From the NCBI GenBank assembly GCA_946414115.1, contig CAMKNF010000003.1, positions 1 through 33,936 of the forward strand: a DNA stretch of 33,936 bases, read 5' to 3'. A model generated the notes under the pieces. That model had not been told where the DNA came from and did no database searches. It worked only from the letters and a program-made list of their open reading frames with translations. The translations under genes were made by a program, and so were the position numbers. Of the stretch, positions 1 to 33,936 are shown piece after piece (within the stretch, counting starts at the first letter, position 1; each line of letters starts with the position of its first letter). Source of the DNA: an uncultured Ruminococcus sp. Lineage in GTDB: Bacteria > Bacillota > Clostridia > Oscillospirales > Acutalibacteraceae.

Positions 1-1
1 A

Positions 2-349
2 GAATCGGGCGCAGGCGCTTGCGGAATTATGCAGATGATGCCCTCCTCCTTTGAGTGGTTACAGGAAAAGCGTGGGACTGTCGGCGAATATACAACCGAC
101 GATTTGTTCAATCCCGAAGTCTGCATTGACTACGGCTGTTATCTGCTCAAATATTTTTACGACTATTACGGTGACGAGCGGTGCGCCGTTGCGGCGTACA
201 ACGCAGGCTTTGTTGTCGGGGAGTGGCTTTCTGACAGCAACTACAGCAAGGACGGCAAAACACTCGACAAAATCCCATATCCCGAAACGAGCAATTACGT
301 TGATAAGGTTGAAAGTGCAAAAGAAATGTATATAAAATTATACGGTTAA
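2..349 (+). CDS. Lytic transglycosylase, SLT domain, C-terminal part (5' end outside window)
   Basis: This is the end of a murein lytic transglycosylase, which cleaves the MurNAc-GlcNAc bond of peptidoglycan. The frame is open from base 2, so the ORF-track ATG at 29 is internal. The residues read ESGAGACGIMQMMP, matching the GAxGLMQxMP block of the SLT fold, and the later AAYNAG matches the conserved AYNAG block. The catalytic glutamate normally lies about ten residues before this block and falls outside the window. The gene ends with TAA at 347-349, about 70 bases before the next gene. Family assignment is firm; subfamily cannot be judged from the fragment. Confidence 0.88.
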   Translation, partial: ESGAGACGIMQMMPSSFEWLQEKRGTVGEYTTDDLFNPEVCIDYGCYLLKYFYDYYGDERCAVAAYNAGFVVGEWLSDSNYSKDGKTLDKIPYPETSNYVDKVESAKEMYIKLYG

Positions 350-421
350 GGTTAATTTTTACATTTTAACAGATAATATATAACAGATAATTTTGTTTTG
401 TCTTATGAAAGGATGATTACA

Positions 422-1834
422 ATGGCTGATGAAAAATCAAAAACTGCTAAACTCAAAGAAAAAATTATGATGGAAGAACCGAAGGGCATTAAGGCGCTTA
501 CAAAAAGAGAAATCAAAAAAGCCGATGAATTCTGCAAGGGATATAAAAAATTCATTGACAATTCACCGATTGAGCGTGAGGCTGTACGCTACACAGTTGA
601 GCTTGCAAAGAAGGCTGGCTTTACAGAGTATGACGCAGACGCCCAGTACAAGGCAGGCGACAAGGTTTATTATGTCAACCGTGACAAGGCGATTGCTCTT
701 GCTGTAATCGGCAAAAACGGCGTAAAGAACGGCGCACGCCTTGCAATTGCACATATCGACTCACCCCGAATTGACTTAAAGCCCAATCCTCTTTACGAGG
801 CTAACAACCTTGCTCTTTTCAAAACCCACTACTACGGCGGTCTTAAAAAGTATCAGTGGACGGCTATTCCGCTTTCGCTCCACGGAACAGTTGTAAAGCT
901 TGACGGCAAAAAAGTCAACATAAGCTGGGGCGATGAGGAGGACGAGTCCTGCTTCTGCATTACCGATTTGCTCCCCCACCTTGCACAGGAGCAGTCTGCA
1001 AAGCCAATGGCTAAGGCGTTCACGGGCGAGGATATGAACGTGCTTGTCGGCTCACGTCCTTATGATACAAAGGACGAGGAAAAGGACCTTGTAAAGCTTA
1101 ACGTAATGGCGATTCTCAATAAGAAGTACGGCATAACCGAGGGCGATTTTCTTTCGGCAGAGCTTTGCCTTATTCCGTCATACAAGTCAAAGGACATCGG
1201 CTTTGATGCAAGTATGATAGGCGCATACGGTCACGACGACAAGGTTTGCGCTTACCCTGCGCTTATGGCGGCAGTTGACGTAGAAGCTCCCGAGCAGACC
1301 TGCATCACCTACCTCACCGACAAAGAGGAAATCGGCAGTGACGGCAACACGGGTATGCAGAGCGACTTTTTGCGTTTCTTCATCTACGACCTTGCAAATC
1401 AGGACGGCGTTGAGGGCTACAGAGCGCTTTCAAAGAGCACCTGTCTTTCTGCCGACGTTAATGCAGCTTTTGACCCGACATACGCTTCTGCGTATGAAGC
1501 AAAGAACTGCTCATATATCAACAACGGCGTAATCATTTCGAAGTACACAGGCCACGGCGGAAAGTACGACACCTCGGACGCATCGGCTGAATATATGGGA
1601 AAAATCAGAGCAATGCTTGAGAAAAACAACATTCTCTGGCAGGTCGGCGAGCTTGGCAGAGTTGACCTCGGAGGCGGCGGAACGATTGCAAAGTACGTTG
1701 CGAATATGAACGTTGACGTAGTAGACCTCGGTGTTCCTGTGCTTTCGATGCACGCACCGTTTGAAATTGTTTCAAAGACCGATGTCTATATGGCTTACAG
1801 AGCATTTTTTGCATTTTTCGATGCAAATGAATAA
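422..1834 (+). CDS. M18 family aminopeptidase
   Basis: A cytosolic zinc aminopeptidase of family M18 (aspartyl aminopeptidase type), 470 residues, the usual family length. Metal-binding and catalytic blocks are visible in order: AHIDSPRIDLKP (His about 111), GHDDKVCAYPAL, DKEEIGSDGNTG, SADVNAAFDP and SMHAPFEIVSKTD near the end. The ORF track begins at TTG 398, but ATG 422 has GAAAGGA eight bases upstream and gives the expected MADEKSK start. It probably releases N-terminal acidic residues during peptide turnover. It is a single gene followed by the promoter of tRNA-Arg. Nothing is unusual apart from the start choice. Confidence 0.93.
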   Translation: MADEKSKTAKLKEKIMMEEPKGIKALTKREIKKADEFCKGYKKFIDNSPIEREAVRYTVELAKKAGFTEYDADAQYKAGDKVYYVNRDKAIALAVIGKNGVKNGARLAIAHIDSPRIDLKPNPLYEANNLALFKTHYYGGLKKYQWTAIPLSLHGTVVKLDGKKVNISWGDEEDESCFCITDLLPHLAQEQSAKPMAKAFTGEDMNVLVGSRPYDTKDEEKDLVKLNVMAILNKKYGITEGDFLSAELCLIPSYKSKDIGFDASMIGAYGHDDKVCAYPALMAAVDVEAPEQTCITYLTDKEEIGSDGNTGMQSDFLRFFIYDLANQDGVEGYRALSKSTCLSADVNAAFDPTYASAYEAKNCSYINNGVIISKYTGHGGKYDTSDASAEYMGKIRAMLEKNNILWQVGELGRVDLGGGGTIAKYVANMNVDVVDLGVPVLSMHAPFEIVSKTDVYMAYRAFFAFFDANE

Positions 1835-1841
1835 AAAACAC

Positions 1842-1870
1842 TTGCATTTTAAAATGTAGTGTGGTATAAT
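1842..1870 (+). promoter_or_regulatory. Promoter of tRNA-Arg
   Basis: TTGCAT at 1842-1847, a 17-base spacer and TATAAT at 1865-1870 preceded by TGG (extended -10). Transcription would start about 25 bases before the tRNA. Confidence 0.8.
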
Positions 1871-1900
1871 ACTGCTTGCGGTTGTAAATCAGCCGCATAT

Positions 1901-1977
1901 GCGCCGGTAGCTCAGCTGGATAGAGTGTCTGACTACGAATCAGAAGGTCGGGAGTTCGAGTCTCTTCCGGCGCGCCA
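1901..1977 (+). tRNA. tRNA-Arg (anticodon ACG)
   Basis: A 77-base cloverleaf. The acceptor stem pairs GCGCCGG (1901-1907) with CCGGCGC (1967-1973), followed by G and an encoded CCA. The anticodon arm TCTGA-CTACGAA-TCAGA puts ACG at 1935-1937, and the T arm contains GTTCGAGTC. ACG would be read as ICG after TadA deamination. The accessory island begins immediately downstream, which makes the tRNA 3' end a plausible integration site, but I found no second copy of that end in the window. Confidence 0.96.
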
Positions 1978-1986
1978 TTACAGTAG

Positions 1987-2023
1987 AGTGATTTAAACAG
2001 CCTAAAAAGTTGCTTAAATCACT
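1987..2023 (+). terminator. Possible hairpin terminator after tRNA-Arg
   Basis: AGTGATTTAA (1987-1996) pairs exactly with TTAAATCACT (2014-2023) across a 17-base loop. The following T-tract is poor (TTATTGT), so termination is only plausible. Confidence 0.4.
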
Positions 2024-2040
2024 TTATTGTAAAATAAGCA

Positions 2041-2525
2041 TTTTACTTCGGTATTTAACTGCCCACCGCACCGTTAAGGCACGGTGAACAGATTATTCTT
2101 TTTGTTAATCTGCAAAGCAGATGTCGAAATATGAACATCTTTCCTACGGTCAGCGTGACTAACGCAATACAGCGATTTACAAGCTTTGCATACCCGTGTT
2201 TTTCAAAGTGGACAAATTGTCCAAGTTTGTAATTACAGGTATTTACGCAGCCGTGTATTTAGCAGGGTTAATTAAGCCCTTTCATCCTTTCGATTTATTG
2301 TCGCTAAGTAGCAATCAAGTGGTAGTTGATTGGCACGCTCTCATTCGTTCCACGTTGTCATCACGACAAGGTGTTAGGAAGCTCAGACAGAGCAAAGGTA
2401 GTGGCAATACTGTTAAGCAACAATGGATGTACTAATGTTCAGACTTTCCCGGACTATTCAATTTGTAGATTAAATGAAAAAAGAAAACCTGTATCCAACG
2501 CCGGCAAGCAGTAAGGATACAGGAA
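2041..2525. other. Hairpin-rich non-coding stretch, possible structured RNA or decayed element
   Basis: About 480 bases with no credible gene; the ORFs at 2196 and 2326 have no ribosome site and look random. Many short perfect hairpins follow one another: CACCGT/ACGGTG (2069-2086), AGATTA/TAATCT, CTGC/GCAG, AGATGT/ACATCT, GTCA/TGAC, CAATCAA/TTGATTG and TTGTC/GACAA. The last is CCTGTATCC/GGATACAGG (2488-2523). Read on the minus strand, this last stem is followed by TTTTCTTTTTT, like a terminator. Palindrome copy 1 lies inside (2208-2224). I cannot assign it to an RNA family, and strand is uncertain. Confidence 0.4.
2208..2224. repeat. Palindromic repeat copy 1
   Basis: GTGGACAAATTGTCCAA, one of five island copies of a TGGACAA-N-TTGTCCA palindrome. 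It lies within the hairpin-rich non-coding stretch, with no obvious promoter beside it. Confidence 0.8.
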
Positions 2526-2527
2526 TG

Positions 2528-2556
2528 TTGACAAAATAACTTATTTCGCATATAAT
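2528..2556 (+). promoter_or_regulatory. Consensus promoter with operator-like inverted repeat
   Basis: TTGACA (2528-2533), a 17-base spacer and TATAAT (2551-2556), a perfect sigma-A match. The -10 is flanked by ATTTCGC and GCGAAAT, an inverted repeat that would suit a repressor. No gene starts within 300 bases, so it probably drives the small RNA candidate below. Confidence 0.75.
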
Positions 2557-2562
2557 ATATAG

Positions 2563-2675
2563 CGAAATTAGCCTTAACGTCACCTGAGTATCGTACACTA
2601 CTCTTTTGGCGGGTCAGCAGGCTGTCTGGTAAACGGTCTGCTGACTAAGGATAAAATTTCTAAAAATCCTTTAAT
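2563..2675 (+). ncRNA. Putative small structured RNA
   Basis: Starts where the consensus promoter should initiate and contains no open frame with a ribosome site. CCTTA (2572-2576) can close a structure with TAAGG (2646-2650). Directly inside lies the perfect stem GTCAGCAG (2613-2620) / CTGCTGAC (2638-2645). A weak AAGGAT/ATCCTT stem (2647-2671) followed by TTAAT could end it. It could instead be a long leader of the XRE gene, though that gene has its own promoter. Family not recognised. Confidence 0.4.
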
Positions 2676-2847
2676 CATTAATATTTACAACTATTAGCAG
2701 AAATTGTCAAGATGTTTTGATGATTTTTGCTTTTTTCTTTAGTAATAAAATATTTTTATTTTCTGAATTCATTATACACGATTATTGTAGTATAGTCAAT
2801 TAGCTAAATACACTAATTTTAGAGTGTGTTATTGTGCATATTATACA

Positions 2848-2876
2848 TTGATTTTCGTTCATATGCTTGATATAAT
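2848..2876 (+). promoter_or_regulatory. Promoter of the XRE regulator gene
   Basis: TTGATT (2848-2853), a 17-base spacer and TATAAT (2871-2876), 25 bases before the ATG at 2901. Confidence 0.72.
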
Positions 2877-2900
2877 AACTGTAAAGTGGGTGAAACATTT

Positions 2901-3140
2901 ATGCTGAAATATACAATTGATGTCCTTTCTGAATTAAAGAGCAGAGGTTATACAACATATAGAATAAGAAAAGAAAAACTGTTTAGTGAATCAACATTAC
3001 AAAAATTTAGAAAAGGTACGGTTGTATCTGCAGATAATATTAATACGCTATGCAAGTATCTGAATTGCCAACCCGGTGATATTCTTGAATATGTACCTGA
3101 CACATCAGAGAACGTGGACAATTTGTCCAAGTTGAGTTGA
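2901..3140 (+). CDS. XRE family helix-turn-helix regulator
   Basis: A 79-residue single-domain DNA-binding protein of the Cro/CI type (HTH_26-like). Typical features are RGYTTYRIRKEKLFSESTL for the helix-turn-helix and CKYLNCQPGDILEYVPD at the end of the fold. The track begins at GTG 2886, but ATG 2901 sits eight bases after GGGTG and matches family starts. The last residues (ENVDNLSKLS) are encoded by palindrome copy 2, and the promoter of the next operon overlaps its stop codon. It is the natural candidate to bind the palindromes or the TTCGCATATAAT promoters on either side, but that is inference. Confidence 0.85.
   Translation: MLKYTIDVLSELKSRGYTTYRIRKEKLFSESTLQKFRKGTVVSADNINTLCKYLNCQPGDILEYVPDTSENVDNLSKLS
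3114..3130. repeat. Palindromic repeat copy 2 (inside the XRE coding end)
   Basis: GTGGACAATTTGTCCAA, the same palindrome with the central base inverted. It codes for part of the regulator's C-terminus and lies just upstream of the next -35 element. Confidence 0.8.
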
Positions 3141-3165
3141 AAAATATGAAAAATTCGCATATAAT
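3137..3165 (+). promoter_or_regulatory. Promoter of the putative antitoxin/zeta operon
   Basis: TTGAAA (3137-3142), a 17-base spacer and TATAAT (3160-3165). It shares the 12-base block TTCGCATATAAT with the promoter at 2528-2556, suggesting a common regulator. Confidence 0.7.
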
Positions 3166-3189
3166 AAAACTATGAAAGGGTGTTGCTGT

Positions 3190-3450
3190 ATGACAGATTA
3201 TTTTGTTACTGTAAAAGCAGAGGTTTTGTACGAGAAGGCAAATATCATACTTGCCAAATATGAAAAATACCTTGATACTTGCGAAACACCGCTTGAGTGT
3301 ATTGAATCAATATACAAAACCTTTTGTGTTTATTCTAAAAGAATAATTATGTGTTCAGATGAAAAATCATATAAAGAGTTAGAACGCAATGTCAATGAGT
3401 ACGATACAATAATAGAAAATGTTTTTTCATCTGCGTTAATAGGTGCATAA
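3190..3450 (+). CDS. Small protein preceding zeta toxin, putative antitoxin
   Basis: 86 residues, helical and charged, with no recognised domain. ATG 3190 is preferred over the track start (3172) because AAAGGG lies nine bases before it. Its stop overlaps the zeta start (TAATG), so the two are translationally coupled, as expected of an antitoxin followed by its toxin. It does not obviously resemble epsilon or PezA, and has no visible DNA-binding motif. The role as antitoxin rests on position and size only. Confidence 0.6.
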   Translation: MTDYFVTVKAEVLYEKANIILAKYEKYLDTCETPLECIESIYKTFCVYSKRIIMCSDEKSYKELERNVNEYDTIIENVFSSALIGA

Positions 3451-4439
3451 TGTTTGGATATTCATCTTATGACTTTAACCATATTTATAATCGAATAAAG
3501 AATAGATTGACATTAGGAGTAGCTCCTGCTTCCTGCCCTGTTGCATATATTCTTGGCGGTCAACCGGGTGCAGGTAAAACTATTCTTCAAAATCAAATTC
3601 TTAAAAATGATTATAATTGCATTATCATAAACGCTGATGTATTCAGAGAGAAACACCCATATTTCTCTCAAATTCAGACTACGTTTGGAGATGACTCGCC
3701 AAAGTATACACAGCCTTTCATCAATAGTGTTACTGAAAAATTAATCCGTGAATTGAGTGACGAAAAATACAACCTGATTATTGAAGGAACGCTTCGAACT
3801 GCTGAAACTCCTATTAATACTTGTAAAACGCTCAAGGATAAGGGTTATCGTGTTGAACTGCACATTATTGCGGTGAAAAAGGAAATCTCCTACGAGAGTA
3901 CAATACTCAGGTATGAAATCGCAATTGCTTCAGGAAACACACCAAGAGCAACGGCAAAGGAGCATCACGACCTTGTTGCAGAATCGATTGTAAAAAATCT
4001 TGACCTTATTTATCAGAGAAAAATTTTTGATGATATAAGGCTGTTTTCAAGATTTGAAAAGTGCATTTATCCAACAGGAGAAGAAATAAGCCCTGCGGTT
4101 GTTGAACGTGAAGTTCTTAACGGAAACTGGAGCAATGCGGAATTAACTATGCTGCGAGAAATAATTTCTGAAGTAAAACGATTAAAGTCAGAGCGTAACG
4201 CACCCGATTACAATGCGTATTCTTTGCGTACTGATGAGCTGACAGACAGTATTTATGTTTCTGATTTTTATTTTGAAGGCACAAAGCAGGAAGCCGCATA
4301 TCTTACAGAACAGGGAGTAAGATATGACGGCAACATATCCGAAAACAAAAATAGTGTTATTAAAATTTCCAAATCTGAAAAAGATAAGGTTTCTAATATG
4401 CTTGAACTATTCAGAAAAAAGAATAATATAAAAAAATAA
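3450..4439 (+). CDS. Zeta toxin family kinase
   Basis: 329 residues. A Walker A motif GQPGAGKT is at residues 37-44, followed by NADVFREKHP around 61-70 and IIEGTLR, the pattern of zeta/PezT kinases. Known members phosphorylate UDP-N-acetylglucosamine and block wall synthesis. Beyond the kinase core, the last 50 or so residues (starting at TKQEAAYLTEQGVRYDG) form a separate lysine-rich tail that recurs in the reading frame after the Fic gene. Start overlaps the small upstream gene. The stop codon is followed at once by palindrome copy 3. Kinase assignment is firm; the tail's role is unknown. Confidence 0.88.
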   Translation: MFGYSSYDFNHIYNRIKNRLTLGVAPASCPVAYILGGQPGAGKTILQNQILKNDYNCIIINADVFREKHPYFSQIQTTFGDDSPKYTQPFINSVTEKLIRELSDEKYNLIIEGTLRTAETPINTCKTLKDKGYRVELHIIAVKKEISYESTILRYEIAIASGNTPRATAKEHHDLVAESIVKNLDLIYQRKIFDDIRLFSRFEKCIYPTGEEISPAVVEREVLNGNWSNAELTMLREIISEVKRLKSERNAPDYNAYSLRTDELTDSIYVSDFYFEGTKQEAAYLTEQGVRYDGNISENKNSVIKISKSEKDKVSNMLELFRKKNNIKK

Positions 4440-4460
4440 AGTGGACAAATTGTCCACTTT
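4438..4460. repeat. Palindromic repeat copy 3, perfect 23-nt form
   Basis: The best copy: AAAGTGGACAA-A-TTGTCCACTTT, starting in the zeta stop codon. TTGTCC within it lies where the Fic promoter's -35 would be, so protein binding here could control Fic transcription. It could also fold as a hairpin in zeta mRNA. Confidence 0.85.
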
Positions 4461-4470
4461 AATTAAGTTT

Positions 4471-4480
4471 ATGGTATAAT
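4471..4480 (+). promoter_or_regulatory. Extended -10 promoter of fic
   Basis: ATGGTATAAT gives an extended -10 (TATAAT 4475-4480). The only -35-like element, TTGTCC at 4450-4455, is inside palindrome copy 3 at a 19-base spacing. The start codon lies 20 bases downstream. Confidence 0.6.
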
Positions 4481-4499
4481 AAGTAATTGAGGTGATGAT

Positions 4500-5285
4500 G
4501 TGACTGATTTTGAAAAAATCCTTGAGCAATGGCAGTCTTATGACATTAAATCTGAAAATGATTTAGATTACTACCTTGATAATTTCAGAATACTGTTTGC
4601 TTATAACAGCAACCATATTGAAAACCCGAATACTACTTACCACGATACAAGAGAAGTGTTTGAACACGGTACAGTTTCATCATTTACAGGTGACTTAAGA
4701 ACTCTTTTTGAAATTAAGAATCAGAAGGATTGTTATGAGTTCTTAAAAGAAAAAATTATTAACCGTGAACCGATTACGCAGGAGCTTATCTTAAAAATTC
4801 ACGAAACGCTTTTGCACGGTTGTTACGATGAAGCAAAATACCAAAAAGGTGAAAGACCGGGAGCTTACAAAAAGCACTTATTTGTAGTTGGTGATGATAT
4901 TGGAGCTGAACCGGAAGAGGTTGCAGATGAGCTTCAATATATTATAAATGAAGTCAGAGATAATGAAGGCAAAAATCCTTTGACAGTAGCAGCATATCTA
5001 CATTTGTCGTTTGAGTCTATTCATCCTTTTGCAGACGGAAACGGCAGAGTAGGAAGAACACTGATGAATTATTATCTGATTACACATAATTATCCGCCGG
5101 TGATTATTTTTTCAGAAGATAAAGACACATACTATATGGCTTTAGCTGTGTTTGACAAAACAGATAAAATTGACGGTTTTATTAAATTTCTTAAGGAACA
5201 AGCCGTTAAGACGTGGGGAAGAAAAGAGAGAAAAAGGGTGTCTTTATCTGATGTTCAGCCATATTATCTTGAGGTTACAAAGTAG
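4500..5285 (+). CDS. Fic domain protein, tail cut off by in-frame TAG
   Basis: A 261-residue Fic protein, an enzyme class that usually transfers AMP from ATP to target hydroxyls. The catalytic motif HPFADGNGRVGR is intact, and SNHIEN near residues 38-43 fits the (S/T)xxxE(G/N) inhibitory helix of N-terminally autoinhibited Fics. GTG 4500 is used, with GAGGTG five bases before it. The frame stops at TAG 5283-5285 after LEVTK. Without that stop it would continue for 49 residues into a tail homologous to the zeta C-terminus, where zeta has CAG at the same position. The stop therefore looks like a C-to-T nonsense change, or a site of readthrough. The Fic core remains complete. Confidence 0.88.
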   Translation: MTDFEKILEQWQSYDIKSENDLDYYLDNFRILFAYNSNHIENPNTTYHDTREVFEHGTVSSFTGDLRTLFEIKNQKDCYEFLKEKIINREPITQELILKIHETLLHGCYDEAKYQKGERPGAYKKHLFVVGDDIGAEPEEVADELQYIINEVRDNEGKNPLTVAAYLHLSFESIHPFADGNGRVGRTLMNYYLITHNYPPVIIFSEDKDTYYMALAVFDKTDKIDGFIKFLKEQAVKTWGRKERKRVSLSDVQPYYLEVTK

Positions 5286-5435
5286 GAAGCCGCATATCTT
5301 ACAGAACAGGGAGTAAGATATGACGGCGATGTTTCTGTTTCGGCAAGAAGCATAATAAAGATTGCAAAATCCGAAAAAGATAATGTTCTGAACCTGCTTG
5401 AAAAGTTCAGACATAATAACGCACTCAAAAAGTAA
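5286..5435 (+). pseudogene. C-terminal tail shared with zeta, in frame after the fic stop
   Basis: Encodes EAAYLTEQGVRYDG and ends FRHNNALKK before TAA. The first 42 bases or so are identical to the zeta gene end (from 4292). The rest is diverged in bases but conserved in residues (IIKIAKSEKD versus VIKISKSEKD), so it was under coding selection. It is in the same frame as Fic and directly precedes palindrome copy 4, just as the zeta tail precedes copy 3. No ribosome site or start of its own. Confidence 0.8.
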
Positions 5436-5436
5436 A

Positions 5437-5453
5437 GTGGACAAATTGTCCAA
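5437..5453. repeat. Palindromic repeat copy 4
   Basis: GTGGACAAATTGTCCAA directly after the tail's TAA, in the same relative position as copy 3 after zeta. Confidence 0.8.
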
Positions 5454-5478
5454 CTTTGGAATATATAGACTAAAAATT

Positions 5479-5512
5479 ACAGCTTGGCAAATAATCTCCG
5501 CCAAGCTGTTTT
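5479..5512. terminator. Bidirectional terminator between fic and the toxin-antitoxin pair
   Basis: ACAGCTTGGC (5479-5488) pairs with GCCAAGCTGT (5500-5509), followed by TTTT on the plus side and an A-rich stretch upstream that serves the minus strand. It separates convergent genes. Confidence 0.85.
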
Positions 5513-5535
5513 AATTGCCGGTTATAAAATTTTTA

Positions 5536-5823
5536 CTAAAATAAATCGCTATGAGTTCCTGTTCTGGTGAGGTAAAGTATAAGTTCTTCTCCTGAAATCT
5601 CGTAGATAAGCAACCAGTCAGGAGTTATATGGCACTCTCGGCAACCCTTATAGTTTCCGACTAAACTGTGGTCTTTGTATTTTTCAGCTAAAGGCTGACC
5701 CTGTGCAAGAGTATCAACAACACTATTGAGCAAAGAAAGGTCATAACCTCGTTTTTTAGCTAACTTCAAGTCTTTTTTGAACATCGAAGTAAGAACGATA
5801 CCGTATTTCATTCCGTTACTCAT
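5536..5823 (-). CDS. YafQ-type toxin, mRNA interferase of the RelE superfamily
   Basis: 95 residues matching ribosome-dependent RNases of the YafQ group: FKKDLKLAKKRG near the N-terminus, then GCRECHITPDWLLIY and a C-terminal RTGTHSDLF. The terminal His-x-x-Leu-Phe is typical of the family. The ATG at 5823 overlaps the antitoxin stop by eight bases (ATGAGTAA), giving translational coupling. An internal ATG four codons later is an alternative start. The pair is apparently intact and is the most complete toxin-antitoxin module in the island. Confidence 0.92.
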   Translation of the reverse strand: MSNGMKYGIVLTSMFKKDLKLAKKRGYDLSLLNSVVDTLAQGQPLAEKYKDHSLVGNYKGCRECHITPDWLLIYEISGEELILYLTRTGTHSDLF

Positions 5824-6073
5824 CGCCTTCTAATTCCTCCAAAACCTCGCTAAACGAGCTATACACCTTTTTGTTTGGGTCATTTTTTAGAGCTTCCACT
5901 TCCTGAATAGCTAAAATTGTGTCAGCGTTTGGTGTATCATACTGAACAACACTCTGCATATATCTCACAATATTACCCTTAACATTTTCGCCCTCTCTGC
6001 TGACAATGCTTTTAAATGCGTTATAGACATTTCTGTCCATAACAAATGAGCAAGTAACCTTATCGGATTTCAT
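5816..6073 (-). CDS. DinJ/RelB-like antitoxin, ribbon-helix-helix
   Basis: 85 residues. The N-terminal KVTCSFVMDRNVYNAFKSIV is a ribbon-helix-helix strand and first helix; the acidic C-terminus (SFSEVLEELEGDE) should wrap the toxin. ATG 6073 is preceded by GAAAGGA. The gene is followed by the toxin with an eight-base overlap. Autoregulation is likely because an inverted repeat lies between promoter and start codon. Confidence 0.9.
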   Translation of the reverse strand: MKSDKVTCSFVMDRNVYNAFKSIVSREGENVKGNIVRYMQSVVQYDTPNADTILAIQEVEALKNDPNKKVYSSFSEVLEELEGDE

Positions 6074-6103
6074 AAAAATCGTCCTTTCTTACATAGTGTA
6101 CTA

Positions 6104-6154
6104 AGTATACATAGTATCTATACTCAGTATATTACTATGCTCAATTTTTGTCAA
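6104..6154 (-). promoter_or_regulatory. Promoter and operator of the antitoxin/toxin operon
   Basis: On the minus strand, TTGACA (6154-6149), a 17-base spacer and TATACT (6131-6126). An inverted repeat AGTATA-N9-TATACT (6104-6124) lies directly downstream of the -10, a fitting ribbon-helix-helix operator. Confidence 0.78.
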
Positions 6155-6194
6155 GATATTTTCATAGTTCTATTGTATATTTTAAAAAATAAAC

Positions 6195-6211
6195 TTGGAC
6201 AATTTGTCCAC
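6195..6211. repeat. Palindromic repeat copy 5
   Basis: TTGGACAATTTGTCCAC, about 40 bases upstream of the toxin-antitoxin promoter. It is the last copy and lies just before the IS91-like remnant. Confidence 0.8.
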
Positions 6212-6267
6212 TTTGAAGTCAGCTTTTGGGGTGAGTAAACGTTTATTTTTCTAACTTCTTGTTTACT

Positions 6268-6480
6268 TTATAGGAAACTTCTCGAAAAAGAGTAAAAAAG
6301 AAAAAAGTCAACTACATCGTCGTCATCAAGGTTATTAAAAATGTCATTATCTTCATGTAAGAAATAATCCATATCAAGAAGGTCATCGTCGGACATATTT
6401 TTAATATCTTTTTTAGACATACCTTCAGGGGGATTATTAATGTATTTCTGTCTGAGTTACTTAATATGTTGTTTGTTCAT
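6268..6480 (-). pseudogene. Small acidic ORF with an in-frame TAA, downstream of the IS91-like transposase
   Basis: Too short for the ORF track. ATG 6480 has CGGAGG eight bases upstream. It reads MNKQHIK, then TAA (6459-6457), then continues in frame through LRQKYINNPPEGMSKKDIKN and an Asp-rich stretch to a stop at 6268. The sense residues on both sides and the good ribosome site suggest a small gene broken by one nonsense change. Translation could restart at ATG 6420 (MSKKDIKNMSDDDLLDMDYF). From memory, small proteins like this accompany transposases of this type, but I cannot verify that. Confidence 0.6.
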
Positions 6481-6524
6481 AAAATCGACCTCCGAAAAGA
6501 TAATAACATAAACAGAGAAAAAAG

Positions 6525-7183
6525 TTAAGAGGAAATAAGCAATCGAAGTTTTTCAACAGCCTTTCGGTATAAATCATCAAGAGGAACCAAGTTTTTGTTG
6601 CATAAGGTTTAAGAGGACAGTACGGAAAGCATTGCGCAGGAAAGTGTAATTGAAGTGGGTTTTAGCTCTCCATTTACCGGAATTACCAACACCCCCCTCG
6701 GAAACAAGGCAGTGGATATGTGGATTCCATTTTAAATCTCTGCCAAAGGTGTGAAGAACACAAATAAACCCGGGAGTAAAAAAGCTCAAGTTTGCTATCT
6801 TTATGAAACAATCTCAAGATAGTTTTTTGAACAGCAGTAAAAAGTAAACCGAGTAAAGAACGGTCTTCGGCAAAGAAGTGGCGAAGTTCATCGTCAATAG
6901 TAAAGACGCAATGACGGTGATTGACATTGATGATTTTGCAAGACATTGCTGTAGTGCGGTCAATTGAATACATCGTACCACAGGAGGGGCAAAATCTGCT
7001 TTTGCATCTGAAAGGGACAAATTTTAATTTACCGCATTCAGTACAACCATACAAAGCACCGCCAAACGAAGGGTCGCCGCAATTAATCATTTTATTAACA
7101 TTTTCGATGATAGATTTGCGAGGTCGAAGAATATATACTATTTCATCATAATGTTCTTTGAAAATTTTCTGTAATATGTTCAT
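6525..7183 (-). pseudogene. IS91-like transposase, frameshifted and internally deleted
   Basis: The N-terminus is a zinc-binding domain: CTECGKLKFVPFRCKSRFCPSCG. After FHKDSKLELF the frame shifts by one base at a run of six T (about 6790) into FTPGFICVLHTFGRDLKWNPHIHCLVSEGG, which carries the HxH of HUH-type rolling-circle transposases. The sequence then jumps near 6590 to a third frame ending NLVPLDDLYRKAVEKLRLLISS, resembling the family's C-terminus, so roughly 200 residues in the middle are missing. The element cannot encode active transposase. ATG 7183 is the natural start. Confidence 0.85.
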
Positions 7184-7200
7184 AAGAACATTATACCACA

Positions 7201-7238
7201 GTTTGGTACAAAACCAAACCCCCTCATGATTGAGGGGG
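7201..7238. repeat. Tandem hairpins upstream of the IS91-like transposase
   Basis: GTTTGGT/ACCAAAC (7201-7219) followed at once by CCCCTCA-TGAT-TGAGGGG (about 7220-7238). They may mark the end of the element, or terminate transcripts from the phosphoribosyltransferase-like gene on the minus strand. Confidence 0.55.
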
Positions 7239-7273
7239 CAGGGGGTGTTGATGTGTCATTGACACTTTTTTAT

Positions 7274-7909
7274 TTATAGCTTTGAGTAGCCGTAGCTGTT
7301 TACAAGCGCTTCAATTTTTTCGCCTTTCTCGCAGAGAGGGCAGTGGTGGGAATTGTAGCTTTCATAATCGCCGAGGTCATTGGGATTGAAGATAGATGAA
7401 ACGGGATAACCCTCGCACTGCTCGACAGTTGCAAAAATTGCCGAAACGCCGACAACCAAACCGCCGTAATATTTAACTGCGTCAATTGCTGCCTGCGCAG
7501 TCTTGCCTGTTGTAACCGAAGCGGTAAGAATCAGAACGTGCTTTCCTGCAATCATAGGGGTGAGGTTGTCACGGAACATAAGCTGACCGCCTGCAAGGTA
7601 TTCGGGCGAAACAACGTAAATTGTCTGGTGAGCGTTCATATTGACAAAGTCCTCCTTTGTCAGCTCATCGGCAACGCAGGCACCGATAACCTCTGTTCCG
7701 TCAACGCAGAGAATTGTGTCAACAATCGTATTGGTTCTGTAGGAAGAAACAAGCTCTTTTGCAACAGCTTTTGCCTCCGAAAGTCTTGTCTTTTGCGTGG
7801 TAACATCTATAAAGTAATTCGTGTGGCTGTGTGAGGTTGCAAAGTGACCTTTTGCAACACGCAGGAAAACGTCTTTATTTTTTGTTCTTATTTTGTACAT
7901 CTGAGCCAT
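7274..7909 (-). CDS. Phosphoribosyltransferase-like protein (orotate PRT related)
   Basis: 211 residues with the type I phosphoribosyltransferase fold, closest by eye to orotate phosphoribosyltransferases. The region that binds PRPP reads VLILTASVTTGKT; classical enzymes have two acidic residues before the TTG, here replaced by Thr-Ala. It ends with a small Cys/His cluster, HHCPLCEKGEK, which may bind metal. ATG 7909 is chosen over the track start at 7939 because AGGAGG lies nine bases upstream. It is a lone gene, not within a pyr operon, so pyrimidine synthesis is not proven. A nucleobase salvage or regulatory role is possible. Confidence 0.7.
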   Translation of the reverse strand: MAQMYKIRTKNKDVFLRVAKGHFATSHSHTNYFIDVTTQKTRLSEAKAVAKELVSSYRTNTIVDTILCVDGTEVIGACVADELTKEDFVNMNAHQTIYVVSPEYLAGGQLMFRDNLTPMIAGKHVLILTASVTTGKTAQAAIDAVKYYGGLVVGVSAIFATVEQCEGYPVSSIFNPNDLGDYESYNSHHCPLCEKGEKIEALVNSYGYSKL

Positions 7910-8037
7910 AGTATCGGCCTCCTGTTTGGGTATTTGCAATAAAAACTATTTATTGTAAATTCAATTTTACACTATATCACCAAAAAAATCAATATCTTTT
8001 CACTAATTATATATATTAATATACTAAAATAAAGTGC

Positions 8038-8066
8038 TTGCATAAAGTCGCAGTCTTTGGTATAAT
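8038..8066 (+). promoter_or_regulatory. Promoter of the surface protein/dusB operon
   Basis: TTGCAT (8038-8043), a 17-base spacer and TATAAT (8061-8066) with upstream TGG, the same design as the tRNA-Arg promoter. Confidence 0.75.
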
Positions 8067-8107
8067 CAAAATATATACGCCAAATATCATAAAAATGGGG
8101 TATTAAA

Positions 8108-8611
8108 ATGAAATCTGTTAATTTTCTTAAAAAAGCAGTTTGCTTTTCTATATTAATAATCGTTGTGTTTTTCAGCGGATTTTCGGTGTTTGCCGTGGAT
8201 TATGACGGTGACGGAATTGACGATGATGTTTCAACGGTTGAGCCTGTTGAAACCCAGCCTGAATATACCGAGCCTGTTGTAACGGACGCTCCATATCAGG
8301 AAGAAACAACCGAGTACGTTCCCGAAACAGAGCCTTTGCCACAGGAAACAACCGAGTATGTTCCTACAGAAACAGAGCCTTACGAGCCTGAAACCGAAGC
8401 TCCGACTCAGGCACAGTATGTCGAGCCGCAGCAGAGTACAACCTCGTATATTCAGACGCCCACCGTTTCAAAAACGGTCAGCAAAAAGCAGTATTCCACT
8501 AACTACACCGCAGGTATTATTTCATGGGCTTGTGTAGGAGTGGGAATAATAGTTGCCGCAGCAGTGCTTATCAGCACAAAGGTCAGCGGCAGAAAAGCAT
8601 TGGGAAGATAA
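8108..8611 (+). CDS. Small secreted, membrane-anchored Thr/Glu/Pro-rich protein
   Basis: 167 residues, family not recognised. Signal peptide at 1-28 (KKAVCFSILIIVVFFSGFSVFA), then a single DYDGDGIDDD calcium-loop-like motif. A low-complexity stalk of repeated TTEYVP and TEPxxP units follows (about 40-120). One transmembrane segment near the end (SWACVGVGIIVAAAVLIS) is followed by a basic tail. This predicts an extracellular stalk anchored by its C-terminus. dusB starts two bases after its stop, so the two are probably cotranscribed without an obvious functional link. A role in surface display or adhesion is a guess. Confidence 0.72.
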   Translation: MKSVNFLKKAVCFSILIIVVFFSGFSVFAVDYDGDGIDDDVSTVEPVETQPEYTEPVVTDAPYQEETTEYVPETEPLPQETTEYVPTETEPYEPETEAPTQAQYVEPQQSTTSYIQTPTVSKTVSKKQYSTNYTAGIISWACVGVGIIVAAAVLISTKVSGRKALGR

Positions 8612-8613
8612 GT

Positions 8614-9591
8614 ATGGGCGAGTACAAAATCGGTTCGGTTTCTTTAAAATCCCGTGCAGTTCTTGCTCCAATGGCGGGCGTGAGCGACAGAGCATACAGA
8701 GAGCTTTGTATGAAGTTCGGCGCAGGACTTTGCATAAGCGAAATGGTAAGCTCAAAGGCGCTTTCTTTCAACAGCAAAAAGAGCGAGCAGTTAATGGATA
8801 TTTCCGATTGTGAACGTCCCTGCGGTATTCAGATTTTCGGAGATGACCCCGACTGTATGGCTGAAGCGGCAGAGCGTGCAATGCAGAACAATCCCGATTT
8901 GATTGACATAAATATGGGTTGTCCTGCTCCGAAAATCAGCTCAAACGGCAGCGGCAGTGCATTAATGAGAAATCCCCGGCTTTGCGGAGAAATTGTCAGT
9001 AAGGTCGTAAGCTTTTCGGACGTGCCTGTAACCGTAAAAATCCGCAAAGGCTGGGACGATGAAAACGCAAACGCCGTTGAGGTCGCAAAAATATGCGAAC
9101 AGGCAGGTGCAAGCGCAATTACCGTTCACGGCAGAACGAGGATGCAGTATTACAAGCCGCCCGTTGATTACGATATAATCAGAGCGGTGAAGAATGCCGT
9201 CAAAATTCCCGTAATTGCCAACGGCGATATTGACAGCGCAGAAAAAGCAAAGTCGGTTATTGAAAAAACCGGCTGTGATATTATAATGGTCGGTAGGGCA
9301 ACGCTCGGCAATCCGTGGATTTTTTCACAGATAAATTCGTATCTCGAAAATCCCGAAGAGCCTTTGCACTTTCCGACGCTTGAAGAAAAGCTTGACGTTA
9401 TGGTCGGGCATATTGAAAAAATGGTCGAATACAAGGGCGAGCATATGGCACTTTTACAGGCTCGAAAGCTTGTTGCAGGCTATTTTAAGGGAATGAGGGG
9501 AGCGGCTTCTCTTCGCAACGAAGCAGGAAGAATATCCACTCTTAATGATTTGTATGTATTAAAAGATAAGGCGTTATCAGCCAATCTATAA
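8614..9591 (+). CDS. dusB: tRNA-dihydrouridine synthase
   Basis: 325 residues, FMN-dependent reductase of uridine in tRNA. Landmarks in order: LAPMAGVSD at the N-terminus, DINMGCPAPKI with the catalytic cysteine at about 103, VTVKIRKGWD, ITVHGRTR, VIANGDI and MVGRATLGNPWIF. The ORF track extends to 8524, but ATG 8614 follows a GGGA site and lies two bases after the preceding stop. DusB is the usual clostridial paralogue; the substrate position was not tested. Confidence 0.93.
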   Translation: MGEYKIGSVSLKSRAVLAPMAGVSDRAYRELCMKFGAGLCISEMVSSKALSFNSKKSEQLMDISDCERPCGIQIFGDDPDCMAEAAERAMQNNPDLIDINMGCPAPKISSNGSGSALMRNPRLCGEIVSKVVSFSDVPVTVKIRKGWDDENANAVEVAKICEQAGASAITVHGRTRMQYYKPPVDYDIIRAVKNAVKIPVIANGDIDSAEKAKSVIEKTGCDIIMVGRATLGNPWIFSQINSYLENPEEPLHFPTLEEKLDVMVGHIEKMVEYKGEHMALLQARKLVAGYFKGMRGAASLRNEAGRISTLNDLYVLKDKALSANL

Positions 9592-9625
9592 TAAAGAAAA
9601 GAATTTCAGATAAGGGGAATTTAAA

Positions 9626-10882
9626 ATGAGTGAATTAACAAACATCGCATCTCTTGAGTATCTCAACGGCTACGATCCCGAGGTAGGTCAGGCTATGACC
9701 GACGAGCTTAAAAGACAGCGCAGAAACCTTGAGCTTATCGCAAGCGAAAACCTTGTTTCACCTGCCGTTATGGCGGCTATGGGAAGCCACCTTACAAATA
9801 AGTATGCCGAGGGTTATCCCGGCAAGCGTTACTACGGCGGCTGTGAGTGTGTAGACGTTGTTGAGGAAATCGCACGTAAGCGTGCTTGTGAGCTTTTCGG
9901 CGCAGAACACGCAAATGTTCAGCCCCATTCGGGTGCACAGGCTAACACAGCCGTTTATTTTGCAATGCTCCAGCCGGGCGACACCGTAATGGGAATGAAC
10001 CTCAACGAGGGCGGTCACCTTACTCACGGCTCACCCGTAAATATTTCGGGTAAATACTTCAACTTTGTAGCTTACGGCGTTGACCCTGTTACACACAGAA
10101 TTGACTATGACAAGGTGCTTGAAACTGCAAAGGAGTGCAAGCCGAAGCTTATCGTAGCAGGTGCATCCGCTTATCCGAGAATCATTGATTTTGCAAAATT
10201 CAGAGAAATTGCAGACGAGGTCGGCGCATATCTTATGGTGGATATGGCTCACATCGCAGGTCTTGTAGCCGCAGGCGTTCATCCCAACCCTGTTCCTTAC
10301 TGCGAATTTGTTACTACAACAACTCATAAAACTCTCCGTGGCCCCCGTGGCGGACTTATCCTCTGCCGTGAGGAGTTTGCAAAGCAGATTGACAAGGCTA
10401 TTTTCCCCGGAACACAGGGCGGTCCTCTTATGCACACAATCGCCGCAAAGGCTGTTTGCTTCGGCGAGGCTTTAAAGCCCGAGTTCAAGGAGTACGGCGC
10501 AAAGGTTGTTTCAAACTGCAAGGCTCTTGCTGACGGACTTGTAAAGAGAGGCAACAAGCTCGTTTCGGGCGGTACTGACAATCACGTTCTTTTGCTCGAC
10601 TTACGTGATACAGATGTTACGGGCAAGGAGCTTGAGGCTCGTCTTGACGACTGCTACATCACAGTAAACAAGAACACTATCCCCGGAGAACCACGTTCAC
10701 CGTTCGTTACAAGCGGCGTAAGAATCGGTACAGCCGCAGTTACAACAAGAGGTCTTAACGAGGAAGATATGGATCTTATTGCCGAGTACATCACTCTCGT
10801 TCTCAACGATTACGAGAACAGCAGAGATAAGGTAAGAGCAGGCGTTGAGGCTATCTGCAAAAAGTATCCGCTTTATGAATAA
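9626..10882 (+). CDS. glyA: Serine hydroxymethyltransferase
   Basis: 418 residues, the standard bacterial length. This PLP enzyme interconverts serine and glycine while loading one-carbon units on tetrahydrofolate. Clear blocks are [44 protein letters not shown] and [14 protein letters not shown] with the PLP lysine at about 235. ATG 9626 has AAGGGG upstream. It is 34 bases after dusB and could share its transcript, and is followed by a terminator. Confidence 0.97.
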
Positions 10883-10968
10883 TCCGGAATGCGTAATTCA
10901 GAATTAATTCCGTAGTGATTATCAAACGCAACCGATTTTTCTTTACTTTTGTAACAATTAACTATTCA

Positions 10969-11000
10969 GGGAACGGCAGTCTGTCGTTCCCGAAGTTTTT
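10969..11000 (+). terminator. Terminator after glyA
   Basis: GGGAACG (10969-10975) pairs with CGTTCCC (10985-10991), followed by GAAGTTTTT. Confidence 0.82.
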
Positions 11001-11027
11001 ACATATATAATGAAAGGAGGCTTTCAA

Positions 11028-12299
11028 ATGAAAAAACCGCTTGCCGACCGTTTTCGTCCGCAGTCGCTTGACGATATTGTAGGGCAGAAACATCTGCTTG
11101 CACCAAACAAGCCGCTTCGCAGAATAATAGAGAGCGGAGAAATACCGAATCTTATTTTTTACGGTCCGTCGGGCGTTGGCAAAACAACCCTTGCAACCTA
11201 TATAGCAAACAAGACAAACAAAACTCTCAAAAAGCTCAACGGCACTACAGCCTCAACGGCAGACATCAAGGATATTGTTTCACAGATAAATACCTTTTCG
11301 GGCATAAACGGAATTCTGCTCTATCTTGATGAGATTCAGTATTTTAATAAGAAACAACAGCAGACTCTGCTTGAATACATTGAAAACGGCAGTATTACTC
11401 TGATTGCCTCCACAACGGAGAATCCGTATTTCTATGTGTATAACGCAATTCTGAGCCGTTCAACCGTGTTTGAATTCAAGTCCGTTCCGTCCGACGAGGT
11501 GGTAAGGGCGGTCTATCGTGCCGCAGAGCTTCTGGAACAGGAGCAGGGGATAAAGATTGATTTGCCTGCCGAATGTGCCGAAAAAATTGCTTCAGGCTGC
11601 GGCGGAGATGTTCGCAAGGCGATGAATGCGCTTGAGCTTTCTGTTATTTCGGCTGATCTCGAAGGCGAAACCCGAAAGGTCACGCTTGAAATTGTTGAAC
11701 AGCTTGTGCAGAAAAGCGCACTCCGCTACGACAAGGACGGCGACGAGCATTACGATATTGTTTCGGCTTATCAGAAAAGTATGCGTGGCAGTGATACCGA
11801 CGCCGCTCTGCACTACCTTGCAAGACTGCTTGAAGCAGGTGATTTGATAAGCGCCTGCCGCAGACTTATGGTGTGTGCCTGCGAGGACGTCGGTGTAGCC
11901 TATCCACAGCTTATCCCGATTGTAAAATCCTGTGTTGATATTGCTCGTGACGTCGGACTTCCCGAGGCGAGAATTCCTCTTGCCGACGCAGTTGTAATGG
12001 TATGTAATGCACCAAAGTCAAATTCGGCATATATGGGCATAAACCTTGCAATGCAGGATGTTAAGAACGGAAAAACCGGACCTGTACCAAGACAGCTGCA
12101 GAATATGCATTACGACGGTGAGGACAATCAGAATAAAGGTCAGTTCTATCTTTATCCGCACGATTTTGAAAATCACTACGTTAAACAGCAGTATCTGCCT
12201 GATGAAATCAGAAACAGGGTTTATTACAGATACGGCGAGAACAAAAATGAGCAAGCATTCAAAGCCTATTGGGACAAAATTAAATCTGAAAAGTCATAG
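11028..12299 (+). CDS. rarA: Replication-associated recombination protein A (AAA+ ATPase)
   Basis: 423 residues, a clamp-loader-like ATPase (RarA/MgsA) that acts at stalled forks. The N-terminus ADRFRPQSLDDIVGQ is diagnostic, with Walker A GPSGVGKTT, Walker B LYLDEIQYFNKKQQ and sensor region STTENP. The C-terminal tetramerisation part (KSNSAYMGIN, PVPRQLQNMHY, YPHDFENHYVKQQYLP) is complete. ATG 11028 lies eight bases after AAAGGAGG. It stands alone between two terminators. One of the genes here that uses TAG as a normal stop. Confidence 0.95.
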   Translation: MKKPLADRFRPQSLDDIVGQKHLLAPNKPLRRIIESGEIPNLIFYGPSGVGKTTLATYIANKTNKTLKKLNGTTASTADIKDIVSQINTFSGINGILLYLDEIQYFNKKQQQTLLEYIENGSITLIASTTENPYFYVYNAILSRSTVFEFKSVPSDEVVRAVYRAAELLEQEQGIKIDLPAECAEKIASGCGGDVRKAMNALELSVISADLEGETRKVTLEIVEQLVQKSALRYDKDGDEHYDIVSAYQKSMRGSDTDAALHYLARLLEAGDLISACRRLMVCACEDVGVAYPQLIPIVKSCVDIARDVGLPEARIPLADAVVMVCNAPKSNSAYMGINLAMQDVKNGKTGPVPRQLQNMHYDGEDNQNKGQFYLYPHDFENHYVKQQYLPDEIRNRVYYRYGENKNEQAFKAYWDKIKSEKS

Positions 12300-12363
12300 A
12301 TTATATTATATAAAAGACAATTTATGAAAATATAAAAACTGAATTGATCGCTGAAAATTAACA

Positions 12364-12406
12364 CAAAAACGCAAAGCAAAATTACAAATTTTTGTTCTGC
12401 GTTTTA
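12364..12406 (+). terminator. Terminator after rarA
   Basis: ACGCA (12369-12373) pairs with TGCGT (12398-12402), with an inner CAAAA/TTTTG pairing, followed by TTTT. The rest of 12300-12616 is AT-rich with no gene and no promoter I would defend. Confidence 0.65.
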
Positions 12407-12616
12407 CATTTGTTTATCATTTTCTATCTTTTGCTATAACAATTGTAAAAACTGCACAAATAAAAGCTTGTTTTTTTGTAAGCTAAAAATGGAATTATTT
12501 TCTAAAAAAGAAATTAATAAATCTTTAACTATTGTAAAATTATGTTGTAATTGTGGAGTAGTGTTGAGTGACTTCACACGGACAACCATACTTAATGAAT
12601 ATGGAGGAAAATCATT

Positions 12617-14233
12617 ATGGTAAGAAAACAACATAAAGTATTAAGTCTTATTCTCTGCTTAATACTTGCAGTTTCGGCAGTTTGTGCCGGTACTGTTGGT
12701 GCCTTTGCGGCATCCGGAGATACTGTTTATTGTAAGCTCAATAACGGTTGGACCAAGGTTTATGCCTATATGTGGGGAGATGGCATAGGCAACAACCATG
12801 CTTGGCCCGGTGTTGAGATGACAAAGGTTGAAGGCGACGTTTATTCGTACAACGTTACAGGCGAATATGATAAGATCATCTTCACCAATGGCAACAACGG
12901 AGCCGGTCAGACCGGCACTATCAATTATGCAGGCAACGGCAAAATCTATGATTTGTCAGCAGGCACATGGTCAACTTATGTTGAAGTTCCCACAAGCGCA
13001 ACAACAGCAACAACTGCTACTACAGCAACAACTGCTACACAGGCTCCCACTTCAAGTGGAGACGGTGTAACAGTTTACCTCAAGAACGAGGCTGGCTGGT
13101 CAACTGCTTACTGCTATATGTGGACTGATGGTGCAGGTAACAATCATGCTTGGCCCGGCGAAGCAATGACAAATATTGGCGACGATGTTTATATGTATAC
13201 TGCTTCAAAGAGCTATGCTAAGTGCATATTCAATGTCGGCTCTGACAAGAATAAGACAGGCGACCTTACAACAATGGACGGTCAGATTTACAACAACAAA
13301 ACCGGTGAATGGTCTGTTTATGATTTAAGCGACCTTCAGGTTAAGTCTTTTACAGCTGACCCTGCAACAGGTGTTTACATTGATACAGACATAACACTTT
13401 CTGCTGAAGCTCAGAACAGAAACGGTGCAGCAGTAAGCTACAAGTTCTCTGTAACAAACGAGAACGGCGGTACTTCCGTTGTTTCTGATTTCAGCAGCAC
13501 AAACTCAGTTGTATGGACTCCCCAGACAGCAGGCACATACACAATCACTTTTGATTTCAAGGACACAGAGGGCAACGAAAACAGCCGTACAACAACTGTT
13601 AAGGTTGAAGACGACTCAGCCCTTGTAAAGCCTATCATCAAGAGTGTCTTCCCCGCAAACAACAACTTAATCAAGGTTAATAAACCTGCAACCGTTTCTG
13701 TAAAAGCAGGCGGCGGTAAGACAGGTACAAACCTTCTCTTCTACAAGTATATCGTAACCGATCCCAACGGTGTTAAGAATATTCCTTACTACACACTCAA
13801 CAGCACATATTCTTTCACACCCACAATGCTCGGTGAATATACAGTTAATGTTTACGTTCAGGGTTCTGACAACACAACTATAAACAAGACTTATAAGTAC
13901 ACAGCTACAAACAGTGATGTAACAGTTCCTACAACAGCTCCCGTTCCTGCAACAACGGCTCCTGTTCCCACAACAACAGCTCCCGTTCCTGCAACAACGG
14001 CTCCTGTTCCCGCAACAACCTCACCTGTTCCTACTACAACTTCACCCGTAGTAGTTTTAGGCGATGTTGACGGCGACGGTAAACTCACAGTTAATGACGC
14101 AACATACATCCAGAAGTATTTGGCAGAATATCCTGAATACAGTTCGATAAGCCTCAAAGTCGGCGATGTGAACGGTGACGGCAAAATTTCTGTTAAGGAT
14201 GCTACAGCAATTCAGTTAATGCTTACAAAATAA
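12617..14233 (+). CDS. Secreted starch-binding protein with dockerin (amylosome component)
   Basis: 538 residues. Signal peptide 1-32 (ends GAFAASG). Two CBM26-like modules follow at about 34-122 and 150-235, each with aromatic-rich GW...AYMW and NNHAWPG blocks. Two Ig-like beta modules span about 240-430. A Pro-Thr linker of APVPATT units runs to about 478. The type I dockerin at 482-538 has two calcium-binding repeats, DVDGDGKLTVNDAT and DVNGDGKISVKDAT. There is no catalytic domain, so it should bind starch and dock onto a cohesin scaffold. The layout recalls the R. bromii starch-adherence (Sas) proteins; whether it is a known one needs a search. GGAGG lies nine bases before ATG. Confidence 0.9.
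   Translation: MVRKQHKVLSLILCLILAVSAVCAGTVGAFAASGDTVYCKLNNGWTKVYAYMWGDGIGNNHAWPGVEMTKVEGDVYSYNVTGEYDKIIFTNGNNGAGQTGTINYAGNGKIYDLSAGTWSTYVEVPTSATTATTATTATTATQAPTSSGDGVTVYLKNEAGWSTAYCYMWTDGAGNNHAWPGEAMTNIGDDVYMYTASKSYAKCIFNVGSDKNKTGDLTTMDGQIYNNKTGEWSVYDLSDLQVKSFTADPATGVYIDTDITLSAEAQNRNGAAVSYKFSVTNENGGTSVVSDFSSTNSVVWTPQTAGTYTITFDFKDTEGNENSRTTTVKVEDDSALVKPIIKSVFPANNNLIKVNKPATVSVKAGGGKTGTNLLFYKYIVTDPNGVKNIPYYTLNSTYSFTPTMLGEYTVNVYVQGSDNTTINKTYKYTATNSDVTVPTTAPVPATTAPVPTTTAPVPATTAPVPATTSPVPTTTSPVVVLGDVDGDGKLTVNDATYIQKYLAEYPEYSSISLKVGDVNGDGKISVKDATAIQLMLTK
13926..14043 (+). repeat. Coding tandem repeat of the Pro-Thr linker
   Basis: Degenerate 21-base units of the CCTGTTCCNGCAACAACGGCT type, repeated about five times within the dockerin gene. 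They encode APVPATT and can change length by slippage. Confidence 0.8.
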
Positions 14234-14273
14234 TTATAAAGCATTTATAATGTTATAAAATAGGGAGATTATT

Positions 14274-16697
14274 ATGACAGGAATTAAAAAGCTATGTGCT
14301 CTTGTTCTTGTTCTTATGTTAGTAGTTTCCGCAGGAATTTTCACAGTAAGCGGTGCCGAAACTTCAGATACAAATGAAGTTGCGGCAGACGCTTCTGAAA
14401 CTAAGGGAATTACAATTCACGTAAGACACAAGGATTTAACACAGCCATATATCTATTTATGGAACTCACTTCCGACAAACAGCGCAATGTCAAAGTCTTA
14501 TCCCGGTGAGAAGATGACAAACGCAAACGGTTGGTTTAATTACTACGTTCCCAATGTTACAAAGGTAAACGCTATTGTAACTGACGCAAAGGGTAACCAG
14601 TACTCAAGTGAAAAGATGCTTACATCAGCTAACGAGTGGTGGTGTGACGAGGGTAAATGGTACAAGTATAACCGTGACAACCCTGACCCCGTAGAAGAGG
14701 TAGATATGCGTGAAGAAAGTATCTACTTTGTTATGACAACTCGTTTCTATGACGGTGATACAGGCAACAACGTTCACTGCTGGGACGACGGTCAGGCAAA
14801 TAACCCCGACAGCGACCCCGCTTGGCGTGGTGACTTCAAAGGTCTTGCTGACAAGCTTGATTACATCAAAGCTCTTGGTTTCTCTGCAATCTGGGTTACA
14901 CCTGTTGTAACAAACGCTTCAGGTTATGACTATCACGGCTATCATGCAATGGACTTCAGCACAGTTGACCGTCGTTATGAAAGTGATGACTTCACCTATG
15001 AAGACCTTATCAGAGCAGTTCATGATAAGGGTATGAAGATTATCCAGGACGTTGTTTGGCAGCATACAGGTAACTTCGGTGAATCCTTCTTCAGTCCTTT
15101 GTTTACAAAGGATTATGACGCAATGTTCAATTCCGATATTACAAAAACAGGTAAGATTGAGAAGGAAATGGTTCCTACAGATTATCTTCTCAGCAGCTTC
15201 GGACTTAATTCTCCGGAAGAATATTGGGCGCAAAAAGGCGCAATCCAGTATGGTCAGAGACTTAATCTTATGAAGAACACAACCTATACAGGTGATAACG
15301 GTAACTCAACCGGTTCACTGCCTTCTTCTAAAGACTATGGGATGGATAAGATTTCAGACAGTGATATTTATAATCCGAACAACTATTATCACACAGGATA
15401 TTTCCAGAGTCTTAACTGGGATGACTGGACCTGTAAATACGCTCAGATTGCCGGTGACTGCGTTGACCTTAATACAGAGAACCCCGCAGTTGCTGAATAT
15501 GTAGTAGATTCTTACTCAAACTACATTGATATGGGTGTTGACGGCTTCCGTGTTGATACAGTACGTCACATTCCCAGAATTTCTCTTAACCTAATGTATA
15601 ACCAGCAGTTCCTCGATAATGCTAAAAATGCAGGAAAGTCAAACTTCCTTATGTTCGGCGAAATCTGCACACGCTATACACAGATTTGGTACAGAGGTCA
15701 TGCAGAAGAGTCTACTCCTTACTATACTTGGAAAGAGTCTAACAGCAAGTGGGCTGACCAGTGGAGCTGGGGCACTTCTGCTGAAGACATTAACAACAAT
15801 ATGAATGTTACATTTGATCATTATCTTGAAGAGGATGATCCCACTGATGAGCCTACATCAGATAATGCATTCCTTAACGGTATTGAGTATCATACTCCTG
15901 ACAGATCTATGGCATCAGGTATGGAAGCTATTGACTTCCAGATGCACAGAATGTTTGGTGATGCAAAAAATGCTTATGGCTTTGCAAAGAGTAACGACCA
16001 GTATTACAATGACGCTACATACAATGTAATGTATGTTGATTCACACGACTATGCTCCCGAGCAGCCACAGGAATCAACACGTTTCTCAGGTGGTACACAG
16101 ACTTGGGCAGAAAACCTTGATCTTATGTTTACATTCCGTGGTATTCCTTGCGTTTACTACGGTTCAGAGGTTGAGTTCCAGAAGGGTGTAGTTATCGACG
16201 TAGGTCCTAACGCTCCTCTTTCTGCAACAGGTCGTGCATATTATGGTGACTACCTTGAAGGTGATGTAACTGCTACAGACTTTAGCGAATACACAGCTTC
16301 CGGTACAGTTGCAGATACTCTTGCAAGTCCTCTTTCAAAGCACCTTTCAAAGGTTAATGCTATCCGTCGTGCAATTCCTGCACTTCAGAAAGGTCAGTAC
16401 ACAGCTTCCAGCAACTATGTATCAGGCGGCAATATGTCTTACATCCGTCGTTACACAAACAAAGATGAGGGTGTTGACAGCCTTGCACTTGTAACAATTT
16501 CAAGCGGTGCAACATTCAAGAATATCCCCAACGGCACATATATTGATGCAGTTACAGGTGATGTTCAGAACGTAACAAACGGTACACTCACAGTTCCTAC
16601 AATTGGTAAGTCTAATATGAGAGTTTACGTATGCTGCGCTTCAGGCTTCACAGGCATCAACGGTGCAATCGGCGGTTCTTCAGACTATCTTAAGTAA
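14274..16697 (+). CDS. Secreted GH13 alpha-amylase with N-terminal starch-binding module
   Basis: 807 residues. Signal peptide 1-27, a CBM26-like module at about 45-140 (PYIYLWNS, YPGEKMTN), then the GH13 barrel. The four conserved regions are present: DVVWQH (259-264), GFRVDTVRH with the nucleophile Asp about 428, FGEI with the acid Glu about 463, and DSHD with His/Asp about 591-592. The C-terminal beta domain ends at DYLK without dockerin or anchor. It should hydrolyse alpha-1,4 links outside the cell; subfamily and any pullulanase activity cannot be fixed by eye. It follows the dockerin gene by 40 bases with its own GGGAG site, so the two are probably one operon. Confidence 0.92.
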   Translation: MTGIKKLCALVLVLMLVVSAGIFTVSGAETSDTNEVAADASETKGITIHVRHKDLTQPYIYLWNSLPTNSAMSKSYPGEKMTNANGWFNYYVPNVTKVNAIVTDAKGNQYSSEKMLTSANEWWCDEGKWYKYNRDNPDPVEEVDMREESIYFVMTTRFYDGDTGNNVHCWDDGQANNPDSDPAWRGDFKGLADKLDYIKALGFSAIWVTPVVTNASGYDYHGYHAMDFSTVDRRYESDDFTYEDLIRAVHDKGMKIIQDVVWQHTGNFGESFFSPLFTKDYDAMFNSDITKTGKIEKEMVPTDYLLSSFGLNSPEEYWAQKGAIQYGQRLNLMKNTTYTGDNGNSTGSLPSSKDYGMDKISDSDIYNPNNYYHTGYFQSLNWDDWTCKYAQIAGDCVDLNTENPAVAEYVVDSYSNYIDMGVDGFRVDTVRHIPRISLNLMYNQQFLDNAKNAGKSNFLMFGEICTRYTQIWYRGHAEESTPYYTWKESNSKWADQWSWGTSAEDINNNMNVTFDHYLEEDDPTDEPTSDNAFLNGIEYHTPDRSMASGMEAIDFQMHRMFGDAKNAYGFAKSNDQYYNDATYNVMYVDSHDYAPEQPQESTRFSGGTQTWAENLDLMFTFRGIPCVYYGSEVEFQKGVVIDVGPNAPLSATGRAYYGDYLEGDVTATDFSEYTASGTVADTLASPLSKHLSKVNAIRRAIPALQKGQYTASSNYVSGGNMSYIRRYTNKDEGVDSLALVTISSGATFKNIPNGTYIDAVTGDVQNVTNGTLTVPTIGKSNMRVYVCCASGFTGINGAIGGSSDYLK

Positions 16698-16717
16698 TTA
16701 GCTTATCTTGCAAATAG

Positions 16718-16754
16718 CAACGGCACTCCGTTTTGGAGTGCCGTTGTTTCTTTT
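16718..16754 (+). terminator. Strong terminator of the starch locus
   Basis: A perfect 12-base stem CAACGGCACTCC/GGAGTGCCGTTG (16718-16746) with a 5-base loop and TTTCTTTT. Confidence 0.93.
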
Positions 16755-16793
16755 ACGCATAATAGTAATGATGATTTTGTGTGTTTTCTTTAA

Positions 16794-17336
16794 TTATTCT
16801 TCCATCTGTTTTCCTAAAAAAGCAGCTGCCGACTGTGCAAGCTTTATTTCCGCACCAGATGGAACCTTGATACTTTCACTTGAAAGCATCACAACTGCCC
16901 CTGTTACATCTCCGGAAGAAATTATAGGATAAATAACTGATGCAGAATGTTCAATGCCTTCAATGGGCTGAATGTCACCTGCGTTTTGCTGATTTGCAGC
17001 ATAGCTTTTTCTGCTTTCCATATAATTTTCAAGAACAGCACTTACTCTACGTTCAAGAAATTCACGTTTTGAAACTCCGGCAGCTGCAATAACGTGATCC
17101 TTGTCACAAATGAGTGTCGGCAGTGAGCTTATCCGAGAAATTACATCTGCATATTGCCCTGCAAACTCCGAAAGCTCACCAACCGGTGAGTATTTTTTAA
17201 AAATTACCTCTCCGTCCGTTGCAGTGTATATTTCCAACGGGTCGCCCTCACGAATACGCAGAGTTCTGCGGATTTCTTTAGGAATAACTACTCTGCCTAA
17301 ATCATCAATTCTTCTTACAATGCCTGTAGCCTTCAT
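16794..17336 (-). CDS. spoVT: Stage V sporulation protein T
   Basis: 180 residues. The N-terminal AbrB-type swapped hairpin (MKATGIVRRIDDLGRVVIPKEIRRTL) is followed by a GAF-like sensor domain, the full SpoVT architecture. In known spore formers it tunes sigma-G genes in the forespore and spore germination. GGGAG lies about ten bases before ATG. It converges on the amylase with the strong terminator between them. This is the best evidence that the organism can sporulate. Confidence 0.95.
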   Translation of the reverse strand: MKATGIVRRIDDLGRVVIPKEIRRTLRIREGDPLEIYTATDGEVIFKKYSPVGELSEFAGQYADVISRISSLPTLICDKDHVIAAAGVSKREFLERRVSAVLENYMESRKSYAANQQNAGDIQPIEGIEHSASVIYPIISSGDVTGAVVMLSSESIKVPSGAEIKLAQSAAAFLGKQMEE

Positions 17337-17586
17337 ATCATAAATCTCCCTTTATCTAAAAATTAAATTTAAACCGATTTCTTATTTTGTCCGAAAAAGA
17401 ATTTGCGGCGCTGCATAAGTTGCTCTAATATTGTTTGTTTTCGCAAAATTTTTATACTGAAAATAATAGCGGAATTTCAATTTTAAGACAAGGTATTTTA
17501 TGGAATTTTAATTGTTTATAAAATGGATAGTATTATTTATTATATAGAGAAAATTATTTCATCAAAATGTATTTTTAGTGCCAAAT

Positions 17587-18240
17587 TTATAAGGCAAATA
17601 TCTCTGCATTTGTGACAGGAAATAGTCCACGATTGTATATCCTCATCGTCTCAAAGGCATAATCCCAGCACGCTTGTTGGTTAAGCTCTTCACTTTCCAG
17701 AGCATTGACGGGACAAATATTAACGCATAAATTACAATTATTGCAAATGTTATTTTGCATTTTATCGGGTTCAAGTTCTTTATCGCAAAGTACGGAGCCG
17801 AGCCAAATCATATTTCCGAATTCAGGTGTTATTAAGAGAGAGTTTCTGCCAATTGTCCCTAAGCCTGCTGCTTGTGCGGCATGCTTTTGAGAGATAATTG
17901 ACCTCCAACGGTCGGTTTGTTTATCCCATATACTTTCATTTGTCGGAATAGGAATACATCTAATTTTATGTTTTTCCATTTCAATACAAAAATCTAACGC
18001 TATGGTATCCATTTTCGGTGTTATAGAGTTTCTTACTCTGGTATAGGGAATATATGATTTACACATAAGTGTTCTTATTGGAAATCTGCAACCAAAAGAA
18101 ATTACAGATTTACAATCAGGGAACACATCGAGTGGATGAAAGCCTTTAGGAGCATCAGAAAATCTATCAATACTTGCTATTCCGCACAAGTCAGCTCCAA
18201 GATGATAAAATAATTTTTTGATATCATTACTGTTAATCAT
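17587..18240 (-). CDS. Epoxyqueuosine reductase-like 4Fe-4S protein
   Basis: 217 residues, related to QueG but shorter than the classical enzyme (about 380). Visible are the N-terminal ADLCGIASIDRF block, a central AAGLGTIGRNSLLITPEFG block, and one ferredoxin motif, CNNCNLCVNICP. QueG has two clusters; no second CxxCxxC is seen here, so it may be a different redox enzyme of the same fold. ATG 18240 has GGAG upstream; the track start at 18279 is not supported. Members of this short group often stand alone, as here. Substrate unknown. Confidence 0.75.
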   Translation of the reverse strand: MINSNDIKKLFYHLGADLCGIASIDRFSDAPKGFHPLDVFPDCKSVISFGCRFPIRTLMCKSYIPYTRVRNSITPKMDTIALDFCIEMEKHKIRCIPIPTNESIWDKQTDRWRSIISQKHAAQAAGLGTIGRNSLLITPEFGNMIWLGSVLCDKELEPDKMQNNICNNCNLCVNICPVNALESEELNQQACWDYAFETMRIYNRGLFPVTNAEIFAL

Positions 18241-18269
18241 AATTCTGTCTCCATATATAAATTGAAAAC

Positions 18270-18298
18270 ATTGTATCACATAACTTTTAAAATAGCAA
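18270..18298 (-). promoter_or_regulatory. Promoter of the QueG-like gene
   Basis: Minus-strand TTGCTA (18298-18293), a 17-base spacer and TACAAT (18275-18270), 30 bases before the ATG. Confidence 0.65.
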
Positions 18299-18483
18299 TG
18301 AGTTTTGTATTTTGTAATTCGAAAATATTTTTTAATGTTATATTTGCTTTTTCGTGCAAAAGCCAGAACCTTTAACTTGCATTTTCGTGAAACTATTAAG
18401 TAAAACTAACTTTATTTGTTCAAATAGTTGTTTTCATCTTTTAATATAATGGCTTGCTATCTTTATTTCATACGGAATAAAGT

Positions 18484-18540
18484 TGAATATTCACCGAATA
18501 TTCGCTATTGCATTGACAAAAGTGAATATTCGGCTATAAT
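18484..18540 (+). promoter_or_regulatory. Promoter with three GAATATTC operator-like palindromes
   Basis: TTGACA (18513-18518), a 16-base spacer and TATAAT (18535-18540). GAATATTC occurs three times, twice upstream and once between the -35 and -10, where a repressor would block transcription. The gene it serves is only a fragment. Confidence 0.68.
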
Positions 18541-18570
18541 ATGATATAATATATTTGACAGGTGATTTAT

Positions 18571-18674
18571 ATGACTTATGAAAATGAATATATGAAATTG
18601 CAAAATCACTTAGTGATATGGGTTTGCTCCGTGTTTGCGGCAGAGGAGCAAATAAAAAGTACTTGTTGCCTTAA
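18571..18674 (+). pseudogene. Remnant of a winged-helix-ended protein, frameshifted
   Basis: ATG 18571 has AGGTGAT upstream and reads MTYENEYMKL. One base out of frame it becomes SLSDMGLLRVCGRGANKKYLLP and stops at 18674, which looks like the C-terminal winged helix of AlbA/ATPase or Fic-like regulators. The zero frame gives a meaningless 38-residue ORF. Start and end of a gene thus seem joined by a deletion plus a frameshift. Confidence 0.45.
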
Positions 18675-18710
18675 TAAAAATTAAAAGCGTTTAAAACAAA
18701 CCTTACATTT

Positions 18711-18938
18711 TCAATTATCTCTTGTTGCAAAAACCTTGTAATTGTGTTTCATTATCAGATACATACCGTCCTCTAAACTTTGTGTACCGGATTCAAAAAC
18801 AACGGGCTGATATTTCTTTGATTTCCATTCTTTGAATTGCGGTTGCAGAGAAGCAAGAAAATTTTCGTCCTCACATTCTTCTTTACTCAACCAGAATATC
18901 ACGGTTTTATACGGCTCTTCATGAACTTCCCTTTTCAA
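18711..18938 (-). CDS. Hypothetical 75-residue protein
   Basis: Family function unknown. Sequence starts MKREVHEEPYKTVIFWLSKEE and includes KKYQPVVFESG and LMIKHNY-like blocks (LIMKHNY), suggesting a small alpha/beta fold. I believe similar short proteins occur in Firmicutes accessory regions, but cannot verify that. Starts at TTG 18938 with GAGGTG five bases upstream; no ATG fits. No partner gene within 200 bases. Confidence 0.65.
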   Translation of the reverse strand: MKREVHEEPYKTVIFWLSKEECEDENFLASLQPQFKEWKSKKYQPVVFESGTQSLEDGMYLIMKHNYKVFATRDN

Positions 18939-19103
18939 AATATCACCTCATTTTCATATAGTTTTAGCAGTTAAAAGCAAAATAAACTTTTGCTTTGTGC
19001 TTTTTGAAATATTCAGCAAGTGTTAAGTATATTCAGCTTGAAATCCGGTTAATAAGCGATTATAGAACATCTAAAATACAATTTTCTAAAAAATATAGAT
19101 AAC

Positions 19104-19156
19104 AAAAAAAGGCAGCAGACATACCACTACCTTAATAGTGAAATTAGTCTGCTGCC
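19104..19156 (-). terminator. Minus-strand terminator hairpin
   Basis: GGCAGCAGAC (19111-19120) pairs perfectly with GTCTGCTGCC (19147-19156); on the minus strand it is followed by TTTTTTT. It would end transcripts from the hicB remnant. Confidence 0.8.
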
Positions 19157-19208
19157 CTTGAAAATTCAATGGGTTGAGCTTTCTTGCCGCTTATAATAAG
19201 ACGGCTTA

Positions 19209-19302
19209 TTTGACTGAATATAAATTCAATCAAACATCTACAGTTACGGTCTGCAATTGACCGTGTGTACTTAAATGTTTAAAAAACAAACATTTAAGTA
19301 CA
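19209..19302. repeat. Three consecutive inverted repeats
   Basis: TTTGACTGAAT/ATTCAATCAAA (one mismatch), then ACGGT/ACCGT, then a perfect 15-base stem TGTACTTAAATGTTT (19266-19280) / AAACATTTAAGTACA (19288-19302). There is no gene here. It could be a structured 3' end, an operator, or the end of a small mobile element. Confidence 0.6.
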
Positions 19303-19392
19303 ATTTGATTATAATGAATCTTCCATTGCTTGTCAATAATTTTCTTGCATTTTTTTAATTTTCTATATAAAAAGCAAGGGGATAGATGTTCA

Positions 19393-19600
19393 TCATTTTG
19401 CAACATCATTATCGTGTGAAGCTGCTTCAATCCAAGCTTTTTTTTGCATCTAATGCATTAGCTAATGCAGATTCTATAGTTTCTCCGCAGGTAATACATC
19501 CGGGTAAGTCGGGAAAATTAACCACAAAACCACCTTCATTTTTGTCTTCTATGACTTCCATACGATATGACATATCCATATAATCATTAAATGTATTCAT
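19393..19600 (-). pseudogene. HicB-like antitoxin, frameshifted at an A8 run and truncated
   Basis: Missed by the ORF track. ATG 19600, with GAGG upstream, reads MNTFNDYMDMSYRMEVIEDK and GGFVVNFPDLPGCITCGETI, a clear HicB N-terminus. At a run of eight A (19438-19445) the zero frame ends as KKSLD, while deleting one A gives KKAWIEAASHDNDVAK, the expected HicB continuation, which then stops early at 19393. The DNA-binding C-terminal part is missing and no HicA is visible. Slippage on A8 could still make the longer form. Confidence 0.72.
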
Positions 19601-20009
19601 AGTTTTTTGCCTCGCTTTTGCAATTTTCCGTATCGTTTTGACATTCCTAATACTTCCTGAAATTATATTAATATTATATTATGTTTTTTTATTTCATTCA
19701 ATGACCTTGTCAGTAGAACTTTTATTATAAGCTAAAAATAAAAATGCGTATTAGAAATTACTCTTTTTTTGCCTATACGTTTTTTAAATAGAGGGTGTGT
19801 GTATCCACATGTATTTCTGTGTGAACGATGTATTATAATTCTGTCCTTGCTATTTTGTAAAATATCTGCTGTTATATTTATTATCTTAAACAATTGGCTT
19901 ATTAAAGCCATTTTTTAATATAAAAGTCAAAAAGTCTTGACCGCCACTTGGCGTTTTCAAATCAGAACTCTGAGAGTTGTAAACTGATTTTATAAGTATC
20001 AAAAATATA

Positions 20010-20205
20010 GTCACAAAAGTCCTCGAAGATTGTCACAAAAGTCTACAAAAAAGTCTACAAATATTGTCACAAAATTGAAATTTTGAAAAGTTGATTTGTG
20101 ACAATATCTTTGTAAACTTTACGCCTTGGATAAGCCATTTTGTAAACTTTATGTAGACTTTTCATAACGTACTCTATAGAACATAGTTCGGAAAAGTTTA
20201 CATAA
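20010..20205. repeat. Iteron-like repeat cluster
   Basis: A gene-free AT-rich stretch (19601-20283) contains GTCACAAAA three times and its reverse once. AAAGTCTACAAA-type units occur in both directions (near 20039, 20050, 20110, 20139, 20151 and 20194). A perfect 13-base inverted repeat ATATTGTCACAAA (20061-20073) / TTTGTGACAATAT (20095-20107) lies at the centre. This symmetry suits a replication or transfer origin or a multi-site operator. No replication protein is adjacent. Nothing else was seen in 19601-20283. Confidence 0.6.
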
Positions 20206-20295
20206 CACTAGGTACAAAAAAGTAAAAAATCTCTAATAAAATGAGGATTTATTATAGGTAAAATGAAATTGCCATTTTAAAAGTTGAATTATTAT

Positions 20296-20353
20296 TTGAC
20301 AAAATTTTCTTGCAAATTTATATTGATATTCAATGAAATAGTATATACTATTT
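20296..20353 (+). promoter_or_regulatory. Promoter plus 18-base palindromic operator
   Basis: TTGACA (20296-20301), a 17-base spacer and TATATT (20319-20324). The perfect palindrome AAATAGTATATACTATTT (20336-20353) lies over the expected start of transcription. Confidence 0.7.
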
Positions 20354-20418
20354 TCAACGAGGTGTGCTTATTGAAAGAACTGATAACTAATAAAACATAT
20401 AATAACGAGGAGGAAATA

Positions 20419-20664
20419 ATGGATCAACGGGAAAAATTCAATTTGCTTATGAACGAAATTTACAGCGACAAAACTATGTTTACGCTGTACTTTTCGAGCC
20501 TGATAAGCAGTGATAATATATCTTCTGCCGATGAATGCAGGGAGAAACTTAATCAACTTGATATGCTTGGAGCTTTTCTCATAGAAAAGTCGGATAATGA
20601 ATATCTGAACAGGATAAATGATGCAAAACGCATTGTTGAAGAAGATTTAAAGGCTTTTGGATAA
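20419..20664 (+). CDS. Hypothetical 81-residue helical protein
   Basis: Function not recognised. It reads MDQREKFNLLMNEIYSDKTM and is charged and largely helical throughout, with no cysteines in pairs or membrane segments. ATG 20419 has GAGGAGG at the right distance; a TTG at 20371 with GAGGTG is a less likely start. The gene is tightly controlled to judge from the palindrome at its promoter, and converges with the type III restriction gene, the stops being only 9 bases apart. It may be a regulator or inhibitor of that neighbour, but this is a guess. Confidence 0.65.
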   Translation: MDQREKFNLLMNEIYSDKTMFTLYFSSLISSDNISSADECREKLNQLDMLGAFLIEKSDNEYLNRINDAKRIVEEDLKAFG

Positions 20665-20673
20665 TTTCCCGAT

Positions 20674-23600
20674 TTACAAAGAATTCATAATATTCAGCAA
20701 GCTTTGATAGCTGTCAACATCGTGGTACTTGAGATTGCTTGTTGACATTTCATTAAACAGCTTCTTTGCACAGTTGATTTTCGCTTGCTCAATCGGTCTG
20801 AGTTCAAGGCTTTCCATTGTACCTTTTGTTTCGGCTACAAAGAAAATGTGCTTTACCATTCCTTCATAAAATGCAATTGCCCAGTCGGGAGAATAATTGC
20901 CCACAGGAGTGGGGATATGGAATGTTCTCGGTAGCTTTGCGTAAACGCACACTTCTTCGGCGCCGTCCAGATCCTCGGCAAATTTTCTCTCAACGCTCAT
21001 ATCAGCTGTACCGTCCGTAAACACATAATCCTGAATAGCTTTTTTGGCAAGGAAAGCCTTGTCAATACCTTTTGTGTTCTTCTCGGCTGTGAAGATTGAG
21101 CTGTCGTATTCTCCCTCGATTGTATCGTAGGAAATATGCTCTACAATCATTGTCGCTTTCTGCTCGTTAATAAGCCTTATAACCTTTGAAATAAATTCCT
21201 CGGGATTGTTTCTGAACATATACAGCTTATTTTCGCCGATGCCCTGCAAAATTGCCGACACAGTCCGTCTTGTCAGCACAGTACCCTCTGCAATTTTGCC
21301 GATAAGGTCATATTTTATCTGACTTGTTTCGGCGTATTTAAGCGTTTTTGTCTTTGTCTTTTCGCCCGTGAAGGACGCTCCACGCTCGATTTCATACTCG
21401 TTGATTTCCGACTTCTGATGACCTGTGGTTGCAGTATATTGCAGCTCGGTAACAAACAGCTTTTCGTTTATACGGTTAATCGAGTTTTTGATAAGCTCGT
21501 TGCTGTCAAAGCTGACTGTATAGGCGTACTTATGGTTAATCTTATTCCAGAGTGCCTGAAATTCTTTCTTTGCGAAGTTTTCGTTTAGGGGATTTTCAGG
21601 TACTTTTGTTTCGTGCCCATTTGTAAACATATCATTAAGAACACTTTCGTCATAAACGGACTGAATAAGCATATGGATACCGTCTGACATAGGTTTAAGC
21701 TCTTCGGGAAGCTGTGCAAGCGTATTCATTGCAACATCATTTCGGTACTTATTAGTAACTTTGCGCTTCATATCAACATAGCCGTTTTGAATAAGATAGA
21801 ACTCAATCGCATTGGCTGTGTTGTCGTCAATAAGCGTAGGTACATCGTCCACTTTAACATACTTACCCTTAAAATATTCGCTTGTGGCAACTGTAGGTCT
21901 GTCGTAGAGAACGGTTTTAATATCCGACTGCAAATCGGACACAAAGGTCTTGTAGCTTTCGCTTGCGATAACGGTGAGGACGTTTATATCGTGAACAGAC
22001 TCGCCGCAGCTCTGCACGTCCATTCTGTTGCCGTTCTGATTTACGCATAGTCTTAAACCTCTGCCGACTTCCTGACGTTTTGCGGTGTTGCTTTCGGAAT
22101 GCTTGAGCGTGCAAATCTGAAACACGTTCGGGTTATCCCAACCCTCACGCAATGCGGAGTGGGAGAAGATAAACCTTGTCGGCTCGTCAAAGCTTAATAA
22201 GCGTTCCTTGTTTTTCAGAATAAGGTCATAAGCAGAAATATCGTCAGAAAACTCACTTCCACGCTTGAGCTTACTGTCAACAGCATGTCCTTTCTTATCA
22301 ATGCTGAAATATCCCTTATGCACTGCTCTCTCATCACTGCAAGAGGATTTCAGATAACGCTGATAAGGCGTGTCAAACAGATTGATATACTCATTCAGTA
22401 CGCTTAAATACTCCTGCTCAAACATAACGCCGTATTCTCCGAGCATCTCCTCGCCGTTTTCATCATACACACGGTACTTTGCGACCTCGTCAATAAAGAA
22501 CAAGGAAAGGCACTTGATACCCATATTAAATAGCCTTTCTTCCTTTTCAAAGTGCGAGAGGATAGTTTCTCTTATCTGAATACGGCGCATATCCTTTTCG
22601 GAAACATCGCCTGTAACGTCGCCTGCTCCGATGATTTCGCCGTTGGTAAAGGTGACTGTTCCGCAAAGCGGGTCAATCTCGGAAACGGTATAGCCTTTGT
22701 ACTGCTCCATTTCGTTTGACCTGTAGAACAGATTATCGTCAACACCGACAGTATGGGTTTCACGCTTTATTCCGCCTTTGTGCTTTACCTCAAATTCAAT
22801 TCTCGCAGCAGGCGGTTTTTTGGGCGACAGCACAATCTGCTCTAGATAAATATAGCTGTTTGTTCCTTTTAAATTCTTAACCTCAAAGCCCTTGACCTCA
22901 ATCTTCTTAACGAGCTTTTTGTTGAATGCGTCAAGAGCGTCCAGCACATAAACAAGGTTGTGCTGTTTTATATGGGTAGCCGAATAATTCAGGCAGAACA
23001 AAGGCTTAAATTTAGTGAGTGCCTTTTGCGTAACGTCACCGCCCATTTTCTGCGGCTCGTCAAGAATAAGAATAGGACGGTTAGCCGCAATAACGTCAAT
23101 CGGACGGCGAGAGCCGAACTCGTCACGCTCCGAATAAATTATTCTCGACTCCTTACTTCTGCCGTTTTCCTTTAATGACGCCGCAAAAGCCTGCGTGTTG
23201 ATAATCATAACATTAATGCCCGAGTTTGCCGAAAAATGGTCGAGCTTTGTAAGGTTGGAGCTGTCGTAAACGAAGAAACGAGCTTTTTTGCCGTAATGCT
23301 CCATAAAGTGGTCTTCAGTCATTTCAAAGGATTTTTTCACGCCCTCACGGATTGCGATACTCGGCACAACAACAATGAATTTACTCCAGCCGTAACGCTT
23401 GTTCAGCTCAAACATTGTCTTTATGTAAACATAGGTTTTGCCCGTACCTGTTTCCATTTCAATGTCAAGACTGCACCTGCCCAAATCATTCACAAGAGAA
23501 GGCGACTGCTTAATGTTATTTTCAGACTGAATTTTCTTTATATTGCTAAACAGCTGTTCATCGGAAAGCTCAATCACTTCATTTTTAAAGCCGCCGTTGT

Positions 23601-23778
23601 CGTAAATATCATCTTCATCATCGTCAAGATTGATTGCAATCTGACTGTTTTGCCTTTTCAGCGTTCCGAGGTCACGTATATAGCTTGTTTTATCGTGAAA
23701 GCCCTGACCGCTGAAAACGTTTACAACAGCGTCAACAGCCTCGGTCTGGTATTGTTGTATCTTAAAGTTAAATTTCAT
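20674..23778 (-). CDS. Type III restriction enzyme Res subunit-like helicase/nuclease
   Basis: 1034 residues. A superfamily 2 helicase with Walker A ETGTGKT (Lys about 114), DEPQ (Asp about 240), and [20 protein letters not shown] followed by QEVGRGLRL as motifs V and VI. The C-terminus has SPDWAIAF...FFVAETKG, a PD-ExK nuclease signature. This is the ATP-driven cutting subunit of type III restriction systems, which needs a Mod subunit to recognise DNA. No methyltransferase of the Mod type is in the window, so it appears orphaned. ATG 23778 has GAGAGG upstream; the track start at 23823 is not supported. Reading frame is complete. Confidence 0.9.
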   Translation of the reverse strand: [1034 protein letters not shown]

Positions 23779-23810
23779 ATATTTTCCTCTCGTGTCATAA
23801 CGGTAACAGC

Positions 23811-23936
23811 AAGTTACCGGCAAGTTAAATTCATACTAAATATAGCAATTATTATGCACATAAGCACAATATATAGAGTGTTTAAAACGATAAAATAATT
23901 TTAATAGTTTATCCGGGTAAGTTACCAGCAAGTTAA
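23811..23936. repeat. 18-base direct repeats flanking the res upstream region
   Basis: AAGTTACCGGCAAGTTAA (23811-23828) and AAGTTACCAGCAAGTTAA (23919-23936), 17 of 18 identical, 108 bases apart. The first overlaps the leader of the Res gene; the second directly follows the stop of the AlbA/ATPase gene. They could be regulator sites or scars of a deletion. Confidence 0.65.
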
Positions 23937-23937
23937 C

Positions 23938-25143
23938 TTATGCCCATGCTGGCAAATACTTCATATATCTCGGAGCTGTGTCAGGCTCAAGAGGTTTTAC
24001 TAAACCTAATTGAACAGCGTCTTTTATTAAACGGGAAATACTGCCTGAAGAGCTGTCTTTCAAACCAAATCTTTTGCGCAAAGAACTATTCGTTAAATAT
24101 TCGCCTTGCACATGTTTAATGCACGCATGCAGATAGCACGCCCACATTTTATCTTCCGGAGAAATATTAGAAAAAGCTTTTTCTGAAAATAAACTCACCT
24201 TTGTGCTGTCGGAATAAAGGTCTATTTTGGGTGCAGGCAAGCAGTGAATCTCACAGGTAATTGTAATTTTGTCCCATCCGGTTCCCAGTTCCTCACACAT
24301 TCCCAGCCTGCGCATAAGAGCAGCAAGTTTTTCGTTTCTTGATTTAGGAGGATTGTCAATAATTCTTTTTATATCAACTAACGGAAGCCCGGGATTTGTG
24401 ATTTCAATACGGTTTTCAAATATTTCTACTACGGGGCCCGTTCCGGTAATTGCAAAGTCCTGATGAATCAGGGCGTTTGCAACTGCCTCTCTGATTGCCA
24501 GCATAGGATATGCGCTTTTCTTTTCTCGCTTGGCACTGATTATAACTTCGCTTGCCGGTATTAATGCTTCGACATATTTCATTAAACCCTCAAAGCCGAC
24601 AACATATCCTTTTTCTACAATATCTTCTTTCAACATATTAAGTCGGCTGTTATCACTGTATTGCACTATTCTGATTGCCTTGCGACTTAATTTTGAAAAC
24701 GCACTTAAATTTTTAGCAAATAATATTGCTCCCAGATTGGTAATTGTATAAAGTCCGTTGTCTTGCTTTCGCAAAACGTCTTCTTCCAAAAGATAATGGG
24801 CAATACTCTTTGCATCCTGCGGCAATGGTATGTCGGCATTATCGAAATATACATTGTAATCCAGTAAGCTTAATGCTTCCGAAAGGCTTAAATCTATCTT
24901 TGCACTGCGTTCTTCAAATTTTGAGTTGCGCAGCTTATCCCATAGTTTTGCTTGAATTTCAGGGTATTCATTCAACTTTTTTGTATAGCTCCCAACTCTT
25001 ATATAGTCAACTTTTTCAAACATAACCGGTTGATTGGTTGCACTATATATTATGAGCACCCCAACTCTTTTATTATTCACTTCAACAGACGAAAACTCAA
25101 AATCAGCATTATTTGAAAGCAGACTTCTCAACCACATTATCAT
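23938..25143 (-). pseudogene. AlbA_2/HATPase_c_4 protein lacking its N-terminus
   Basis: 401 residues. The start already lies in the second half of an AlbA_2 (Schlafen-like) domain: VEVNNKRVGVLIIYSATNQP and YIRVGSYTKKL. The GHKL-type ATPase part is complete (REAVANALIHQDF, EIFENRIEITNPG, MCEELGTGWDKI), followed by a winged helix. The missing domain half is not found upstream: the frame has a TAG 18 bases before the ATG and there is no ribosome site. Proteins of this kind often accompany type III systems, so a deletion may have removed the Mod gene together with this N-terminus. Expression is doubtful. Confidence 0.72.
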
Positions 25144-25284
25144 ATTTAGTGATTCTTTCGACTATACAAATATTGACAAGACCAGATGGATTCTCTTTTG
25201 ATAAGGAATCTCTATATGTTTCTTTATCAATTCAATTATAATTCTAAAATATTCAATTTTATAGTTTGATTATGGTGTATTTAG

Positions 25285-25313
25285 TTGTATTTTAAATTTA
25301 ATTGTGATATAAT
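25285..25313 (+). promoter_or_regulatory. Promoter of the HEPN-motif gene
   Basis: TTGTAT (25285-25290), a 17-base spacer and TATAAT (25308-25313) with TG upstream. Confidence 0.68.
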
Positions 25314-25401
25314 ACAAACATATACAATTAACACATAATTATATGTTGTATATTGATAAATAATATGAAAATCGATTTAAAATAACGAGAGGTGACACTG
25401 A

Positions 25402-26263
25402 TTGAAAGAGATAGATAACTTAAGGTATCTGCTGAATTCTGTTAAGTTAGAAATTTCAGGGTTAAAGAATCAAATTGACGAAATCAGTTCATTATGTGCT
25501 GACGGATACTTTATTACTGAGCAAAAATGTACAGAAGCTGTAAATACCCTTAATAAGCTTATTGAATTAGAAAGCAAGGTAAATGATAGCTTTGAGAAAT
25601 ACGTTCTTGATTTACCTGAAAAAATATCAGCAGCTGATAGATTAATTGATGATTTGGAAATAAGGTTGCTTAATGAAGACAAAATAGAAAAGCTAAAACT
25701 AATTAAAACTTTAAATCCAGTTTATGAAAGTAATCAGTATGTAGATCAATATATAGATACGCCATATACAGATAAAACTCGAATTAAGCGTTATGTCGAT
25801 ACAATTAATCTTATATTTGATAAGAATGCTTTGTGCTAATAATGCAGAGTATTGTGAATTTTTAATGAGTGATATTTATAGAATTATTAATGATACTGCA
25901 AATGTTTATAGCGAATGTATGGATAGAAATATTCAGGAGTCTGAGCTTAATGCTGTTATTTGGAATGCACAGATAAAACACCTGTTTCCTATTATTGAGT
26001 CTTATAGAAGAGATATTGTTGAAAAGTATGGGGAATTTTTAAAGGTGTACTTGCCTTATAAAACTAATTATGGGGTAATAATTAATGAGTTGTCGGAGCT
26101 TGACTTGTGCAATATTCTTGATATTATGAAGAAGTATTCAATAAATATTACAAAAGATGAACTCAATAAACTTCATCTTTACAAAGATGCACGCAATGAT
26201 TTGGCTCACTTGAAACCTACAAATAACAAAAATTTGTTTGATATTTTAGACAACTTCATATAG
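25402..26263 (+). pseudogene. Coiled-coil plus HEPN-motif protein split by a frameshift
   Basis: Two overlapping ORFs (25402-25839 and 25793-26263) read as one protein of about 285 residues if one base is corrected near 25830: FDKNA followed by ANNAEYCEFLM. The first part is helical and rich in Lys/Glu/Leu, probably coiled coil. The end carries DARNDLAHL, which fits the RNxxxH motif of HEPN ribonucleases common in toxins and abortive-infection proteins. TTG 25402 has GAGAGGTGA upstream; no ATG fits. The second ORF has no ribosome site of its own. Known family not recognised. Active protein would require frameshifting or a sequencing correction. Confidence 0.62.
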
Positions 26264-26359
26264 AGTATTATTAATTTATGGAATACGGTTGAATTTACAA
26301 GATGTTTAAAATATCTACTACGTTAAGATAGAACAACTTAATACATATACCTATTAAGA

Positions 26360-26507
26360 GTACGCGAGAGATCAAGCTTGTTGACTGCACAGCGACCTGC
26401 CAGGAGGTAAGATGCTTAAAGCTTGACCGATAGGTTGTCTCACGGTATCCGTGTAACCGTCAATTCACACCTAAAAAAGTCCTGCGAGTTTGTTCTCGCA
26501 GGACTTT
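26360..26507. ncRNA. Putative structured RNA ending in a hairpin terminator
   Basis: TCAAGCTT (26372-26379) pairs with AAGCTTGA (26419-26426) and encloses ACCT/AGGT. Next comes GGTT-N-CACGG-TAT-CCGTG-N-AACC (26433-26458). It ends in GTCCTGCGAG/CTCGCAGGAC (26479-26504), flanked by AAAAAA and TTT so that it can terminate on both strands. There is no open frame. It follows the HEPN-motif gene and has higher GC than its surroundings. I could not match it to a riboswitch or 6S/SRP pattern. The rest of 26264-26360 is featureless. Confidence 0.45.
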
Positions 26508-26587
26508 CACATATATATCAAGTTTTAGCTTTGCTTTGTCAAGAAAAGTGGTTTGACGGTTACAAAATAGCACTAATTTCTTCCAAA

Positions 26588-26615
26588 TAAAAACCGCCCT
26601 GATATTTCAGAGCGG
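26588..26615 (-). terminator. Terminator after the AraC-type gene
   Basis: On the minus strand CCGCTCTG pairs with CAGGGCGG (one G-U) and is followed by TTTTTATTT. Confidence 0.75.
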
Positions 26616-26626
26616 GAATACTTTAA

Positions 26627-27457
26627 CTATTTAGTTGGTATCCAAAGTTCATAATGCCGTTTATTCTTTTCGTTTTCGGGATAAAGGTAGTAAACTTCCA
26701 ATTCGTAATTTTGAGCCTGTTCATATCCAGAATCGGGAAACCAACAATCAAATATTCTCTCTCGGAGTTTTGGGAGAACATCGCCGGCAAAACCGCCAAA
26801 GTCGGTTGAGAATACTGCATATTTGCCTGCTGGAATTTTAATGCTTTCAAGGTTAGGATTATCAATCTGATTTGCTTTCTTGGCTATTGAATAAACTCCG
26901 TTATCCCATATACCGTACCAGACACCTTCAACGGTAGTGCAGACTTGATTTTGAATATCATCGTGCTGATTAGACCACATAATATGCTCCTGCTCAAAGC
27001 GGTCAGCGGCTAAGCCTGAAAACTGTCGTGAGATGCCCTTGAGTTTGATTTCATCTGTGTTTACGATTCTGAAATTCAGTTCATCCGCACCTTTAATTGC
27101 AACGTAGAATGAAACCGGCGGATAAACCTTCAGCGACGTATCCGCACTCACTTCTGTCGGCAATACTCCGTGTTGTTTTGTGAATGCCCTCGTAAATGAA
27201 TCAGCACTGTTGTATCCATATTTGACAGCAAGTTCTATGATTTTTACTTTGTTATTCAACAATTCATATGCCGCAAGCTAGAGCCTGCGTTTTCGGACAT
27301 ACTCGCTTACCGACATATTTGTTATATAGCTGAAAAAGCGTTTGAATTTGTCATAAGGGCAAAGAGCGATTTCTGCAATTTTGTCAGTATCTATGTCACC
27401 ACATAGGTTGTCCTCAATAAAAATAACTGCATTGTTAAGCTGTTTCAGAATATCCAT
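26627..27457 (-). pseudogene. AraC-type regulator with GyrI-like domain, interrupted by TAG
   Basis: From ATG 27457 (AGGAGG upstream) it reads MDILKQLNNAVIFIEDNLCG, then the AraC double helix-turn-helix with YVRKRRL, then TAG at codon 60 (27280-27278). It continues in frame as LAAYELLNNKVKIIELAVKYGYNSADSFTRAF. After the DNA-binding domain a GyrI-like ligand domain (about 110-276) ends WIPTK, where TAG is again the true stop. Apart from the nonsense codon it is full length (276 codons). The track's 211-residue ORF begins at TTG just after the stop and lacks the first recognition helices. Such proteins typically activate a neighbouring transporter or resistance gene; none is adjacent. Confidence 0.85.
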
Positions 27458-27465
27458 AATGTTTA

Positions 27466-27488
27466 CCTCCTGATAGTATAATATCAGG
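27466..27488 (-). promoter_or_regulatory. Ribosome site overlapped by an inverted repeat upstream of the AraC-type gene
   Basis: CCTGATA (27469-27475) and TATCAGG (27482-27488) form a 7-base inverted repeat that overlaps the AGGAGG ribosome site on the minus strand and a TATACT-like -10. It may be an autoregulatory operator or an RNA hairpin hiding the ribosome site. Confidence 0.5.
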
Positions 27489-27545
27489 ATTTTCTATTAA
27501 TTGTCCGACTTTTTGAGGACAAAATAACACACACTATCAGTAGAG

Positions 27546-28316
27546 TTATATCTTCTTCGCTATAAAAAACAATCTCGGAAAACGGAACAGAATCTCACCA
27601 TTCTTCTGCACTTGATATCGTTGTTGCAATTCTATATATACATCATCTATAAACTCATTAGCCTCTGATTCTGAAAGCTGTTCGAGGTACGGTCTTAAAC
27701 CTGTACCTTTGTACCATTCTATAATACTCTCGTAGCTTGGCATACGGTGACAATAGGTTGTTTCCCATATTTCAAAATCGCTTGAAATATGGGAAAGCAC
27801 GTCAAAGTACTCTTCGGTTGTTAGATTATTATATTGCCTTGATACAATCTTTCCTTTCCATTTTTGATTGTCAGCAAGCTGATTTATGATTATATGAACA
27901 GGATGCTCACGCTGGATTGGTATCTGAATTGCGAGAATACCGTTTGGCTTTAATAGTGTCATCAGTTTTGGCAAAAGCTCTCGGTGATTTGGCAGCCATT
28001 GAATGCAGGCGTTTGAAAACACTATATCAAACTTTTCGCTTATATCATTCAAATCACCGTTTGCATCAAGATTTATGAAATCTATTTCAGAATATAATTT
28101 TTTCGCTTTTTCAAGCATTTCGATAGAATTATCAGCACCAATTACCCTTGCGTTTGGAAACCTATCCTTTAATACTTTTGTGCTGTTACCGGGACCGCAA
28201 CCTAAATCAAGTATGCTATCCGGATTAAGCGTTTCAAGTCTGTTTGCTAAATCAATAGCAGGCTGTGTTCTGTCTTTTATAAATTTCTCATATTGAACGG
28301 GATTCCAATTAGGCAT
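27546..28316 (-). CDS. Trans-aconitate 2-methyltransferase-like SAM methyltransferase
   Basis: 256 residues. The N-terminal MPNWNPVQYEKFIKDRTQPA and the SAM-binding ILDLGCGPGNST, plus IVFSNACIQWLPNH, resemble Tam enzymes, which methylate trans-aconitate or related acids. ATG 28316 is nine bases after AAAGGATG; the track adds three residues. The C-terminal MPSYESIIEWYKGTGLRPYL block is also Tam-like. Upstream of it lies a small ORF remnant rather than an operon partner. Substrate is uncertain, since clostridial homologues are often renamed. Confidence 0.82.
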   Translation of the reverse strand: MPNWNPVQYEKFIKDRTQPAIDLANRLETLNPDSILDLGCGPGNSTKVLKDRFPNARVIGADNSIEMLEKAKKLYSEIDFINLDANGDLNDISEKFDIVFSNACIQWLPNHRELLPKLMTLLKPNGILAIQIPIQREHPVHIIINQLADNQKWKGKIVSRQYNNLTTEEYFDVLSHISSDFEIWETTYCHRMPSYESIIEWYKGTGLRPYLEQLSESEANEFIDDVYIELQQRYQVQKNGEILFRFPRLFFIAKKI

Positions 28317-28331
28317 ACTTATCATCCTTTG

Positions 28332-28463
28332 TTATATCAATAAATTATTTCTTCCAACTACCAAGAAATGCGGACTTAATCCTATCAGTGTTTCTTCGTG
28401 TTCGGTTGTGTGGATAATATCAAGCAGTATATTTCTACTATCTGTATCATGCCACTTTTTCAT
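28332..28463 (-). pseudogene. Short ORF, probable gene fragment
   Basis: 43 codons reading MKKWHDTDSRNILLDIIHTT and ending in GLSPHFLVVGRNNLLI, with no ribosome site. The hydrophobic, ordered C-terminal end suggests the 3' remnant of a lost gene. Nothing else is seen between 28317 and 28514. Confidence 0.4.
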
Positions 28464-28514
28464 TAAGCTTAGGTGTTATAAAAATCATATACTTCTTATA
28501 TATTTTCCATTAGC

Positions 28515-28961
28515 TTAATCCTTTAACATTTTCTTCAGGTAATATCTGCAATGCCCTTTCGGACAATCCTCCAGTGTACCAAATACTTCATAACCTTGAT
28601 TTTCATAAAACTCCTTTGCCTGAAAATCAAAGGTATCAAGGTGTATCAGATAACAGTCCTTTTCTTTAGCAATCATTTCTATTTTAGCAAGCAACTTTGA
28701 GCCCAAGCCATTACCACGATAGTTTTCATCAACCCAAAGCGTGTCTATATATGCAACATTCCAACAATACATTCGTGCAACACAACCTGCGATAATCTTT
28801 CCGTTATCGTCGGTTATCTTTTTGTCAAGAGTATCAAACAGTGTTTCCTGTTTGGCAGGAACTTGGGAAAGGTTATACTCGACAAGTTTGTCAATTATAT
28901 AATCAGTGTCGCCGTCTTTGCAGTTTTCTATTTCATAAGTAATATTATCCTCGCTTTTCAA
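28515..28961 (-). CDS. GNAT family N-acetyltransferase
   Basis: Up to 148 residues with the GNAT fold. The acetyl-CoA loop is seen as VDENYRGNGLGSKLLAKIE, and a C-terminal FYENQGYEVFGTLEDCP strand-helix follows. The ORF begins with TTG 28961 inside the end of the preceding methyltransferase gene (17-base overlap). GAGG lies just after that TTG, so an unusual start a few codons later (ATT at ITYEIE) is possible. Coupled translation with the upstream gene is likely. Substrate is unknown; small drugs or amines are typical. Confidence 0.85.
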   Translation of the reverse strand: MKSEDNITYEIENCKDGDTDYIIDKLVEYNLSQVPAKQETLFDTLDKKITDDNGKIIAGCVARMYCWNVAYIDTLWVDENYRGNGLGSKLLAKIEMIAKEKDCYLIHLDTFDFQAKEFYENQGYEVFGTLEDCPKGHCRYYLKKMLKD

Positions 28962-29640
28962 ATATCAAATGATGGAAGAACGCAATTCTCTGAAAATCAG
29001 AATTTTGTGAAACCCTCATTTCAATATCAATCATCTTTCTCTGCCATTCTTCATCTTTTTGAATCTCCTGATTCTGCTGTAAATCCCAAAAGGTTCTTAA
29101 ACCAAAAGATTCTTGTAACACAAAGCCGGTACACCAGTGTGTTATATCGCCATCATCATAGTATTTGATTGTTCCGAACTGTTGGGAATTGCTATTGTGA
29201 CCGTCAAGGAGATTGTCTGCTTCATCAAAGTTGTTGAGTAAGACTACCTTCTGCATAACTCTGCCATTGCGGTTGTGCTTGACGATAGACAGTTTGCCAT
29301 TTGGTTTTAGAAACCGATAAAACTCACGGACGATTATTTCTCTATCATCAGCGTATTCAAGCACATTATGGCAGAAGATATAATCAAACGAATCGTTCGG
29401 CAGCTTTTTCAGTTCATCTGTACTGCCGATAATTTGTCGATAGCCGTTTGTATTCACTTGCTGAGCAAGCATATCCGCTGAAGGCTCGATAGCAGTTACT
29501 TGATTATCGGCAGCAAAATAATCGGCAGTAACGCCTGTTCCGCTTCCAAAATCAAGAATTGCCTTACCTTTCAATTCGCCGATTTGTTTCCAAATGATTT
29601 CTTTTGCGAGTTTCTCCCAAGTGGGAAGTTGATTTAACAT
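28945..29640 (-). CDS. SAM-dependent methyltransferase
   Basis: 231 residues. Class I Rossmann methyltransferase with AILDFGSGTGVTADYF for SAM binding, AIEPSADM for ribose binding and FDYIFCHNVLEYADD as the post-motif. ATG 29640 has GGAG eight bases before it and follows the HD gene's stop by one base; the track's TTG start is not needed. It overlaps the GNAT gene downstream. The C-terminal half has no recognisable specificity domain. Substrate unknown. Confidence 0.86.
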   Translation of the reverse strand: MLNQLPTWEKLAKEIIWKQIGELKGKAILDFGSGTGVTADYFAADNQVTAIEPSADMLAQQVNTNGYRQIIGSTDELKKLPNDSFDYIFCHNVLEYADDREIIVREFYRFLKPNGKLSIVKHNRNGRVMQKVVLLNNFDEADNLLDGHNSNSQQFGTIKYYDDGDITHWCTGFVLQESFGLRTFWDLQQNQEIQKDEEWQRKMIDIEMRVSQNSDFQRIAFFHHLIFEKRG

Positions 29641-29641
29641 A

Positions 29642-30223
29642 TTAAACTCCAATCAGCTTATAAATATCTGTTCCGGTTTGTTTATCAAAGTAGTCTTTCA
29701 AATAAAGAAATGCCTTCCATTTCTGAATAGTAAGATCATTGAAACCTCTCCGCATAACTACGTCTACAAGACGTTTTTCGATATATGTTGCGCCGTCTGG
29801 CAGAGCGAGAGCGTCACAGAGTTGGATCAGACGGTCGTAGTCATCATATTCGGTATTATCAAGAAATCTCTTGATGAACTCGGTTTCCTCTGCGGTACAA
29901 TCATTCTGTCCGTTATAGGAGCGAATATCCTTATATGGGGATGAGTGCGTCAGACAAATTCGGGCGCAATCATCATAGCCGAGAGAGGTCATAAAATTGT
30001 TGCCGTCAATAATATGTCGCATATCCGTTACACCCTCACGTCTGCCGATGTCGTGCAGTAATCCGAGGATATAGGAGGTATCGTCGTTGAGGTTATCGCA
30101 TTGTTCGACAATCGCCTTTGCACAAAAGGCGGTAGTTTTGCTATGTCCGATCCAAGCTCTGAGGTTGCGCTGTTCAGCTTCGTTTAATAGTTTTTCTGCT
30201 TCAATAATTGTTGGTAATTTCAT
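29642..30223 (-). CDS. HD domain phosphohydrolase
   Basis: 193 residues. Metal residues of the HD superfamily are seen: WIGHSKTTAFCA (first His), LGLLHDIGRREG (His-Asp) and QLCDALALPDG (late Asp). Such proteins hydrolyse nucleotides or related phosphates. It starts one base after the HAD gene's stop and ends one base before the methyltransferase ATG. This shows a tightly packed operon. The exact substrate cannot be given. Confidence 0.85.
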   Translation of the reverse strand: MKLPTIIEAEKLLNEAEQRNLRAWIGHSKTTAFCAKAIVEQCDNLNDDTSYILGLLHDIGRREGVTDMRHIIDGNNFMTSLGYDDCARICLTHSSPYKDIRSYNGQNDCTAEETEFIKRFLDNTEYDDYDRLIQLCDALALPDGATYIEKRLVDVVMRRGFNDLTIQKWKAFLYLKDYFDKQTGTDIYKLIGV

Positions 30224-30224
30224 A

Positions 30225-30842
30225 TTACACCAAAAGATTTAATAGTTCGTTTAGGTTATTGATAGTGTAGTCAGGATGTTCCTCGATTTCCTTTAGTTCA
30301 GCATAACCACCGAAGCCTTGTTTAATCCACACGGTTGTCATTCCGATTATGTTTGCAGGAATAATATCATTGTCAAGTCTGTCACCGACCATTATCGCTT
30401 CTTCGGGCTTGCAATTCGCACGGTCAAGAGCTATTTGGAAAAGCCGCAAATCTGGCTTAGCAACGCCCTCCTCGGCAGAAGCGATAACAAGGTCAATGTA
30501 TTTCAGCAAGCCGAGCTTATCCAATCGCTCCTGACTGCCAAAATTTTGATTTGCAATGATACCGATTTCATAATGCTTGCTTAACTCGTTCCAACAATTC
30601 TCTGCTTCGGGATAGACAAACTCATCATCACTGTTCCAAGTAACCTTGTTTAAACCGTATTCGGTAAGTACCAAATTGTAAGCGTTTTGGCTATGTTTTG
30701 AAATCTCGACCATTCTCTGATAAAACTCATCATAGCCGACATCAGTATTTGAAATCGTTTTTTCGATCCTGTTTTTATAAGCAACACTTTCATCAACCAG
30801 CGTTGAGCCAATATCAAAGAAAATCTATTTAATAATACTCAT
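30225..30842 (-). pseudogene. HAD family hydrolase with TAG at codon 6
   Basis: The ATG at 30842 shares one base with the preceding stop (TGATG), strong evidence for the start. It reads MSIIK, TAG (30827-30825), then IFFDIGSTLVDE in frame, the nucleophile Asp motif of HAD hydrolases. The track ORF from 30713 lacks this motif and could not be active. The rest is intact (IGIIANQNFG, KPDLRLF, VGDRLDNDI). Known relatives dephosphorylate small metabolites. Activity would need TAG readthrough or a restart before the nucleophile, and no ATG lies between. Confidence 0.84.
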
Positions 30843-31609
30843 CATTTTATCAACGTATTTACAAACTCTCTGTTTATAATCTCATTTAACAGCAAAGGTT
30901 GAATCCGAGGATAAGTCCAATTTGTCGGCAGATCCTCAAAGAATTCAATTCGTTCAATCTCGCTGTGAAGTTCACTCTCAAAGCTCTTTATCTCAGCGTA
31001 ATAGAGTTTGCCAAAGGTTTCTTTACCATCAAAGTTATCGGGAGCCGTTACAGAATAAATGCAGACAGGCTGAATCGCATAATCTATCGCTCCGGTTTCT
31101 TCGTATAATTCACGCTTGGCTGTATCGTCAATGGCTTCTCCTGCTTCTCTGTGACCGCCCGGGCATTCGTATGTATCACGTTCTTTATGTTTGCAGAACA
31201 CCCACTTGCCATTTGTTTTTGCTACGATAACAGCGAATTTTATTAAGCTATCGTCCGCTGTATCATAAAATCTCACTACCGTTTCCATATTACAATCCTT
31301 CTCGTAAAATACAATCGTCATTTTATCATTGATTATCTCTGTTTTACCAGTTTTATGATAGCCAAGCTTTTCATATAAATAGCAGTTGCCTTTTTCCTGC
31401 AAGATAGTGTCGAGCTTCCAATGATGCTTTCCGTGAATACGCTCTGCTTCTTTTATCGCTTGCTGAGCGTATCCTTTATTTCTGTATTCGGGCATTATGA
31501 AAATCGGAGATATTCTTTTTCTTGTAATACCGTCCTTAAAATCAACAACTCGAATCACGCCGACCTGTCTGTATTCTGTTGAGTCGGTAAATACACATTT
31601 AATCTTCAT
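30842..31609 (-). CDS. GNAT-NUDIX fusion protein
   Basis: 255 residues with two domains. Residues 1-105 are a short GNAT acetyltransferase (PIFIMPEYRNKGYAQQAI, YLYEKLGYHKTGK). Residues 110-255 are a NUDIX hydrolase with the full GX5EX7REUXEEXGU box beginning GGHREAGEA and containing RELYEETG. NUDIX enzymes cleave nucleoside diphosphate-linked compounds. It is the first gene of the packed minus-strand operon with the HAD, HD, methyltransferase and GNAT genes. A plausible ATG at 31609 with AGAGGTAA upstream. The fusion suggests both domains act in one pathway, perhaps on an aminoglycoside- or nucleotide-like compound. Confidence 0.84.
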   Translation of the reverse strand: MKIKCVFTDSTEYRQVGVIRVVDFKDGITRKRISPIFIMPEYRNKGYAQQAIKEAERIHGKHHWKLDTILQEKGNCYLYEKLGYHKTGKTEIINDKMTIVFYEKDCNMETVVRFYDTADDSLIKFAVIVAKTNGKWVFCKHKERDTYECPGGHREAGEAIDDTAKRELYEETGAIDYAIQPVCIYSVTAPDNFDGKETFGKLYYAEIKSFESELHSEIERIEFFEDLPTNWTYPRIQPLLLNEIINREFVNTLIK

Positions 31610-31760
31610 TTTTACCTCTATCTATATCTTAAATATATATTTTAATTCTACCACCAAAACAATAATATGGCAATTAATTTAAAAATTATAAAACTAAAAA
31701 TATTTCATAGAATAACAAAGCAAAAATGTGAATCGAAGTGTGGTTATACAATTGTTATTG

Positions 31761-31873
31761 TTATAATTCCTCTTTCAATTGTTTTAGAATTTTCTTCAAT
31801 CTCTTTTCTGCGCCTTCGACTGTCAGACCAACTCTCAATGATGCTTCACGGATTGATATTTTCTCCTTGCTTT
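31761..31873 (-). pseudogene. C-terminal remnant of a sigma-factor-like helix-turn-helix protein
   Basis: In a frame different from the gene upstream, the sequence reads KISIREASLRVGLTVEGAEK and ends RLKKILKQLKEEL, followed by TAA. This resembles the region 4 end of a sigma-70-type factor. There is no start. It seems joined by deletion to the zinc-ribbon gene upstream. Nothing else is seen in 31610-31760. Confidence 0.5.
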
Positions 31874-32104
31874 TTAGGCATCGGAGCAAAATTTTCTGGG
31901 GCGAGTCTTTGACGGATTAAGTATCGGCTTTCCGCAGTTTTTGCAAAAACCACTGCTGTTTTTAAGTGACGCAGTGTTAAGTCCATTACGGTAACAATAT
32001 GATTTAATTGCACCGACCGAGAGTCCTGTCTTTTCGGCAATCTGTGTATAGCTACATAACGCCCAACGCATTGTCAGAATAATTTCCTTTTGGCTTTTTG
32101 TCAT
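31874..32104 (-). CDS. Small HTH plus zinc-ribbon protein, C-terminus cut short
   Basis: 76 residues. MTKSQKEIILTMRWALCSYT is followed by QIAEKTGLSVGAIKSYCYRNGL, a helix-turn-helix, then CKNCGKP and KFCSDA, two halves of a zinc ribbon that normally continues CRxxWW. The stop comes right after CSDA, so the last residues are lost. ATG 32104 has AGGAGG upstream. From memory, proteins of this layout are common on clostridial phages and conjugative elements. Probably damaged but may still fold. Confidence 0.68.
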   Translation of the reverse strand: MTKSQKEIILTMRWALCSYTQIAEKTGLSVGAIKSYCYRNGLNTASLKNSSGFCKNCGKPILNPSKTRPRKFCSDA

Positions 32105-32175
32105 AATGGGTATCCTCCTGTAAAGATTTTCTCAACAACCCATCTGGACAAAAAATCTGCGTGTGGCCGAAAAAA

Positions 32176-32220
32176 GCAAAAAAATAATGCCCGTTAGAGA
32201 AATCGATCTCCAACGGGCAT
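32176..32220 (-). terminator. Terminator of the prophage lysis module
   Basis: ATGCCCGTT (32187-32195) pairs with AACGGGCAT (32212-32220), with inner pairing GGAGA/TCTCT; on the minus strand it is followed by TATTTTTTTG. Confidence 0.88.
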
Positions 32221-32241
32221 AAGTGCTTTAAAGATATTCAG

Positions 32242-33165
32242 TTAAATTCTTGTTGTGTAGTCGAGCGCAATCCAGCCGGCACCGCTTTTCAGCTTGCCCC
32301 AGCCTTTGGCTGAACCTGTGCCTTGCTTTGTTTCTACAATGGTGAAAATTCCCTTTCCTGTAAACTTTCCTGTTGCGGCATAGTTTGTGCCGGGGCCTTT
32401 GCGGATGTTTAAATCGGAAATTGAAATCTGCACCTTGAAAGAGCTTGTGCTGTTCGTAACTTTTGATGTGTAAACCGCCTTGCCGCTTTCGTCAAATACG
32501 GAGTACCCCTTGTTTTTGTCAGCACACTTCTTTGCGTTTGACAAATCGTTGAACGCACCCTTTTGCGATTTTTCATCTTTCCAGGTTTTGCGGACACGAT
32601 ATAGTGTTTTCTTTGTTGTAGAAGATGTGCCTAAGCCGAGCTGTGCGTTTACTTCCTTTGCAATCTGACCATGGAGATTGTAGAGATAATCGCCGGGGCA
32701 AGACTTATTAGCGTAGTCACGATGAACGGTCATATTACATCCGTTGAGATGGTTCATCCTCTCTGACTTGTTTGTTGACCACACGAGTTTTTTGATGCCG
32801 TTACGCTTGCAGATGTCTACGAGCAATTTAATCAAGGACTTGTATGCCGCATTGTTTACCCTGTATGGGTGATATGTATCGGACGCAACCTCAATGGTGA
32901 TTGCTCTGTTATCGTTTGATGCAGATGAAGTACACCAGCTGCGGTCCTTTTCCTCAACATACATTCCGATTCGTCCGTCATAGCCGATACCGTAGTTTGA
33001 GCTTGCCTCCTTGCTTGTTGATGCAAAGATTGAGCCGAGGGTTTCAACAGAACACTGACCCACCACGCAGTGAATGGAAATGGTATCAATCTTATGATTT
33101 CTGTTGACGCTCCTGTTAGGTGAAATTCTTGTGTAGTTTACTAATTTACTGTTTGTGTAAGCCAT
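32242..33165 (-). CDS. Phage endolysin: N-acetylmuramoyl-L-alanine amidase with SH3 domain
   Basis: 307 residues. The N-terminal amidase_2 domain (about 1-170) shows zinc ligands in TISIHCVVGQ, and in MTVHRDYANKSCPGDYL near 150. A middle SPOR-like stretch (LYRVRKTW, GYSVFDESGK) and a C-terminal bacterial SH3 domain (DLNIRKGPGTNYAATG) should bind the cell wall. It cuts the amide bond between MurNAc and L-alanine at lysis. AAGGAGAGG precedes ATG 33165. It follows a 28-residue ORF and the holin. Confidence 0.92.
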   Translation of the reverse strand: MAYTNSKLVNYTRISPNRSVNRNHKIDTISIHCVVGQCSVETLGSIFASTSKEASSNYGIGYDGRIGMYVEEKDRSWCTSSASNDNRAITIEVASDTYHPYRVNNAAYKSLIKLLVDICKRNGIKKLVWSTNKSERMNHLNGCNMTVHRDYANKSCPGDYLYNLHGQIAKEVNAQLGLGTSSTTKKTLYRVRKTWKDEKSQKGAFNDLSNAKKCADKNKGYSVFDESGKAVYTSKVTNSTSSFKVQISISDLNIRKGPGTNYAATGKFTGKGIFTIVETKQGTGSAKGWGKLKSGAGWIALDYTTRI

Positions 33166-33167
33166 AG

Positions 33168-33254
33168 TTATTCCTCTCCTTTGTTGTTTGATAAATTTTC
33201 AAGTGTTTCTGCAGGAATGTCCTGCTCAGTTGTGATTACTTTTTCGTCAGCCAT
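33168..33254 (-). CDS. 28-residue ORF between holin and endolysin
   Basis: Reads MADEKVITTEQDIPAETLEN and ends NNKGEE. Its ATG follows the holin stop directly (TAAATG), GGAGG lies upstream, and its own end supplies the amidase ribosome site. It is acidic with no membrane segment. Spacing and ribosome sites argue it is translated; function unknown. Confidence 0.65.
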   Translation of the reverse strand: MADEKVITTEQDIPAETLENLSNNKGEE

Positions 33255-33659
33255 TTACTTTTCCTCCTTGTTGTGTAATTGTGAAAGTACATCCTTTAAT
33301 TTCTGCGGAATCGGAAGTCCGAGATGAGCAGAGTTTTCAAGAATTGAAACTCCTTCATTTGAAAGGTAGACGAAGATTACTGCCGTTCGCAGCACTCCTA
33401 CCTCTTGCAAAATAAACACATCAATCAGATTTGCAATTCCTACAAGTGCGAAAATAAGCACCTTGCGGCAGATTCCTTTAAATCCTATCTCGCTTGAAAG
33501 ATTACGGTCTGCAAAGGCGCACATAAGTCCTGTTATGTAGTCGGTAACTACAAAGGCGATGAGTGCATACAAAAAGCCGTCTGCTCCGCCTAAGAACCAG
33601 CCGAGAAATCCGCCAAGTGCAGAAAATGCGATTTGTATTGCGTTCCAGATTTGTTTCAT
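33255..33659 (-). CDS. Phage holin family protein
   Basis: 134 residues, similar to the TcdE-like/holin_4 group. Hydrophobic segments at about 10-30 (FSALGGFLGWFLGG), 30-48 (YALIAFVVTDYITGLM) and 65-85 (VLIFALVGIANLIDVFI), with a charged C-terminus. ATG 33659 has GGAGG before it; the track start at 33677 is less likely. It forms the membrane lesion that releases the endolysin encoded downstream. Confidence 0.88.
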   Translation of the reverse strand: MKQIWNAIQIAFSALGGFLGWFLGGADGFLYALIAFVVTDYITGLMCAFADRNLSSEIGFKGICRKVLIFALVGIANLIDVFILQEVGVLRTAVIFVYLSNEGVSILENSAHLGLPIPQKLKDVLSQLHNKEEK

Positions 33660-33685
33660 AAAAATTCCTCCATTCATTTTATTTT

Positions 33686-33936
33686 CTATTTTTTAACCCA
33701 CGCATTCCACGAGGAGTTCACCCTTGAACGAATATACATATCAAAAGGTGAATCTCTTGTGGTGTAACGCTGAATTACAAGATTTACGCTGCAGGAAAAC
33801 ACCTCAAGCATACCAAACACAAGTGCCGGATAATTAAGGTTTTCCTGCGGTAATGACCGTCTGAAATAGATGCCGGGTGCAGTCAGCTCGTTAAGGCTGA
33901 CATCATCTGCAATAGCCGACTGTTGAAGTCCCATAA
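33686..33936 (-). CDS. Phage tail fibre or baseplate protein, C-terminal end (continues outside window)
   Basis: The visible 82 or so residues (SLNELTAPGIYFRRS, FSCSVNLVIQRYT, DMYIRSRVNSSWNAWVKK) match the knob-like C-terminal domain of phage tail fibres and R-type pyocins. The ATG at 33934 is almost certainly internal. Its place upstream of the holin fits a tail-to-lysis gene order. Confidence 0.75.
   Translation of the reverse strand, partial: MGLQQSAIADDVSLNELTAPGIYFRRSLPQENLNYPALVFGMLEVFSCSVNLVIQRYTTRDSPFDMYIRSRVNSSWNAWVKK

What the first reader, a model, noticed from the sequence alone, without database searches (positions are those of the whole stretch)
4280..5435. Zeta and Fic share a C-terminal tail, cut off in Fic by a TAG
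The zeta end and the frame following fic encode the same tail (EAAYLTEQGVRYDG ... SEKD ... LE-FR). The first 42 or so bases are identical; beyond that the DNA differs but residues are conserved. Weak similarity even precedes the stop (YFEGTKQ versus YLEVTK-stop). Two unrelated toxin enzymes with one tail suggest a shared partner-binding, antitoxin-binding or export module, swapped between toxins. The near-identical block indicates recent gene conversion.
Basis: partly seen in the sequence, partly recalled or inferred. Interest (0 to 1): 0.7.

Follow-up and report, generated by a model that had tools for sequence, protein, structure and literature searches.

The report
Conjugative-element tail shared by unrelated toxins
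Two unrelated bacterial toxins (Zeta and Fic) in a gut Ruminococcus carry the same small C-terminal domain, and that domain also ends the DNA-transfer enzyme, an anti-restriction protein and other proteins of conjugative elements, which suggests a previously unnamed tag that recruits proteins to the DNA-transfer machine.

Summary
Zeta (3450-4439) ends in a ~57-aa tail. The frame behind Fic's TAG (5283-5285) encodes the same tail: 33/49 residues identical, 44 bp identical. It is not a zeta-only duplication. Ruminococcus bromii YE282 has the same array with intact Fic+tail and zeta+tail, and HAN027 has Fic+tail without zeta. Iterated profile searches show the tail is one branch of a ~50-aa beta-alpha-beta-beta-alpha domain absent from Pfam, NCBIfam and PHROGs. 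It sits at the C-terminus of proteins of integrative conjugative elements (ICEs): MOB relaxases (1-3 copies), ArdC/metallopeptidase antirestriction proteins, SpoVG proteins, an AbiEii toxin, and small proteins. In HAN027 one contig carries relaxase+tail, SpoVG+tail, the T4SS coupling protein, a VirB4/TraG ATPase and Fic+tail. The window array lies just after a tRNA-Arg, like its relatives after tRNA-Gly and tRNA-Gln, so it is probably a stripped ICE end. Best explanation: the tail recruits proteins to the conjugation machinery, probably as a T4SS export signal. The alphaproteobacterial BID domain does this on relaxases, Fic and PezT toxins, but is an unrelated fold. Export itself is inferred. 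Here the tail was probably cut from Fic recently; the Fic core stays under strong purifying selection.

The parts
1901..1977 (+). tRNA-Arg(acg); the ICE end begins at its 3' end
   Evidence: ARAGORN; homology with the two other ICE copies starts right after the tRNA, which is tRNA-Gly or tRNA-Gln there
2209..2223 (.). palindrome TGGACAAATTGTCCA, copy 1
2562..2735 (+). candidate structured small RNA of the ICE end, behind a consensus sigma-70 promoter (2528-2556)
   Evidence: promoter 12/12; fold z -6.45; highly conserved in three ICE copies; no Rfam family above threshold
2886..3140 (+). HTH_26 Cro/C1-type regulator; its last codons include palindrome copy 2
   Evidence: PF13443 E 2.1e-15
3115..3129 (.). 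palindrome TGGACAATTTGTCCA, copy 2
3190..3450 (+). small protein whose stop overlaps the zeta start, probable epsilon-type antitoxin (sub-threshold)
   Evidence: PF08998 E 0.019, below cutoff; same position in relatives, E 0.012 and 0.031
3450..4439 (+). Zeta/PezT-type toxin with C-terminal tail
   Evidence: PF06414 E 4.7e-42; PezT 2p5t E 5.9e-53 over residues 4-236
4266..4436 (+). tail domain of zeta
4442..4456 (.). palindrome, copy 3, directly behind the zeta stop
4500..5285 (+). Fic protein (HPFADGNGRVGR; N-terminal SNHIEN inhibitory-type motif), ended by TAG 5283-5285
   Evidence: PF02661 E 7.3e-19; dN/dS 0.044 against R. bromii
5286..5435 (+). rest of the Fic tail domain behind the TAG, open to TAA 5433-5435
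   Evidence: 67% identical to the zeta tail; intact fusion in relatives
5438..5452 (.). palindrome, copy 4, directly behind the tail
5536..6073 (-). YafQ toxin with an upstream antitoxin-sized gene (no Pfam hit)
   Evidence: PF15738 E 3.1e-35 for 5536-5823; none for 5816-6073
6196..6210 (.). palindrome, copy 5; part of a 27-nt perfect inverted repeat with copy 1

Best explanation
The tail is a small C-terminal domain used by a family of integrative conjugative elements of Ruminococcus and related gut bacteria. It marks proteins for the conjugation machinery, most likely as a type IV secretion (T4SS) or relaxosome recruitment signal: an alpha/beta domain followed by a basic C-terminus. Fused to Zeta, Fic and AbiEii, it would let the ICE carry toxins into the recipient cell along with the relaxase and ArdC, or hold them at the transfer complex. 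In the window the ICE has shrunk to its tRNA-proximal end. The zeta tail is intact; the Fic tail was cut by a stop codon, leaving a complete-length Fic core. Shown: the shared domain, its carriers, its ICE context, gene conversion, the intact fusions. Inferred: recruitment or export, and which partner is bound.
For: Intact Zeta+tail and Fic+tail in R. bromii YE282 and Fic+tail alone in HAN027. AbiEii+tail found by a profile of zeta/Fic tails only, E 3.3e-7. Same domain at the C-terminus of relaxases, SpoVG proteins, ArdC-MPTase and 111-aa proteins and in more distant ICEs G024/G121 on relaxases, a helicase-like protein and SpoVG. Profile-profile E 2.1e-6 (tail vs relaxase copies), 1.5e-7 (tail vs SpoVG tails), 8.5e-6 (SpoVG vs relaxase). 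One HAN027 contig carries MobC/NikA, relaxase+tail, SpoVG+tail, T4SS coupling protein (PF02534 E 5.5e-69), VirB4/TraG and Fic+tail. Relaxases, and ArdC of pSa, belong to classes shown to be transferred during conjugation (PMC5512222). Basic ends: net charge of the last 10 residues +3 to +5 in the toxins, mean +3.1 in 23 carriers, background mean +0.4. Precedent: BID on relaxases, Fic and PezT/Zeta toxins, VbhT shown translocated, BID plus positive tail = bipartite signal (PMC5675462, PMC6509941).
Against: No transport or binding experiment. Relaxase-to-toxin similarity is modest: a relaxase-only profile finds the HAN027 Fic tail at E 0.024 and the other toxin tails not significantly; part of the link is transitive through SpoVG and small proteins. 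Some carriers (LRR protein, coiled-coil-like protein, internal copy in a 464-aa protein) are not obvious transfer substrates. Weak structural matches to KH domains (E 0.27) leave nucleic-acid binding open. Relaxase and SpoVG C-termini are mostly less basic than the toxin ones. Most genomes searched are unnamed, so taxonomic statements beyond the named records rest on the tool's kinship labels.
Confidence: 0.52

Rival explanations
1. The domain is a nucleic-acid-binding module of ICE proteins that places relaxase, SpoVG, ArdC and the toxins on the transferred single strand or on ICE RNA, without being a secretion signal.
For: Many carriers act on DNA (relaxase, SpoVG, helicase-like). Best, non-significant, fold matches are KH domains of poly(C)-binding proteins. 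Basic C-termini.
Against: No significant structural match (no hit with E <= 0.001); no conserved KH-type GxxG loop seen in the alignment; zeta and Fic have no evident need for DNA binding. It would still be a recruitment device, so it overlaps with the best explanation.
Confidence: 0.2
2. The tail is an antitoxin-binding or autoregulatory appendage of the toxins.
For: Present on three toxin families (Zeta, Fic, AbiEii), two of them set in similar regulator-partner-toxin cassettes.
Against: Relaxases, SpoVG and ArdC proteins carry it without being toxins. Close Fic relatives without the tail are complete (265-274 aa frames). Fic already has an N-terminal inhibitory-type motif.
Confidence: 0.07
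3. The tails are by-products of recombination between repeated cassette ends (tail plus palindrome), spread by gene conversion and kept without function.
For: Gene conversion between neighbouring tails; the palindrome follows several tail-bearing genes within a few bases; the window Fic lives without the tail.
Against: The frame behind the stop keeps 31/49 residues against R. bromii (neutral expectation 19.5, sd 2.3) and no further stop (85% of neutral simulations have one); the domain is conserved over wide distances in relaxases of genomes that lack the palindrome.
Confidence: 0.1
4. The TAG is read through or is an assembly error, so Fic+tail is still made here.
For: The tail frame is open and conserved; this is a draft assembly with 216 contigs.
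Against: TAG is a normal stop in this window and in relatives; nothing in the sequence suggests a read-through signal.
Confidence: 0.08

Closest known systems
BID-tailed Fic and PezT/Zeta toxins of alphaproteobacterial conjugative plasmids (VbhT, Chelativorans PezT-BID)
   Same: Same logic and same two toxin families: a C-terminal domain shared by relaxase and toxin, basic C-terminal end, one conjugative element (PMC5675462, PMC6509941).
   Different: The tail is ~50-57 aa and alpha/beta, BID is ~100 aa and, from general knowledge, helical; different phylum; transfer shown for VbhT, not tested here.
Polyvalent proteins of conjugative elements (PMC5512222)
   Same: ICE proteins combining effector domains, including ArdC-N and zincin metallopeptidase domains, thought to accompany the DNA.
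   Different: The shared domain here is a short C-terminal module on separate, mostly single-enzyme proteins; text searches of the paper found no mention of SpoVG, Fic or AbiEii; not compared with its 40 new domains (alignments not available here).
Epsilon-zeta / PezAT toxin-antitoxin systems
   Same: Zeta core aligns to PezT over residues 4-236.
   Different: Extra tail of about 60-75 aa; small epsilon-like partner only at sub-threshold score.
Class II Fic proteins (3cuc, FICD, SoFic)
   Same: HPFxDGNGR motif and N-terminal S-N-H-I-E-N motif aligned with 3cuc.
   Different: C-terminal tail in R. bromii and HAN027.
M.SsoII / M.Ecl18kI regulatory site (for the palindrome)
   Same: 13-bp core GGACAAATTGTCC (PMC3978073).
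   Different: Here a repeated site of Ruminococcus mobile elements; the binding protein is unknown, the HTH_26 product is the candidate.

Membership tests
BID domain (T4SS signal) | ~100-aa BID fold (structured domain described in PMC6509941) | tested here: not met
   61-aa AF2 model, pLDDT 84, strand-helix-strand-helix; no BID structure among the listed Foldseek matches; no Pfam hit above cutoff
BID domain (T4SS signal) | shared by relaxase and toxins of one conjugative element | tested here: met
   works like, not member: HAN027 contig with relaxase+tail and Fic+tail
BID domain (T4SS signal) | positively charged C-terminal end | tested here: met
   net +3 to +5 on toxin tails against a background mean of +0.4
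BID domain (T4SS signal) | protein is translocated by the T4SS | not testable with these tools
   needs a Cre or similar transfer assay
Zeta/PezT toxin | Zeta_toxin domain with P-loop | tested here: met
   PF06414 E 4.7e-42; GGQPGAGKT
Zeta/PezT toxin | epsilon/PezA antitoxin adjacent | tested here: inconclusive
   87-aa partner scores PF08998 E 0.019, below cutoff
Class II Fic AMP transferase | HPFx(D/E)GNGRxxR active site and N-terminal (S/T)xxxE(G/N) | tested here: met
   HPFADGNGRVGR and SNHIEN, aligned with 3cuc
Integrative conjugative element | relaxase, coupling protein and VirB4-type ATPase in the same element | tested here: met
   met in HAN027; TraG/VirB4-type ATPase and toprim gene beside the array in R. 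bromii; in the window no such gene accompanies the array and no tail-bearing relaxase was found in the assembly
Known curated domain family | match above threshold in Pfam, NCBIfam or PHROGs | tested here: not met
   17 tail members: no Pfam or NCBIfam match near its cutoff, PHROGs only isolated weak hits

The most novel reading that the evidence does not exclude
A new secretion tag, unrelated to BID, with which ICEs of gut Clostridia send several toxin families (Zeta, Fic, AbiEii) and anti-defence proteins into recipients during conjugation; it arose convergently with BID and picked the same toxin families.
Probability: 0.4. Interest if true: 0.85.

Novelty: new variant of a known kind. Interest (0 to 1): 0.7.

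Why it matters
How Gram-positive conjugative elements choose which proteins to send with their DNA is largely open. A short, recognisable domain at the end of relaxases, antirestriction proteins and toxins would give a sequence handle for predicting co-transferred proteins in gut ICEs. It would also be a second case, beside BID, of Fic and PezT/Zeta toxins made into conjugation-linked proteins, and it can be tested with existing Cre-transfer assays.

Tried and rejected
Partial duplication of zeta: rejected, Fic+tail exists without zeta in HAN027. Stop recoding: rejected, TAG is a normal stop. Plasmid and phage records and IMG/VR contigs: no tail relatives. Pfam, NCBIfam, PHROGs and PDB sequences: no significant relative of the domain. 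Five of the eight genomes with order-level A3 hits (G514, G520, G532, G638, G666) match only part of the model in ordinary-looking proteins and were treated as chance. AF2 of whole Fic+tail with three sequences gave a poor core (pLDDT 56) and was used only as support for the tail. The palindrome as purely a cassette-recombination site: not supported as the only role, since copies also lie inside coding regions.

Full report
1. Observation. The zeta gene (3450-4439) and the frame behind the Fic gene (4500-5285, TAG 5283-5285) encode the same tail. In the whole assembly these are the only two copies at E <= 0.001. The identical DNA run is 44 nt after the stop position; further down the DNA falls to 76% while the protein stays 67% identical over the 49 residues. 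The similarity before the stop (YFEGTK / YLEVTK) is the first strand of the domain in the structure models.

2. Is the tail a zeta fragment? No. Ruminococcus bromii YE282 (FMUV01000037.1) has the same gene order with a 329-aa zeta+tail and a 311-aa Fic+tail in one open frame. Ruminococcus sp. HAN027 (JAFLSM010000001.1) has a 310-aa Fic+tail and no zeta beside it. A MAG labelled uncultured Clostridia (CAMBNE010000040.1) has zeta+tail followed by other genes. Close Fic relatives in the family (53% identity) have open frames of 265-274 aa and no tail, so the 261-aa window Fic is of complete length.

3. Recent loss. Against R. bromii the Fic core has dN/dS 0.044, and the frame behind the stop keeps 31/49 residues where 19.5 are expected under neutral change, with no further stop. 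The tail was therefore constrained for most of the divergence, although gene conversion from zeta could have helped. Gene conversion is visible: different blocks of the two tails are homogenised in the two genomes (3/50 against 10/50 in the window, 4/44 against 19/44 in R. bromii).

4. What else carries the tail. A profile of zeta/Fic tails over all 161 genomes of the genus found an AbiEii-type nucleotidyltransferase with the tail at E 3.3e-7, and, more weakly (0.005, 0.006), a SpoVG/DUF1281 protein and a relaxase. Iteration over the ORFs of fetched loci, profile-profile tests and a merged model gave a family of ~50-aa domains. It lies at or near the C-terminus of MOB relaxases (PF03432; two copies, three in G024), SpoVG proteins, ArdC-N/MPTase-PolyVal proteins, 109-113-aa proteins, a helicase-like protein, an LRR protein and others. 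In seven genomes the strong hits fall on a few contigs that bear conjugation or ICE-type genes. A relaxase-only profile recovers a SpoVG tail (0.004) and one Fic tail (0.024), so the deepest link is modest. Of 297 genomes of the order, only the window genome and two others have convincing hits. No curated family covers the domain.

5. Structure. A tail-only AF2 model (six natural sequences) has mean pLDDT 84 with strand 5-9, helix 11-19, strand 34-38, helix 40-58 and a short bridge near 25. Foldseek in PDB finds nothing significant; the top weak matches are KH domains.

6. Element. The array begins at the 3' end of a tRNA gene: tRNA-Arg in the window, tRNA-Gly in R. bromii, tRNA-Gln in G449. 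Homology between the three starts just after the tRNA and runs about 800-900 bp at high identity. In R. bromii an HTH_36/DnaD-like gene, a DUF3991/toprim gene and a TraG/VirB4 ATPase follow. In HAN027 the ICE abuts an aminopeptidase like the one before the window array and contains MobC/NikA, relaxase+tail, SpoVG+tail, coupling protein, VirB4/TraG, toprim-type gene and Fic+tail. In the window no conjugation gene accompanies the array, which is followed by an IS91-type transposase fragment, so it looks like a stripped ICE end. That would remove selection for the Fic tail. The assembly is a draft, so an ICE elsewhere cannot be excluded.

7. Mechanism. Relaxases are T4SS substrates, and ArdC of pSa is transferred in conjugation (PMC5512222). 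A domain shared by relaxase, ArdC-type, SpoVG and three toxin families, with basic ends on the toxins, is best read as a recruitment or export signal. The alphaproteobacterial BID domain is the precedent for exactly Fic and PezT/Zeta (PMC5675462 section 10, PMC6509941). It is not BID: size and predicted fold differ. Export has not been shown; nucleic-acid binding at the relaxosome is the main rival.

8. Side finding. A palindrome TGGACAAWTTGTCCA separates the units of the array (five copies, none elsewhere in the genome). It is found in 24 of 161 genomes of the genus with up to 17 copies. The 17-bp form was not found in any other genome of 300 sampled from the family. The core equals the M.SsoII regulatory site (PMC3978073). 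Copies lie next to HTH_26 genes, behind integrase genes and inside coding regions.

Noticed in passing
window 2209-6210; L041, L048, L053-L063: Palindrome TGGACAAWTTGTCCA repeated 5 times between the array's units, genus-restricted in the samples searched, up to 17 copies per genome in mobile elements, often beside HTH_26 genes or integrases and also inside coding regions (VDNLS). Possible operator or partition-type site of a shared regulator.
   Followed up: partly
window 2562-2735: Candidate structured small RNA behind a perfect sigma-70 promoter (2528-2556), highly conserved in three ICE copies, fold z -6.45, no Rfam family above threshold.
   Followed up: partly
window 1978-2032: Inverted repeat (TTACAGTAGAGTGATTTAAACA / TGCTTAAATCACTTTATTGTAA) at the tRNA 3' end, present in all three ICE copies at three different tRNA genes: possible attachment region or terminator.
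   Followed up: partly
L048 6115-7761: AbiEii-type toxin with the tail in a cassette HTH_26 - palindrome - 146-aa gene - toxin+tail - palindrome, like the window's zeta cassette.
   Followed up: partly
L012 3481-3981: Macro-domain protein (DarG-like in PADLOC, E 6.6e-12) directly behind the palindrome after Fic in R. bromii.
   Followed up: no
window 6577-7183: IS91-type transposase in two overlapping frames, apparently broken.
   Followed up: no
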